DNA from: Rhizobium sp. Q54
GTDB lineage: Bacteria > Pseudomonadota > Alphaproteobacteria > Rhizobiales > Aestuariivirgaceae
Reading direction: 5' to 3'
Assembly: GCA_945889445.1 (NCBI GenBank)
Contig: CAMDBX010000017.1
Span: 1 to 59,068, forward strand
Length of the DNA: 59,068 nucleotides
Each line of letters begins with the position of its first letter. Positions within the stretch are counted from its first letter, which is position 1. Below the pieces are notes generated by a model. The model saw only the letters and a list, made by a program, of their open reading frames with translations, did no database searches and was not told the DNA's origin. The translations under genes were made by a program, and so were the position numbers. Positions 1 through 59,068 of this stretch are shown here, one piece after another.

Positions 1-130
1 GGTCTGGGAAAACCCGAAACTGGACACCCGTCGCGGTAGTCACGCTCAACCCGGAGCGCGAAACAGTTGTCGCGGCGAAGCTCAGGTCAGCTGACGAAAA
101 TCGGCAGACCGCGTGAAGAAGAGGCGACAA

Positions 131-706
131 CTAGCTTGACCCGCACCGCTCCTCGCAGAAGCCGCAGAACTTGGAAAGCACCGCCCGGAGCCGGTTGGCG
201 GCCGTGCCCCGGCGCTTGGCGGCCTTCAGGTCTGCCGCCTTCTTGCTGATGACGGCCGACAGGTCCGACTTGGTAAGCTGGGCCAACGGATAGAGGCCGA
301 GGCGCGGCAGCACGTCCTGACGGAGCATCCGCTCGGACTCCGCGGCCCACGCGGCGCTGTTCTTAGCCTTGACATGCTCGGCGATGTACCGCTCTGCGGC
401 CTCTGCGAGCGTCCTAGGGGCTTCCGTGCCCTGCTCCTTGCGCCTCTCCGCCACGCGGGGGTCAAGGCCATCCCTGATCTGTGCCTTCAGGGCCTCGGCC
501 TTGTCAAAGGCCACGCGCACGCCAGTGGCCGGGTATGAGCCGAGCGCGAGCCGCTGCTGCTTGTCGCCGATCAGGGCCTTCAGCACGAAGCTCTTGCCGC
601 CTGTGGCGGCCACCCTGACGACGACGGAATTGCCCAGCGCCACGTCGTAGCGGGCATCCTTGGAGCGGAGGTTTCTCACCTTGAGGTCGAGCTTCTTGAA
701 GTCCAT
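131..706 (-). pseudogene. truncated tyrosine-recombinase (P4-type integrase), N-terminal part
   Basis: The 191 residues match the front of phage/island integrases: an arm-DNA-binding domain (residues about 1-90, with the typical run LALGSYPATGV) and the start of the SAM-like core-binding domain (about 95-180, AAERYIAEHVKAKNSAAWAA). Members of this family are about 400 residues long. The catalytic domain with its R-H-R-Y residues is absent, because the frame ends at a TAG at 131-133 and no integrase-like frame continues to base 1. I start at ATG 706, which has AAGGAG seven bases upstream, rather than at the longer open frame. It reads away from the tRNA-like sequence at 930-976, as expected for an integrase at the end of an island. 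It is probably inactive as a recombinase, though it could still bind arm sites. Confidence 0.8.
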
Positions 707-722
707 CTGGTGTCTCCTTGCC

Positions 723-821
723 GGGGCCACTCTCGGGGCCACGATTTGCTCTCAGGGCCACGACATGCGATAGACGATCATGTAGTCTATTGGAGAGTTA
801 TTTACAACTGACCGGGGCCAC
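723..821. repeat. four GGGGCCAC repeats upstream of the integrase fragment
   Basis: The octamer GGGGCCAC occurs at 723-730, 735-742 and 814-821, with a variant AGGGCCAC at 754-761, all in the same orientation. They lie between the integrase start and the tRNA-like attachment sequence. Integrases of this type use short repeated arm-type sites in that position, so these are candidate arm sites. That role is inferred; only the repeats are seen. Confidence 0.45.
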
Positions 822-929
822 GGCACGACCATTTAGTGGCACATATTTTGGCCTATCTTGCGTTTTAACCCTTTTGCGACCGGGCTGGAACGAACGCGCG
901 CCGAGCGTGTCTCGAGGCGCCTTATTACC

Positions 930-976
930 GACTTTTAATCAGAGGGTCCCGGGATCGTACCCCGGCGGGCTCACCA
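930..976 (+). other. candidate attachment site: 3' half of a tRNA-Lys-like gene
   Basis: The sequence reads as the 3' half of a tRNA with anticodon TTT. It has an anticodon loop CTTTTAA with the stem half TCAG, a T arm CCGGG-ATCGTAC-CCCGG, acceptor half CGGGCTC, discriminator A and encoded CCA at 974-976. The 5' half is missing: upstream bases do not supply GAGCCCG or a D arm, and the anticodon stem is broken on its 5' side. The T loop starts with A instead of T. Such tRNA 3'-end duplicates are the usual att cores of P4-type islands, and the integrase fragment lies 220 bp away. Geometry suggests this is the distal end of an element lying to the left. Confidence 0.6.
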
Positions 977-2290
977 AAAACACTATTGATTGAAAGCGCT
1001 CGTTAGGGGCATTTGACCGCTCGCAGATGAAACCGCTAAAAATGTTATGCTTGTGAGTGGCGATGGCATCCGCGCCCCGGTTCGCCCGACCGAGCCAGAA
1101 TGACGCCTCGCAGCCCCAGGGCCTTGACATTGACGGTCTTTCCCTGATCAGCCAATCCATTCGCATTTAGACCGCCATCAAACGGCGGCTCGGAAGACCA
1201 ATCAGTAAAACCGACGACGGCACTTGCTGAGGAACTATTCTTTGAATGGCACCTAGTGCCGCTCCACCAGTTTGATGAACCAATGCTAACATTTGTCCAA
1301 ACTTCACCCGCAAAACTGCTCCCCAACGCGGCAGCCAAAATGGATGGCTCGGTCTGGTTCACACAGCACTCCGCGATGGTTGCTAGCGAATGTATCTAAC
1401 CAAATAAATCCTTCTCTGAGCAACCCAAGGAATGGGATAAAGAGACGGGATACCGAAAGCGCTGCGCCACTTGCGGGCACAAGCGTCAGCACAACCTTAG
1501 CGGCGAGCGACACTTGGAATAGTGACGATTGCCCGCCAGACACCAGTAACTGGATGTCTTCTTCACCACTCTGACAAACAAAGCATAGAGTGTGTTGGGG
1601 TATTGAAGAAAAACTGCCGCTCGGAACCGCTGAATTCCGAAGGTAAGAGCAATCGTACCAAGACCGATCAGAGCACGACCAAAGTCTCGGCGATCAGGAG
1701 ACAATAAATGGTCCTGGAGTTCATATACATCCCAGTTCGGCGAGCAATTCAGGCCAATCATGCACCGTGGTCACTAGACCTTATCTCTTGACGTCCTATC
1801 ACTTGCCGACGGGCGGCAACGGAACGGCATCTATAGTTGTATCCCTGCACCCAAGTGCCAAACTGTACGTTCAGTAAACAGCGGTGAACTCTCGCTATGG
1901 CGGTCTGCAAATCGTCAGGGATTGCAAAATGAAGACCTAGGGATGAAAACAAAACATTCAATAAATGCGAACATCATAGTGAAAACGGACAACCGATCCG
2001 CCTAGTCAATCCAATTACACTATTTACGAGAGATCGAAGACCGACACAAAGGTACTTAAATTCTTTTTCAGTTTAATACAGCAACACTATCAATCAGTTA
2101 CTGCCCAACGAGGCTCAATGTCGGAGACCTCCGGCCTTATTCTTGACCAAGATCAAGGTAATCAAGGGACGAAATGCACTATTCGGTGCACAGTAGGAAG
2201 TTGATACGCCTCAAAGCCGCTGAGGGTAGCTCGGTGTGACCGTCAGCTGAAACTGGCACGAGGACGTCTCATGCTCGAAGGGTGGCTCTA
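977..2290. other. 1.3 kb without a supportable gene
   Basis: The stretch is visibly less GC-rich than the rest of the window. Short leftward frames at 1045-1362, 1304-1543 and 1486-1761 overlap head to tail in three different phases, which could be the remains of one decayed gene. None shows a domain I recognise or a convincing ribosome-binding site. No tRNA, terminator or insertion-sequence end was found. A short GAAGGG ribosome-binding site at 2277-2282 belongs to the protease gene that follows. Confidence 0.5.
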
Positions 2291-4363
2291 ATGACGATCC
2301 TAGGCAACACCCATCGTACCGCTGGCAAGCTCTGCGTGGCTGCTGCTTTTCTGGCGATTTCCGCGCTCAGCCAAGAAGTATCCGCGGGAGAATGGCCTTT
2401 TTTCAAGGAGAGCCTCAGGCCCTTCCCGACTATTGATCTCGCTACTCGACAGTCGAAGGGCCAAGATGCAATCGATCGCTTGGGCCTCCATCTGCCTGAT
2501 GTTGCGGCTTGGTACGGCAGGACTGCAGATCAACTTCGGAAGGAACTGCTGAACGACAGCCGCATGCGGATCGACAAGACCGGCCGTGTCCTGTTCGTCG
2601 AGGAGCTCGAGACACCGATCCCAACAGAACAAGTCGATACCGCAACCGTGCAGCAAAGCATTCAGCAGGGATCACTGGTCAGCCTTGACCAAACCTTCTA
2701 TTTGCATAGCCACCCTGGCGCCACCCGTACCATCTACCTTGACTTTAACGGTGCTAGCATCGTCGGAACCGCTTGGAACACCAGCAGCAAAACTCTCAAT
2801 GCAGCCCAATTTGACATCGATGACAATCCCGTAGTTTTCTCGACATCTGAGTTGCAGCGCATTCAATACATCTGGCAACGGGTTGCCGAAGATTACGCTC
2901 CATTCGATGTCAACGTTACCACCGAACAACCCTCTCAGGACGTGCTGACGCGCTCCAGTGTGAATGATCAAGTCTACGGAACCACGGTCGTGATCACCAA
3001 GACAGACGGCGTGTACTCCTGCAGCTGCGGCGGCATCGCCTACGTTGGTGTTTTCAATTACTCGGGTGGAAGCCACCCGCCCGACTATTACAAGCCAGCC
3101 TTTGTGTTCTTTGACAAGCTCGGAGGCGGCAACGAAAAAGTAGTGGCCGAGGCGATTTCACACGAGGCGGGCCACAACATGGGCTTGCATCACGATGGTA
3201 CAGCCACTGACGCTTATTTTGCCGGCCATGGATCTGACCCGACAACGGGCTGGGCGCCCATCATGGGTGTCGGCTATTACAAGCCGCTCGTACAGTTTAG
3301 CCGCGGCGAATACTCCGGTGCCAACAACAAGGAGGATGACTTTGTTGTAGCGCAGACTTTCGGCCTGCCCTTGCGCCTTGACGATTTCGGCAGCGACATC
3401 AACGAGGCGACTCCCTTTATGGAATTCAACTCGGGAGGCATGACCAGCGGCAGCATGGACGGAGTTATCGAATCCATGCTCGACAGCGACGTGTTTGCGA
3501 TCTCTGCAGGCCCTGGCCCTCTCAATGCGACTGTTATACCGGCGATGCGATCTCCTAACACAGACCTCGTCCTGACACTGCGGGATGCCGCTGGAGGTGT
3601 TCTTGCCTCCACCAATCCTCTTAACCAGCTCAGTTCGGCGTTGTACTATTCGGTACCCTCACAAGGCACCTATTTCCTTGAAGTTAAGGGGACCGGGCAA
3701 GGAGACGCCATCATGAATGGCTACTCCAACTATGGTAGCGTGGGGAACTTCCGGCTGTCAGCTAGTTATACCGCGCCTGTTGGTTCCCGTCCTACCGCGA
3801 TCATGACGACCACGCTCTACAATGGCCCGGCTCCACTTGCCGTATCGTTTGATGGCACTGGTTCGCAGGATGATGGCCGAATCGCCTTCTGGTACTGGGA
3901 CTTCGGCGACGGCAACAGCGACGTCACCGGCACCTTGTCAGCCCCTACCCACGTCTACTCGGTGCCAGGTAACTATGTCGCGCGGTTGACCGTGGTTGAT
4001 GATAGCGGTCTCAGCGCCAGCACGACACACGTCATCAATGTCACGGCACCTGCACCCCAAACCAGTGTTCAGGCGATCCAGATCACGCTCAAAAGCAATA
4101 CGAAGGGCTACGCATGGGCGACAGCGGTGGTGTCCGTGGTGAATCAGAATGGAACTCCGACCCGAAGTGCCAGGGTGTCTGCCAACTGGAACGGCATCGT
4201 CAGCAAGGCAACGGGGGGATTGACGAAGAACAATGGAACTCTCACTCTCACCTCGCCCAAGACGAAATTGAGTGGTTGTTTCAATCTGACGGTCACTGGC
4301 GTCACAGCCAAGGGCTATTCATTCAATGCCGCATCAGACCGGACTGCCCAAGTCTGCCGCTGA
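2291..4363 (+). CDS. secreted zinc metalloprotease (metzincin type) with PKD domain
   Basis: The 690-residue protein starts with a signal peptide (hydrophobic run CVAAAFLAISAL, cleavage likely after VSA near residue 33). The catalytic signature HEAGHNMGLHHD puts zinc ligands at His291, His295 and His301 with Glu292 as the base. IMGVGYY near residue 325 fits the Met-turn of metzincins. A pre-peptidase-like beta region spans about 370-490, a PKD domain about 500-585 (FWYWDFGDGNSD), and a Thr/Asn-rich Ig-like tail about 595-690. I use ATG 2291 because GAAGGG lies eight bases upstream; an in-frame GTG at 2282 overlaps that site. It should act outside the cell on proteins, but the substrate is unknown. 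It adjoins the island edge and may be acquired; 161 bp separate it from the next gene. Confidence 0.85.
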   Translation: MTILGNTHRTAGKLCVAAAFLAISALSQEVSAGEWPFFKESLRPFPTIDLATRQSKGQDAIDRLGLHLPDVAAWYGRTADQLRKELLNDSRMRIDKTGRVLFVEELETPIPTEQVDTATVQQSIQQGSLVSLDQTFYLHSHPGATRTIYLDFNGASIVGTAWNTSSKTLNAAQFDIDDNPVVFSTSELQRIQYIWQRVAEDYAPFDVNVTTEQPSQDVLTRSSVNDQVYGTTVVITKTDGVYSCSCGGIAYVGVFNYSGGSHPPDYYKPAFVFFDKLGGGNEKVVAEAISHEAGHNMGLHHDGTATDAYFAGHGSDPTTGWAPIMGVGYYKPLVQFSRGEYSGANNKEDDFVVAQTFGLPLRLDDFGSDINEATPFMEFNSGGMTSGSMDGVIESMLDSDVFAISAGPGPLNATVIPAMRSPNTDLVLTLRDAAGGVLASTNPLNQLSSALYYSVPSQGTYFLEVKGTGQGDAIMNGYSNYGSVGNFRLSASYTAPVGSRPTAIMTTTLYNGPAPLAVSFDGTGSQDDGRIAFWYWDFGDGNSDVTGTLSAPTHVYSVPGNYVARLTVVDDSGLSASTTHVINVTAPAPQTSVQAIQITLKSNTKGYAWATAVVSVVNQNGTPTRSARVSANWNGIVSKATGGLTKNNGTLTLTSPKTKLSGCFNLTVTGVTAKGYSFNAASDRTAQVCR

Positions 4364-4524
4364 GGGACAAACGCCCAAAACGCCAATTGGAGGGGTAAGC
4401 AGCTGCCGAGAGGGCGCCGCTCGCCGCAGTGAGGGCGCAACCCTTACAGAGATGACGCTTTAGGCATCTTTCGCTGGCCAGATCTCGATTAGCCTGCCAC
4501 CGACACAATCTATCGGGGGCAGAC

Positions 4525-7491
4525 ATGTCGGCAATTGAACAGTTCAAGGCGGCGCGCGAGGAATCAATCCAGGCCACGGCCGGCGGACCGCCACCGAGAA
4601 CGTTGAACCCATTCTTTGGCGTCGGCCCTATAACCGACATGGCATGCGACGAGGCGGACAGCCGCATGCTTCGGTTCCAGTTCGAGCATTGGCTGGAGCA
4701 GAACTACCGTAAACTGGATGACAGAGGGCGCGACGTCGGCAACTTTACGGCTTCCGAAATTAGTCGTTCGATGCATCGCGGCTATCCTGCAGACAAGTTC
4801 CTTCTCGACATGATGAGGGAAATCCACCGCTACTTCGAATTTCCAAACTCCAACCGCCTCGCTGTTGGCCTTGGCGGGGGCCATTCCGGCTTTACCGTGT
4901 GCGCTCTGCACTTCCTGACAACCAACGACCCCTCTCAACACATCTATATCGACACGCCAGCGCCGGAAACCGAACTGGCACGAACATCTGGCTTCTTCAG
5001 GCAGAGTTGGGGTGCCCAGATCATCGAGATGATGCGTTATGCGCGCAATGGCGATGAGAACCGCATTCACTTCGCCAAGGAAGAAGGGGCTATCCCCAGC
5101 GCGGACATTCTTGAACGCATGGGGATAAAGGTCTTTCTTGGTGTCGGACACGAGACGACCGGTGCGACCACCTATTCGAAAAGTGACATTCGCAACCTAC
5201 TTGATTGGATCGATCGCAATCCCTCGGAACATCACGCAGTGCTAGACGCCACCTCAATGCTCGGGGCGATGCCCTGGGGCGAGGATATCGTGGCGCAAGT
5301 CATGGCGAAATGCAGTCTGTTCATGCCGCTGCAGAAGGCGATTGGCGGCATCTCCGGCTATTTCCTGGTTTCGCTCACGCCCCGGGCCATGGAGTTGATA
5401 GAGGACAACCAAAAGAGGCCCTCTTGGGCCATACCACGGCAACTCAAGCTTGCGGCACCTGTGGATCCGAAAATGCCGCTGTCTGGCGAACGGACGGTGA
5501 ACCTCGGCCCGATTTATGATCCTCTGGCCAATAAGATGGTTGGCGGTGTGATCAATACCTTCTCGACTTTGGCATTCGCCGAAACGACGTTCGGCCTTCT
5601 TCGGGTTGAACAAAAGATTGGATCCGTGAAGGAACTGAACCGCCGTTCGGAGTTAAACCGGATGGCCCTGAACGAGTGGATGAGAAATTCAAACCTGTTC
5701 GAGCTCGGAGTCCGCAACCCGGAGCATCGTGGCGCCGCTGTCACTCTGATCAAGGTTACAGATGATCAAGTGAGGGACGGTGCTCTCCATGCCCGCATCA
5801 TCACGCGCTCAAAGCAGCTCCTGTCCTACGACGGCATAACGCATCCCAACGGCTTTCATGAGCAAGGCCTCGACGTTGCCCGCTATGTAAACGCCTTCCC
5901 GGGGACGCCAGGCGACTATCGGGCGTGGATTGGTGGCATCCGGCCAGTGGAAGACATCCACGCTCTGCTCGACAATCTCAAATATGCTTACCATCGCGCT
6001 CGTATTGTTGTCATGGAGGAGGAACTCGCAGAGCGAGGCATTGTATTCCCTGGCCCCGTCGAGGCAACTGGTCGCATTCGTCAGGATGATCCCGGCAGGG
6101 TGTACAGAATATTGGTCTGCGATCATGTTGGGCTGAAGCTCCGCGATAACGGTCTGCCGGATCATTCCGCTGTGAAGGCACACGTTGTCGCGCAGGGCGG
6201 GAAGTTCCACGAGCAGCCCCATCAAGACAGCATGCGGCTTGAACCCGGCATCCACTTCTTCTACCAACCGCATTTATCAAAGCCAGACGAGATCCGCTCA
6301 CTGACTGCGCAAGGCCAGTATGATGCGGTGATTGCTGCCGCAACCTTCTTGCCGAAGGAGGCCAGGTTTCAGGAAGGTGGCGTACGCATCGGCGCTGGCA
6401 CCGGAAACATGGGATCTCTCTCATGGGGCGGTGGCAACGGTGAGGGTGGTCCTGCGCCCCTCATGAACACGCCATCCTTCAATAGTCGAGCGACCGCTCA
6501 AATGGGCTTCAAGGCTCTACTCAAGGTGCTTCCTGACCTCCCTGTTGACGAAATGCACAAGCTTACTGCCGCAGGACAATTCGACACAGGACGCGATCTT
6601 GTGAGGTTCCCAACGGAGAAAATCGAGGGAAAGCGCATCGGGATCATAGGTTATGGAAACATCGGCCGAGAGATGGCCAAATTGGCCCAGGCGTTTGGCA
6701 TGGTTGTCGCCGTTCATGCTCGCCCCCGCCACAAGGAATGGATTGAATCCGAGGGTTTCATCTTTGCGGCAACTCCCGAGGAGGCCGCAAAGGGCTCAGA
6801 CGTGATATCTGTACATACCGGGCTAGGGCCGCTGAATGCTGCCACCGGAAAGTTCGCAAACGCCAATGTCGTGAACACCTCTGTCCTCAGCCAACTGAAT
6901 GGGGATGCCATCGTGCTCAACTACGATAGGGGCGAGTGCGTCGATGCCATCGCCCTCGACCAGGCGATGACCAGTGGACGGGTTCGCTATGCCGCCATTG
7001 ATGCCGATCTTTTCGTCGATCAGGCGAATGGAACTGCAAGCGGGCCTATGGCGCCCTACCTGCACCTTGCGAAGAAGTATCCCGGCCGCCTGGAACTTCT
7101 GCCACATGCTGCCGCAGACACAGAGCATGTTTCACGCGTGGAGGGAGCAAAGCAGGCTGTGGATCAGATCATCGGGGCTATTCGCTTCAGGGAAGTTGTC
7201 AATCTGAAGGGTGACTTGCCGGACGGTTATGCTCTGGCAGGATCCCGCACGGTACCCGGTGTGGGTAAGTGCAATGCCCAGACAGTTGCGCAGACAGTGG
7301 AAACCGGGGACGCCGCACAAGCTCGCAAGGAAGCCGAGGAGATGGCGGCCATTTGGGCGGCTTTGGCGAGCGCCAATACAGAAGACGCCCGCCAGTTGCT
7401 GATCGCACGCTACGGCGCCCGCTTGGTCAAGACCTTCAACACTTACGCCACGCGCATGCGAAGATTGGGCCTTGAAGGTCCTTATGCCTGA
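4525..7491 (+). CDS. fused aminotransferase (SerC-like) / D-2-hydroxyacid dehydrogenase (SerA-like)
   Basis: This 988-residue protein joins two enzymes. Residues about 30-500 are a class V PLP aminotransferase resembling phosphoserine aminotransferase: DATSMLGAMPW carries the likely cofactor Asp241 and LQKAIGG the Schiff-base Lys271. Residues about 525-900 are a D-isomer 2-hydroxyacid dehydrogenase with Rossmann motif GYGNIG at 709-714, substrate Arg802 (NYDRGE) and catalytic His861 (LLPHAA). The usual catalytic Glu, 29 residues after the Arg in phosphoglycerate dehydrogenase, is Val831 here, followed by Asp832. No ACT domain follows. Serine synthesis uses the same two activities, but fusion in this order, the missing Glu and the convergent amino-acid importer operon suggest a different substrate (inference). 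Its 3' end overlaps the M20 gene by 10 bp on the other strand. Confidence 0.8.
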   Translation: MSAIEQFKAAREESIQATAGGPPPRTLNPFFGVGPITDMACDEADSRMLRFQFEHWLEQNYRKLDDRGRDVGNFTASEISRSMHRGYPADKFLLDMMREIHRYFEFPNSNRLAVGLGGGHSGFTVCALHFLTTNDPSQHIYIDTPAPETELARTSGFFRQSWGAQIIEMMRYARNGDENRIHFAKEEGAIPSADILERMGIKVFLGVGHETTGATTYSKSDIRNLLDWIDRNPSEHHAVLDATSMLGAMPWGEDIVAQVMAKCSLFMPLQKAIGGISGYFLVSLTPRAMELIEDNQKRPSWAIPRQLKLAAPVDPKMPLSGERTVNLGPIYDPLANKMVGGVINTFSTLAFAETTFGLLRVEQKIGSVKELNRRSELNRMALNEWMRNSNLFELGVRNPEHRGAAVTLIKVTDDQVRDGALHARIITRSKQLLSYDGITHPNGFHEQGLDVARYVNAFPGTPGDYRAWIGGIRPVEDIHALLDNLKYAYHRARIVVMEEELAERGIVFPGPVEATGRIRQDDPGRVYRILVCDHVGLKLRDNGLPDHSAVKAHVVAQGGKFHEQPHQDSMRLEPGIHFFYQPHLSKPDEIRSLTAQGQYDAVIAAATFLPKEARFQEGGVRIGAGTGNMGSLSWGGGNGEGGPAPLMNTPSFNSRATAQMGFKALLKVLPDLPVDEMHKLTAAGQFDTGRDLVRFPTEKIEGKRIGIIGYGNIGREMAKLAQAFGMVVAVHARPRHKEWIESEGFIFAATPEEAAKGSDVISVHTGLGPLNAATGKFANANVVNTSVLSQLNGDAIVLNYDRGECVDAIALDQAMTSGRVRYAAIDADLFVDQANGTASGPMAPYLHLAKKYPGRLELLPHAAADTEHVSRVEGAKQAVDQIIGAIRFREVVNLKGDLPDGYALAGSRTVPGVGKCNAQTVAQTVETGDAAQARKEAEEMAAIWAALASANTEDARQLLIARYGARLVKTFNTYATRMRRLGLEGPYA

Positions 7492-8648
7492 GGCAACGCC
7501 TTCTCGACGAGCCTCGCCCAGAAGGCAGGTCCCTTCACGAGAAGCGCATCATTGAAATTATAACCAGGGTCGTGCAGCATCGGCCCTGGCCCCGCTCCCA
7601 ATCCAAAATAGCAGGAGGGAACAACTTCCTGCATTGCCGAGAAATCCTCGGAGAACATGAAGGGGCCTCGCATGTCTATTTTCTCTGGGTCCTGCCCCAT
7701 ATCGAGAGCCACCTGGCGCACGAGAGCCGCTTCATCGGCTGTGTTGAAGCCTGCCGGATAGCTCCAGCTGTCAACGCCCATCTGAACTTCTGCGCTGCAG
7801 CCATAAGACTTCGCATGCGCCATGGCGAGGTCCTGTATCCGCCTCAGAACGAGTTCTCGGACTGCTTTCGTGACTGTGCGTATTCCCACCAGCAAACGAA
7901 CCTGCTCCGGTATTACGGTCGCCATGGATCCACCGTTTATGGCCCCAACCGTAACAACTGCCGGATCATGCGGATCGAGATTACGTGAAACGATGGATTG
8001 CAGAGCTAACACGACGCTTGATGCCGCCACGATCGGGTCAACGGATTTGTGCGGTAGCGCCCCATGGCCGCCCACACCGTGGATCACGATTGTGAGAACA
8101 TCACAGGACGCCGTGATGGGACCCGGGCGCACAAGAATCTGCCCTTCTGCCTCACCAGGCAGGTTGTGAAGCGCAAAAATCCGATCGCATGGGAACCGCT
8201 CGAAAAGACCGTCCTCGATCATCTTCATCGCGCCGCCCTCATCTTCTTCGGAGGGCTGAAAAATCAGACGAACGGTGCCATCGAAATTGCGTGTCTCGGC
8301 GAGGAATCGCGCGAGCCCAAGCAACATGGTCGTATGGCCGTCATGCCCGCAGGCATGCATCTTGCCGGGATATCTTGATGCATAAGGCAGATTGGTCTGC
8401 TCATGGATGGGCAATGCATCCATATCGGCACGTATCCCGATCACCCTACTTGATGTGCCATTCGTGATTGAGGCGACCACTCCCGTCTTCGCGATACCGG
8501 TGACGACCTCGAAACCAATCCGAGAAAGTTCATCAGCGACTATTCGCGCCGTACGTTCCTCCTGAAATAGCATCTCAGGATGGGCATGAAGATCTTGCCG
8601 GATCAGCGTCAGTTCCGGCTGGTACTTCCTGAGTAGGTCCTCGATCAT
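7482..8648 (-). CDS. M20-family amidohydrolase / N-acyl-amino-acid hydrolase
   Basis: The 388-residue enzyme belongs to the M20D group (hippurate hydrolase, IAA-amino-acid hydrolase), which cleaves an amide to release an amino acid. Metal-site motifs are RADMDALPI (about 73-81), HACGHDGHT with Cys100 and His102, and QPSEE ending at Glu134-Glu135. Length is normal and there is no signal peptide, so it acts in the cytoplasm. Its ATG overlaps the stop of the upstream permease as ATGA, which makes it the last gene of the importer operon. The likely job is to process the imported compound. The acyl group and amino acid cannot be read from the sequence. Confidence 0.85.
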   Translation of the reverse strand: MIEDLLRKYQPELTLIRQDLHAHPEMLFQEERTARIVADELSRIGFEVVTGIAKTGVVASITNGTSSRVIGIRADMDALPIHEQTNLPYASRYPGKMHACGHDGHTTMLLGLARFLAETRNFDGTVRLIFQPSEEDEGGAMKMIEDGLFERFPCDRIFALHNLPGEAEGQILVRPGPITASCDVLTIVIHGVGGHGALPHKSVDPIVAASSVVLALQSIVSRNLDPHDPAVVTVGAINGGSMATVIPEQVRLLVGIRTVTKAVRELVLRRIQDLAMAHAKSYGCSAEVQMGVDSWSYPAGFNTADEAALVRQVALDMGQDPEKIDMRGPFMFSEDFSAMQEVVPSCYFGLGAGPGPMLHDPGYNFNDALLVKGPAFWARLVEKALPQA

Positions 8649-9445
8649 CGCTTCTGTGGAACTCTCTTCTCAATGAAACTGAAAATCCAAACCGTCAGGA
8701 AAGTGAGGCACATGTAAATGACAGCAAGCAACATCAACGGTTCATAGACGATGTAAGTGTCCTGGGTGATACGGTTGCGCACCACGCCGGCAAGGTCCAT
8801 CACCGTTACGGTCATGGCAAGTGGAGTGGCCTTCAGCTGGAGTACAACTTCACCCGCCAATGTCGGGAGGACCAAGCGCACAGCCCGCGGAAACCAGACC
8901 CGCGTTAACACCTTCCAGGGAGACATTCCGAATGCACGCGCAGCCTCAAGCTCTCCGCGTGGAACGCCAAGGAACGCTCCCCGCATGATCTCACCCTCGT
9001 AACCCGCAAAACTCAGCGTGAAGGCAAGCAGAGCGTACCAGAAGGCATCAAGCCGGATCAGCCATGTGAAGTCGTTCTTGAACTCAGGATAAATCATCCC
9101 GATTTGCGGGAACAGTGAACCTAGGCCGTAATAGATAAGCCAAAGCTGCAACAAGAGCGGCGTGCCCCGTATCACCGTGCAGAATCCATGTGCAATGGCT
9201 GCAAGCCAACGCGGCCCGGTGACCTGAACGAGGCCGATTGGAATAGCGAGGATCATGCCGAGAATGCAGGACAGCACCCACAGCAACAAGGTGAGCCAGA
9301 GACCCTTGACCAGAAGCGGGAGGTATTTTGCAATCCAGTCCCAGCGAGAGGCTGCGAACAGCCAATAGAGGAGGCCGCCTGCAACAAGCAACAGGACCCC
9401 AACGACGAGCGACTTGATGATGAACTTTATGTGGCTTGTGTTCAT
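8645..9445 (-). CDS. amino-acid ABC transporter permease, HisM/OccM type
   Basis: The 266-residue inner-membrane protein has an extra N-terminal helix (residues about 10-32) and then the five-helix core of polar amino-acid permeases. The cytoplasmic coupling loop is RGELEAARAFGMSPW. The open frame extends further upstream, but ATG 9445 has GAGGGCAG in front and clears the stop of the preceding permease by 10 bp, so I use it. It pairs with the neighbouring permease to form the membrane channel of the importer and overlaps the M20 gene by 4 bp. Confidence 0.88.
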   Translation of the reverse strand: MNTSHIKFIIKSLVVGVLLLVAGGLLYWLFAASRWDWIAKYLPLLVKGLWLTLLLWVLSCILGMILAIPIGLVQVTGPRWLAAIAHGFCTVIRGTPLLLQLWLIYYGLGSLFPQIGMIYPEFKNDFTWLIRLDAFWYALLAFTLSFAGYEGEIMRGAFLGVPRGELEAARAFGMSPWKVLTRVWFPRAVRLVLPTLAGEVVLQLKATPLAMTVTVMDLAGVVRNRITQDTYIVYEPLMLLAVIYMCLTFLTVWIFSFIEKRVPQKR

Positions 9446-9455
9446 TGCGCTGCCC

Positions 9456-10178
9456 TCAAGCCAGTTTCCGCTGACCCCGGCGTACCCGCTTTTCGAGTAT
9501 GGCAAAGCCCTTCTGTGAAATCAACGTGATGATCAGATAGATCAGGCCCGCGACCATGAAGAACGTGAAATACATCTTCGTGTTCCCAGCAGCCTGCCGC
9601 GTGGCAAGAGCGAGTTCCGTATAGCCAACCACAGCAATCAGCGCGGTATCCTTGGTGACGATCAACCAGAGATTTGCCAGGCCCGGAATGGCATAGGGAA
9701 GCATCGATGGAAGGGTTATCCGGCGAAAAATCAACCAAGGTGACATGCCATAGGCCTTGGCTGCCTCCATTTGGCCGACGGGAATTGCCTGAATGGCCGC
9801 GCGGAGCACTTCCGTAGAATACGCACCTTGTACGAAGCCCAGAACCAATACGGCTGCTACGAACCCGTTGATTGCAACGGTCTCATACCCCGCGCTCTCA
9901 AGCAATTGGTTGAGCGTGGCCGTGCCAGCGTAGTAAAGGATCAGAATGAGAATGAGTTCCGGAACCGCACGGACAAGCGTCGTATAGCCTTCCATGATGC
10001 CGCGCGTAAGCGGACTGCCGTCCAACTTGCACAGCGCTCCGATAATTCCAATAATCAGACCGAGGCTATAGGCCAGCAAGGCGATTGAGATGCTCATCGC
10101 CGCACCCCAGAGCAACTCGTCGCCATAGCCGGTTGGGCCGAAGGCGAGGATTTCCGGAAATCCGGGTTTCGCGGCCAT
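9456..10178 (-). CDS. amino-acid ABC transporter permease, HisQ/OccQ type
   Basis: This 240-residue inner-membrane protein has about five helices and the permease coupling motif in GQMEAAKAYGMSPWLIF. It is the shorter partner of the HisQ-HisM pair and is of the usual length. It lies 56 bp after the substrate-binding protein gene. That gap contains a strong hairpin, so its expression is probably lower than that of the binding protein. The substrate class is polar amino acids or opines from family resemblance only. Confidence 0.88.
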   Translation of the reverse strand: MAAKPGFPEILAFGPTGYGDELLWGAAMSISIALLAYSLGLIIGIIGALCKLDGSPLTRGIMEGYTTLVRAVPELILILILYYAGTATLNQLLESAGYETVAINGFVAAVLVLGFVQGAYSTEVLRAAIQAIPVGQMEAAKAYGMSPWLIFRRITLPSMLPYAIPGLANLWLIVTKDTALIAVVGYTELALATRQAAGNTKMYFTFFMVAGLIYLIITLISQKGFAILEKRVRRGQRKLA

Positions 10179-10197
10179 GAACGCTCACAAGAAAAGA

Positions 10198-10223
10198 GCC
10201 CGCGGAGTGAATTCTCCGCGGGC
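10198..10223 (-). terminator. intercistronic hairpin / partial terminator after the binding-protein gene
   Basis: A perfect 10 bp stem (GCCCGCGGAG paired with CTCCGCGGGC) around a 6-base loop is followed on the minus strand by CTTTTC-like T-rich sequence. It sits between the binding-protein stop and the first permease. Hairpins at this point commonly make the binding protein the most abundant product of such operons. Confidence 0.7.
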
Positions 10224-10234
10224 GGCACACCTGC

Positions 10235-11029
10235 TTACTTGGGAACAATCATCTTCCCGACGAGGTCGGGATACTTGTTCGTTATTTCTTCGAACTTGCC
10301 AGACTTGGCGAGTTCCGCGATTGCCGCATTGAGCTTGTCTTTCAGCGCCGCCTCATCCTTGCGCACGCCGCCGCCCACGCCCTCACCGAGCACTTCCGGA
10401 TCGTCCTTGACCTGGCCCTTCAGCTCACAGCATGCCGAGCCCTGCTCCGTCTTGAGGAAGGCATCGAGGGCCGATCCGTCGGCCTGCACATAGTCAAGAC
10501 GGCCCGCGGCGAGGTCATTGTTGGCCTCATCCTGCGTGGCGTAGGTCTTCACCTCAACGCCAGCCGGTGCATAATACTTCTGCACGTACTTTTCGTGGAT
10601 GGTGGAGACCTGGGCGCCCATCACCTTGCCCTTCAAATGCTCGGGCGTGATGTCCTTGTCACCAGTCTTTGCACCGATGATCACGGTTGGCGTGTTGTAG
10701 TACATGTTGGTGAAATCAATCGTCTGCTTGCGCTCACCGGTGATCGACATCGAGGACCAGATCACATCGATCTGCTTGGAGGTGAGGGCAGGAATGATGC
10801 CATCCCACGCCACTTCAACCAGTTCGCACTTCTCATTCATCTGGGCGCACACTGCGTCCATCAGGTCAATTTCCCATCCGACCCACTTGCCCGACGCATC
10901 CTTGGACGAGAAAGGCGGATAAGGCTCGGCAGCCACCCCGAACTTGATGTCGGCAACTGCTGCAGAGCTTGCTCCAGCCAGCATTGTTGCAGCAGCAACG
11001 GCAAGTGCCAAACGACGATTGAGTTTCAT
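10235..11029 (-). CDS. periplasmic amino-acid/opine-binding protein of the ABC importer
   Basis: The 264-residue protein belongs to solute-binding family 3. A signal peptide covers residues about 1-26 (LALAVAAATMLAGASS, cleavage likely after AVA). The mature part follows the family pattern: FGVAAEPYPPF, GWEIDLMDAVCAQM, the WDGIIPAL segment and the hinge strand DYVQADGSALDAF. Four cysteines, including an adjacent pair in GSACCELKG, could form disulfides. It resembles HisJ, ArgT and the octopine-binding OccT more than glutamine-binding types, but the ligand cannot be assigned. It is the second gene of the operon, 69 bp after the ATPase. Confidence 0.88.
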   Translation of the reverse strand: MKLNRRLALAVAAATMLAGASSAAVADIKFGVAAEPYPPFSSKDASGKWVGWEIDLMDAVCAQMNEKCELVEVAWDGIIPALTSKQIDVIWSSMSITGERKQTIDFTNMYYNTPTVIIGAKTGDKDITPEHLKGKVMGAQVSTIHEKYVQKYYAPAGVEVKTYATQDEANNDLAAGRLDYVQADGSALDAFLKTEQGSACCELKGQVKDDPEVLGEGVGGGVRKDEAALKDKLNAAIAELAKSGKFEEITNKYPDLVGKMIVPK

Positions 11030-11098
11030 TCACTTTTCTCCCTGTTATCCCGGGCCTTCTGATAAACCCGGCGTGTTGACGGCAAGGCCTCCTTCGGA

Positions 11099-11899
11099 TC
11101 AAGCATGAGCCGAAGAAACAAATTGGCGACAGCGATCGCTCTTCGGAGATCCGAAGACCTGAGAAGGTGGTCCCTCCTCCTCGATGACGCCTTTGTACAG
11201 ATAGATCACGTGACTCGACACGCTACGCGCAAACTTCATCTCGTGGGTCACGAGGATCATTGTGCGCCCTTCATCCGCGAGATCACGAATGACCTTGAGG
11301 ACTTCCCCCACCAATTCCGGATCGAGTGCCGACGTTGGTTCGTCAAAAAGCATAACTTTCGGCTCCATGCAGAGCGCGCGTGCAATTGCCGCGCGTTGCT
11401 GCTGACCGCCTGAAAGAAAAGCAGGATACTGGTCTCGCTTATCGAACAGTCCAACCTTGTGAAGCAGTTTTTCCGCACGCTCGATGGCCTCGGCCCTTGG
11501 CAGACCAAGCACATGCACCGGTGCCTCGATGACGTTCTGCAGGACCGTCATGTGCTGCCAAAGGTTGAAACTCTGGAACACCATGCCGAGCCGGGTGCGG
11601 ATGCGTTCGAGTTGCTTACGGTCAGCCGGATGGAGATCACCATCCTTGTGACGATCGAGAGCAACCTTCTCTCCAGTTACCTCGATTTGACCCTGCGTCG
11701 GCATTTCGAGGAAATTGATGCACCGAAGGAAAGTCGACTTGCCGGATCCGGAAGCACCGATCATGGATACGACTGACCCCTCGCGAGCCGTGAGCGAGAC
11801 GCCTTTCAGAACCTCCAGTTCGCCGAACTTCTTGTGAAGATCGGTGACCTGGACCGCCACAATGCGATCGCCATCAACAGTCGTGTCAGCGTTCTGCAA
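11099..11899 (-). CDS. amino-acid ABC transporter ATPase, HisP/OccP type
   Basis: The 266-residue ATPase has Walker A GASGSGKST, Q-loop FQSFNLW, signature LSGGQQQR, Walker B VMLFDEPTSALD and the switch His in VTHEMKF. It is the first gene of the five-gene operon ATPase, binding protein, two permeases, M20 hydrolase. The start appears to be TTG at 11899, preceded by GAGGGAG at about eight bases; the nearest in-frame alternative is a GTG 13 codons in, without a better site. ATP hydrolysis drives import through the two permeases. Confidence 0.88.
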   Translation of the reverse strand: MQNADTTVDGDRIVAVQVTDLHKKFGELEVLKGVSLTAREGSVVSMIGASGSGKSTFLRCINFLEMPTQGQIEVTGEKVALDRHKDGDLHPADRKQLERIRTRLGMVFQSFNLWQHMTVLQNVIEAPVHVLGLPRAEAIERAEKLLHKVGLFDKRDQYPAFLSGGQQQRAAIARALCMEPKVMLFDEPTSALDPELVGEVLKVIRDLADEGRTMILVTHEMKFARSVSSHVIYLYKGVIEEEGPPSQVFGSPKSDRCRQFVSSAHA

Positions 11900-12022
11900 G
11901 CCTTGTCTCCCTCGTGGGCCGATGGGAACCCGAATGCGTCATACAATAACAAGAAAATCGGCGACTGCAATTGGGCAGTACGCCGGTTTTCCTTCATTTT
12001 TCCGTCGCTTCGCCGCAGAACT

Positions 12023-14443
<2,421 letters not shown>

Positions 14444-14447
14444 TAGC

Positions 14448-14771
14448 CTATTCCTTTTCCATCGTGCACTGGAGGGGATGCTGGTGGTTCTGCGCGAAGT
14501 CCATGACCTGGGTTACCTTGGTCTCCGCCACTTCAAACGTATAGACCCCGCAGACGCCGACGCCCTTCTGATGGACATGAAGCATGATGCGGGTCGCCTC
14601 TTCGCGTCCCTTTCCGAAAAACCGCTCCAGCACGTGAACGACAAATTCCATGGGGGTGTAATCGTCGTTGAGCAGCAGCACCTTGTAAAGCGAAGGTTTC
14701 TTGGTCTTCGCCTCCGTTCGGGTGATGACACCTGTCTGGTTGTCGTCTTTGTGGTTGGGCTGCTTCGGCAT
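14448..14771 (-). CDS. clpS: ClpS, adaptor of the ClpAP protease
   Basis: The 107-residue protein has a charged, flexible front (about 1-25) and the ClpS fold with [13 protein letters not shown], where the Asn-Asp pair recognises N-terminal destabilising residues. It directs N-degron substrates to ClpA, encoded immediately downstream. About 200 bp upstream are free of genes and should hold the promoter; a TATAAT only nine bases from the ATG is too close for a normal leader. Confidence 0.96.
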
Positions 14772-14975
14772 GGGACCAATTATATAGGTGCTTTGCCCCG
14801 AATGTGGAGGGGATATTCAAAACGATATTCAGGCTTTTATACGTGCGGCCCATTGCGCCGGTTTTCAAGAATGGAAGCCGGTCCATTCCGTGGGTCTTCC
14901 AGGTCCTGTTTCCCGAGATCGGTTTCCCCGCCTCACCCACCGATCCATGCCCTGCATCCGCGTTTTTTGATCGTT

Positions 14976-15791
14976 TTAGCCCCTTACGATCTCAAGAAGC
15001 CGCCGGGTAATCGGGTGGTTAGGCCGGCTGAAGGCATCGCCGATACTGAAATGGTTCTCCCCTGGAACAGCCTCGTAGCGGCTGTCCAGACCCAATCCGG
15101 TCCATGCAGCGGCAATGGAACGCGCCTGACGCTGGAACTCGAAACTCTCCTCGTCGCCGACCCAACTGTCAAAAACGATGCGGTTTGGGACTGGCCAAAA
15201 CAGGGGGCTCCCAGCCACAGCGTCAACCGCAGACAACCGGAGGTCGTCGTTATAGGGGGTCGCCATAAGCGGTCGGAGGTCAAATATGCCGCTGATCGAC
15301 AGGCCTGCCTTGATGAGGTCCTGGGGAGCACCCAAAAGCCCCCAATCCGTTGCCGCCATGGCTGCAGCCAGATGTCCTCCCGCCGAATGCCCAGTCAGAA
15401 CCAACCGCCGGCCATACCGCTTGTAAAGGAACAGGCAACACTGGCGGATTTCATCAATGATGTCAGCGAGGGTAACCTCTGGACAAAGAGTATAACTCGG
15501 CACAACGACGTCCAGACCGGCTGCGTTGGCTGGACCCGCGACATGGCTGAAGACCGATTTGTCAAAGCTCCGCCAGTATCCTCCATGGATGAAAACGACC
15601 AGCGCGCCGTCCCCGGCACCACCTCCCCCCGGGAAGATATCCAGCCGATTGCGCGGCCGAGCGCCATAGGGAACATCCAGTTCCCCGCCAGCAAATGCCC
15701 GGTAGGCAGCCGCATCCCGGTGCCATCGTGAGATGATCTCACCATGGCCGGGAACGAGGGCACGGTTGTTGTATTCCGCGACCAGGTCCAT
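14976..15791 (-). CDS. alpha/beta hydrolase, kynurenine-formamidase/esterase-like
   Basis: The 271-residue enzyme shows the oxyanion-hole motif HGGYW and the nucleophile elbow GHSAGGH, the pattern of arylformamidase and related carboxylesterases. The acid and His of the triad are likely in SWVGDEESFEF and GENHFSI. I place the start at ATG 15791 with AGAGGG upstream. The open frame extends further, but reading through the deaminase pseudogene shows that gene ends at 15808, only 16 bp before this start. The two were therefore one transcription unit. The substrate is not known; kynurenine formamide is only one option. Confidence 0.75.
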   Translation of the reverse strand: MDLVAEYNNRALVPGHGEIISRWHRDAAAYRAFAGGELDVPYGARPRNRLDIFPGGGGAGDGALVVFIHGGYWRSFDKSVFSHVAGPANAAGLDVVVPSYTLCPEVTLADIIDEIRQCCLFLYKRYGRRLVLTGHSAGGHLAAAMAATDWGLLGAPQDLIKAGLSISGIFDLRPLMATPYNDDLRLSAVDAVAGSPLFWPVPNRIVFDSWVGDEESFEFQRQARSIAAAWTGLGLDSRYEAVPGENHFSIGDAFSRPNHPITRRLLEIVRG

Positions 15792-15807
15792 CAGCCCATC
15801 GCCCTCT

Positions 15808-17135
15808 TCACAGGAATCGGAGCGCGGCAGCGCCATGGGAGGCGCGAAGCGCTGCAACGTCTATTCCAACCGGTGAACCATCCAGCACACGCCATTGTCA
15901 GCCGATCATGACACGGTCGGCTCGGTGCGCGCCACACAGAACAAGTGCGGCAAGCGGGTCTCCTGCCCCGGAAAAGCGCAAGTCATCAAGGGTGAACAGC
16001 GCAAGATCGGCCTGCTTGCCCGACGCGATTTCACCGATGTCAGCACGCCCCAGACAACGCGCGGACCCCTGTGTGGCCCAGCGCAATGCATCCAAATGCG
16101 TCACCGATGCATCATGGTCAGTCTGTTCAGCATCAGAGCGTGCCGGACACCCTCCATCAGATTTGAGGAATCGTTGGAAGCGGACCCGTCTACGCCCAAA
16201 CCGACAGGTGCTCCCGCCGCCTCCAGTTCACGTGTGCGGCAGTGGCCTGAAGCCAGCACCATATTCGATGTCGGGCAATGGCAAACCCCTACCCTGTGCT
16301 GACCAAGACGATTCACGTCATCGTCAGAGAAGTGAATGCCGTGGGCAAGCCAAGTACGGCTGTTCAGCCAACCAACATCCTCGAGGTAGTCAAGCTGACT
16401 CATGCCGAACATGGCCTTGCAATAGGCATCCTCATCATGCGCTTCAGCGAGATGGGTGTGCAGACGACAGTCATGCTTTTCGGCAATTTCCCCGCAAGCA
16501 CACATCAAGGACTTGGTAACGCTGAAGGGAGAACAGGGTGCAAGGGCAATCTGGATCATCGCCCCCTCCCCTCGTTCGTGATACTTCCCGATCACCCGCT
16601 CGCAGTCCGCCAGGATCGTGTCCTCGTCCTGGACCACCGAGTCGGGTGGCAGTCCACCGTCCTTGATCGAAAGGTTCATCGATCCACGCGTTACCGTCAT
16701 GCGCATTCCAAGTCTCCGGGCCTCTTCGACTTGGATGTCCATCGCGTCGTCAAGATGGGCAGGAAACAGGTAGTGGTGATCAGAGGTGGTCGTCACGCCC
16801 GACATCAGCAACTCGGTGAGGGCCAGCCTCGTCGCCAGTCGCATCGATTCGGGCGTCAGACGTGACCAACTCGGATACAAAGCCTTCAGCCAGTCGAAGA
16901 GCTTCTTGTTGATGGTGTCGGGGTGGGCGCGCGTGAGCGTCTGATAGAAATGGTGATGGGTGTTCACCAGTCCAGGCAGGACCACGTGCCTTGAGGCGTC
17001 GAAAACCTCATCAATGGCGCTCGATGGGGTGGCTCCGGCTGGCACGAGTTCAACAATCCGCCCACCCCGCACGACAATCCCCCCGGGTGCCTCAGCCAGT
17101 ATGGCAAGAGGTGAGGCGATCCACACGCTCGTCAT
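15808..17135 (-). pseudogene. 8-oxoguanine deaminase / TRZ-ATZ amidohydrolase, broken by frameshift and stop
   Basis: The metal-dependent deaminase motifs are all present: NTHHHFYQTLTRA, LHTHLAEAHDED, WLAHGIHF and GLGVDGSASND, the set seen in 8-oxoguanine deaminases and AtzB-like hydrolases. The first frame stops at 16101. The match continues in another phase as HDASVTHLDALRWATQG, so one base has been lost near 16115-16117 (an ACCC to ACC change would explain it). That frame meets a TGA at 15898-15900, after which the family C-terminus continues as QWRVLDG and ends at 15808. The span is 1328 bp, one short of a multiple of three. The start is ATG 17135 with GAGG upstream. It diverges from the polyamine-type importer, 128 bp away. 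A sequencing error could explain the deletion but less easily both lesions. Confidence 0.85.
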
Positions 17136-17263
17136 GTCGCTCGTCCTCATTATTTGCCGGGGTTGAACTCAAGGAGCACTTCGGTTCACAATACATGACA
17201 CGAGCCGCAGGCGGCTGCCAAGCGGGCAGTCCGAAACTTCGGCTCAACAGGGAGAACTGAACT

Positions 17264-18418
17264 ATGACCTTCATGAAGACAGCGATCGTCTCGCTCACCG
17301 CGCTAGCCGCGGTCACGGGGCTGGCCACAGCCCAGGAGATGAAAAAGGAAATCGGCCCGGGAGAGGGTCAGGTCGATATCGTCGCATGGCCCGGCTACAT
17401 CGAGCGCGGCGAGACGGACAAGAACTATGACTGGGTGACCAGCTTCGAGAAGGAAACAGGCTGCAAGGTCAACGTCAAGACCGCCGCCACGTCGGACGAG
17501 ATGGTAACCCTGATGAACCAGGGCGGGTTCGACCTCGTCACTGCATCCGGCGATGCCTCGCTGCGTCTCGTGGCTGGCAAGAAGGTCCAGCCTGTCAACG
17601 TTGAACTCATCAAGGACTGGTCTTCCGTCGATGACCGCCTGAAGGATGCGCCCTGGCACACCGTCGACGGGGCGCACTATGGTGTTCCCTATCAGTGGGG
17701 CCCCAATGTTTTGGCCTACAACACCAACATCTTCAAGGAAGCCCCCAAGAGCTGGTCGATCGTATTCGAGGAACAGAACCTCCCGGACGGCAAGTCGAAC
17801 AAGGGTCGCGTCCAGGCATTCGATGGACCGATCTATGTGGCTGATGCTGCGGTCTACTTGATGAAAACCAAGCCCGAACTCGGAATCAAGAACCCTTACG
17901 AACTGAACCAGGCGCAGTTTGACGCTGCCATTACCCTTCTCAAGGGTCAGCGCCAGCTGGTCGGTCGCTATTGGCATGACGCCATGGTCCAGATCGATGA
18001 CTTCAAGAACGAAGGCGTGGTCGCATCCTCATCATGGCCCTTCCAGGTCAACCTTCTCCAGGCTGACAAGCAACCTGTCGCATCTACCGTACCCGAAGAG
18101 GGTGCTACAGGCTGGGCAGACACCACGATGCTGCACGCTGAGGCTCCGCACCCCAACTGTGCCTATATGTGGATGAACCACTCGATTTCGCCCAAGGTTC
18201 AAGGCGATCTCGCCGCGTGGTTCGGTTCCGTTCCGGCCGTTCCGGCAGCATGCAAAGGCAATGCGCTTCTGACGGATGCCGGCTGCGCGACCAACGGTTT
18301 TGAGAACTTCGAGAAGATCTGGTTCTGGCGCACCCCGACTTCCAAGTGCGAGGCAGAGGGTGGTTGCATACCCTACTCGCAGTGGGACAAGGCTTACCGT
18401 GAAGTCATGAGCCAGTAA
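17264..18418 (+). CDS. periplasmic binding protein of a polyamine-type ABC importer
   Basis: This 384-residue protein belongs to the PotD/PotF solute-binding family. A signal peptide spans residues about 1-23 (cleavage likely after ATA). The mature part carries WPGYIERG near the start, DLVTASGD, and the PotD-like YGVPYQWGPNVLAYN. GGGAG lies nine bases before the ATG. It opens an operon of binding protein, ATPase and two permeases, and diverges from the 8-oxoguanine deaminase pseudogene. That arrangement hints at a nucleobase- or amine-related ligand, though PotD-family proteins bind many amines and the ligand cannot be read off. Confidence 0.88.
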   Translation: MTFMKTAIVSLTALAAVTGLATAQEMKKEIGPGEGQVDIVAWPGYIERGETDKNYDWVTSFEKETGCKVNVKTAATSDEMVTLMNQGGFDLVTASGDASLRLVAGKKVQPVNVELIKDWSSVDDRLKDAPWHTVDGAHYGVPYQWGPNVLAYNTNIFKEAPKSWSIVFEEQNLPDGKSNKGRVQAFDGPIYVADAAVYLMKTKPELGIKNPYELNQAQFDAAITLLKGQRQLVGRYWHDAMVQIDDFKNEGVVASSSWPFQVNLLQADKQPVASTVPEEGATGWADTTMLHAEAPHPNCAYMWMNHSISPKVQGDLAAWFGSVPAVPAACKGNALLTDAGCATNGFENFEKIWFWRTPTSKCEAEGGCIPYSQWDKAYREVMSQ

Positions 18419-18440
18419 CCACGCACGACACAGCAATCGG

Positions 18441-18462
18441 CCCCGGCCCTATGCGGCCGGGG
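18441..18462 (+). terminator. intercistronic hairpin between binding protein and ATPase genes
   Basis: An 8 bp GC stem (CCCCGGCC with GGCCGGGG) closes a 6-base loop. No T tract follows, so it more likely slows transcription or protects the upstream mRNA than ends it fully. This fits higher expression of the binding protein than of the membrane parts. Confidence 0.55.
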
Positions 18463-18482
18463 TCTCCAGTTCAGGAACGAAG

Positions 18483-19493
18483 ATGCCAGCAGCCGTCAGC
18501 TTCCAACGCGTATCTCGCCACTTCGGACATGTGAGGGCGGTGGATGATGTGTCACTCGAGATCGCCGAGGGCGAATTCTTCGCAATGCTTGGCCCGTCGG
18601 GTTCCGGCAAGACAACATGCCTCAGGCTGATCGCTGGCTTCGAGCAACCATCGTCCGGCCACATCGAGATTTTCGGTCAAACTGCAGAAGGGCTCCCGCC
18701 CTACAGGCGCAACGTCAATACGGTTTTTCAGGACTATGCTCTCTTCCCGCATATGACTGTGGGCGAGAACGTCGCCTACGGGCTCATGATAAAGGGCGTA
18801 GGGCGGGCTGAGCGCGATGCCAAGGCGCTCGACTCTCTCTCCATGGTCAAGCTCAAGGGCTTCGAACAACGCCGCCCTTCGCAGCTTTCCGGCGGCCAGC
18901 GCCAGCGCGTCGCGTTGGCACGCGCCCTCGTGAACCAACCCAAAGTCCTGCTGCTTGACGAACCTCTTGGCGCACTTGACCTCAAACTCCGCGAACAGAT
19001 GCAGGAGGAACTCAAGGCGCTTCAGAAGCAGCTTGGCATCACGTTTGTGTTCGTGACCCACGACCAGGGCGAAGCCCTGTCCATGGCAAACAGGGTCGCA
19101 ATCTTCAATGACGGCAAGATTGTCCAGGAAGGCACGCCGAATGACGTCTACGAGCGACCGAGATCCCGGTTCGTTGCTGATTTCGTCGGCTCCTCAAATC
19201 TTCTGCCCCCGGAATTCGCGATGGCGCACGGCGGCACAAAGGCCTGGACAAGCCTGAGGCCCGAGAAAATCAAGGTGGTTGCACCGGGCGAGCCCGTTCA
19301 CGGCAACCATCATACGGTTTCCGGCCACATCATCTCGATCCAGTACCAAGGCGCTGTCACGCGCATTTCTACCGATGTGGAGGGAACCCGGATTGCCGCC
19401 GTTGTTCCCACACTCAACGACATCTTCAAGGAGGGGGATCCTGTGCAGCTCGCATGGGAAACCCATAACCTTGTTGCCATGGACGCGGCATGA
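18483..19493 (+). CDS. polyamine-type ABC transporter ATPase (PotA family)
   Basis: The 336-residue ATPase has Walker A GPSGSGKTT, Q-loop VFQDYALFPH, signature LSGGQRQRVALARAL, Walker B LLLDEPLGALD and switch His in VTHDQGEAL. A TOBE domain occupies about 260-336, as in PotA. AGGA precedes the ATG by six bases. It overlaps the next permease by 4 bp (ATGA), which means translational coupling. It energises the importer encoded with it. Confidence 0.9.
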   Translation: MPAAVSFQRVSRHFGHVRAVDDVSLEIAEGEFFAMLGPSGSGKTTCLRLIAGFEQPSSGHIEIFGQTAEGLPPYRRNVNTVFQDYALFPHMTVGENVAYGLMIKGVGRAERDAKALDSLSMVKLKGFEQRRPSQLSGGQRQRVALARALVNQPKVLLLDEPLGALDLKLREQMQEELKALQKQLGITFVFVTHDQGEALSMANRVAIFNDGKIVQEGTPNDVYERPRSRFVADFVGSSNLLPPEFAMAHGGTKAWTSLRPEKIKVVAPGEPVHGNHHTVSGHIISIQYQGAVTRISTDVEGTRIAAVVPTLNDIFKEGDPVQLAWETHNLVAMDAA

Positions 19494-20419
19494 ACACCGC
19501 AACAAGCGCTCACTCGCGGGGCAGATTGGCGGATTTCCTTTACCGCAATTCCGGCATCCTGACGCTGGCGCTTCTCTTGCCGCCATTGCTGTGGATCGGA
19601 ATTGTCTATCTTGGCTCGCTCTTCGCGCTACTTCTCCAAAGCTTCTACTCACTGGACGAATTCTCCGGGCTCATCGTCCATGAGTTCACCTTCTCCACCT
19701 ACCGGCGGCTCTTCACGCCCACCAACCTGACCATCATCCTGCGCACCGTCGTGATGGCGGCGGCGGTGACGATCGTCAGCGCAATCGTGGCATTTCCCAT
19801 CGCTTACTATGCTGCCCGCTATGCCCGAGGCGGCTGGAAGGCCTTGTTCTACCTTGCGGTCATGATGCCGCTCTGGTCGAGCTATCTCGTCAAGGTCTAT
19901 GCCTGGAAGCTGATCCTCGCCAAGGAAGGGATCATCACATGGATAGCAGACAAGCTTCATCTGGGTTGGGTGCTGGATGGCTTGCTTGCTCTGCCTGTGA
20001 TCGGCGGATCATCTCTTTCGTTCAGCTACATCGGGACTTTTCTCGTCTTCGTTTACATCTGGCTGCCCTACATGATCCTGCCGACGCAAGCGGCCCTGGA
20101 ACGGGTCGCCAAGAACTTCATCGAGGCCTCAGCGGATCTTGGTGCCACACCCCGTCAGACGTTCTCGACGGTGATCTTCCCACTGGCTCTCCCAGGCATC
20201 ATTGCCGGTTCAATCTTCACCTTCTCTCTCACCTTGGGTGACTACATCATCCCTCAGATCGTCGGCAATTCGCGTCCGTTCATCGGCACGACGGTCTATG
20301 CGCTCCAGGGCACAGCGGGTGACATTCCGCTCGCAGCAGCCTTCACGGTGGTTCCGGTCATCATCATGGGCATATACCTGATCGTGGCGCGGCGCATGGG
20401 GGCCTTCAATGCACTCTGA
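19490..20419 (+). CDS. polyamine-type ABC transporter permease, PotB family
   Basis: The 309-residue inner-membrane protein has six predicted helices and the EAA coupling loop in [17 protein letters not shown]. The first helix is [19 protein letters not shown]. It begins inside the ATPase stop and its own end overlaps the next permease by 11 bp. With that partner it forms the import channel. Confidence 0.9.
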
Positions 20420-21221
20420 AACACCAGCCTCTCTCCCCTTGAAGATGGCGGCAATCGGCGGGCTGCTCTTTCTGCATCTGCCACTTGCGTTGATCTTCCT
20501 CTATGCCTTCACAACCGAGGAAAAGAGTTTCCAGTTCCCGCCACCAGGCTTGACCTTGCGCTGGTTTTCGGTGGTTTGGTTTGAGCGCCCTGACATTTGG
20601 GGACCGTTATGGCTATCGGTAAAGGTTGCGACGCTGGCAACATTGATCGCGCTGGTTCTGGGAACGCTCGCGGCCGCTGCCCTCTCGCGGGCGAAGTTCT
20701 TTGGCAAGGATTCGATTTCCCTTCTGTTCATTCTGCCAATCGCACTCCCGGGCATCATCACCGGTATTTCATTGCGGTCGGCATTCGACATCATGTCGGT
20801 GCCATTTTCGACATGGACCATTGTTCTCGGCCATGCCACTTTTTGCATTGTGGTGGTCTACAACAATGCGCTGGCCCGGTTTCGCAGATTGTCCGGCAGC
20901 ATGATCGAGGCCTCGATGGATCTCGGCGCCAATGGACCCCAGACCTTTCGCCATGTGATCCTGCCCCAAATCGGTTCAGCGCTTCTTGCCGGCAGCATGC
21001 TGGCTTTCGCACTGTCCTTTGACGAGGTCATCGTCACGACATTCACCGCGGGCCAACAGACAACGTTGCCGATCTGGATGCTGAATGAACTCATCCGCCC
21101 GCGCCAGAGACCAGTGACCAATGTCGTGGCCCTGATCGTCATTGCGGTGACCTTCCTGCCCATTCTCGCCGCATACTATCTGACCCGGGAGGGCGAGCAC
21201 ACCGGTGGTACGGGCAAGTGA
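20409..21221 (+). CDS. polyamine-type ABC transporter permease, PotC family
   Basis: This 270-residue inner-membrane protein has six predicted helices and the coupling loop [16 protein letters not shown]. It is the last gene of the importer operon. Its stop is one base from the stop of the convergent CoxG-like gene, leaving no room for a separate terminator. Confidence 0.9.
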
Positions 21222-21222
21222 G

Positions 21223-21669
21223 CTAGCCCGGTTCGTTCGCCGCGAGTTTTGCGAAGCTCTCAAAGAACTGAGCAGAGAGTTGCTTGGCTGTCGGTTCAAT
21301 GAAGCGTTGCGCAAGGCTGGCGATCTTTCCCGTCACCTGGGCGTCAACGTCGTAGGTCAGCCTGGTACCTTCGGGTACATCCTCAAGGCGGACATGGGCG
21401 CCTCCTACGGCGCCTCCCATCATCGACTTTCCCTCGCCTGAAATGCGATACCCGTTCGGCGGGTCCAGTTCCGAGAGCGTAACGGCACCTTTGAAGCTGG
21501 CCTTCACCGGGCCCATCTTCACGGTTACCTTGGCTTCCATCTCCGTGTCAGACTTCTTGATGATTTCCTCGCATCCGGGGATGCACTGGCGCAGCAATTC
21601 GGCGTCGTTCAATGCTTCCCATACCTTGATGCGCGGTACGGGGATGATCACCTCATCCGAAAGTTTCAT
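21223..21669 (-). CDS. CoxG-like SRPBCC-domain protein
   Basis: The 148-residue protein matches the carbon monoxide dehydrogenase subunit G family: the START-like fold with IPVPRIKVWEALND, CIPGCEEI and GKSMMGGAVGG. CoxG proteins serve molybdenum hydroxylases of the xanthine/CO dehydrogenase type, probably in membrane attachment or maturation. No such hydroxylase is in the window. Proximity to a purine-type deaminase is suggestive only. Confidence 0.75.
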   Translation of the reverse strand: MKLSDEVIIPVPRIKVWEALNDAELLRQCIPGCEEIIKKSDTEMEAKVTVKMGPVKASFKGAVTLSELDPPNGYRISGEGKSMMGGAVGGAHVRLEDVPEGTRLTYDVDAQVTGKIASLAQRFIEPTAKQLSAQFFESFAKLAANEPG

Positions 21670-21696
21670 GTGGTCTTCCTCCCATTCAGCAGCTGA

Positions 21697-22824
21697 TTAT
21701 GCCGGGATATCGCCGCGCTTCCAGTATTCCTTGGTTGTAGCCCGGAATTCCTCGAAGCGATTTTCGGAAATTGCCGATCGGATGCCCTGCATCAGAGACT
21801 GATAATAGGCAATATTCGCCCACGACAACAGCATCATGCCGAGCAGCTCACCCGAACGGATCAGATGGTGCAAATAAGCTCGCGAATACTGTGAAAGGGC
21901 CGGACAAGGATGCTCCGGATCCAGCGGACGGGGGTCATGAGCGTGCCTGGCATTGCGTAGATTGATCTTGCCGAACCGCGTGAAGGCCTGGCCATGCCGG
22001 CCCGACCGGGTGGGGAGGACGCAATCGAACATGTCGATGCCCCGGGCAACCGATTCCAGGATGTCTTCCGGAGTTCCCACGCCCATAAGATACCGAGGCC
22101 GATCCTGAGGGAGGTGCGGAATGGTATGCTCGATGGCCTGAAGCATCAGGTCATGGCCCTCGCCCACCGCCAGGCCACCGATGGCATAACCTTCGAAGCC
22201 GATCGATTTCAGCCCCTCGGCACTCTCCCGGCGGAGTCTGGGGTTTATGCCACCTTGCACGATGCCAAAGTTTCCCCTGCCCGGTTGCCTGCCGAAGGCC
22301 GTCCGGGAGCGCTCCGCCCAGCGAAGCGACAGTTGCATCGCCTTTTCGGCCTCCTTCTCGGTGTGCGGATACTGGATGCACTGGTCAAGCTGCATCTGGA
22401 TGTCAGACCCCAGCAGGCGCTGGACTTCCATCGCTCTCTCGGGCGACAGTTCGTACTTGCGTCCATCGATGTGGGACTGAAACATGGCCGACTGTTCGGT
22501 GATCTTGCGGATCTTGGACAGGGACATGATCTGGAAGCCGCCCGAATCCGTCAGGATTGGTCGCTTCCAACCAATGAAGTGGTGGAGACCTCCAAGCTTT
22601 GCCACCTCCTCCGCCCCGGGCCGCAGCATGAGGTGATAGGTATTGCCGAGGATGATGTCCGCCCCCGTTGCCTCAACCTGGTCAAGGTAAAGCCCCTTGA
22701 CAGTACCGACAGTGCCGACCGGCATGAATGCCGGCGTGCGAACATCGCCGTGAAGCGTGTGAACCGTACCGAGGCGGGCGTTGCCGTCAGTTCCGTGGAG
22801 CGTGAAATTGAATTCAATGGTCAT
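21697..22824 (-). CDS. tgt: queuine tRNA-ribosyltransferase (TGT)
   Basis: The 375-residue enzyme exchanges guanine-34 of certain tRNAs for preQ1. Catalytic landmarks are present: [12 protein letters not shown] with the general-acid Asp, GIVQGG, and the nucleophile Asp in [12 protein letters not shown]. The zinc site is unusual. The family pattern Cys-x-Cys-x-x-Cys appears here as His305-Pro-Cys307-Pro-Ala-Leu310, so two of the three cysteines are replaced while SRAYLHH with the distal His remains. The ATG overlaps the queA stop by 4 bp. The two enzymes act in sequence on the same tRNAs. Confidence 0.94.
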
Positions 22825-23879
22825 GGAGCGGGGAATAGCAGGCTGGAGTCGCCGTAGGAATAGAACCGATAGTCATTCGCAATGGCGTGAGCGTAGGCGG
22901 AACGCATGCGCTCCAGCCCGGCAAAGGCCGCAACCAACATGAACAATGTGGATTTGGGGAGGTGGAAATTCGTGACAAGAAGGTCAACCGCCCGGAACCG
23001 GTAGCCGGGGGTGATGAAGATCTCCGTCGTACCCGAAAATGGCTCCAGCCCCGAACTCTCCAAAAGGCGCAACGATGTTGTGCCGACGGCAATGATCCGC
23101 CCCCCACTCGCCCTGGCGGCCTTGAGCCGGTCACAGGTGGCGGATGACACCTCGCCCCATTCCGCATGCATCTTGTGATCTCTCGTGTCCTCGGATTTCA
23201 CCGGCAGAAAGGTCCCGGCACCAACATGCAGAGTCACGATTTCTTGTTTTATTTCGAGTTCTTGGAGACGTTTTATGACAGCTGGCGTAAAGTGAAGTCC
23301 GGCCGTGGGCGCCGCCACTGCGCCGTCACGTTCGGCGTAGAATGTCTGATAATCTGCCCTGTCCCGGTCGTCTGTGTCCCGCTTGCCGGCAATATAGGGC
23401 GGCAAAGGCATCTGGCCCAGTGAAGCGATGGCGTCGTCAAGGGACGGCCCCGCCAGATCAAAGGCGAGCGTAACCTCACCCGCCTCACCTTTCTCCTCAA
23501 CGGTAGCGCATATTTCCTTGATAAATAAGGAACTTCCGTCACGAGAAAACCTCAGTCTGTCGCCCTTCCCGAGTTTCTTGGCGGGTTTGACGAAGGCCTT
23601 CCAGCGAGAACCGTCGAGACGCAAGTGGAGCAATGCCTCGATCCTGGGGGTCGTCCCAAGCCGCCCGGTGCGATGCCCGCTCAGTGAAGCCGGGATCACC
23701 CTCGTGTTGTTGAAGACGAGCACATCGCCTGCCCTGAGAAGGTCCGGCAAGTCACGGAAAATCCGATCTTCAAGCGCCTCCTGTCGGACGACAAGGAGCT
23801 TCGAGGCATCGCGAGGGGAGGCCGGGCGCAAGGCAATTCGCTCCGGCGGTAGCTCGAAATCAAAATCGGAAACGCGCAT
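22821..23879 (-). CDS. queA: S-adenosylmethionine:tRNA ribosyltransferase-isomerase QueA
   Basis: The 352-residue enzyme converts preQ1 in tRNA to epoxyqueuosine using the ribosyl part of SAM. It begins with the family signature [15 protein letters not shown] and carries [10 protein letters not shown] and the later PTAGLHF. Length is typical. It is cotranscribed with tgt (4 bp overlap) and follows the small secreted protein gene by 26 bp. Confidence 0.96.
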
Positions 23880-23905
23880 GCGGATCTTTCGGACTTTAGG
23901 GGGAA

Positions 23906-24316
23906 CTAGGGACCTGAACAGCTGATGGCCCAGACCCCCAACCCCGGCAATGACAGCGTTCCGGCCGCGGCATAGCTGTTCTCCAGCCCTTCCGTATCGT
24001 CCGAAGCCTTGAACAAGCGAAGCTTGGCAACGACCTGCCCGACATTTTCGTCGGTGACGTCAACCCAAATTTGATCGGCGGTTTCAAAAGCCTGGCCGGT
24101 GGTGATGCGGATTGCGCCATTCGCCCCGCCGGTTGACCACGTCTTGCCAGCCGCCTCAATTTCGATGGTGTTGACGGCAATCACGTCCATGGCACCGAGG
24201 AGCATGCGCATGCTCACCGTCTTCTCCGCGTCGCCGCAGTCCATCCACTCCGTGGCCCGCGCCGGAAGCGCCAGGCCAGTGAGGACGAACACTGCGGCGG
24301 CGGAGAGCCGTATCAT
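23906..24316 (-). CDS. small secreted protein of unknown function
   Basis: The 136-residue protein starts with a clear signal peptide ([18 protein letters not shown], cleavage before TEW). The mature part of about 117 residues has one Cys near each end (MDCGDAEK and ISCSGP), which could bridge in the periplasm, and repeated beta-type segments. I do not recognise the family. The open frame runs on upstream through the cyclophilin gene, but ATG 24316 directly after that gene's stop is the sensible start. It probably belongs to the same operon. Confidence 0.7.
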
Positions 24317-24320
24317 GTCA

Positions 24321-24839
24321 TCAGGCGTCCGCAGCAACCTGCATCTTGGCAATCTTGTCCGGCTCGCGCACAGGCTCGCCGCGCTTGATACCGTCGACGA
24401 TGTCCATGCCGTCCGTAACCTTGCCCCACACCGTGTACTGGCGGTCGAGGAAACCGGCATCGCCGAAGCAGATGAAGAACTGGCTGTTGGCCGAGTCAGG
24501 GTTCTGCGAACGGGCCATGGAGCAAACGCCCCGCACATGCGGTTCCTTTGAGAACTCCTGCTTCAGGTTCGGCTTCTTGGAGCCTCCCATGCCGGCGTTG
24601 CCGGGGTTGAAGCTGGCGGACGTGGTGTTGCCATGCTGCACGTCACCGCCCTGGGCCATGAAGCCCTCGATCACGCGGTGGAACACCACGCCATCATAGG
24701 CGCCTTCGCGGGCCAGTTCCTTGATGCGCGCCACGTGGTTCGGCGCCAGGTCGGGGCGGAGTTCGATGGTGACGCGGCCCTTGGCTTCGCCCTTTGCGTT
24801 GGCCACGTCGAGATAGAGGGTGTTTTCGAGATCAGCCAT
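24321..24839 (-). CDS. cyclophilin-type peptidyl-prolyl isomerase, cytoplasmic (PpiB-like)
   Basis: The 172-residue protein is a cyclophilin: VVFHRVIEGFMAQGGD with the catalytic Arg, NSQFFICF and the YTVWGKV end. It has no signal peptide and starts MADLENTLYL at ATG 24839; the longer frame upstream has no support. It assists proline isomerisation in the cytoplasm. A second, exported cyclophilin sits 5 bp upstream, so the pair probably arose by tandem duplication. Confidence 0.92.
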   Translation of the reverse strand: MADLENTLYLDVANAKGEAKGRVTIELRPDLAPNHVARIKELAREGAYDGVVFHRVIEGFMAQGGDVQHGNTTSASFNPGNAGMGGSKKPNLKQEFSKEPHVRGVCSMARSQNPDSANSQFFICFGDAGFLDRQYTVWGKVTDGMDIVDGIKRGEPVREPDKIAKMQVAADA

Positions 24840-24844
24840 GTGTC

Positions 24845-25357
24845 TTACTCCACCGTAACCTTGATCATCTTGTCTGGGGTCGCCGGCGGTTCGCCGCGGG
24901 CGATCTGGTCCACGCAGGCCATTCCTGTCTCGTCCACCTGCCCCCAAACGGTGTACTGGCCATTCAGGAAGTCACCCGGCGCGAACATCACGAAGAACTG
25001 GCTATTGCCGGAATCCGGGTCACTGGAGCGGGCCATGCCCACGGTGCCGCGCTTGAACGGCTCCTGTGTGAACTCCGCCTTGATGTCCGGCAGCTTGGAG
25101 CCACCCATGCCGGTGCCGGTCGGGTCACCCGTCTGGGCCATAAAGCCGTCGATGACACGATGGAACACGATGCCATCATAGAAACCGTCCTTGGCCAGCT
25201 TCGTGATCTGGGCAACGTGCTTCGGCGCCAGGTCCGAACGCAGCGTGATGTCGAAGGAACAGCCTTTGCTGGTTTCAATCTTGAGCTTCTCGGCGGCAAG
25301 CGCCGGGCTGCTGAGAAGGCTCGCTGCCAGTGCAGCCAGTGCCAGTTTCCTGATCAT
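24845..25357 (-). CDS. cyclophilin-type peptidyl-prolyl isomerase, periplasmic (PpiA-like)
   Basis: This 170-residue cyclophilin carries a signal peptide (ALAALAASLLSSPALA) and the core motifs IVFHRVIDGFMAQTGD, NSQFFVMF and YTVWGQV. GGGAG precedes ATG 25357; an ATG four codons earlier has no better site. It should assist folding in the periplasm. It shares most of its core with the cytoplasmic copy directly downstream. Confidence 0.92.
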   Translation of the reverse strand: MIRKLALAALAASLLSSPALAAEKLKIETSKGCSFDITLRSDLAPKHVAQITKLAKDGFYDGIVFHRVIDGFMAQTGDPTGTGMGGSKLPDIKAEFTQEPFKRGTVGMARSSDPDSGNSQFFVMFAPGDFLNGQYTVWGQVDETGMACVDQIARGEPPATPDKMIKVTVE

Positions 25358-25382
25358 GGTAACTCCCATTGTTGTCGATGCC

Positions 25383-25402
25383 GTTCCTGAGGGGACAGGA
25401 AC
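25383..25402. other. small inverted repeat between coaD and the cyclophilin genes
   Basis: GTTCCTG and CAGGAAC pair around a 6-base loop in the 51 bp gap after coaD. On the leftward strand no T run follows, so it is at best a weak terminator or processing site. Confidence 0.3.
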
Positions 25403-25408
25403 AAAATG

Positions 25409-25915
25409 TCAATGCGAAGACTTGGCCAAGGCCTTGGCCATGACCTCCTGCGCCTCCCGGGGAATAAACAGGGTAATGTCACCGCCCATCCTGGCGATCT
25501 GCTTCACCAAGGATGACGCGATCATGCGGGTTGCAGGTGATGCGGCAAGAAACACCGTCTCGATGTCCGGCGCCATGGCCCCGTTCATTTGCCCCATCTG
25601 CACCTCATAGTCGAAATCGGTCGCGTCCCTCAGGCCGCGGATGATCACGCCCGCATGACACTTACGGGCGGCATCGACGGCGAGCCCATCGAAGGTTGCC
25701 ATGGCAATCTTGACACCCGTATGTTCCGCGATCGGCTTTGTGACCTGTTCAAGAAGCGCGATCCGCATCTCGGCATCGATCAGCGCCTGCTTTCCGTGGT
25801 GCACGCCAACGCCCAGGACCAGTTTGTCCACCAGGCGTGCGGCCCGGGCGATGATGTCCAGGTGGCCATAGGTGACAGGGTCAAAGGACCCGGGGTAAAA
25901 GCCGGTAGGTGCCAT
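25409..25915 (-). CDS. coaD: pantetheine-phosphate adenylyltransferase
   Basis: The 168-residue enzyme makes dephospho-CoA from ATP and 4'-phosphopantetheine, the fourth step of coenzyme A synthesis. It has the nucleotidyltransferase motif GSFDPVTYGHLDI near residue 9 and RGLRDATDFDYE in the middle. Length is typical. It starts one base after the LysE-type gene stop, so the two are coupled. Confidence 0.96.
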   Translation of the reverse strand: MAPTGFYPGSFDPVTYGHLDIIARAARLVDKLVLGVGVHHGKQALIDAEMRIALLEQVTKPIAEHTGVKIAMATFDGLAVDAARKCHAGVIIRGLRDATDFDYEVQMGQMNGAMAPDIETVFLAASPATRMIASSLVKQIARMGGDITLFIPREAQEVMAKALAKSSH

Positions 25916-25916
25916 G

Positions 25917-26528
25917 TCAGCGTCCTCTCAATGCCATCCAGATGCCGCCGCCCATGAGGAAGCAGCCGCTGACGATTTCCAGTGCGCGGATGCGCGTGCG
26001 CGACAGGAAGCTGCCGGCCTTTCCCGCCATCAGTGCGTACATCACGTCGCCGAAGCCGGCGATCACCATGAAGGTGGCGCCGAGGATGAGGATCTGCTGC
26101 ATGGCGCTGCCGTCCGGCGTGATGAAGGGCGGGATCAGCGCCCCGAACAGCACCAGCATCTTGGGGTTGGACATGATGACGACGAAGCCCTGCAGGAAGA
26201 AGCTGCCCTTTGGCCGCGCCCGGTCAACCGCCACGGCAAGATCGCCATTGGAGCGGAACAGCTTGATCGCCAGCCACATGAGGTAAAGCGCGCCCGCCCA
26301 ACGCAACACGTCGAACCACACGCCCATCATCTTGATGGCGGCGCCGAGGCCCAAGGCGGCGATGGCCAGCCAGATGACGAAGCCCGCCTGTGTGCCGGCA
26401 ACATTCATGAGCCCGGCACGGTGCCCGTTGCGCAGGCTATTCGCGATGATGACCGTCACCGTCGGCCCCGGCACGAAGGCCAGCGCCGCCGCCGCGGCCG
26501 TAAAGGCAAGGTAGGATTCGAGGGTCAT
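25917..26528 (-). CDS. LysE-family amino-acid exporter
   Basis: The 203-residue inner-membrane protein has about six helices and the family motif FVPGPTVTVIIANSLRNG. LysE/RhtB proteins export amino acids or their lactones; the substrate here is unknown. I start at ATG 26528 (MTLESYL) with GGAG eight bases upstream, since the much longer frame overlaps gyrA. The 124 bp between it and gyrA hold no gene. Confidence 0.88.
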   Translation of the reverse strand: MTLESYLAFTAAAAALAFVPGPTVTVIIANSLRNGHRAGLMNVAGTQAGFVIWLAIAALGLGAAIKMMGVWFDVLRWAGALYLMWLAIKLFRSNGDLAVAVDRARPKGSFFLQGFVVIMSNPKMLVLFGALIPPFITPDGSAMQQILILGATFMVIAGFGDVMYALMAGKAGSFLSRTRIRALEIVSGCFLMGGGIWMALRGR

Positions 26529-26652
26529 CCGAGTATCTCCAGAACGGGAGAAGCTAGCCACAGACCGCCCACCACGCGCAAGGGCGTCAGGTCGGCAGCG
26601 AGAAACTCGAGCGTGCAGGCACTCGCGAAGGCGAGAAACACGCCCATGGCAA

Positions 26653-29367
26653 TCAGGCCTCGTTCTCCTCGCCGTCCTCCTCGGTGATGTGCTCGACGGA
26701 GACCACGTGCTCGTCATCCGCCGCATCGATCACGATGACGCCCTGCGTCGAACGACCTTTCTTGCCAATGTCGCGCACCGGCGTGCGGATCAGTTGCCCA
26801 CCATCTGTCACCAGCATGATCTGGTCGGCGTCCTCTACGGGGAAGCTTGCCACCAGCGGGCCGTTGCGATCGTTCACCGCCATGGCGACGATGCCTTTGC
26901 CGCCGCGGCCGGTGATGCGGTATTCGTAGGAAGAGGTGCGCTTGCCATAGCCATTGGCGGAAATCGTCAGGATCACCTGCTCGGCAGCGCCCATCTCGGC
27001 ATAGCGCTCCTGGCTGAGCGTCGTCTCCGAGGAACCCTCCTCGTCAGCGACACCGGCTTCCTGTTCTTCACCCGCAACCGCACGCGACATCTTAAGGAAG
27101 GCCGCGCGCTCGTCAGCGGTAGCCTCGACATGCCGGAGGATAGACATGGAGATGAGGTGGTCCTCGTCCTCCAGTCGAATGCCGCGCACACCGGTTGAGT
27201 CACGGCCCTTGAACACGCGAACCTCTTCAACCGGGAACCGGATGCACTGGCCCTTGGCGGTGGTCAGATGCACGTCGTCCTTCTCGGTGCAGATCTCGAC
27301 GCCCGCGATCATGTCGCCCGGGTCGAGCTTCATGGCGATCTTGCCCGCACGGTTGATCTGTTCGAAATCCGAAATCTCGTTGCGGCGCACCGTGCCGGAG
27401 CGCGTGGCGAACATCAGGAACTGGCCTTCCGCTTCCGCGGCCGTCTCGGGCATCGGCAGGATCGTCGTGATGCGCTCGTCCTGCTCAAGTGGCAACAGAT
27501 TGATGAGTGCCTTGCCACGTGACTGCGGACTGCCGATGGGCAGGCGCCAGACCTTGAGGCGGTAAACCATGCCGGCGGAGGAGAAGAACAGGATCGGCGT
27601 ATGGGTCGAGGCGACGAAAAGCTTCGTCACGAAATCCTCGTCCTTCGTGCCCATGCCGGAGCGGCCCTTGCCACCGCGGCGCTGAGCCCGATAGGTCGAC
27701 AGCGGCACGCGCTTCACATAGCCCGCGTGGCTTACGGTCACGACCATGTCCTCACGCTGGATCAGGTCCTCGTCCTCGACCTCGCCCTCGTTCTCGACAA
27801 TCTCGGTGCGGCGCGGCGTGGCGAACTCGTTGCGAATTTCCGTGAGTTCGTCCTTGATGATGCGCAAAACGCGTGCGCGCGAGCGTAGGATCTCGAGGTA
27901 ATCCTTGATCTCTTCGGCAAGCTTCTGCAGTTCCTCGGCAATCTCGTCACGGCCCAGCGCGGTGAGGCGCTGCAGGCGCAGGTCGAGGATGGCGCGGGCC
28001 TGTTCGTCGGACAGGCGGTAGGTGCCCTCCGCCGTCAGCGTGTGGCGCGGATCGGCAATGAGCACGATCAGCGGCGCCATGTCCTTCGCCGGCCAGTCGC
28101 GCGCCATCAGCGCCTCGCGGGCCTCGGCGGCATCCTTCGAGGTGCGGATCAGGCGGATGACCTCGTCGATGTTGGCCACCGCAATGGCGAGACCCACCAA
28201 CACATGCGCGCGGTCACGCGCCTTGTTGAGCAGGAACTTGGTGCGCCGCGTCACCACCTCCTCGCGGAAGGCGACGAAAGCCTGAAGCAACTCCTTCAGG
28301 TTCAGCAGTTCGGGCCGTCCGCCGGTGAGGCAGACATTGTTGATGCCGAAGGTCGATTGCAGCGGCGTATAGCGGTAGAGCTGGTTCAGCACGATTTCCG
28401 CCATCGCATCGCGCTTCAGTTCAATGACGACACGCATGCCTTGACGATCGGACTCGTCGCGGATGTCGGAGATGCCCTCGAGTTTCTTTTCGCGGACGAG
28501 ATCCGCGATGCGCTCGATCATCAGCGCCTTGTTCACCTGATAGGGAATTTCTGTGACAATCAGCGCCTCGCGCTCCTTGCGGATTTCCTCCACAGCGACG
28601 CGGGCCCGCATGACCACCGAACCGCGGCCGGTGTGGAAAGCCGACTTGATGCCAACGCGACCGAGGATCAGACCCCCCGTCGGGAAGTCCGGTCCCGGAA
28701 TGATATCGATCAAGTCTTCAATGCTGACAGCCGGGTTGTCGATCACCGCCATGCAGGCGTCGATCACTTCGCCGAGGTTATGGGGCGCCATGTTGGTGGC
28801 CATGCCGACGGCGATGCCGCCGGAACCATTGACCAGCAAGTTGGGGAAGCGCGCCGGCAGCACCGTCGGCTCGCGTTCGGAATTGTCGTAGTTGGACTGG
28901 AAATCGACGGTGTCCTTGTCGATGTCCTCGAGCAGTTCATGCGCCACCTTGGCCATACGGGACTCGGTGTAACGCATCGCCGCTGCCGGATCGCCGTCAA
29001 CCGAGCCGAAGTTTCCCTGTCCATCGATGAGCGGAAGTCGCAGCGAAAATTCCTGCGCCATGCGCACCAGTGCATCATAGATCGACTGGTCGCCATGCGG
29101 GTGATACTTACCCATGACGTCGCCGACGATGCGGGCGGATTTCCGGTAGGCCTTGTTCCAGTCATAGCCATTCTCGTTCATCGAGAACAGGATGCGGCGA
29201 TGCACCGGCTTCAACCCGTCGCGCACATCGGGAAGCGCACGACTGACGATCACGCTCATTGCATAATCGAGATAACTCTTGCGCATTTCCTCTTCGATGG
29301 AAATGAGCGCAATCTCGGAAGGATTGGAGGGCGGAACGGAGCCCTTCTGGTCGTCGTTGTCGGCCAC
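26653..29367 (-). CDS. gyrA: DNA gyrase subunit A
   Basis: The 904-residue subunit cuts and rejoins DNA in the gyrase A2B2 complex. The catalytic Tyr is Tyr133 in AAMRYTES, and the breakage-reunion domain covers about 1-500. The C-terminal DNA-wrapping blades follow, with the GyrA-box-like [10 protein letters not shown] near 555-570. In the quinolone-interacting loop the sequence is [10 protein letters not shown]. The position matching E. coli Ser83 is therefore Gln94, while the Asp87 equivalent is kept as Asp98. Only about 185 bp lie between it and ssb. Confidence 0.97.
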
Positions 29368-29552
29368 GGAAAACCTGTTATCTAGCCCGGGAAAAAAGTT
29401 CCCAACCGATGCCAGCGCGGCAACGATTCGGCGGTCTCTCCAATCTAGGTGGTGAGGCCCGCCGATACAATGAAAAGCTGTTGATTTTCGGGCCTAATCG
29501 CCGCTCTCGCGGAGCTTTGAAACGGCCCGTTTTCTGACCCTCGGAAAGCGCC

Positions 29553-30044
29553 TCAGAACGGCACTTCGTCGTCGAGGTCACGCGCCGGGATTGTGGCCCG
29601 GCCACCGGCACCGGCGCGCGGCCGTTCCATGGGGCTCGACTGACCAAACTCGTCGCCGCCACCGCCCATGCCGCCGCCAGCACCCTCACCACCACGACCA
29701 CCGATCATGGTCAGCACGCTGTTGAAGCCCTGCAGAACGATTTCCGTCGAATACTTCTCGACGCCGTCCTTGTCCGTGTACTTGCGAGTCTGCAGCTGAC
29801 CTTCGATGTAAATGGTCGAGCCCTTCTTCAGATACTGCTCGGCAACCTTGGCGAGGCCTTCATTGAAGATCACCACGCGGTGCCACTCGGTCTTTTCCTT
29901 TCGCTCGCCAGTGTTGCGGTCGCGCCAGCTTTCCGAGGTGGCAAGCGACAGGTTGACAATGGGCTTGCCGTCCTGCGTGTGGCGCACTTCCGGATCGCGG
30001 CCGAGATTGCCGACGAGAATGACCTTGTTTACCGATCCTGCCAT
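29553..30044 (-). CDS. ssb: single-stranded DNA-binding protein
   Basis: The 163-residue protein has an OB fold (about 1-110, [16 protein letters not shown]), a Gly-rich linker and the acidic tip DLDDEVPF that recruits repair and replication partners. A perfect GTTC-N7-GTTC site lies 88 bp upstream of its start, so it is probably in the SOS regulon, as ssb is in many alphaproteobacteria. Confidence 0.97.
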
Positions 30045-30131
30045 GACACCACTCCTTGATTTCCGGGCACCCTAGTCAAAGGCTGGCCGCCGCACAGCAG
30101 CGCTCGGAGCCTTATCCACACCGCATCTATA

Positions 30132-30146
30132 GTTCTCTTTTTGTTC
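30132..30146. promoter_or_regulatory. LexA (SOS) box between ssb and the Rid-family gene
   Basis: GTTC at 30132-30135 and GTTC at 30143-30146 are separated by exactly seven bases, the direct-repeat operator that LexA uses in alphaproteobacteria. It sits in the divergent region of ssb and the Rid-family gene. ssb is the expected target; the other gene starts 57 bp away and may be affected too. Confidence 0.75.
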
Positions 30147-30203
30147 CCTCGCAAGCGTCCTAGGCTCGTTCCTGACAAGAAGATTAAGCAGGTGGAGATT
30201 GCG

Positions 30204-30608
30204 ATGATCAGGACGCTCGAGACGGACAACGCTCCCAAGCCCCTCTCCGCCTATGCGCAGGGAATTGAGATCCCGCCTGGCCACCGGGTGGTGCATGTCT
30301 CCGGTCAGGTGGGGGTGGCGCTCGACGGTCAGATCCCGGCCGACCCTGCTCGCCAACATGAACTGGCCTGGGAGAACGCCCTCGCGGTGCTCGCCGCCGC
30401 CGGCATGGACCATACCAACATCGTCGACGCGCACTGCTACATCACCGAGCGCGCGCACCTCGGCATCTACCGCGCCACGCGGGACCGGTTCCTGAAAGGA
30501 CACAGGCCCGCCGCGACGCTTCTCATCGTGGCAGGCCTGGCTGACGAAAGGCTGGTGGTCGAAGTCGACTTGGTGGCTGCGGCTGAGGCAGCGGGCCCGG
30601 CCACATGA
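30204..30608 (+). CDS. Rid/YjgF-family protein lacking the RidA arginine
   Basis: The 134-residue protein has the Rid (YjgF/YER057c) fold with VSGQVGVALDG and ENALAVLAAAG. RidA enzymes remove reactive enamines made by PLP enzymes and need an Arg in a PAR motif; here the matching segment is RPAATLLIVAGL, so that Arg is Ala. It is therefore a relative with another or no deaminase role. The start is ATG 30204 with GGAG seven bases upstream; the longer frame would begin on the SOS box. Confidence 0.8.
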   Translation: MIRTLETDNAPKPLSAYAQGIEIPPGHRVVHVSGQVGVALDGQIPADPARQHELAWENALAVLAAAGMDHTNIVDAHCYITERAHLGIYRATRDRFLKGHRPAATLLIVAGLADERLVVEVDLVAAAEAAGPAT

Positions 30609-30628
30609 GGCCAAGCCGCCGGAATGGG

Positions 30629-30772
30629 TTAGCGGCGCTTGAGCAGGCCGAACAGCTTGGTACGACGGGCATTGATGCCTTCCTTCGCAGGTGCAGCAAG
30701 GTGCTCAGCGTCTTTTGACTGCATCATGGCAGTCTGGTAAACGTTTGAATAAGTGTCCAAAATCCAGTTCAT
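30629..30772 (-). CDS. 47-residue basic protein, unknown
   Basis: A short frame begins MNWILDTYSNVYQTAMMQ and ends RRTKLFGLLKRR. AAGGAG stands six bases before the ATG, a better ribosome-binding site than most neighbours have, and codon use matches the window. It has an aromatic front, a short acidic-polar middle and a basic tail. It diverges from the GcvA-type regulator across 120 bp, so that regulator may control it. I do not recognise the family. The small size leaves some doubt that it is translated. Confidence 0.6.
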   Translation of the reverse strand: MNWILDTYSNVYQTAMMQSKDAEHLAAPAKEGINARRTKLFGLLKRR

Positions 30773-30863
30773 GACAATCTCCTTGGCCGTTAAATTGGCT
30801 TCTCTTGAACGTCCCCAATATGTTCTCTTCGCTCTTGCAACACAAACGGCATTAATCTACGCT

Positions 30864-30886
30864 ACCTGTAACAAAAACTCACAGGT
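30864..30886. promoter_or_regulatory. palindrome before the LysR-type gene (candidate operator)
   Basis: ACCTGT and ACAGGT form a perfect inverted repeat with 11 bases between, which contains the T-N11-A core of LysR-type binding sites. It ends six bases before the TTG start and overlaps the ribosome-binding site, so a bound regulator could repress its own gene and act on the divergent 47-codon gene. Confidence 0.55.
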
Positions 30887-30892
30887 CAGCTC

Positions 30893-31840
30893 TTGGGACG
30901 TCGTCTACCATCACTCAATGCCCTAAAGGCCTACGAGGCCGCCGCACGGCTGGAAAACTTCACGGAGGCCGCAGCGGAGCTCTTCGTCACCCATGCTGCC
31001 ATCAGTCGCCATGTGCGCGATCTGGAGGATTGGCTCGGTACGCCACTGTTCACCCGCACGGGGCGGGGCGTAGAACTCACAGATGCGGGGCGGCGCTTCG
31101 CCCTGCGCCTCACCCCCCTCTTCGACCAGTTGGCAGATGCAACCCGCGAAGCCGCTGCGGTGGGCGATGTGCGCCAGTTGAAGGTCAGCGTTGAGCCGTC
31201 GATTGCGTCGCGCTGGCTGGTGCCGCGGCTCGGCCGCTTCAACGACCTCCACCCGGACATCGAACTTTCGATCGACCCCACAAGCAAGCTCGCTGACTTC
31301 CGCTCCGGCGAAGCCGATGTCGGCATCCGCTATGGCACGGGCCAGTGGGATGACGTTGAGGCGAGCAAGCTCACCGATGCCATGATCTTCCCGGTCTGCG
31401 CGCCAAAGCTGCTGAAGGACCGGCCGGACCTGAAGCCTGCCGACCTTTCCGATTTCAACCTGCTCCATGAATCGCGCAAGCAATGGTGGGCCGACTGGCT
31501 GGCCGCAGCGGGCGTCTCGGGCGTCGAGGACTGGCGCGGCACGTTGTTCCAGAACCACCTCGCCATCGAGGCCGCGGAAGCGGGCCAGGGCTTTGCCCTC
31601 ACCGACCAGGTGCTGGCCACGGAAGCATTGCTTGAAGGCTGGCTGGCGCGTCCCTTCAATTTCGACATGAAGGACCACTGGCATTACTGGATCGTGCGCG
31701 GCAAGGGCCAGAAGGAAGCGGTGCCCGTCCGGGCCTTCCGCGAGTGGATGATGGGCGAGATCGCAGATACCAACAGGAAATTCGCCCAACTGAGCGGCCA
31801 GAAGCCGCCAGCCGTTGCAGGCAAAGCCGCATCGTCCTAG
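30893..31840 (+). CDS. LysR-family transcriptional regulator, GcvA type
   Basis: The 315-residue protein has the N-terminal winged helix-turn-helix (RLPSLNALKAYEAAARLENF through about residue 65) and the periplasmic-binding-like effector domain (about 93-300). The opening pattern is typical of GcvA-like regulators of amino-acid or beta-lactamase genes. The apparent start is TTG at 30893, with AGGT some six bases upstream. Targets and effector are unknown. Confidence 0.88.
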   Translation: MGRRLPSLNALKAYEAAARLENFTEAAAELFVTHAAISRHVRDLEDWLGTPLFTRTGRGVELTDAGRRFALRLTPLFDQLADATREAAAVGDVRQLKVSVEPSIASRWLVPRLGRFNDLHPDIELSIDPTSKLADFRSGEADVGIRYGTGQWDDVEASKLTDAMIFPVCAPKLLKDRPDLKPADLSDFNLLHESRKQWWADWLAAAGVSGVEDWRGTLFQNHLAIEAAEAGQGFALTDQVLATEALLEGWLARPFNFDMKDHWHYWIVRGKGQKEAVPVRAFREWMMGEIADTNRKFAQLSGQKPPAVAGKAASS

Positions 31841-31875
31841 CGTCCGGCCCGACATCTCATCTGGAATCGAGACCC

Positions 31876-32253
31876 ATGGCCCGTGCGAAATATGACTGCC
31901 TGAAGTGCCCCGGTTACTGCTGCTCCTACCCGGTCATCGAAGTGAAGGACAAGGATGCCGAGCGCATCGCCAAGCACTTCGGCCTGAGCCTCAAGCAGGC
32001 CGAGAAGAAATTCTTCAAGTCGGCGCATGGCTACAAGCGCGTGATGCGCCGCCAGAAGGACGAGCACTTCGGCAAGATCTGCCAGTTCTTCGACACCACC
32101 GAGCGCCGCTGCACCATCTACACCGCGCGCCCCTCAACCTGCCGAATTTTCCCGGGTGAAGGCCACTGCGGCTATTATGACTTCCTGAAGTTCGAGCGTG
32201 CGGGCCAGGAGGACGAGACCTACATCTCGACCACCAATCACTCCGGCAACTGA
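31876..32253 (+). CDS. YkgJ-family cysteine-cluster protein
   Basis: The 125-residue protein has the CxxCxxxCC-type cluster (CLKCPGYCCSYP) at residues about 7-18 and further cysteines in RRCTIYTARPSTCRIFPG. This pattern defines a family proposed to bind zinc or iron-sulfur clusters; its biochemical role is not settled. I start at ATG 31876, directly before the cluster, not at the longer frame that overlaps the regulator. Its last 16 bp overlap the convergent MATE gene. Confidence 0.8.
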   Translation: MARAKYDCLKCPGYCCSYPVIEVKDKDAERIAKHFGLSLKQAEKKFFKSAHGYKRVMRRQKDEHFGKICQFFDTTERRCTIYTARPSTCRIFPGEGHCGYYDFLKFERAGQEDETYISTTNHSGN

Positions 32254-33590
32254 CGTTTCGCAAGCAATTCGAAGCGCCAGGCCAGCAGCGTCCCGGTGAA
32301 GGCCAACCCGATGGCCACGCCGCCCCACAAGCCGAGTGCACCCCACCCGAAGTGGAACCCGAAGACATAGCCGCTGCCTAACCCGATCAGCCAGTAACCG
32401 ACGCCGGCGATGACGAGCGGCACAACGGCATCCTTGAGGCCGCGCAGCGCGTGGCTGGCGATGGCCTGCAAACCATCAAATACCTGGAACACGGCAGCGA
32501 TGAGAAGAAGCCCGGCAACCAGACTGCCAATCTCCGCGTAGTTCGGATCGGAAGGATCGAGGAAGACCCGACTGATCAGTCCAGGCGCAAGAAGCGGAAC
32601 GACCACGAGAAGCAGCGGCACACCGACGCCCACCACCATTCCCAGGTTGCCAGCCTGCCGCGCTGCTGCAGGGTCCCGCGCGCCGACGAAATAGGCAACA
32701 CGCACCATCGCCGCCTCGGAAATCCCGAGCGAGATAACGAAGGGGATGGCAATCCATCCCATCACGATCTGATAGGATGCGAGTTCAACCGTCCCCATCA
32801 CGCCGGACAGAAGCGACGTCGCGGCGAACAGCCCGGACTCCATGGCCACGATGCCGGCAACCGGAAGCCCCAGCCTCACCAACGGTCCATAGGCGCGCGG
32901 GCCACCAATCGTTCCTTGGTGGAGTGGCAGCCTGTTTCTGCGGACGATGATGTAGGTGTAGACCGCAAGGCACAGAAACTTGAACCACATCGACACGGCC
33001 CATGCAAAGCCGGCCCCGGCAATGCCCATCTTGGCAAAACCAAAGCTGCCATGAACCAGCCCCTGCATGAGGATATAGTTCAAGATCACGGTCACCACGG
33101 TGACGGCCAGCACGAAGCCGGTCTTCATCATTGCCGCGGCAAAGCTCCGGAGCACGCCGAACCACACGATCGGCAGCATGGCGAAGGCGAAGCCCGTGTA
33201 GTAAGGGCCTGCAAGCTCGATGACCTGCGATTGCTGGCCAAGTGCTCGCATCACCGAACCAAGGTTGAGCACAACCACCGTCACGATCAATCCGAGAAGT
33301 CCGGCGAGGATCATGCTGCGAACGAGTTCGGGCACGATGCGCTCGCGGTTCAAAGCGCCGCGCGCCTCCGAAACCAAAACGCCGACAACGGAGAAAAATC
33401 CCATCAGGATGATGCACATCTGATACGAGAGGTCGGTCGAAATACCTGCGGCCGCCAGCTCGGTTGCGCCAAGGCGTCCCACCACCATCTTGGCAGTGAT
33501 GATCATCAAAACATCTGCCAGATAGGCAAAAATCAACGGCAAGGCGATGACGATGAGCGCCTTCACCTCGAGCAAGCGGGAGGGTTTCAC
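32238..33590 (-). CDS. MATE-family efflux transporter
   Basis: The 450-residue inner-membrane protein has about twelve helices in two similar halves, beginning ALIVIALPLIFAYLADVLMI. Family members export drugs, metabolites or organic cations in exchange for Na+ or H+. Substrate and ion cannot be inferred. It is transcribed alone and convergent with the YkgJ-like gene. Confidence 0.9.
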   Translation of the reverse strand: MKPSRLLEVKALIVIALPLIFAYLADVLMIITAKMVVGRLGATELAAAGISTDLSYQMCIILMGFFSVVGVLVSEARGALNRERIVPELVRSMILAGLLGLIVTVVVLNLGSVMRALGQQSQVIELAGPYYTGFAFAMLPIVWFGVLRSFAAAMMKTGFVLAVTVVTVILNYILMQGLVHGSFGFAKMGIAGAGFAWAVSMWFKFLCLAVYTYIIVRRNRLPLHQGTIGGPRAYGPLVRLGLPVAGIVAMESGLFAATSLLSGVMGTVELASYQIVMGWIAIPFVISLGISEAAMVRVAYFVGARDPAAARQAGNLGMVVGVGVPLLLVVVPLLAPGLISRVFLDPSDPNYAEIGSLVAGLLLIAAVFQVFDGLQAIASHALRGLKDAVVPLVIAGVGYWLIGLGSGYVFGFHFGWGALGLWGGVAIGLAFTGTLLAWRFELLAKRQLPE

Positions 33591-33635
33591 GATTCGAATC
33601 CTGACGTTAGGATAGACTTAGCCGCCGCCCTGAAA

Positions 33636-35453
33636 TCAGGCAACTCCGCTCTCCTGACGCACGAAGCCTGTAATCTCCGCGAGGAAGATATCTGCAAATT
33701 GCTGAAGCTTCGACTCACCAACGCCATTCACCTCGCCGAAGTCCCAGCGCGTCAATGGACGCTTCGCCGCCATGTCGATGAGCGTGCGATCGGTGAAAAT
33801 CACGTAAGCCGGAACCCTGCGTTCCTTGGCGAGCTTCGCCCGCAGTGACTTCAGCCGCTGCAGCAGTTCTTCGGAAACACCACCCTCCTCCACCGCCGCG
33901 ACAATCTTGCGCGCGCGCTCTGCCTTGCGCGAGGTCCGCGCCGGATCCTGCCGGCAGCGGAAGGTGCCTTCACCGCGCGCCAGTGAAAGGCCCTTGGGCG
34001 AAATCGACAATCCGCCGAAGCCCGCCACGTCGATGGCGAGGTAGCCGCCACCCACCATTTGCCGGATCATCGACTGCCAGTGCTGGCGCCCCTGCGTCTT
34101 GCCAATTCCGAAGACGGCGAGTTCGGTGTGATGCAGGGCGGCAGCCTTGTCGTTGCTCTTGCCCGCCAGAACGTCTGCCACATGCGCTGCACCGAAGCGC
34201 TGCCCCGTGGCCTTCACCGCCTCGATAACCCACAGAGCCTCTGCCGTGCCGTCAACGAGGTGAACGGGGTCGAGGCAGACGTCGCAATTGCCGCAGGGTG
34301 CTGACTCCTCGCCAAAATAGAACAGCAGGTTCTGCCGCCGGCACTCCGGCGCCTCGCAATAGGCGACCAGCGCATCAAGCCGCTTGTGCTCGCGCCGCCG
34401 GCGCTCGTCGCCGCCCTCTTCCTGGTCGATGAAGCGGCGGCGCATCTGGATGTCGCCGAGGCCATAGACCATCTTCACGTCCGCCGGATTGCCATCTCGC
34501 CCGGCGCGCCCGATCTCCTGGTAATAGGCATCGAGCGACGACGGCAGGTCGGCGTGGAAGACGAAGCGCACGTCCGGCTTGTCGATCCCCATGCCGAAGG
34601 CGATGGTGGCACAGACGATCACGCCCTTGTCGGTCATGAACAGGCTCTGTGCCTCGGCCCGGTCCTCGGCCCCCATGCCGGCATGATAGGCGATGGCGCG
34701 GAACCCCTTGGAGACGAGGAAGGCAGCCCACTCCTCGGTCGACTTGCGCGACAGGGCATAGACGATGCCGGACTGGCCCGCCCGGCCATCGAGAAAATCA
34801 ATGAGCTGCTGCTTGGCATTGTCCTTGGGCGCCACGGCAAGCTGCAGGTTGGGCCGGTCAAAGCCCGCGACATAGACCTCCGCCTCGCCACCGAAGATCT
34901 TGCCCACAATGTCGCGCCGGGTCGCCTCGTCCGCCGTCGCGGTAAAGGCGCCGATGGGAACACCGGGGAAGGACCGCCGGAGCGTTTGCAGCATGTCATA
35001 TTCAGGACGGAACGACGCGCCCCATTGCGAAATGCAGTGGGCCTCGTCAATGGCGATCAGTTGCACGTCAAGGCGGGACAAGGCGCCCACCATGCGCTCC
35101 GTCATCAGCCGTTCGGGCGAGAGATAGAGCAGGCGCACCTCGCCGCCCGCCACGCGCCGCCAGATGGCGACGTTGTCCTCCCGGTCCTGGGCGGAGTTGA
35201 TGCTCTCGGCGGCGACGCCAGCCAGTTTCAGCGCCGCCACCTGGTCCTGCATCAGCGCCACCAGCGGCGAAACGACGATGGCGAGGCCTCCCCGCGCCAG
35301 TGCGGGCACCTGATAGCACAGCGACTTGCCCGACCCCGTGGGCATGACGGCCAGCACGTTGCGGCCCTCAAGGAGCGTGGTGACGATGCCCTCCTGGCCG
35401 GGCCGGAAGCTCTCGTAACCGAAGGTTTTTCGGAGGATGTCGTGCGGTTTCAC
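33636..35453 (-). CDS. recQ: ATP-dependent DNA helicase RecQ
   Basis: The 605-residue helicase has Walker A MPTGSGKS, the DEAHCISQWG box, motif VI with GRAGRDG, a zinc-binding region ending CGNCDVC and a C-terminal HRDC domain (about 530-605). The open frame extends upstream beyond the divergent uvrA start. I choose GTG 35453 because it gives the usual spacing to FGYESFRPGQ; GTG 35546 is the alternative. Neither has a strong ribosome-binding site. RecQ unwinds recombination intermediates and stalled forks. Confidence 0.9.
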   Translation of the reverse strand: MKPHDILRKTFGYESFRPGQEGIVTTLLEGRNVLAVMPTGSGKSLCYQVPALARGGLAIVVSPLVALMQDQVAALKLAGVAAESINSAQDREDNVAIWRRVAGGEVRLLYLSPERLMTERMVGALSRLDVQLIAIDEAHCISQWGASFRPEYDMLQTLRRSFPGVPIGAFTATADEATRRDIVGKIFGGEAEVYVAGFDRPNLQLAVAPKDNAKQQLIDFLDGRAGQSGIVYALSRKSTEEWAAFLVSKGFRAIAYHAGMGAEDRAEAQSLFMTDKGVIVCATIAFGMGIDKPDVRFVFHADLPSSLDAYYQEIGRAGRDGNPADVKMVYGLGDIQMRRRFIDQEEGGDERRRREHKRLDALVAYCEAPECRRQNLLFYFGEESAPCGNCDVCLDPVHLVDGTAEALWVIEAVKATGQRFGAAHVADVLAGKSNDKAAALHHTELAVFGIGKTQGRQHWQSMIRQMVGGGYLAIDVAGFGGLSISPKGLSLARGEGTFRCRQDPARTSRKAERARKIVAAVEEGGVSEELLQRLKSLRAKLAKERRVPAYVIFTDRTLIDMAAKRPLTRWDFGEVNGVGESKLQQFADIFLAEITGFVRQESGVA

Positions 35454-35575
35454 GCCGGCACGTGTAGCGGCTCCACCGCGATTCGGGGGATGCTTATCGT
35501 TTTCGTCGTCCCAAAGCCGAACTGGATCCCGCCCGCCATCGTACACACCCCTAAACGCCCTCCGTCCTTGCGGAC

Positions 35576-35590
35576 GTTCCCTTTTTGATC
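35576..35590. promoter_or_regulatory. LexA-like box with one mismatch upstream of uvrA
   Basis: GTTC-N7-GATC lies 13 bp before the uvrA ATG, one base away from the GTTC-N7-GTTC operator and with a T-rich spacer like the ssb site. uvrA is a standard SOS gene. The position next to the start would block transcription when occupied. Confidence 0.5.
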
Positions 35591-35603
35591 TAGTCGAGAG
35601 CCT

Positions 35604-38525
35604 ATGCCTGAGCACAAGAAAGTCCTGTCCATTCAGGGTGCGCGTGAGCACAACCTGAAGAATGTCTCGCTGGAGCTTCCGCGCGACAAGCTGATCGTCT
35701 TTACCGGGCTTTCGGGCTCCGGGAAGTCGTCCCTCGCCTTCGACACGATCTATGCCGAAGGCCAGCGCCGCTATGTCGAGTCACTCTCGGCCTATGCCCG
35801 CCAGTTCCTCGAGATGATGCAGAAGCCGGACGTCGACCAGATCGACGGGCTGTCGCCTGCCATCTCGATCGAGCAGAAGACAACGAGCCGCAACCCGCGC
35901 TCGACGGTGGGAACCGTCACCGAAATCTATGACTACATGCGCCTGCTCTTCGCGCGCGTCGGCGTGGCCTATTCGCCCGCCACCGGCCTTCCGATCGAAA
36001 GCCAGACCGTCACCCAGATGGTGGACCGCGTGCTGGCGCTCGACGACGGCACCCGCCTCTACCTGCTGGCCCCCATCGTGCGTGGCCGCAAGGGCGAGTA
36101 CCGCAAGGAACTGGCCGAGCTGCAGAAGAAGGGCTTCACCCGCGTCAAGATCGACGGCCAGTTCCACGAAATCGAAAGCGCACCGGCGCTGGACAAGAAG
36201 TTCAAGCACGACATCGACGTGGTGGTTGACCGCATCGTGGTGAAGCCCGACATCGGCACGCGCCTTGCCGACAGCTTCGAGACCGCGCTCAAGCTCGCCG
36301 ACGGTCTTGCCGTCGCTGAATTCGCCGACAAGCCGCTGAAGGCTTCGGAAACCTCAGAGGAAGGCGCCAACAAGTCGAAGAACGAAACGCACGAGCGCCT
36401 GCTGTTCTCCGAGCGCTTCGCCTGCCCCGTCTCCGGCTTCACCATCGACGAGATCGAACCACGGCTGTTCTCCTTCAACAATCCCTTTGGCGCCTGCCCC
36501 AAATGCGACGGGCTTGGCACCGAGCTCCATTTCGAGCCGGAACTTGTGGTGCCGGACGCTTCCCTCTCGATGAAGGAAGGCGCCATTCTTCCCTGGGCGC
36601 GCACCGGCAACACCACGCCCTATTACAACCAGACGCTCGAGGCGCTGGCCAAGCACTACAAGGTGTCGATGAACACGCCGTGGAAGGACATTCCGAAGAA
36701 GGCGCGCGAGGCCATTCTCTTCGGCACGGGCGAAGACGAAGTCACCATCACCTATGATGACGGCATCCGCGCCTACAAGACCAAGAAGCCCTTCGAGGGC
36801 GTCATCGGCAACATCGAGCGGCGCTGGCGCGAAACCGATTCCGAATGGATGCGGGAGGAACTCTCCAAGTACCAGTCCGACCATCCCTGCTCCGAATGCA
36901 ATGGCTATCGCCTCAAGCCGCAGGCCATGGCCGTGAAGGTCGACCGCAAGCACATCGGCGAAATCTCCGCCATGTCGATCCGCGAGGCGAATGACTGGTT
37001 CGGCTCGCTGCCGAAAAAGCTCAAGCCCAAGGACATGGAAATCGCCCAGCGCATCCTGAAGGAAATCAGGGACCGCCTGAAATTCCTCGTCGACGTGGGG
37101 CTGGACTACCTCAACCTGTCGCGCACTTCCGGCACGCTGTCAGGCGGCGAGAGCCAGCGCATTCGTCTCGCTTCGCAGATCGGCTCTGGCCTCACAGGCG
37201 TGCTTTACGTGCTGGACGAACCGTCAATCGGCCTGCACCAGCGTGACAACGCGCGGCTGCTCGAAACGCTCGTGCACCTCCGCGATCTCGGAAATACGGT
37301 CATCGTCGTCGAGCATGACGAGGATGCAATCCGGCTCGCCGACTATGTGGTCGATATCGGCCCCGGTGCTGGCGTGCATGGTGGTGAGATCATCGCCCAG
37401 GGTACGCCTGCCGAAGTCATGGCGAACCCCAAGTCGCTGACGGGGCAATACCTCACGGGCCAGCAGGCCGTTCCCCTGCCCGGCATCCGCCGCAAATGGG
37501 AGAAGGGCCGCTCCATCCGCGTCAAGGGCGCGCGGGCCAACAACCTGAAGAACGTCAACGCGGAGATTCCGCTCGGAGTCTTCACCTGCGTCACCGGTGT
37601 CTCGGGCGGCGGCAAGTCCACCCTGCTGATCGACACCGTCTACAAGGCCGCCGCGCGCAAGCTCATGGGCACGCGCGAGGCACCCGCCGAACATGACCGC
37701 ATCGAGGGTCTCGAACTCCTCGACAAGATCATCGACATCGACCAGAGCCCCATTGGCCGCACGCCACGCTCCAACCCTGCCACCTACACCGGCGCCTTCA
37801 CGCCGATCCGCGACTGGTTCGCGGGCCTCCCCGAGGCGAAGGCGCGCGGTTATGAGCCGGGCCGCTTCTCCTTCAACGTGAAGGGCGGCCGCTGCGAAAC
37901 CTGCCAGGGTGATGGCGTCATCAAGATCGAGATGCACTTCCTGCCGGATGTGTATGTCACCTGCGATGCCTGCCATGGCCACCGCTACAATCGCGAGACG
38001 CTGGAGATAAAGTTCAAGGACAAGTCCATCGCCGACGTGCTGGACATGACGGTCACGGAAGCCGCGGAATTCTTCCGCGCCGTACCGAGCGTGCGCGACA
38101 AGATGGAAACACTGGAGCGGGTGGGCCTCGGCTACATCAAGGTCGGCCAGCAGGCGACGACGCTGTCGGGTGGTGAGGCGCAACGCGTCAAACTCGCCAA
38201 GGAACTCTCCCGCCGCGCCACCGGCCGCACCCTCTACCTGCTCGATGAGCCGACGACCGGCCTTCACTTCCATGACGTGAAGAAACTGCTCGAAGTGCTG
38301 CATGAGCTCGTCGACCAGGGCAACAGCGTGGTGGTGATCGAGCACAATCTCGAAGTCATCAAGACCGCCGACTGGATCATCGACCTCGGTCCCGAGGGCG
38401 GTGATGGCGGCGGCGAGATCGTGGTGGCGGGCACGCCCGAGGACGTGGCGCGCGAGAAACGCAGCTACACCGGCCACTTCCTCAAGGACGTTCTGAAGCG
38501 CGGCAAAAGGCAGGCTGCCGAGTAG
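35604..38525 (+). CDS. uvrA: excinuclease ABC subunit A
   Basis: The 973-residue damage sensor has two ABC ATPase halves with Walker [14 protein letters not shown] and [13 protein letters not shown], signatures [12 protein letters not shown] and [12 protein letters not shown], and zinc fingers (CPKCDGLG and the pair [18 protein letters not shown]). It starts nucleotide excision repair with UvrB, which is not in the window. The start ATG 35604 has the SOS-like box upstream. Its TAG stop shares one base with the GTG start of the following gene. Confidence 0.97.
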
Positions 38526-38986
38526 TGGTCCTCTACTTCGCCTATGGCTCCAACATGTCCAGACAGCAGATGCGCGAGCGCTGCCCGGACCATGAGTGCC
38601 TGGGGTTTGCGGTATTGAAGGATCACGCCCTGTGCTTCCCGCGCCATTCACCCATCCGCAATTGCGGCGTGGCGGGTCTGGCGGAGACACCGGGGGCGGA
38701 AGTCTGGGGCGTCGTCTACCGACTGCATGACGCGGACCTCGCGGCGCTGGACAAGCGAGAGGGGTATGATCCTGCGAAACCTTCCCACGTGAACCGCTAC
38801 AGTCGCCAGACCGTCCGTGTACTGATGGATATCCGTGAGGTGGACTGCCTAACCTATTTTGCCCGTCATGAGCCGGGAAGGCATGTTCCAAGCACGGAGT
38901 ATCTGGAGACGATGATCGCGGGCGCCGAGGAAAACGCCTTGCCAGCCGAATACGTGGCAGGGCTCAGGCTGATCCCCTCCCTTTAA
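38525..38986 (+). CDS. gamma-glutamylcyclotransferase-like protein
   Basis: The 153-residue protein has the family opening YFAYGSNMS and the likely catalytic Glu in DKREGYDP. Relatives cyclise the gamma-glutamyl group of glutathione-type or gamma-glutamyl-amine compounds to 5-oxoproline. The GTG start overlaps the uvrA stop by one base, so it is translated by coupling. Confidence 0.85.
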   Translation: MVLYFAYGSNMSRQQMRERCPDHECLGFAVLKDHALCFPRHSPIRNCGVAGLAETPGAEVWGVVYRLHDADLAALDKREGYDPAKPSHVNRYSRQTVRVLMDIREVDCLTYFARHEPGRHVPSTEYLETMIAGAEENALPAEYVAGLRLIPSL

Positions 38987-38988
38987 CA

Positions 38989-39015
38989 CGTCATCCCGGC
39001 GAAGGCCGGGATCCC
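38989..39015 (+). repeat. REP-like palindrome, copy 1
   Basis: ATCCCGGC and GCCGGGAT pair around a 4-base loop, preceded by CGTC. The unit resembles the short palindromic repeats scattered in alphaproteobacterial genomes. It begins two bases after the cyclotransferase stop and could end its transcript. Confidence 0.7.
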
Positions 39016-39041
39016 GCTTTCTGGGCCAACAGTGCAGAACC

Positions 39042-39073
39042 AAAGCTGGACCCCGGCCCTCGCCGGGGTGACG
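39042..39073 (-). repeat. REP-like palindrome, copy 2 (opposite orientation)
   Basis: CCCCGGC and GCCGGGG pair around a short loop and end with GTGACG. Read on the minus strand it repeats copy 1, so copies 1 and 2 form a head-to-head pair. The flank AAGCTGG is shared with copy 3. Confidence 0.7.
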
Positions 39074-39219
39074 GTCGATGGGGGCACCTTGCATAGGCTC
39101 ACGACGGGCTTTGTAACGATTGTTTTCCTTCGATAGGAATGTACGCTACCCCCCTAGCCGCCACCCTCAGATCGCCGCTCTGAGCCCGTTTCAGGCGCTC
39201 TCAAGAACAGATCGCAATC

Positions 39220-39252
39220 GAAGCTGGGTCCCGGCTTCCGCCGGGATGACGG
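39220..39252 (-). repeat. REP-like palindrome, copy 3
   Basis: The unit begins AAGCTGGGTCCCGGC and ends CCGGGATGACGG, the same orientation as copy 2 and nearly identical to it. It lies 14 bp from the end of rarA. The 150 bp between copies 2 and 3 hold no gene. Confidence 0.7.
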
Positions 39253-39265
39253 CCAATTGAGCGGG

Positions 39266-40573
39266 TCAGCCCCGTTCCTTCCTGAGCTTCGCCCAATAAT
39301 CCAGCCGCCGCTTCACCTCGCGCTCGAAGCCACGCTCAACGGGGTCGTAATATTTCTCCCGGCCCAGCCCGTCCGGGAAATAGTTCTGCCCGGAGAAGGC
39401 ATCCGGCTGGTCATGGTCATAGCGATAGCCGGTGCCGTATTCCTGGGCCTTCATCAGCTTGGTCGGCGCGTTGAGGATGATCTTGGGTGGCATCAGCGAG
39501 CCCGTCTGCTTGGCGCGCTCGGTCGCCGCCTTGTAGGCCTTGTAGACGGCATTCGACTTCGGCGCGCTGGCCACATAGACGACGGCCTGCGCGATCGCCA
39601 GCTCACCTTCCGGGCTGCCGAGGAAGTCGTAGGTTTCCTTTGCCGCCAGCGCCTGGTGAAGGGCCTCGGGGTCGGCCAGCCCTACGTCCTCGACCGCCAT
39701 GCGCACCACGCGGCGCACGATGAACAGCGGATCCTCCCCCGCCACCAGCATGCGGGCGAGATAGTAAAGTGCCGCATCGGGGTCTGAACCGCGCACCGAC
39801 TTGTGCAGCGCCGAGACAAGGTTGTAGTGCCCGTCCGATGCCTTGTCGTAGAGCGGCATCCGCTGCTGCACGGTGCGCGCGAGCGCCTCGTTGTCGAGCG
39901 GTGCACCGCCCTCGGGAACTGCGGCGTACACTTCTTCCAGCATGTTCAGAAAGTATCGCCCGTCGCCGTCCGCCATCCCCGTCATCGCCTCACGCGCCGT
40001 CGGATCGGCGGGAAGAGGACGGCGCTCGAACATTTCGGCACGACGGATCAGGGCTTGCATCGCATCAATGTCGAGACGGTTCAGCACCAGCACCTGCGCG
40101 CGCGACAGCAGAGCGCCGTTCAGTTCGAAACTCGGGTTCTCCGTGGTCGCCCCGACGAGGATGATCGTGCCGTCCTCGACATAGGGCAGAAAGGAATCCT
40201 GCTGTGACTTGTTGAAACGGTGGATCTCGTCGACGAACAGCAACGTGCCCCGTCCCTGCTCCCGCCTGATGCGTGCCTGTTCGAACACCTTCTTCAGATC
40301 GGCAACGCCCGAGAAGATGGCCGAGATCTGTTCGAAGGCCAGGCCCGTCTCGCCGGCGAGGAGCCGGGCGATGGTGGTCTTGCCGGTGCCCGGCGGCCCC
40401 CACAGGATGATCGAGGGGATGCGCCCCGCGGCCAGCATCCGCGTGATCACCCCATCGGATCCAACGAGGTGATCCTGCCCCACGACGTCCGCAAGCTTCT
40501 GCGGACGCAGCCTGTCCGCCAGCGGGCGCGGCGCGTCCTTTCCGAAGCCGGCGGAGTCGAAGAGGTTCGGCAT
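39266..40573 (-). CDS. rarA: replication-associated recombination protein RarA (MgsA)
   Basis: The 435-residue AAA+ ATPase has Walker A WGPPGTGKTT, Walker B LLFVDEIHRFNKSQQD and the family C-terminus. It works at stalled replication forks, often with SSB and RecQ-type helicases; both are encoded in this window. Its ATG shares a base with the stop of the upstream degQ-type protease gene (TGATG). Confidence 0.95.
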   Translation of the reverse strand: MPNLFDSAGFGKDAPRPLADRLRPQKLADVVGQDHLVGSDGVITRMLAAGRIPSIILWGPPGTGKTTIARLLAGETGLAFEQISAIFSGVADLKKVFEQARIRREQGRGTLLFVDEIHRFNKSQQDSFLPYVEDGTIILVGATTENPSFELNGALLSRAQVLVLNRLDIDAMQALIRRAEMFERRPLPADPTAREAMTGMADGDGRYFLNMLEEVYAAVPEGGAPLDNEALARTVQQRMPLYDKASDGHYNLVSALHKSVRGSDPDAALYYLARMLVAGEDPLFIVRRVVRMAVEDVGLADPEALHQALAAKETYDFLGSPEGELAIAQAVVYVASAPKSNAVYKAYKAATERAKQTGSLMPPKIILNAPTKLMKAQEYGTGYRYDHDQPDAFSGQNYFPDGLGREKYYDPVERGFEREVKRRLDYWAKLRKERG

Positions 40574-41979
40574 CAGCCGCCGATCGCCAGCTTCACAACA
40601 CGGCCACCACGGCTGACGGCAATCCGCCAGGTCCTGCCGCCCTCCTCAAGAGCTGCACTCAAGGCATCCACACTGTCGATCTTCGTGCCGTTGACTTCGA
40701 GCACGATGTCGCCGCGCTTGAAAAAGCGTTGTGCGGGCCCCTTCTCCAGCTTCGAAATCACCACGCCCTCGATGTCGGAGGGAAGCCCCAGTTCGTCCGC
40801 CACGGCTGGAGAGAGATTGGCAGCGGTGGCACCCGCCAGCGGATTCGCCCCCTCGATCACGGTCGCGTCACGCTGCACCGTCTCGGGTGCAGCCAGCATG
40901 GTGACCTGCGTCTCCTTGCGGTCGCCCTTGCGCTGGTACTCGATGATGATGGTGGCTCCCAGCGCCGTGGTTGCAGCGCGGTAACCCAGCTCCTGCGCGG
41001 TCTCCACCGGCTTGCCCTCCAAAGCGAGCACGATATCGCCGCGCTTCAGACCGGCCTTTGCGAGCGGGCTCTCGGGATGCAGGCTGATGATGAGGGCCCC
41101 CTCCGGACGCGACATGCCAATGGAGGTCGCGATGTCGGGCGTCACATCCTGCAGTTCCGCGCCAAGCCATGGCCGGCGGATTGCGGCCCCGCCCGTTTCC
41201 GCCGTGGCAACGACGGTCTTCACCATGTTGGTCGGAATGGCGAACCCGATGCCGATGGATCCGCCCGACCGCGAGAAGATGGCCGTGTTGATGCCGATCA
41301 ACTGCCCGTTCATGTTCACCAACGCACCACCTGAATTGCCGGGGTTGATGGCTGCATCGGTCTGAATGAAGAACTGGTAGTCGCTGACCCCAACCCGGGT
41401 GCGCGCAAGGGCGGACACGATGCCGCTGGTTACCGTTTGGCCCACGCCGAAGGGGTTGCCGATCGCCAGGACGAGATCACCCACTTCCAGCGCGTCGGAA
41501 TCACCCAATGCAAGCGCCGGGAGTTCCTCGTCCGGAACCTCGATCTTCAGCACCGCGAGGTCGGTACGCTCGTCGGCGATCAGCACCTTGGCCTCGAACT
41601 CGCGCTTGTCCGCGAGCGCCACCTTGATGTCCGTGGCATTGGCAATGACATGGTTGTTGGTGACGATCAGTCCATTAGGATCGACGATGACGCCCGATCC
41701 GAGCGAACTGGCAACGCGCTCGCGCGGACGGCCAAAACTGCCGTCTCCACCAAAGAATCGCCGGAAGAACGGATCCTGGGAAAAGCTGTCGGCCTTCTTC
41801 TCCACCAGTTTGCGCTGCGAGTAGACGTTGACGACGGCCGGCGCCGTGGCCTTCACCAGCGGCGCGAAGGACAGCTGCACGGCAGCAGCCGAGCCTGGCA
41901 CGGCCTTCTCGTCAGCCTTGGCGAGCGGGCTCGCCAGGAACAGCACGAGGGCGGACATAAGGGCGGGAAATAAACGCAT
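40573..41979 (-). CDS. periplasmic serine protease, Do/DegQ family
   Basis: The 468-residue protein has a signal peptide (ALVLFLASPLAKA), a trypsin-like domain with triad His110 (TNNHVI), Asp140 (DLAVLKI) and Ser216 (NPGNSGGA), and two PDZ domains (about 285-375 and 385-465). It degrades or refolds damaged periplasmic proteins. ATG 41979 has AGAGGAG upstream; earlier in-frame starts run into the Lrp gene. It is coupled to rarA. Confidence 0.93.
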   Translation of the reverse strand: MRLFPALMSALVLFLASPLAKADEKAVPGSAAAVQLSFAPLVKATAPAVVNVYSQRKLVEKKADSFSQDPFFRRFFGGDGSFGRPRERVASSLGSGVIVDPNGLIVTNNHVIANATDIKVALADKREFEAKVLIADERTDLAVLKIEVPDEELPALALGDSDALEVGDLVLAIGNPFGVGQTVTSGIVSALARTRVGVSDYQFFIQTDAAINPGNSGGALVNMNGQLIGINTAIFSRSGGSIGIGFAIPTNMVKTVVATAETGGAAIRRPWLGAELQDVTPDIATSIGMSRPEGALIISLHPESPLAKAGLKRGDIVLALEGKPVETAQELGYRAATTALGATIIIEYQRKGDRKETQVTMLAAPETVQRDATVIEGANPLAGATAANLSPAVADELGLPSDIEGVVISKLEKGPAQRFFKRGDIVLEVNGTKIDSVDALSAALEEGGRTWRIAVSRGGRVVKLAIGG

Positions 41980-42007
41980 GGGACTCCTCTTTGGCGCGGC
42001 AACGCGC

Positions 42008-42445
42008 CTATCTGCGATCAAGCTTTGTCGACAAAATGACCGACGTTTCAATTCGTGTGATGCCGGGGATCTGACCGATCTCGTCGATCAGCTTGTCCAT
42101 CGCCTCCGATGACCCGGTCTTGACTTGCGCGATAAGGTCGAACTTTCCGCTCACTGTGTTCAGTGTCTCGATCTGCGGGAACTTGGCAAGCATCCGCCCC
42201 ACCTCGATCTGGCGGCGCGGTTCCACCGAGAAGGTGACAAAGGCCCTCATGCCGCCCTGGTCGATTTCGCGCGAAAGCCGCACGGAATATGCTGCGATGA
42301 CGCCGGTCTCTTCCAGCCGCCTCAGCCGATCCTGCACCGTCGTGCGCGACAGTCCCAGCTTGCGGGCGAGTGAGGCGACGGGCTCCCGCGAATCGACCTT
42401 CAGCAGGGCAATCAGCTCCTCATCCTTGGGGGTGATCTGTACCAT
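42008..42445 (-). CDS. Lrp/AsnC-family transcriptional regulator
   Basis: The 145-residue protein has a helix-turn-helix (SLARKLGLSRTTVQDRLRRL) and an RAM ligand domain (about 65-140). Family members respond to amino acids and often regulate the divergent gene. Here that is a PLP-dependent basic-amino-acid decarboxylase, with a palindrome in the 133 bp between. It lies 28 bp upstream of the DegQ-type gene. Confidence 0.9.
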   Translation of the reverse strand: MVQITPKDEELIALLKVDSREPVASLARKLGLSRTTVQDRLRRLEETGVIAAYSVRLSREIDQGGMRAFVTFSVEPRRQIEVGRMLAKFPQIETLNTVSGKFDLIAQVKTGSSEAMDKLIDEIGQIPGITRIETSVILSTKLDRR

Positions 42446-42473
42446 CGGCGAATTGGGGTCCGTATCCGTCGGA

Positions 42474-42492
42474 ATGACGACTCAGCCGTCAT
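42474..42492. promoter_or_regulatory. 19 bp palindrome between lrp-type gene and decarboxylase
   Basis: ATGACG and CGTCAT are perfect inverted repeats with seven bases between. The site lies 29 bp from the regulator's start and 87 bp from the decarboxylase's start, a natural place for the Lrp-type regulator to bind. It does not match the E. coli Lrp consensus closely, so binding is a guess. Confidence 0.4.
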
Positions 42493-42578
42493 AATTCAGC
42501 ATAACGCCGTGTGTAAACCAACTTCCCCGGACGTTATCTACCGCTCTCGTGTTTTCCCCTGTCCTGACGGAGGTTTCG

Positions 42579-43763
42579 ATGGCCCTGACTGCCCTGAACG
42601 TGGTGTCCGACCCCTACTATGCCGATGCCAAGGCGGTCGCCGCCGCCATGCAGCCGGAAGAAGCAGTGTTCTGCTTCAGTGCCGAACGCCTCCGGGAGCG
42701 GCTTGCGATATTCACCCAGAGGTTCCCGGGAACGGTCAGCTATGCGGTCAAGTCGAACCCGTCACGTGAAGTGGTGACCACCCTTTCCGAGGCCGGTCTC
42801 ACCCACTGGGACGTCGCCTCGGTACACGAGATGGCACTGGTCCATTCGGTGCAGCCTTCGGCCCACTTTCACTATCATAACCCGGTCAAGTCCCGGCGCG
42901 AGATCCACAACGCCTACCACAAGTATGGCTGCCGGCGCTTTGCCGTCGATGCCCGCGAAGAGGTCGCCAAGATCGCCGAGATCGTCGGCGAGGATCGCAC
43001 GGTCGAAATGGCTGTCCGCTTGGTGCTGCCGCGCGACCGCGCCACCTCGGCACATGACTTCTCGACCAAGTTCGGCGCGCCCGAACACATCGCCATCGAG
43101 CTTCTGCAGGACATCCAGCGCCGCGGCTTCGTTCCGGTGATGACCTTCCACCCCGGCTCCCAGTCACGCGATCCCAACGTTTATGTCCGCCACATCGAGG
43201 CTGCGCACCGCATCGCCAAGACGGCGGGCGTGCACATCGGCAAGCTCAACGTCGGCGGCGGCTTCCCTGCAAGCTACCCCCTCAGCAAGCCAGCTCCCCT
43301 CGACAGCTTTTTCACCCTCATTGCCGAGGCAACCACCCATTATTTCGGCAAGGGCCTGGAACCCGCGCTCGAATGCGAACCAGGCCGCGGCCTCGTCGCC
43401 AACTGCATGTCGCTTCTCACCCGCATCAAGCTGGTGTGCTCCGACGGCGATGACATTTTCCTGAACGACGGCGTCTATGGGGGCCTCATGGAATTCATGC
43501 AGGTGCCAGAGCTGCAGCCGCCCTACCGCGTCATCCGCGATGGCAAGGTGCTGGAAGGCCCCGCCAAACCCTGGAAGGTATTCGGCCCCACCTGCGATCC
43601 GCTGGACGTTCTGCCCGCCAAGCTGGACCTGCCCATAAACCTGAGAGACGAAGACTTTGTCGAGTTCGGCACGCTGGGAGCCTATGGCATAGCCACGTCC
43701 ACGCTGTTCAACGGGTATGGCAACCATGCTGTGATCGCAGTGGGTGAAGTGTACAACGGTTGA
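42579..43763 (+). CDS. fold-III PLP decarboxylase (ornithine/lysine/diaminopimelate type)
   Basis: The 394-residue enzyme has the alanine-racemase-fold decarboxylase pattern: Schiff-base Lys58 in YAVKSNPS, the phosphate-binding LNVGGGFP, ECEPGRGLV and the catalytic Cys339 in GPTCDPLDVL. Such enzymes make putrescine, cadaverine or lysine. The specificity cannot be decided by eye, but the short CDPLDVL end is nearer to ornithine-type than DAP-type enzymes. ATG 42579 has GGAGG upstream. The divergent Lrp-type gene may control it. Confidence 0.85.
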   Translation: MALTALNVVSDPYYADAKAVAAAMQPEEAVFCFSAERLRERLAIFTQRFPGTVSYAVKSNPSREVVTTLSEAGLTHWDVASVHEMALVHSVQPSAHFHYHNPVKSRREIHNAYHKYGCRRFAVDAREEVAKIAEIVGEDRTVEMAVRLVLPRDRATSAHDFSTKFGAPEHIAIELLQDIQRRGFVPVMTFHPGSQSRDPNVYVRHIEAAHRIAKTAGVHIGKLNVGGGFPASYPLSKPAPLDSFFTLIAEATTHYFGKGLEPALECEPGRGLVANCMSLLTRIKLVCSDGDDIFLNDGVYGGLMEFMQVPELQPPYRVIRDGKVLEGPAKPWKVFGPTCDPLDVLPAKLDLPINLRDEDFVEFGTLGAYGIATSTLFNGYGNHAVIAVGEVYNG

Positions 43764-43813
43764 ATGCGAAGCAGCCGTGCAGTTATCACTGCTCGAGGAT
43801 CGTTGTTAAAGGA

Positions 43814-43839
43814 AACGGCCGGTCAACAGACCGGCCGTT
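43814..43839. terminator. bidirectional terminator between decarboxylase and luxR-type gene
   Basis: An 11 bp perfect stem (AACGGCCGGTC with GACCGGCCGTT) closes a 4-base loop between two convergent genes. Flanking T and A runs are short, so efficiency may be moderate in both directions. Confidence 0.7.
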
Positions 43840-43863
43840 AATCATCATGCGCAGTTCACGAAC

Positions 43864-44592
43864 TCAGTTGAACATCGAGTTTCGCACGGCGATTGCGACC
43901 GCCTGGGTCTTTGTATGTGCGCGGAGCTTGCTCATGGCACGAGCCGCGTAAAGGTTTACAGCACTGGTGCTGAGCTTCAGGATCGCGGCGGTTTCGCTCG
44001 CGGTCTTACCTTCCGCCGCCCACATCAGCACTTCTCGTTCGCGCGGGCTCAACTCAAAGCCCTCACCCATTGGGCGCTGCTGAACTGCGATCAGCTTCTT
44101 GACGCGCTGGTGATAGTAGTGGGCAAAAAGATGCGCTTCATTTACCAATTCTCTGCGCACCTCGCCCCACTTACGATCGTCACAGTCGAAATTGATCGAG
44201 AACATCGCATCGCCCACGCCAAGCTCACGGATCGGGATGGATATTCCGTGGCGGCCGATGCCATAGCGTTCGGCGATCTGATGGATGTCCTTCACGGTGT
44301 CATCGTTCGTCCGGGCCTCATCCCAATCCAACGGAAGAAGGCGGCTGAAACACAGATGGAACGCACTGTCCTTCAGCGGCGAGTATTCCTTCATGTAGAG
44401 CTGGGTGTAGTTCTCGTCGTAGGTCGAGAACCACGTCATCCGGTCGGGCACGGCCCGCGACGACCCGAGGAACCAGTAGGAAAGGTTCAGGACGCCGAAA
44501 CGGTCACGCGCAGTGCGAAGGAAGTTCGCGGACTCCTTCTCGTCGGAGAAGGGTTCCTGCGTAGCGTTGAAGATATCAAATCGGCTGGTCAT
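43864..44592 (-). CDS. LuxR-family regulator with autoinducer-binding domain (solo)
   Basis: The 242-residue protein has an N-terminal autoinducer-binding domain (about 15-165) and a LuxR helix-turn-helix (about 175-238, LSPREREVLMWAAEGKTASE). Compared with TraR, the lactone-pocket Asp70 and Trp85 are kept (LKDSAF and LPLDWDE), but Trp57 is Tyr and Pro71 is Ser. No luxI-type synthase is in the window, so it is a solo that may sense foreign or different signals. The ATG 44592 is preferred to an upstream TTG. Confidence 0.85.
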   Translation of the reverse strand: MTSRFDIFNATQEPFSDEKESANFLRTARDRFGVLNLSYWFLGSSRAVPDRMTWFSTYDENYTQLYMKEYSPLKDSAFHLCFSRLLPLDWDEARTNDDTVKDIHQIAERYGIGRHGISIPIRELGVGDAMFSINFDCDDRKWGEVRRELVNEAHLFAHYYHQRVKKLIAVQQRPMGEGFELSPREREVLMWAAEGKTASETAAILKLSTSAVNLYAARAMSKLRAHTKTQAVAIAVRNSMFN

Positions 44593-44712
44593 GGCTCTTT
44601 GCAATCGTTGTCATTTTCACAGGTCCCCGTGTTTCAACGGAGAACACACGACTCAACGAACGCAAGTAACGGGCCAAGTTTTCACAGAAAATCAGGCCCA
44701 TGCAATGGCAAA

Positions 44713-44734
44713 GGGGCAGCTATTTCGCTGCCCC
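44713..44734 (-). terminator. terminator after rplQ
   Basis: GGGGCAGC and GCTGCCCC pair around a 6-base loop, and the minus strand continues with TTTGCC. It lies 28 bp past the rplQ stop and closes the ribosomal protein cluster. Confidence 0.7.
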
Positions 44735-44761
44735 TGTGTCAAAACGATACTATAGCAGAAA

Positions 44762-45187
44762 TCAGGCGGCCGCTTCGGCAGCCACTTCGGACTTCTGGCT
44801 CGGGCCGGAATCGAGGCCGCGAGCGTTAACGTCGCGATCAACGAACTCAATAACCGCCATGGGAGCCTGGTCGCCGTACCGGAAGCCTGCCTTCATGATG
44901 CGGATGTAACCGCCGCTGCGCGAGCCGTAACGCTGAGCCAGCACCTCAAACAGCTTCTTGACCTGGGTCTCGTCGCGAACCTGGGCCATGGCCTGGCGGC
45001 GGGCGTGCAGGCCACCCTGCTTACCCAGCGTAATGAGCTTCTCGACCACCGGGCGGAGGTCCTTGGCCTTCGGCAGCGTCGTCACGATCTGCTCATGCTT
45101 GATCAATGCCGCAGCCATGTTGGCAAACATCGCCTCGCGATGCTCCGCCGTGCGGTTAAACCGGCGGCCCCTGAAACCATGACGCAT
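44762..45187 (-). CDS. rplQ: 50S ribosomal protein L17
   Basis: The 141-residue protein opens [20 protein letters not shown], the L17 signature, and lies near the tunnel exit of the large subunit. An Ala/Glu-rich tail of about 20 residues follows the usual core. It is the last gene of the alpha-type transcript, after rpoA. Confidence 0.97.
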
Positions 45188-45239
45188 AACCGTTCTCCTT
45201 CAATTCCGGCGCAGGCTTCAAGCCACGCCGTTCGGGTTC

Positions 45240-46262
45240 TCAATAATGTTGTTCGTACTTCTTGGCGAGTTCTTCGATGTTCTCAGGCGGCCAGTTCGGC
45301 ACTTCCATGCCAAGGTGCAGACCCATCTGAGCAAGAACTTCCTTGATCTCGTTCAGAGACTTGCGCCCGAAGTTCGGCGTGCGCAGCATCTCGGCTTCCG
45401 TCTTCTGGATCAGGTCGCCGATATAGACGATGTTGTCGTTCTTCAGGCAGTTGGCGGAGCGCACAGAGAGCTCCAGCTCGTCGACCTTCTTGAGCAGCGC
45501 CGCATTGAACTCGAGTTCGGGGCGGGACTCCTCGACGATGGCCTTGGAGGGCTCCGAGAAGTTGATGAACACGGAGAGCTGGTCCTGGAGGATACGCGCT
45601 GCATAAGCGACCGAGTCCTCGGGGCTCACGGAACCGTCCGTCTCGACGTTCATGATCAGCTTGTCATAGTCGAGGATCTGCCCCTCGCGGGTGTTCTCTA
45701 TCTTGAACGAAACACGCTTCACGGGGCTGTAGATGGAGTCGACCGGAATGAGCCCGATGGGGGCGTCTTCCGGACGGTTGCGCTCGGCCGAGACATAGCC
45801 CTTGCCGGTGGCAACCGTGAATTCGACACGGATCTCAGCGCCTTCGTCCAGCGTGCAGATCACGTGCTCCGGGTTCAGGATCTGAATATCGCCCGTCGTC
45901 TGGATGTCGCCGGCGCGAACGACGCCGGGGCCGTCCTTGCGCAGCATCAGGCGCTTCGGGCCTTCGCCCTGCATGCCGATCGCGATTTCCTTGATGTTAA
46001 GGATCATGTCGGTGACGTCTTCGCGCACACCGGCGATCGACGAGAACTCATGCAGCACGCCGTCGATGTGAACGGAGGTGACGGCTGCACCCTGGAGAGA
46101 AGACAGCAGGATGCGGCGCAAGGCGTTGCCCAGCGTCGTACCGAAGCCACGCTCCAGCGGCTCGGCCACGAAGGTGCCGACGCGGCGGCGGTCACGGCCC
46201 GGCTGGACCTCGAGCTTCGACGGACGGATCAGTTCCTGCCAGTTCTTCTGGTTGACTTGCAT
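45240..46262 (-). CDS. rpoA: RNA polymerase subunit alpha
   Basis: The 340-residue subunit has the dimerising N-terminal domain (to about 235), a linker and the C-terminal domain that contacts UP elements and activators ([14 protein letters not shown]). The start is ATG 46262 ([12 protein letters not shown]); the open frame upstream has no support. It nucleates polymerase assembly and is cotranscribed with rpsM, rpsK and rplQ. Confidence 0.98.
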
Positions 46263-46369
46263 CTTCTTGTGCTTCCTGTCGAAAATCCGGCTCCCCGTCA
46301 GGGGAGCCATGTTTTCACAAAGATAACGATGAACCACCCTGAAATGCGGGGTGGCGGCGAACTCCGCGG

Positions 46370-46759
46370 TTAGACGCGGCGACGCTTGGGCGGTCGGCAG
46401 CCGTTGTGCGGAATCGGCGTGACGTCGCGGATCGAGGTAACCTGAAGGCCGCAAGCCTGTAGCGCGCGGAGAGCCGATTCACGACCCGCACCCGGACCGC
46501 AAACCTCGACTTCAACGGTGCGCATGCCATGCTCCATAGCAGCGCGGCCAACCTGCTCGGCAGCGACCTGGGCCGCATACGGCGTCGACTTGCGCGAGCC
46601 CTTGAAGCCCAGCTTACCGGACGACGACCAGACGATGGCGTTGCCCTGAACGTCGGTGATGGTGATCATCGTGTTGTTAAACGACGAGTTCACGTGCACC
46701 ACGCCGGATGAGATATTCTTGCGCTCTTTGCGGCGCGGACGTTGAGCTTCCTTAGCCAT
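46370..46759 (-). CDS. rpsK: 30S ribosomal protein S11
   Basis: The 129-residue protein has the S11 core ([19 protein letters not shown]) and the terminal [11 protein letters not shown]. It sits on the small-subunit platform. Spacing to rpsM is 13 bp and to rpoA 107 bp. Confidence 0.98.
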
Positions 46760-46772
46760 GTTCTTTCAGCCT

Positions 46773-47141
46773 TTACTTCTTCTTACCGGCGATTGCCTTG
46801 GCCGGGCCCTTGCGGGTACGGGCGTTTGTATGGGTGCGCTGACCGCGGACGGGCAAGCCCTTGCGGTGACGCAGGCCGCGGTAGCAGCCGAGGTCCACCA
46901 GGCGCTTGATATTGATCGAAACTTCACGACGCAGGTCGCCTTCGACGACGTAGTCACGGTCGATCACCTCACGGATCGCGAGAACCTCGGCGTCCGAGAG
47001 CTCGTTGACACGCTTGGTCTGGTCGATCTTCGTCTTTTCGCAGATCTCGACCGCGTTTACCGGGCCGATGCCAAAGATATAGCGGAGCGAGATCGCCACC
47101 GGCTTATTGGTCGGAATGTTGACGCCTGCAATACGGGCCAC
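46773..47141 (-). CDS. rpsM: 30S ribosomal protein S13
   Basis: The 122-residue protein begins with GTG ([10 protein letters not shown]), with AGGAGA seven bases upstream; the longer open frame does not match the family. It binds the head of the small subunit and contacts tRNA and L5. It is the first gene after a promoter-like sequence, so it opens the rpsM-rpsK-rpoA-rplQ unit. Confidence 0.97.
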
Positions 47142-47288
47142 GCCTGTTCTCCTAATCACTTCAACGACTTTAGTCGCTGACTTCACATCTGTTTTCAGCT
47201 TCGATCGGATGCATTCAAAGGCATAAGGCCGTACCCCAAGAGGTCGTTCCCCCTGAAGCCAGCCTGTTCTCGACCGAGATCGGCGCTG

Positions 47289-47317
47289 TGTCTAGAGTGG
47301 AATCGCTCGCGCGTCAA
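47289..47317 (-). promoter_or_regulatory. sigma-70-type promoter for rpsM-rpsK-rpoA-rplQ
   Basis: On the minus strand TTGACG (47317-47312) and TAGACA (47294-47289) are 17 bases apart. It lies in the 199 bp gap between adk and rpsM, leaving a leader of about 140 bases that could carry ribosomal-protein feedback control. Confidence 0.5.
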
Positions 47318-47340
47318 CTCCAGAACGCCAAATCGGGTCC

Positions 47341-47991
47341 TCAAACGCCCTTCAGCACACCTTCGATCTGGCGGGTCACTTCCATGATGTCCGCCATGCC
47401 GTCGATCGTCTTCAGCGTACCGCGCCCGCCATAATACTGCACCAGCGGCGCGGTCTGCTTATTGTAGACAGCGAGGCGGTCACGAACCGTTTTCTCGTTG
47501 TCGTCGGCGCGGCGCGTGAATTGGGTTCCCCCACACACATCGCAAACGCCTAAAACTTTTGGTTTCTCGAACCGGTCGTGATAACCCTTGCCGCAATGGG
47601 CGCAGGTGTAACGGCCAGTGATACGCTCCACCAGCGCCTCGTCATCCACCTTCATCTCGATCACGGCATTGAGCTTGACGCCCTTGCCGGAAAGCATCGC
47701 GTCCAGCGCTTCGGCCTGAGCTGTGTTGCGCGGGAAACCGTCGAGGATGAAGCCCTTCTTCACGTCCGCCTGGTCGAGACGGTCGGCGATGATGCCAACA
47801 ACCACTGCATCGGGAACGAGTTCGCCCCGGTCCATGATTTCCTTCGCCTTGCGGCCCGTCTCGGTTCCGGCGGCGACGGCGGCACGCAGCATGTCTCCGG
47901 TGGAGAGCTGCTTCATGCCATGCTTGTCTTCGATCAGCTTGGCTTGCGTACCCTTGCCGGCCCCCGGAGGCCCGAGAAGTATGATGTTCAC
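47341..47991 (-). CDS. adk: adenylate kinase
   Basis: The 216-residue enzyme interconverts ATP, ADP and AMP. It has the P-loop GPPGAGKGT (7-15), DGFPRN, and a zinc-type LID with Cys130, Cys133, Cys150 and Cys153, the long form. The ATG overlaps the secY stop by 4 bp. Confidence 0.97.
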   Translation of the reverse strand: MNIILLGPPGAGKGTQAKLIEDKHGMKQLSTGDMLRAAVAAGTETGRKAKEIMDRGELVPDAVVVGIIADRLDQADVKKGFILDGFPRNTAQAEALDAMLSGKGVKLNAVIEMKVDDEALVERITGRYTCAHCGKGYHDRFEKPKVLGVCDVCGGTQFTRRADDNEKTVRDRLAVYNKQTAPLVQYYGGRGTLKTIDGMADIMEVTRQIEGVLKGV

Positions 47992-49319
47992 CGTTTGCTG
48001 CCCCTGAGCTTGGACTTCCTGATCAGGCCTTCATATTGCTGGGCCAGAAGGTGTCCTTGCACCTGGGCGACGGTATCCATGGTCACGCTCACCACGATCA
48101 GCAGCGACGTGCCGCCGAAGTAGAAGGGAACACCCGTGTAGCCGATCAGGAGTTCAGGCAACAAGCACACCACAACCAGGTAAAGCGCGCCGATGACGGT
48201 TATGCGAGTGAGCACATAGTCAATGTATTCTGCGGTCCGTTCGCCCGGGCGGATGCCGGGAATGAAGCCGCCGTACTTCTTCAGATTGTCGGCGGTCTCG
48301 ACCGGGTTGAACATGATCGAGGTGTAGAAGAAGGCAAAGAAGATGATGAGCAGCGCATAGAGCAGAAGGAACAGCGGCTGACCGTGGCCAAGCATGGCGG
48401 TCAGCGAATTCAACCAATCCGGGCCCTGGCCCTTGGTGAAATTGGCAACGGTGATCGGCAGCAGCAGCAGCGACGACGCGAAAATCGGCGGAATGACGCC
48501 CGACGTGTTCAGCTTCAGCGGCATGTGAGAGCTTTCGCCCTGGAACATCTTGTTCCCGACCTGGCGCTTCGGATACTGGATCAGCAGCCGGCGCTGGGCA
48601 CGCTCCATCACCACGATGAAGGCGATGACCGCAAACGCCAGCAGGATGATGCCGAGGATGACGAAGGTCGAAACCTGGCCAGTCCGCCCAAGCTCAAGAA
48701 GACCCGCAATTCCACTCGGCAGGTTCGCGACGATGCCTGCGAAGATGATCAACGAGATGCCATTGCCGATGCCGCGCGAGGTGATTTGCTCACCCAGCCA
48801 CATCAAGAACACGGTTCCGCCGGTCAGCGTGATGACGGTAGAGATACGGAAAAACATGCCCGGATCGACGACGAGTCCGCCCTGCCCTTCAAGCCCCACC
48901 GCAATGCCATAGGACTGCAACGCTGCAAGGAACACCGTACCATAGCGGGTATACTGGTTGATCTTCTTGCGACCCTGCTCACCCTCCTTCTTCAGCGCCT
49001 CGAGCTGCGGGGAAACCGAGCTCATGAGCTGAATGATGATCGAGGCCGAGATGTACGGCATGATGTTAAGGGCGAAGATCGCCATGCGGCCGAGAGCGCC
49101 ACCGGCCAGGTTGTTCACCCATCCCAGAATGCCGTTGGAGTTTTGCGCGGCGAACTTGGCGAGTTGAATCGCGTCCACGCCGGGAATGGGGATGTAGCTA
49201 CCGAGACGATAGACGATGAGGGCGCCGAGCGTGAACCAGATACGCTTCTTCAAGTCTTCCGACTTGGCGAGCGCACCGAAGTTCAGGTTTGCGGCAAGTT
49301 GTTCTGCGGCTGATGCCAT
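47988..49319 (-). CDS. secY: protein translocase subunit SecY
   Basis: The 443-residue channel protein has ten predicted helices, the opening ADLKKRIWFTLGALIVYRLGSYIP-type pattern at residues about 15-45 and the plug-region motif GGALGRMAIFALNIMPYISA in two adjoining parts. It forms the Sec pore with SecE and SecG and follows rplO by 62 bp. Confidence 0.98.
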   Translation of the reverse strand: MASAAEQLAANLNFGALAKSEDLKKRIWFTLGALIVYRLGSYIPIPGVDAIQLAKFAAQNSNGILGWVNNLAGGALGRMAIFALNIMPYISASIIIQLMSSVSPQLEALKKEGEQGRKKINQYTRYGTVFLAALQSYGIAVGLEGQGGLVVDPGMFFRISTVITLTGGTVFLMWLGEQITSRGIGNGISLIIFAGIVANLPSGIAGLLELGRTGQVSTFVILGIILLAFAVIAFIVVMERAQRRLLIQYPKRQVGNKMFQGESSHMPLKLNTSGVIPPIFASSLLLLPITVANFTKGQGPDWLNSLTAMLGHGQPLFLLLYALLIIFFAFFYTSIMFNPVETADNLKKYGGFIPGIRPGERTAEYIDYVLTRITVIGALYLVVVCLLPELLIGYTGVPFYFGGTSLLIVVSVTMDTVAQVQGHLLAQQYEGLIRKSKLRGSKR

Positions 49320-49381
49320 GTCTTCGTCCTCGCAACGGGCCTGGGGCCCCTATGTGGGGCCCCTAACCAGTGCCTGCAAGC

Positions 49382-49867
49382 TTACTTCGCTTCCGAAGCC
49401 TTCTCGACGGGCTTCAGCATCTTGACCGAGCCGCCTGCCTTCTCGACCGCCGCAACGGCACCGGCCGTTGCGTGGTAAACCTCGAAGGCCACCTTGGATG
49501 TGAGCGTGCCCTTGCCGAGCAGGCGAACGCCGCCCTTGGGAGCAGAGATGACGCCAGCCGCGACGAGTGCGGCGGAATTCACCGGGTGCATCGCGTCGAG
49601 GCGCTTCGAGTCAATGGCGGCCTGCACGATCGACAGGTTCACCTCGTTGTAGTCAACCTGGTTCGGCTTGTTGAAGCCGCGCTTCGGAAGACGGCGGTAG
49701 ATCGGCATCTGGCCGCCTTCGAAGCCGGCCTTGGCGCCGCCCTTGCGGGCCGTCTGGCCCTTGCCACCGCGGCCCGCGGTCTTGCCGAGGCCAGAGCCGA
49801 TGCCACGGCCCACACGCTTCTTGGCGTGCTTCGCACCGGGATTGTCGGAAATCTCATTGAGCTTCAT
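49382..49867 (-). CDS. rplO: 50S ribosomal protein L15
   Basis: The 161-residue protein has the L15 opening [20 protein letters not shown] and the Gly-rich basic extension that reaches into the 23S rRNA ([19 protein letters not shown]). It is placed between rpmD and secY as usual. Confidence 0.97.
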
Positions 49868-49879
49868 GGTCGCTCTTCC

Positions 49880-50080
49880 TTATTCAATGACGCGCACGAG
49901 GTGCGCGACCTTGGCGATCATGCCGCGAACCGCCGGGGTATCCTGGAGGGTCGAGGTCCTGTTCATCTTGTTGAGGCCGAGCCCGATCAGCGTCGCGCGC
50001 TGCTCGCCGGGGCGGCGCTGCGGGCTCGCAACCTGCTGGAGCGTGACCGTCTTGTTGGCTTTCGCCGGGTCTTTCGCCAT
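49880..50080 (-). CDS. rpmD: 50S ribosomal protein L30
   Basis: The 66-residue protein has the L30 core [20 protein letters not shown] preceded by a short basic front. Spacing is 12 bp to rplO and 14 bp from rpsE. Confidence 0.96.
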
Positions 50081-50094
50081 GATCAGTTTCCTTC

Positions 50095-50664
50095 TTATTC
50101 GGCCACGACCGAGCCGCCACGGCGGCTCATGACGTCGGCAACCTTCTTGCCGCGGCGAGAGGCGACGGCACGCGGGCTCGTCTGCTTCTTCAGCGCGTCG
50201 AAAGTGGCGCGGACCATGTTATATGGGTTGGACGAGCCCTTGGACTTCGCCACGACGTCAGCCATGCCAACCGACTCGAAAACAGCGCGCATCGGGCCGC
50301 CGGCGATGATGCCGGTTCCCGGGGGAGCGGTGCGCAGCGTAACCTTGCCTGCACCCCAGCGACCATCGATGTCATGATGCAACGTGCGGCCTTCCTTCAG
50401 CGGCACGCGGATCAGACCGCGCTTGGCCGACTCGGTTGCCTTGCGGACTGCTTCCGGTACTTCACGTGCCTTGCCGTGACCGAAGCCAACGCGGCCCTTC
50501 TGGTCACCGACGACAACGAGCGCAGCAAAGCCGAAGCGCTTGCCGCCCTTCACCACCTTGGCGACGCGGTTGATGTGCACGAGCTTGTCGATGAACTCGC
50601 TGTCCCGCTCTTCACGGTTGTCACGGTCCTTGCGGTCACCGCGCTCCGAACGTTCCTTAGCCAT
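50095..50664 (-). CDS. rpsE: 30S ribosomal protein S5
   Basis: The 189-residue protein has the double-stranded-RNA-like fold ([18 protein letters not shown]) and the loop region linked to spectinomycin binding (VVKGGKRF). Its first 20 residues are highly charged ([18 protein letters not shown]), longer than in E. coli, as often in alphaproteobacteria. Confidence 0.97.
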
Positions 50665-50693
50665 ATTGCTTTCCGCCTATCTTTCGCCGGAGA

Positions 50694-51050
50694 TTAGAAA
50701 TTCAGGCCGCCCTCACGGGCAGCGTCTGCGAGCGCCTTGACGCGCCCGTGATAGAGATAACCGCCGCGATCAAACACGACGTCCTTGACGCCGGCCTTGA
50801 TCGCGCGCTCGGCGATGAGCTTGCCGATTGCGGCCGCTGCATCCTTGTCAGCGCCAGTCTTGATCATTCCCTTCAGATCCTTCTCGAGCGAGGATGCGGC
50901 GGCAACCGTCACACCCTTCGTGTCGTCAATGATCTGGGCATAGATGTTCTTGGACGAGCGGAACACCGACAGCCGGGGACGCAGTGCACCGCGTGCGGCG
51001 AGCGCCTTGCGGACGCGGGCCTTGCGGAGCGATTGAGATTTCGTAGCCAT
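50694..51050 (-). CDS. rplR: 50S ribosomal protein L18
   Basis: The 118-residue protein starts [17 protein letters not shown] and carries [14 protein letters not shown] and the terminal [20 protein letters not shown]. It binds 5S rRNA. Two further ATGs just upstream are less likely starts, because L18 proteins begin about here. Confidence 0.96.
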
Positions 51051-51062
51051 GGCCATCACCTG

Positions 51063-51596
51063 TTACTTCTTCTTGCCTTCCTTGCGGAAGATATACTCGC
51101 CGGCGTACTTCACGCCCTTGCCCTTGTAGGGTTCGGGGCCGCGGAAGTCGCGGATCTCTGCCGCAACCTGGCCGACGCGCTGCTTGTCGATACCGGTGAT
51201 CACGATCTCGGTCGGCTTCGGCGTCTTGATGTCGATGCCGTCCGGAACCTGATAGTTGATGTCGTGGCTGTAGCCGAGCGCCAGGTTCAGGGTCTTGCCC
51301 TGAGCCGCCGCACGATAGCCGACGCCGGTGATTTCGAGCGTCTTGGAGTAACCCTCGGTCACACCCTTGATCATGTTGGCGATCATGGTGCGCGACATGC
51401 CCCAGGCTGAACGGGCCAGCTTGGTCTTGTCCCTGGGGTCCACCTTGACGGCGCCCTCTTCCATCTTCGCGAGCACCTGGTCGGTGAGCACGAACTTGAG
51501 TTCACCCTTCGGGCCCTTGACCGCGACATTGCTGCCAGCAAGGTTGACGGTCACGCCGGCCGGTACGGGAACTGGTTTCTTTCCGATACGAGACAT
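51063..51596 (-). CDS. rplF: 50S ribosomal protein L6
   Basis: The 177-residue protein begins [17 protein letters not shown] and ends with the L6 signature [22 protein letters not shown] 51596 follows GAGGTCACA; the longer frame overlaps rpsH and is ignored. Confidence 0.97.
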
Positions 51597-51606
51597 GTGT
51601 GTGACC

Positions 51607-52005
51607 TCAGAACACGGTGCAGAGAACTTCGCCGCCCACATTGTGGGTGCGAGCGTCGGCATCCGACATCACACCCTTGGGCGTCGAGAGGATCGAAATA
51701 CCAAGGCCATTGTAGACCGTCGGCAGCGAACCGACTGACACATAGACGCGGCGGCCGGGCTTCGACACGCGCTGCAACTCACGGATGACCGGAGCGCCGT
51801 CGAAATACTTCAGCTCAACCTCGATTTCGGCCTTGTTGCTGCCAAGCTGCACCACGGCATAGCCACGGATGAAGCCCTCGCCCTGCAGAACGTTCAGAAC
51901 GTTCTCGCGCAGCCTGGAGTGCGGCGTCGAAACCTTCGACTTGCCGCGCTCCTGCGCGTTGCGGATACGAGTCAGCATGTCGCCGATCGGATCATTCACA
52001 CTCAT
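51607..52005 (-). CDS. rpsH: 30S ribosomal protein S8
   Basis: The 132-residue protein has the opening [15 protein letters not shown] and the C-terminal [20 protein letters not shown]. It binds the central domain of 16S rRNA and, in E. coli, represses this operon by binding its mRNA near rplE. Confidence 0.98.
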
Positions 52006-52030
52006 TCTTCTCTCCTGAAGTCCGTATCTG

Positions 52031-52336
52031 TTACCAGCTCGACTTGACCATGCCCGGGATCAGACCCAGGTTGGACATCTCGCGAAGCGCCAGACGCGAC
52101 ATCTTGACTTTACGGTAATAGGCACGCGCGCGGCCCGTGATCTCACAGCGATTACGGATCCGATTCTTTGCGGAATTACGCGGAAGCTCGGCAAGCTTCA
52201 GCTGCGCAGTGAAGCGCTCTTCCATGGTAACGTCCTTGCTCTGGACAATCGCCTTGAGCTTCGCACGCTTGTTGGCGTACTGCTTCACCAACCTGCGGCG
52301 GCGGTTGTTCTTCTCTACCGAGCTCGTCTTAGCCAT
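52031..52336 (-). CDS. rpsN: 30S ribosomal protein S14, zinc-free form
   Basis: The 101-residue protein is the long form without the CxxC pairs and ends [11 protein letters not shown]. It contacts the head of the small subunit. It lies between rplE and rpsH. Confidence 0.97.
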
Positions 52337-52363
52337 ATGGGCTTTACCTCAGCTTGAACTGTT

Positions 52364-53062
52364 TTAAGCGGCCTTGCGGGCCGGCTTGCGGAACGGGAAA
52401 TTGAAAGCGTCGATCAACGCGCGAGCCTCGGCGTCATTCTTCGCCGTGGTGCAGATGATGATGTCCATGCCCCAGACACGATCGATCTTGTCGTAGTCGA
52501 TTTCCGGGAAAATAATGTGTTCCTTGATGCCGAAGGCATAGTTGCCATTGCCATCGAAGGAACGGTCCGTCAGGCCGCGGAAGTCGCGAACGCGCGGCAG
52601 GGCGATGTTGATCAGCCTGTCGAGGAACTCATACATCCGCACCTTGCGGAGCGTCACCTTGGTGCCGATCGCCAGGTTCTCACGGATCTTGAACTGTGCG
52701 ATGGCCCTGCGGGACTTGGTGATCACCGGCTTCTGGCCAGCAATCTTCTCGAGTTCCGACGCGGCGACGTTCACCAGCTTCGAGTCAGCGGTGGCTTCGC
52801 CAACGCCCATGTTCAGAACGATCTTGGTGATCTTCGGAACCTGCATAGCGTTGTCGTAACCGAACTGCTTGACCAGCGCCGGACGAACAACCTCGTCGTA
52901 ATGCTTGCGCAGGCGCGGCACGTAGCCAGCGGGAGCAGACTCCGAACCGGGAGCAGCCTTGGCGACCGGCGCGGCCTTATCGGCCTTCGCCTTCTTGGGC
53001 TCCGCCTTGCCTTCGGCGGCCGGCTTCTTGGCCGCCGCCTTCTTTGACTCTTCCTTAGCCAT
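52364..53062 (-). CDS. rplE: 50S ribosomal protein L5 with N-terminal Lys/Ala-rich extension
   Basis: The core (from about residue 47, [13 protein letters not shown]) is a normal L5 that binds 5S rRNA and P-site tRNA. In front stands an extra 46 residues of low complexity, rich in Lys, Ala, Pro and Glu, giving 232 residues against about 180 in most bacteria. The ATG overlaps the rplX end by 8 bp, which supports this start. The extension is probably disordered and its function unknown. Confidence 0.95.
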
Positions 53063-53378
53063 CGATCACTTCTCCCGAACGCTTGGCGACGCGAACCTTC
53101 TTGCCGTCACCGAGGGTCTTGTAACCCACACGGGTCGGCTTGCCGTCCTTCGGATCGATCAGAGCCAGGTTCGAAACCTGAATCGGAAGCTCCTTGGAGA
53201 CAATGCCGCCTTCCTGGGCCGCAGTCTGCTTCTGGTGGCGCTTGGCCACGTTGATGCCGCGCACCACGGCGCGGTTTTCGGACGGGATGGTACGAATGAC
53301 CTCGCCCTGCTTTCCCTTGTCCTTGCCGGTGACGACGACAACCTTGTCGCCCTTCCGGATCTTAAGCTTCGCCGACAT
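53055..53378 (-). CDS. rplX: 50S ribosomal protein L24
   Basis: The 107-residue protein has the KOW motif ([20 protein letters not shown]) and initiates large-subunit assembly. ATG 53378 lies within TGATG, where the rplN stop ends, with GGAGG upstream. Confidence 0.97.
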
Positions 53379-53746
53379 CAAAGCACCTCCGGTGCAAGCG
53401 AAATGATCTTCATCTGGTTCTTGGCGCGCAGCTCACGCGGCACGGGCCCGAAAATACGAGTGCCGACCGGTTCGCCCTGCGCATTGATGAGCACGGCGGC
53501 ATTACGATCGAAGCGGATTACCGAGCCATCCGGACGACGGATGTCCTTGGCGGTCCGCACCACGATGGCCTTCATGACCGTGCCCTTCTTGACGCGGCCG
53601 CGCGGAATGGCTTCCTTGATCGACACCACGATGATGTCGCCGACGGAGGCATACCTGCGCTTCGAGCCGCCCAGCACCTTAATGCACTGGACCCGGCGGG
53701 CGCCGGAGTTATCCGCCACATCGAGATTTGTTTCTTGCTGGATCAT
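53378..53746 (-). CDS. rplN: 50S ribosomal protein L14
   Basis: The 122-residue protein opens [19 protein letters not shown] and ends [11 protein letters not shown], the complete L14 fold. It forms an intersubunit bridge. It overlaps rplX by one base. Confidence 0.98.
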
Positions 53747-53790
53747 CTGATCACCCGTTCACTCATGGAACCCGAAGGTTCCTGTTCTCT

Positions 53791-54039
53791 TTAAGCCTGA
53801 CCCGCGGCGACCTTCTCGACGAGGGCCCAACGCTTCTGCTTCGACAGCGGACGCGTTTCCTCGATACGGACGATGTCGCCGGCCTTGGCTTCGTTCTTCT
53901 CGTCGTGCGCGTGGTACTTTTTCGAAAGACGAACCGTCTTCTTCAGCACCGGGTGACGCAGGCGACGCTCGACGAGGACCACGATGGTCTTATCGTTCTT
54001 GTCGCTCACCACGACGCCCTGCAGGATGCGCTTCGGCAT
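53791..54039 (-). CDS. rpsQ: 30S ribosomal protein S17
   Basis: The 82-residue protein has the OB-fold opening [19 protein letters not shown] and the S17 signature [18 protein letters not shown]. It lies 13 bp after rpmC and 44 bp before rplN. Confidence 0.97.
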
Positions 54040-54052
54040 TTATCTCTCTCTC

Positions 54053-54247
54053 CTACTTCGCGGCGGCCTGCTGCGACTGCACCGTCTTGAGACGGGCAAT
54101 GTCGCGGCGGATCTGGCGGATGCGCGCGGTGTTCTCAACCTGGCCCGTCGCCCTCTGGAAGCGCAGGTTGAACTGCTCCTTCTTGAGCTTCAGGATTTCG
54201 TCCTGGACCTGGTCTTTGGTCATGACGCGGATGTCGTTAGCCTTCAT
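54053..54247 (-). CDS. rpmC: 50S ribosomal protein L29
   Basis: The 64-residue two-helix protein contains [18 protein letters not shown], typical of L29 at the tunnel exit. I use ATG 54247 with AAGG nine bases upstream; an ATG three codons earlier sits directly on that site. Confidence 0.95.
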
Positions 54248-54261
54248 GGCGTTCATCCTTC

Positions 54262-54675
54262 TTATTCGCCAAGGCGCGCAACAAAGCGCGTCTTGATGGG
54301 GAGCTTGGCGGCCGCGAGGGACAACGACTCTTCCGCAACTTCGCGCGGAACGCCGTCGATCTCGAACAACACACGGCCGGGCTTCACGCGGGCCGCCCAG
54401 TATTCCGTCGAACCCTTGCCGGAGCCCATGCGGACTTCGGCCGGCTTCTTGGAAACCGGAACGTCCGGGAACACACGGATCCAGATGCGTCCGGCGCGCT
54501 TCATGCCACGCGCGAGCGCACGGCGGGCGGCCTCGATCTGGCGTGCGGTCAGACGGTCGGGCTCAACGGCCTTGAGGCCGAAGGCCCCGAAGTCCAGCGT
54601 GTTGCAGCTGGTCGACTTGCCATGGATACGGCCCTTGAAGGCCTTGCGGAACTTGGTACGCTTAGGTTGCAGCAT
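54262..54675 (-). CDS. rplP: 50S ribosomal protein L16
   Basis: The 137-residue protein opens [19 protein letters not shown] and carries [20 protein letters not shown]. It lies near the A site and peptidyl-transferase centre. Its end is 14 bp from rpmC. Confidence 0.98.
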
Positions 54676-54694
54676 TTTTGCTAACTCTCAATCC

Positions 54695-55408
54695 TCAAGC
54701 CGCGTCGCGGTCGCGGCGGCCACGGGACTGGCCCGCATCGGCCGGTTCGTTCATGCGCTTGTCCTGCGCCATCGGATCATGCTCAAGGATTTCACCCTTG
54801 AAGATCCAGACCTTGACACCGTTGGTGCCGTAGGTCGTGAAGGCAGTCGCCGTGCCATAGTCCACGTCGGCGCGCAGCGTATGCAGCGGCACGCGGCCCT
54901 CACGGTACCATTCGACACGCGCAATCTCAGCGCCGCCGAGACGGCCCGAACAGGTGATCTTGATGCCCTCGGCACCCATACGCTGGGCGGACTGCACGGC
55001 ACGCTTCATCGCACGGCGGAAGGCCACGCGACGCTCGAGCTGCTGGGCGATGTTCTCGGCCACCAAGGTCGCATCAACCTCCGGCTTGCGCACTTCAACG
55101 ATGTTGAGGTGAACTTCCGAGCCGGTCATGTCCTGAACCTTGCGGCGCAGCTTTTCGATGTCCGCGCCCTTCTTGCCGATGACCACACCCGGACGCGCCG
55201 AGTAGATGGTCACGCGGCACTTCTTGTGCGGACGCTCAATCAGGACCTTCGAGACACCGGCCTGCTTCAGCTCCTTCTTGAGATATTCGCGGATCGCGAC
55301 ATCCTCATGGAGAAGCTTGCCGTATTCGCGCGAATTGGCGAACCAACGGGAGTCCCAGGTACGGTTGATACCGAGGCGCAGGCCGATCGGATTGACTTTC
55401 TGACCCAT
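54695..55408 (-). CDS. rpsC: 30S ribosomal protein S3
   Basis: The 237-residue protein has the opening [20 protein letters not shown], a KH domain with [14 protein letters not shown] and a C-terminal basic tail. It shapes the mRNA entry channel. The ATG overlaps the rplV stop by one base. Confidence 0.98.
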
Positions 55409-55800
55409 CAGGCTGCCTCCTTGCTTTCTTCACGCACTTCGCGGACGATGATCGTCAGTTCGCTGAAGAACTTCTCGATGCGACCCACGCGACCACGTGC
55501 GTTGGGCATCCAGCGCTTCATGACCAGGTTCTTACCCACCCACGCCTGAGCGACGATCAGGTTGTTGATGTCGAGATCATGGTTGTTCTCGGCATTCGCA
55601 ATCGCGGACTCGAGCGTCTTCTTGACGTCCTTGGCGATCCGGCGGCGCGAGAAGGTGAGGTAGGCGAGCGCCTTCTCAATCTTCATGCCACGGATCTCCG
55701 AGGCCACGTCGTTCAGCTTGCGCGGCGAGATGCGGATCGACCGGGTTACGGCCTTCGCCTCGTTGTCCGGCAGAGCGCGCGGGCGTGCTTTCTTGCTCAT
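55408..55800 (-). CDS. rplV: 50S ribosomal protein L22
   Basis: The 130-residue protein has [20 protein letters not shown] and the tunnel-lining hairpin end ([13 protein letters not shown]). It begins 3 bp after rpsS. Confidence 0.98.
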
Positions 55801-55803
55801 GGC

Positions 55804-56088
55804 TTACTTGCCTCCGGCTTTCTTGTCGCCGGCGGTGTGGCCATGGAAGGTACGGGTCGGCGCGAACTCGCCGAGCTTGTGACCAACCATTTCCTCCGAC
55901 ACGAGGACAGGAATGAACTTGTTGCCGTTGTGAACCTGGAACGTCAGGCCCACAAACTGCGGCAGAATGGTCGAACGGCGAGACCAGGTCTTAATGGCCT
56001 GCGCGCGTCCGCTGGTGCCGCGGGCGGCATCTGCCTTCTTGAGGAGGTACCCGTCAATAAACGGGCCTTTCCATACAGAGCGTGTCAC
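55804..56088 (-). CDS. rpsS: 30S ribosomal protein S19
   Basis: The 94-residue protein opens [20 protein letters not shown] and contains [20 protein letters not shown]. It forms the head of the small subunit with S13. It lies 10 bp from rplB. Confidence 0.98.
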
Positions 56089-56098
56089 GGTCTACCTC

Positions 56099-56929
56099 TT
56101 ACTGCGACTTCTTGCGGTCGTGGCGCGACCGCACGATGAACTTCTGGGTCCGCTTGTTAGAGCGGGTCTTGGTGCCCTTCGTCGGCTTGCCCCAGGGCGT
56201 TGCCCAGTGCTTACCACCGTTGGTGCGGCCGCCGTTCGGGTGATCGACCGGGTTCCGCGCAATACCGCGCGAAATCGGACGTTGACCCTTCCAGCGATTG
56301 CGACCGGCCTTGCCGATCACTTCGTTCATGTGGTCGGGGTTCGAGACCGCACCGACGCTCGCCATGCAGGTGGCGTCGACCATGCGGGTTTCACCCGACT
56401 TCAACTTCAGGAGCACATAGCCCTGGTCACGACCTGCGACCATGGCATAGGTGCCAGCCGATCGGGCGAGCGTGCCGCCCTTGCCCGGCTTGGTTTCGAT
56501 GTTGTGCACGATCGTACCGACCGGCATGGAGCCGAGCGGCATCGCGTTGCCGGGCTTCACGTCAACCGACTTGCCCGAAATCACCGAGTCGCCCACAGCC
56601 AGGCGCTGCGGCGCGAGAATGTAGGAGAGCTCGCCATCGGCATACTTGATCAGCGCGATGAATGCGGTGCGGTTCGGGTCGTATTCCAAACGCTCCACCA
56701 CCGCGGCGATGTCGTGCTTCAGGCGGCGGAAGTCGACCATGCGGTACGACTTCTTGTGTCCGCCACCCTGACCGCGCGTCGTGATGCGGCCCGTGTTGCC
56801 ACGGCCACCGTTCTTCGCAATGCCTTCGACAAGCGACTTGACGGGCTTGCCCTTCCACAGCTGGCTGCGATCCACCTGGATGAGGTGGCGGCGGCCGGCG
56901 CTTGTGGGGTTGAAAGTCTTGAGTGCCAT
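56099..56929 (-). CDS. rplB: 50S ribosomal protein L2
   Basis: The 276-residue protein has the RNA-binding OB and SH3 domains and the catalytic-centre loop with the conserved His in [15 protein letters not shown]. It is required for subunit joining. Length is normal. Confidence 0.98.
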
Positions 56930-56945
56930 TTTCTTATCTCACCAC

Positions 56946-57239
56946 TCAGAGGCCAGTCGTGACGTCGAGGCGCTGGCCCTCTTCGAGGGTCACATAGGCC
57001 TTCTTCACGTCGCTCAACATGGCCAGCTGGCCCTTGAAGCGACGCTGCTTGCCCTTGCGCACCAGCGTGTTGACCGACTTCACCTTGACACCAAACAGGC
57101 CTTCGACAGCCTTCTTGATGGCAGGCTTCGTGGCGCCGAGCGCCACATTGAAGACGACCGTGTTGCTCTCAGAAACCAGCGTCGCCTTCTCGGTGATCGC
57201 CGGGCTCTTGATGATATCGTAGAAGTGCTCTTTGCTCAC
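56946..57239 (-). CDS. rplW: 50S ribosomal protein L23
   Basis: The 97-residue protein has [16 protein letters not shown] and [16 protein letters not shown]. It is the docking site for trigger factor and SRP at the tunnel exit. Its start overlaps the rplD stop by 4 bp. Confidence 0.97.
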
Positions 57240-57853
57240 TTGAACCGCGCCTCCAGCGCTTCGACGGCCGCCTTGGTCAAAACCAGCTTCTTGCGGCGCA
57301 GGATGTCGTAGACGTTGATGCCCTGGATCGGCAGCACATCGATGTTCGGGATGCTGCGGGCGGCCTTGGCGAAGCTGTCGTTCACCGCGGCGCCGTCAAT
57401 GATCAGCGCGTTGACGAGGCCGAGCTTCTCGAAGGCGTTGACCAGGGTCTTGGTCTTGCCGTCAGACGCGGCCTGATCAAGGATCACCAGCGACTGGTCC
57501 TTCACCTTCGCCGAGATGGCGTGGCGCAGGCCGAGGGCGCGGATCTTCTTGTTCAGCGACGTCTCATGGCTGCGCGAACGGGGGCCGAAGGCCTTGCCGC
57601 CGCCGACGAATATGCCGGCCTTGCGCGAACCGTGACGAGCACCGCCCGAACCTTTCTGGGGACCGAGCTTCTTGGTCGTACGAGAAATCTCGCCGCGCGA
57701 CTTCGCCTGGTGAGTGCCCTGCTGGCGCTTGTTCAGCTGCCACTGGATCACGCGGTGGATCAGATCGGCGCGGGGCTCAAGACCGAAGATGTGCTCGGCA
57801 AGCTCGATGCTGCCGGCCGTCTTGGCCTCGATAGTGTGAATATCGGCTTTCAT
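57236..57853 (-). CDS. rplD: 50S ribosomal protein L4
   Basis: The 205-residue protein carries the extended tunnel loop ([20 protein letters not shown]). In E. coli L4 represses this operon. ATG 57853 has AAGGG nine bases upstream; a TTG three codons earlier is the alternative. Confidence 0.96.
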
Positions 57854-57865
57854 GTCCGTCAACCC

Positions 57866-58570
57866 TTACTCTGCTGCCGGAGCCGCGGCGGCTTCGGGAA
57901 GCTTGAACGCGCCCGGCTTCGGCGCACTGTCCGGAAGCTTGCGCTTCACGGCATCGCGCACGGAAACCCACGCACCCTTGACACCCGGAACCGAACCCTT
58001 GACCAGGATCAGGCCACGGTCGAGATCCGTCTTAACGACCACGATGTTCTGCGTCGTTGTGGTCTCGGCGCCGAGGTGACCAGGCATCTTCTTGTTCTTG
58101 AAGACCTTGCCGGGATCCTGACGGTTACCGGTTGAACCGATGGAACGGTGGCTGACCGACACGCCGTGCGTGGCGCGCAGACCGCGGAAGTTCCAGCGCT
58201 TCATGCCGCCGGCGAAACCCTTGCCCATCGAGGTCGCGGTCACGTCCACGAACTGGCCGGGCACGAAATGCTCGACGGTGATTTCAGCACCAACCGGGAT
58301 CACGTTGTCCGGGGACACACGAAATTCCTTCAGCTTCCGCTTCGGCTCGACCTTGGCCACGGCAAAGTGGCCACGCTCGGACTTCGTAAGCCGCTTGATC
58401 TTCGGGACGCCAGCACCAAGCTGCAGAGCAGTATAACCATCCTTGTCGCTCGTCTTCTGAGCAACGACCTGACAGTTATCGACCTTCAACACGGTGACGG
58501 GAACAACAACCCCCTCTTCCGTGTAGACGCGGGTCATGCCCAGCTTCTGTGCGATGAGACCAGAACGCAT
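57866..58570 (-). CDS. rplC: 50S ribosomal protein L3
   Basis: The 234-residue protein opens [20 protein letters not shown] and has the central [13 protein letters not shown] region, whose Gln methylation site may lie in this loop. A short Ala/Pro-rich tail ends the protein. It starts 27 bp after rpsJ. Confidence 0.97.
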
Positions 58571-58597
58571 CGCTTCACTCCTTCAAAGCTCTGAGAG

Positions 58598-58906
58598 TTA
58601 GAGCTTGATTTCAACATCGACACCGGCGGCCAGATCGAGCTTCATCAAAGCATCGACAGTCTGCGGGGTCGGATCGACGATATCGAGCAGGCGGCGGTGT
58701 GTCCGCATTTCGAACTGCTCACGGCTCTTCTTGTCGACGTGGGGCGAACGGTTCACGGTGAAACGCTCGATCCGGGTCGGCAGGGGCACGGGGCCCCTCA
58801 CCTGCGCGCCGGTCCGCTTGGCCGTGTTCACGATCTCGCGCGTCGACGTGTCGAGGATGCGATGATCGAAGGCCTTGAGGCGGATACGGATGTTCTGACG
58901 TTGCAT
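58598..58906 (-). CDS. rpsJ: 30S ribosomal protein S10
   Basis: The 102-residue protein opens [19 protein letters not shown] and has the loop [21 protein letters not shown]10 also joins antitermination complexes (NusE). It heads the ribosomal cluster just after tuf. Confidence 0.98.
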
Positions 58907-58920
58907 TTCTTTATCTGCCC

Positions 58921-59068
58921 TTAGTCAGTGATCTTGGCGACGACGCCGGCGCCGACGGTACGACCGCCTTCACGGATGGCGAAGCGGAGCTTCTCTTCCA
59001 TGGCGATCGGCGTGATCAGCTCGACGTCGAACGAGATGTTGTCGCCCGGCATCACCATTTCCGTGCCT
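58921..59068 (-). CDS. tuf: elongation factor Tu, C-terminal part (cut by window end)
   Basis: The last 48 codons read [20 protein letters not shown] through [15 protein letters not shown], the conserved end of EF-Tu domain 3. The stop is 14 bp from rpsJ, the normal alphaproteobacterial order. The rest lies beyond base 59068. Confidence 0.97.

Follow-up and report, generated by a model that had tools for sequence, protein, structure and literature searches.

The window analysed here, a stretch of 59,068 nucleotides from a Rhizobium sp. Q54 contig, contained a forward-strand gene for a 988-residue fusion protein. It converged on a reverse-strand operon (11899–7482) for a His/Arg-type ABC importer whose last gene encoded an M20 amidohydrolase. 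The fusion and M20 genes overlapped by 10 bp (7482–7491). All six open reading frames were recovered with the coordinates, gene order, strands and overlap of the original prediction. The features were as follows.

4525–7491, + strand: fusion gene (988 aa)
4525–6054, + strand: N-half of the fusion, a SerC-like PLP-dependent aminotransferase domain (approximately residues 1–510; predicted PLP lysine K271)
6079–7491, + strand: C-half of the fusion, a D-2-hydroxyacid dehydrogenase domain with a helical tail (residues 519–988)
7482–8648, − strand: M20D-type amidohydrolase (388 aa; TIGR01891; best PDB match 1ysj, YxeP)
8645–9505, − strand: ABC importer permease 2, HisM-like (BPD_transp_1)
9456–10178, − strand: ABC importer permease 1, HisQ-like (BPD_transp_1)
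10235–11029, − strand: periplasmic binding protein of family 3, HisJ/LAO type (SBP_bac_3; arginine-side pocket residues)
11099–11899, − strand: ABC importer ATPase, HisP-like (ABC_tran)
12023–14443, − strand: clpA, named by eye, a neighbour outside the system that adjoins the operon in loci where the fusion and M20 genes are adjacent

Two start codons were uncertain (ATPase, TTG; permease 2, TTG or an ATG 20 codons in). Judged by its relatives, the fusion frame is a real gene and not a chance frame, since proteins spanning both halves with 57–83% identity were found in many genomes. Pfam matches were obtained for the C-half of the fusion (PF02826), the amidohydrolase (Peptidase_M20 and M20_dimer), both permeases (BPD_transp_1), the binding protein (SBP_bac_3) and the ATPase (ABC_tran). 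Together with the profile matches below, they bore out the enzyme classes first proposed for the fusion halves and the importer-M20 operon.

The N-half of the fusion had no Pfam match to Aminotran_5 (PF00266). SerC models matched it far below their cut-offs (NF002841, 55.5 bits; TIGR01365, 40.8 bits, or 43.6 bits in a search of its own genome), and when its profile was compared by hhalign with that of ten canonical SerC sequences, the probability was 99.4%. Residues K271, D241, H84, R85 and R466 were invariant across 16 aligned fusions. Three of them (K271, D241 and R466) aligned with SerC positions, in line with a SerC-like fold-type-I aminotransferase, and we take these to be the PLP lysine, the aspartate and the carboxylate-binding arginine, respectively, as in SerC. 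The His-Arg pair presumably corresponds to the one SerC uses for an acidic side chain. The SerC motif order was also kept (GPI/GPC, SMHRG/SHR, DATS, QK-GG and the R in a C-terminal R-x-W-x-G). In contrast to SerC, which has about 380–410 residues, the N-half has 510 with many insertions, and the tested hosts carried a SerC of their own. The N-half structure model, predicted without an alignment, was uninformative (pLDDT 31).

The C-half matched PF02826 with 86.1 bits (gathering score 25.1). Its Foldseek matches were CtBP, D-LDH and PGDH, and hhalign against SerA, represented by proteins of 9 out of 10 loci, gave 99.7%. It shares with SerA and other D-2-hydroxyacid dehydrogenases (CtBP, D-LDH, PGDH and GhrB structures) the Rossmann GxGxxG motif (G709-x-G711-x-x-G714), the catalytic Arg (R802) and His (H861), all of them conserved, and a split substrate domain. 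It differs in its low identity to solved structures (~20%), a GGGN insert near residue 636, a helical tail of about 90 residues and the lack of an ACT domain match in the Pfam search. D-2-hydroxyacid dehydrogenases have a catalytic Arg-Glu-His triad. In the alignment with SerA the Arg and His were invariant, but the catalytic Glu was not found at its usual place; activity of the C-half is therefore not certain.

With SerC and SerA among the nearest named families of its halves, and with the SerC-type His-Arg pair retained, the fusion could be regarded as a redundant serine-synthesis enzyme acting between 3-phosphoglycerate and phosphoserine. We consider this very unlikely. The fusion reached 40.8 bits against a curated cut-off of 448.2 for the SerC equivalog (TIGR01365, serC_2) and 66.5 bits against 454 for the SerA equivalog (TIGR01327, PGDH), the missing ACT match does not fit the role, and canonical serC and serA were present in 15 of the 15 fusion-bearing genomes tested. 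A role in serine synthesis was rejected on these scores and on the separate serC and serA genes, consistent with the original view that the fusion is not a normal SerA-SerC route.

The amidohydrolase scored 335.5 bits with TIGR01891 (cut-off 153.75) and contained the motifs HACGHDGH (98), PSEED (132), ALHN (159) and MLHDPGY (357), which we take to be the metal motifs. The profile score, the HxCGHD and the other motifs resemble the M20D aminoacylases YxeP, ILL2, AgaA, CpsA and DoeB2; the protein fell below the CpsA and DoeB2 equivalog cut-offs. The importer resembles the HisJQMP, LAO and NocT-OccJ polar amino acid importers in gene set, binding-protein family and arginine-side pocket residues, and differs from them in missing the equivalog cut-offs and the opine signatures. 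With TIGR01096 (Lys/Arg/Orn binding proteins) the binding protein narrowly missed the cut-off (222.1 against 256.35 bits), and that of SBP_bac_3 was reached.

An opine or another N-substituted arginine, taken up by the importer and cleaved by the M20 enzyme, had to be considered as the substrate. On the arginine side, the binding protein has the same residues as NocT and OccJ (E35, Y37, W75, R100 and Q140), and its H145 corresponds to NocT H170 (PMC5740067, Table 3). By its residues, the pocket looks arginine-type, so this part of the opine proposal held. The opine part did not: the nopaline signature of NocT (G97-M117-H170-S207) was matched at one of four positions (S95-T115-H145-D184) and the octopine signature of OccJ (S91-N111-T163-A164-N202) at one of five (S95-T115-I144-H145-D184). 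In addition, positions 92 and 93 carry Ser, like LAO, where NocT and OccJ have Ala, and D184 fits LAO D161, the free-amine lock, provided that the phmmer gap is moved by one residue. On the unmatched signatures we rejected specific opine uptake, and we regard the broader proposal as unlikely.

The M20 gene was present on the fetched stretch in 11 of 55 distinct fusion loci, all 11 in the window's genus. The loci were counted after removing identical C-half cores, as the same loci recurred (e.g. L024, L027–L030). In the other 44, of which 32 had 3 kb or more of flanking sequence to either side, no M20 gene (55% or more) was found on the fetched stretch, and fusion-M20 adjacency beyond the genus was not found among the loci fetched. 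Within the genus, 26 of 37 genomes carried both genes (or the M20 gene and a C-half), adjacent in 12 and apart in 14; in nine a fusion or C-half was present and no M20 match reached 1e-150, one had the M20 gene only and one had neither. Around non-adjacent M20 genes, the five-gene importer-M20 block was whole, with no adjacent fusion, in seven of eight fetched stretches (L151–L156, L168); in the eighth (L150) the block was cut by the contig end. Two loci (L027/L028) had exchanged the binding-protein/permease block and retained the ATPase, M20 and fusion genes. In the C-half tree, 11 of the 12 adjacent genomes formed one clade (support 0.999), and the twelfth (L158, genome G439), with the same clpA locus, had a fusion that branched elsewhere (support 0.88). 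In that lineage the pair may have formed a second time, or the fusion may have been replaced in place, either of which would favour a link between fusion and importer. A stand-alone C-half was seen about 430 bp from an M20 gene in one locus (L104).

The original prediction combined import, deacylation by the M20 enzyme, and transamination and reduction by the fusion in one utilisation pathway, and proposed co-occurrence of the genes as its test. The chemistry is compatible, and the conserved adjacency, the L158 fusion from outside the main clade and the L104 arrangement speak for it. Its central claim of one utilisation locus was not supported: the fusion mostly occurred without the M20 gene, an outcome that the original prediction had named as refuting, and importer-M20 blocks stood alone. 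The two genes were apart even in members of the same genus, the exchange of the specificity block left the fusion unchanged, the opposite strands preclude a shared fusion-operon transcript, and the conserved gene order also takes in the functionally unrelated clpA and clpS. On the non-adjacency counts and the stand-alone blocks we rejected one pathway as the best account, although the C-half tree partly favours it, and hold it to be unlikely. Since the fusion and the importer-M20 operon lie apart in most relatives, they are probably not one pathway; somewhat better than evenly probable, in our judgement, is that the locus comprises two separate functional units which are neighbours in part of one genus. 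The persistence of the tail-to-tail pair in 12 genomes counts against two units, as does, against their independence, the make-up of the 14 non-adjacent genomes (genes on different draft contigs in 12, about 15 kb apart in two, and a C-half only in four).

The fusion or its C-half was found in 35 of the 37 genus genomes and also in 58 plasmid records. Among 40 records listed, 22 annotated it only as 'NAD(P)-dependent oxidoreductase', four as hypothetical and the rest not at all. Literature searches listed no paper on the fusion enzyme and nothing useful on importer-M20 operons. Fusion neighbourhoods varied between loci without fixed neighbours, and stand-alone C-halves occurred amid catabolic genes, as called by a crude length or GC-frame rule that fails on low-GC contigs (e.g. 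L031, L032). These included HpaI aldolase, DadA-like and aldehyde dehydrogenase genes (L034, L186), and an aromatic amino acid lyase, Zn-ADH, class III aminotransferase and SSADH-like gene (L102, L103, L183). A MOFRL glycerate-2-kinase-type gene adjoined these in L034; the stretch of L186 had no glycerate kinase gene, so this hint comes from one genome. In another genome (L165), a creatininase and a creatinase-type M24 gene preceded the fusion. Four lineages (L019/L020/L035, L029, L112, L034/L186) had DAO-type FAD oxidoreductase genes within 3 kb of the fusion or C-half, and L111/L113 had a weaker match ~3 kb away. Across 12 genomes (61.9 Mb), the background was at least 376 such genes at E values of 1e-20 or below, with no more than 79 candidates scored per genome; at about 6 per Mb, about one would be expected over very roughly 30 lineages. 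The four lineages are thus weakly above background, a weak lead from a family picked after looking at the neighbourhoods.

With the locus read as two units, the SerC-like half of the fusion would transaminate an amino acid to its 2-oxo acid, with glutamate/2-oxoglutarate as the likely partner given the retained His-Arg pair, and the C-half would interconvert that 2-oxo acid and the D-2-hydroxy acid with NAD(P)H. This general chemistry, as originally proposed, is consistent with the domain families. The substrate is most likely small or acidic, with serine/hydroxypyruvate/glycerate as a weakly supported leading candidate. In the second unit, the ATPase, binding protein and permeases would bring in a basic amino acid of the arginine type, or a derivative of one. 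Once in the cytoplasm, an amide of the imported or a related compound would be hydrolysed by the M20D enzyme.

On the best reading, the fusion would be a bifunctional orphan enzyme that connects an amino acid with its 2-oxo acid and a D-2-hydroxy acid. Possibly, at a little under an even chance, it founds an undescribed family that converts amino acids and D-2-hydroxy acids directly into one another by handing the 2-oxo acid from one active site of the chain to the other, with the acid-base residue of the dehydrogenase rearranged, and that has spread, as an accessory module of one gene, across Hyphomicrobiales and Rhodobacterales chromosomes and rhizobial plasmids. The neighbourhood test showed that a convincing tail-to-tail gene pair need not be a pathway. 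The enzyme, of nearly 1000 residues, is widespread in the genus, occurs on plasmids and is poorly annotated; its substrate, once known, would close a gap in how these bacteria metabolise amino acids or hydroxy acids.

The six genes of the original prediction were all confirmed at their positions in the window, the fusion and the M20 gene converging with a 10-bp overlap.

131–742 (−): at the window start, a frame that by eye resembles a phage-type integrase fragment
2282–4363 (+): metalloprotease, reprolysin-like, which carries a PKD domain and precedes the fusion
4525–7491 (+): fusion, 988 aa
11899–7482 (−): operon of ATPase, binding protein, two permeases and M20 amidohydrolase

Pfam searches of the window proteins assigned 2-Hacid_dh_C to the fusion, and Peptidase_M20, BPD_transp_1 (twice), SBP_bac_3 and ABC_tran to the operon. 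A relative of the metalloprotease (64%) occupied the equivalent position in L091, one of the stretches fetched around relatives.

The proposal that fusion, importer and M20 hydrolase form a single amino-acid/opine utilisation locus was not borne out by co-occurrence. After removal of duplicates with identical C-half cores, 72 distinct loci remained, of which 55 had both halves and 17 a lone or cut C-half. An M20 gene (≥55% identity, same stretch) accompanied 11 of the 55 fusion loci, always touching or at most 12 bp away, and 3 of the 17 others (one a neighbour pair of this kind that is cut by the contig, two at 14–15 kb). No such M20 gene was found on the stretch in 44 of the 55 fusion loci, 32 of which were flanked by 3 kb or more of sequence on either side. 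Among 37 genomes of the genus, at an M20 threshold of 1e-150, both genes occurred in 26 (12 adjacent, 14 apart), the fusion or C-half without an M20 match in nine, M20 only in one and neither in one. In the 14 non-adjacent genomes the genes lay on different contigs (12) or about 15 kb apart (two), and four held the C-half only. The non-adjacent M20 genes of the genus were 59–66% identical to that of the window. The five-gene block from ATPase to M20 was whole, with no adjoining fusion, in seven of the eight stretches around non-adjacent M20 genes (L151–L156 and L168; the eighth, L150, was cut); in L155 and L168 a C-half lay 14–15 kb from the block. Since the block stands whole elsewhere without the fusion, the operon extends from ATPase to M20, and the fusion is its neighbour in part of the genus only. 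Where they are neighbours, clpA and clpS likewise adjoin.

What still speaks most strongly for a link between fusion and importer is L158, from genome G439. A tree of 65 C-halves united 11 of the 12 adjacent loci in one clade (support 0.999) and placed the L158 C-half elsewhere (support 0.88). Nevertheless, L158:3323–13172 has the clpA–importer–M20–fusion order of the window, with a 12-bp gap between M20 and fusion. Its M20 was 76–77% identical to those of the non-adjacent lineages L151, L152 and L156, compared with 69% to that of the window. Because the L158 fusion and M20 belong to other lineages, the pair may have formed twice, or its parts may have been replaced in place, which makes a link slightly more likely.

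The binding proteins of L027 and L028 shared 89–91% identity with their L151 and L152 counterparts, compared with 56–57% with that of the window. Their ATPases (86–92%) and M20 proteins (83–87%) grouped with those of the window, although the L027 ATPase alone barely discriminates (86 vs. 84%); the L151/L152 M20 proteins were only 64–65% alike. Comparing operon DNA of L027/L028 with L091/L151, the resemblance switched twice, close to where the ATPase gene ends and close to the M20 start. The exchanged block thus comprises the binding protein and both permeases, within a conserved ATPase–M20 frame, and the incoming binding protein lacks the pocket residues E35 and S92. As ligand-side genes were exchanged while M20 and fusion were kept, we read this as a natural swap of predicted importer specificity, a recombination footprint that supports modularity.

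Aligned to HisJ, the pocket of the window's binding protein comprised E35 (an alignment-dependent assignment), Y37, F40, W75, S92, S93, S95, R100, Q140, T143, I144 and H145; D184 joins it only if a gap is shifted by one residue. Two reports (PMC4192606, PMC5740067) give E, Y, W, R and Q as arginine-side residues of NocT/OccJ, and S72 and D161 as holding the free amine of the ligand in LAO, whose numbering we assumed to be identical to that of HisJ. Neither the nopaline nor the octopine signature was found in the pocket. With arginine-side residues present and opine signatures absent, the sequence suggests arginine or another basic amino acid as ligand; a substituted one might also fit.

The N-half of the fusion had no Pfam match. 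It scored 40.8 bits with the SerC model TIGR01365 and 55.5 bits with NF002841, the alignment spanning the whole N-half, and profile–profile comparison with ten canonical SerC proteins gave a probability of 99.4%. K271, aligned to the PLP lysine of SerC, and the likewise aligned D241, R466 and H84–R85 pair were invariant across 16 fusions; we presume that their catalytic roles are those in SerC. A separate N-half relative (L157:2912–4741 (−), 610-aa frame), approximately 56% identical over residues 4–508, directly adjoins a complete fusion.

The C-half matched D-2-hydroxyacid dehydrogenases by sequence, profile (99.7% probability against SerA from nine genomes) and fold. The predicted fusion model (mean pLDDT 72, pTM 0.50) is too poor for pocket reading; its best 50 Foldseek matches were all dehydrogenases, a comparison bearing on the C-half only, and CtBP, D-lactate dehydrogenase and PGDH were the top PDB matches (~20% identity). 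GxGxxG, R802 and H861 were invariant in the aligned fusions and two stand-alone C-halves (alignment A2). In profile alignment with SerA, no third catalytic Glu was found at the usual dehydrogenase place.

Judged by sequence scores, far under the SerC and SerA equivalog cut-offs, the fusion is not an ordinary serine route. Genuine SerC and SerA exceeded the cut-offs in 19 and 20 of 20 genomes, respectively, and serC and serA lay side by side in all 15 fusion-bearing genomes tested, one of which has its fusion cut at a contig start. The sole genome without SerC, G390, carries the C-half only, and its SerA runs off the contig.

At E up to 1e-30, fusion matches occurred in 35 of 37 genomes of the genus, 20 of 150 of the order (a count that includes genomes with just the C-half) and 3 of 289 of the class, two of these outside the order; at 1e-25, 8 of 398 genomes of the phylum matched (C-half-only counted), all the host's own or of the same order. 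Named relatives came from Rhizobiaceae, Labrys, Hyphomicrobiaceae, Aestuariivirga and Rhodobacteraceae. Fifty-eight plasmid records matched, 31 covering at least 80% of the query, with Rhizobium, Shinella, Sinorhizobium and kin, Paracoccus and one Roseateles as hosts. In a tree of 47 C-halves, C-only proteins formed one group, with others nested among fusions, so the N-half was probably lost more than once; those of L031/L032 sat in a fusion clade with support of 0.95, the remaining nested placements being weaker. A rubrerythrin/VIT-like gene adjoined the fusion or C-half, or lay close to it, in L161, L164, L166, L167, L157, L029, L033 and L105 (family tested in L029 and L033, elsewhere named by sequence start or clustering). 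This neighbourhood, mostly in genus loci, suggests an older location of the fusion. Among the papers listed by searches of a mostly open-access library for SerC–SerA or aminotransferase–dehydrogenase fusions, none concerned this protein.

The functional evidence on the fusion consists of its domain families, conserved catalytic motifs and co-presence with serA and serC. From families and motifs, it would couple transamination to reduction, or act in the reverse direction. In Rhizobium sp. RU20A (L034:6383–12724) and Shinella (L186:5380–10356), a stand-alone C-half stands in a row with an HpaI aldolase, a DadA-like (D-amino acid dehydrogenase-like) protein and an aldehyde dehydrogenase. Next in L034 is a glycerate-2-kinase-type gene (MOFRL), scoring below the NCBIfam equivalog cut-off; glycerate as fusion product is a guess from this one genome's neighbour gene. 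The window's own genome carries a MOFRL gene on another contig. Near the stand-alone C-halves of three genomes (L102, L103 and L183) lies an aromatic amino acid lyase/aminotransferase/SSADH-like set. The neighbours of stand-alone C-halves fit amino-acid catabolism via 2-oxo and 2-hydroxy acids.
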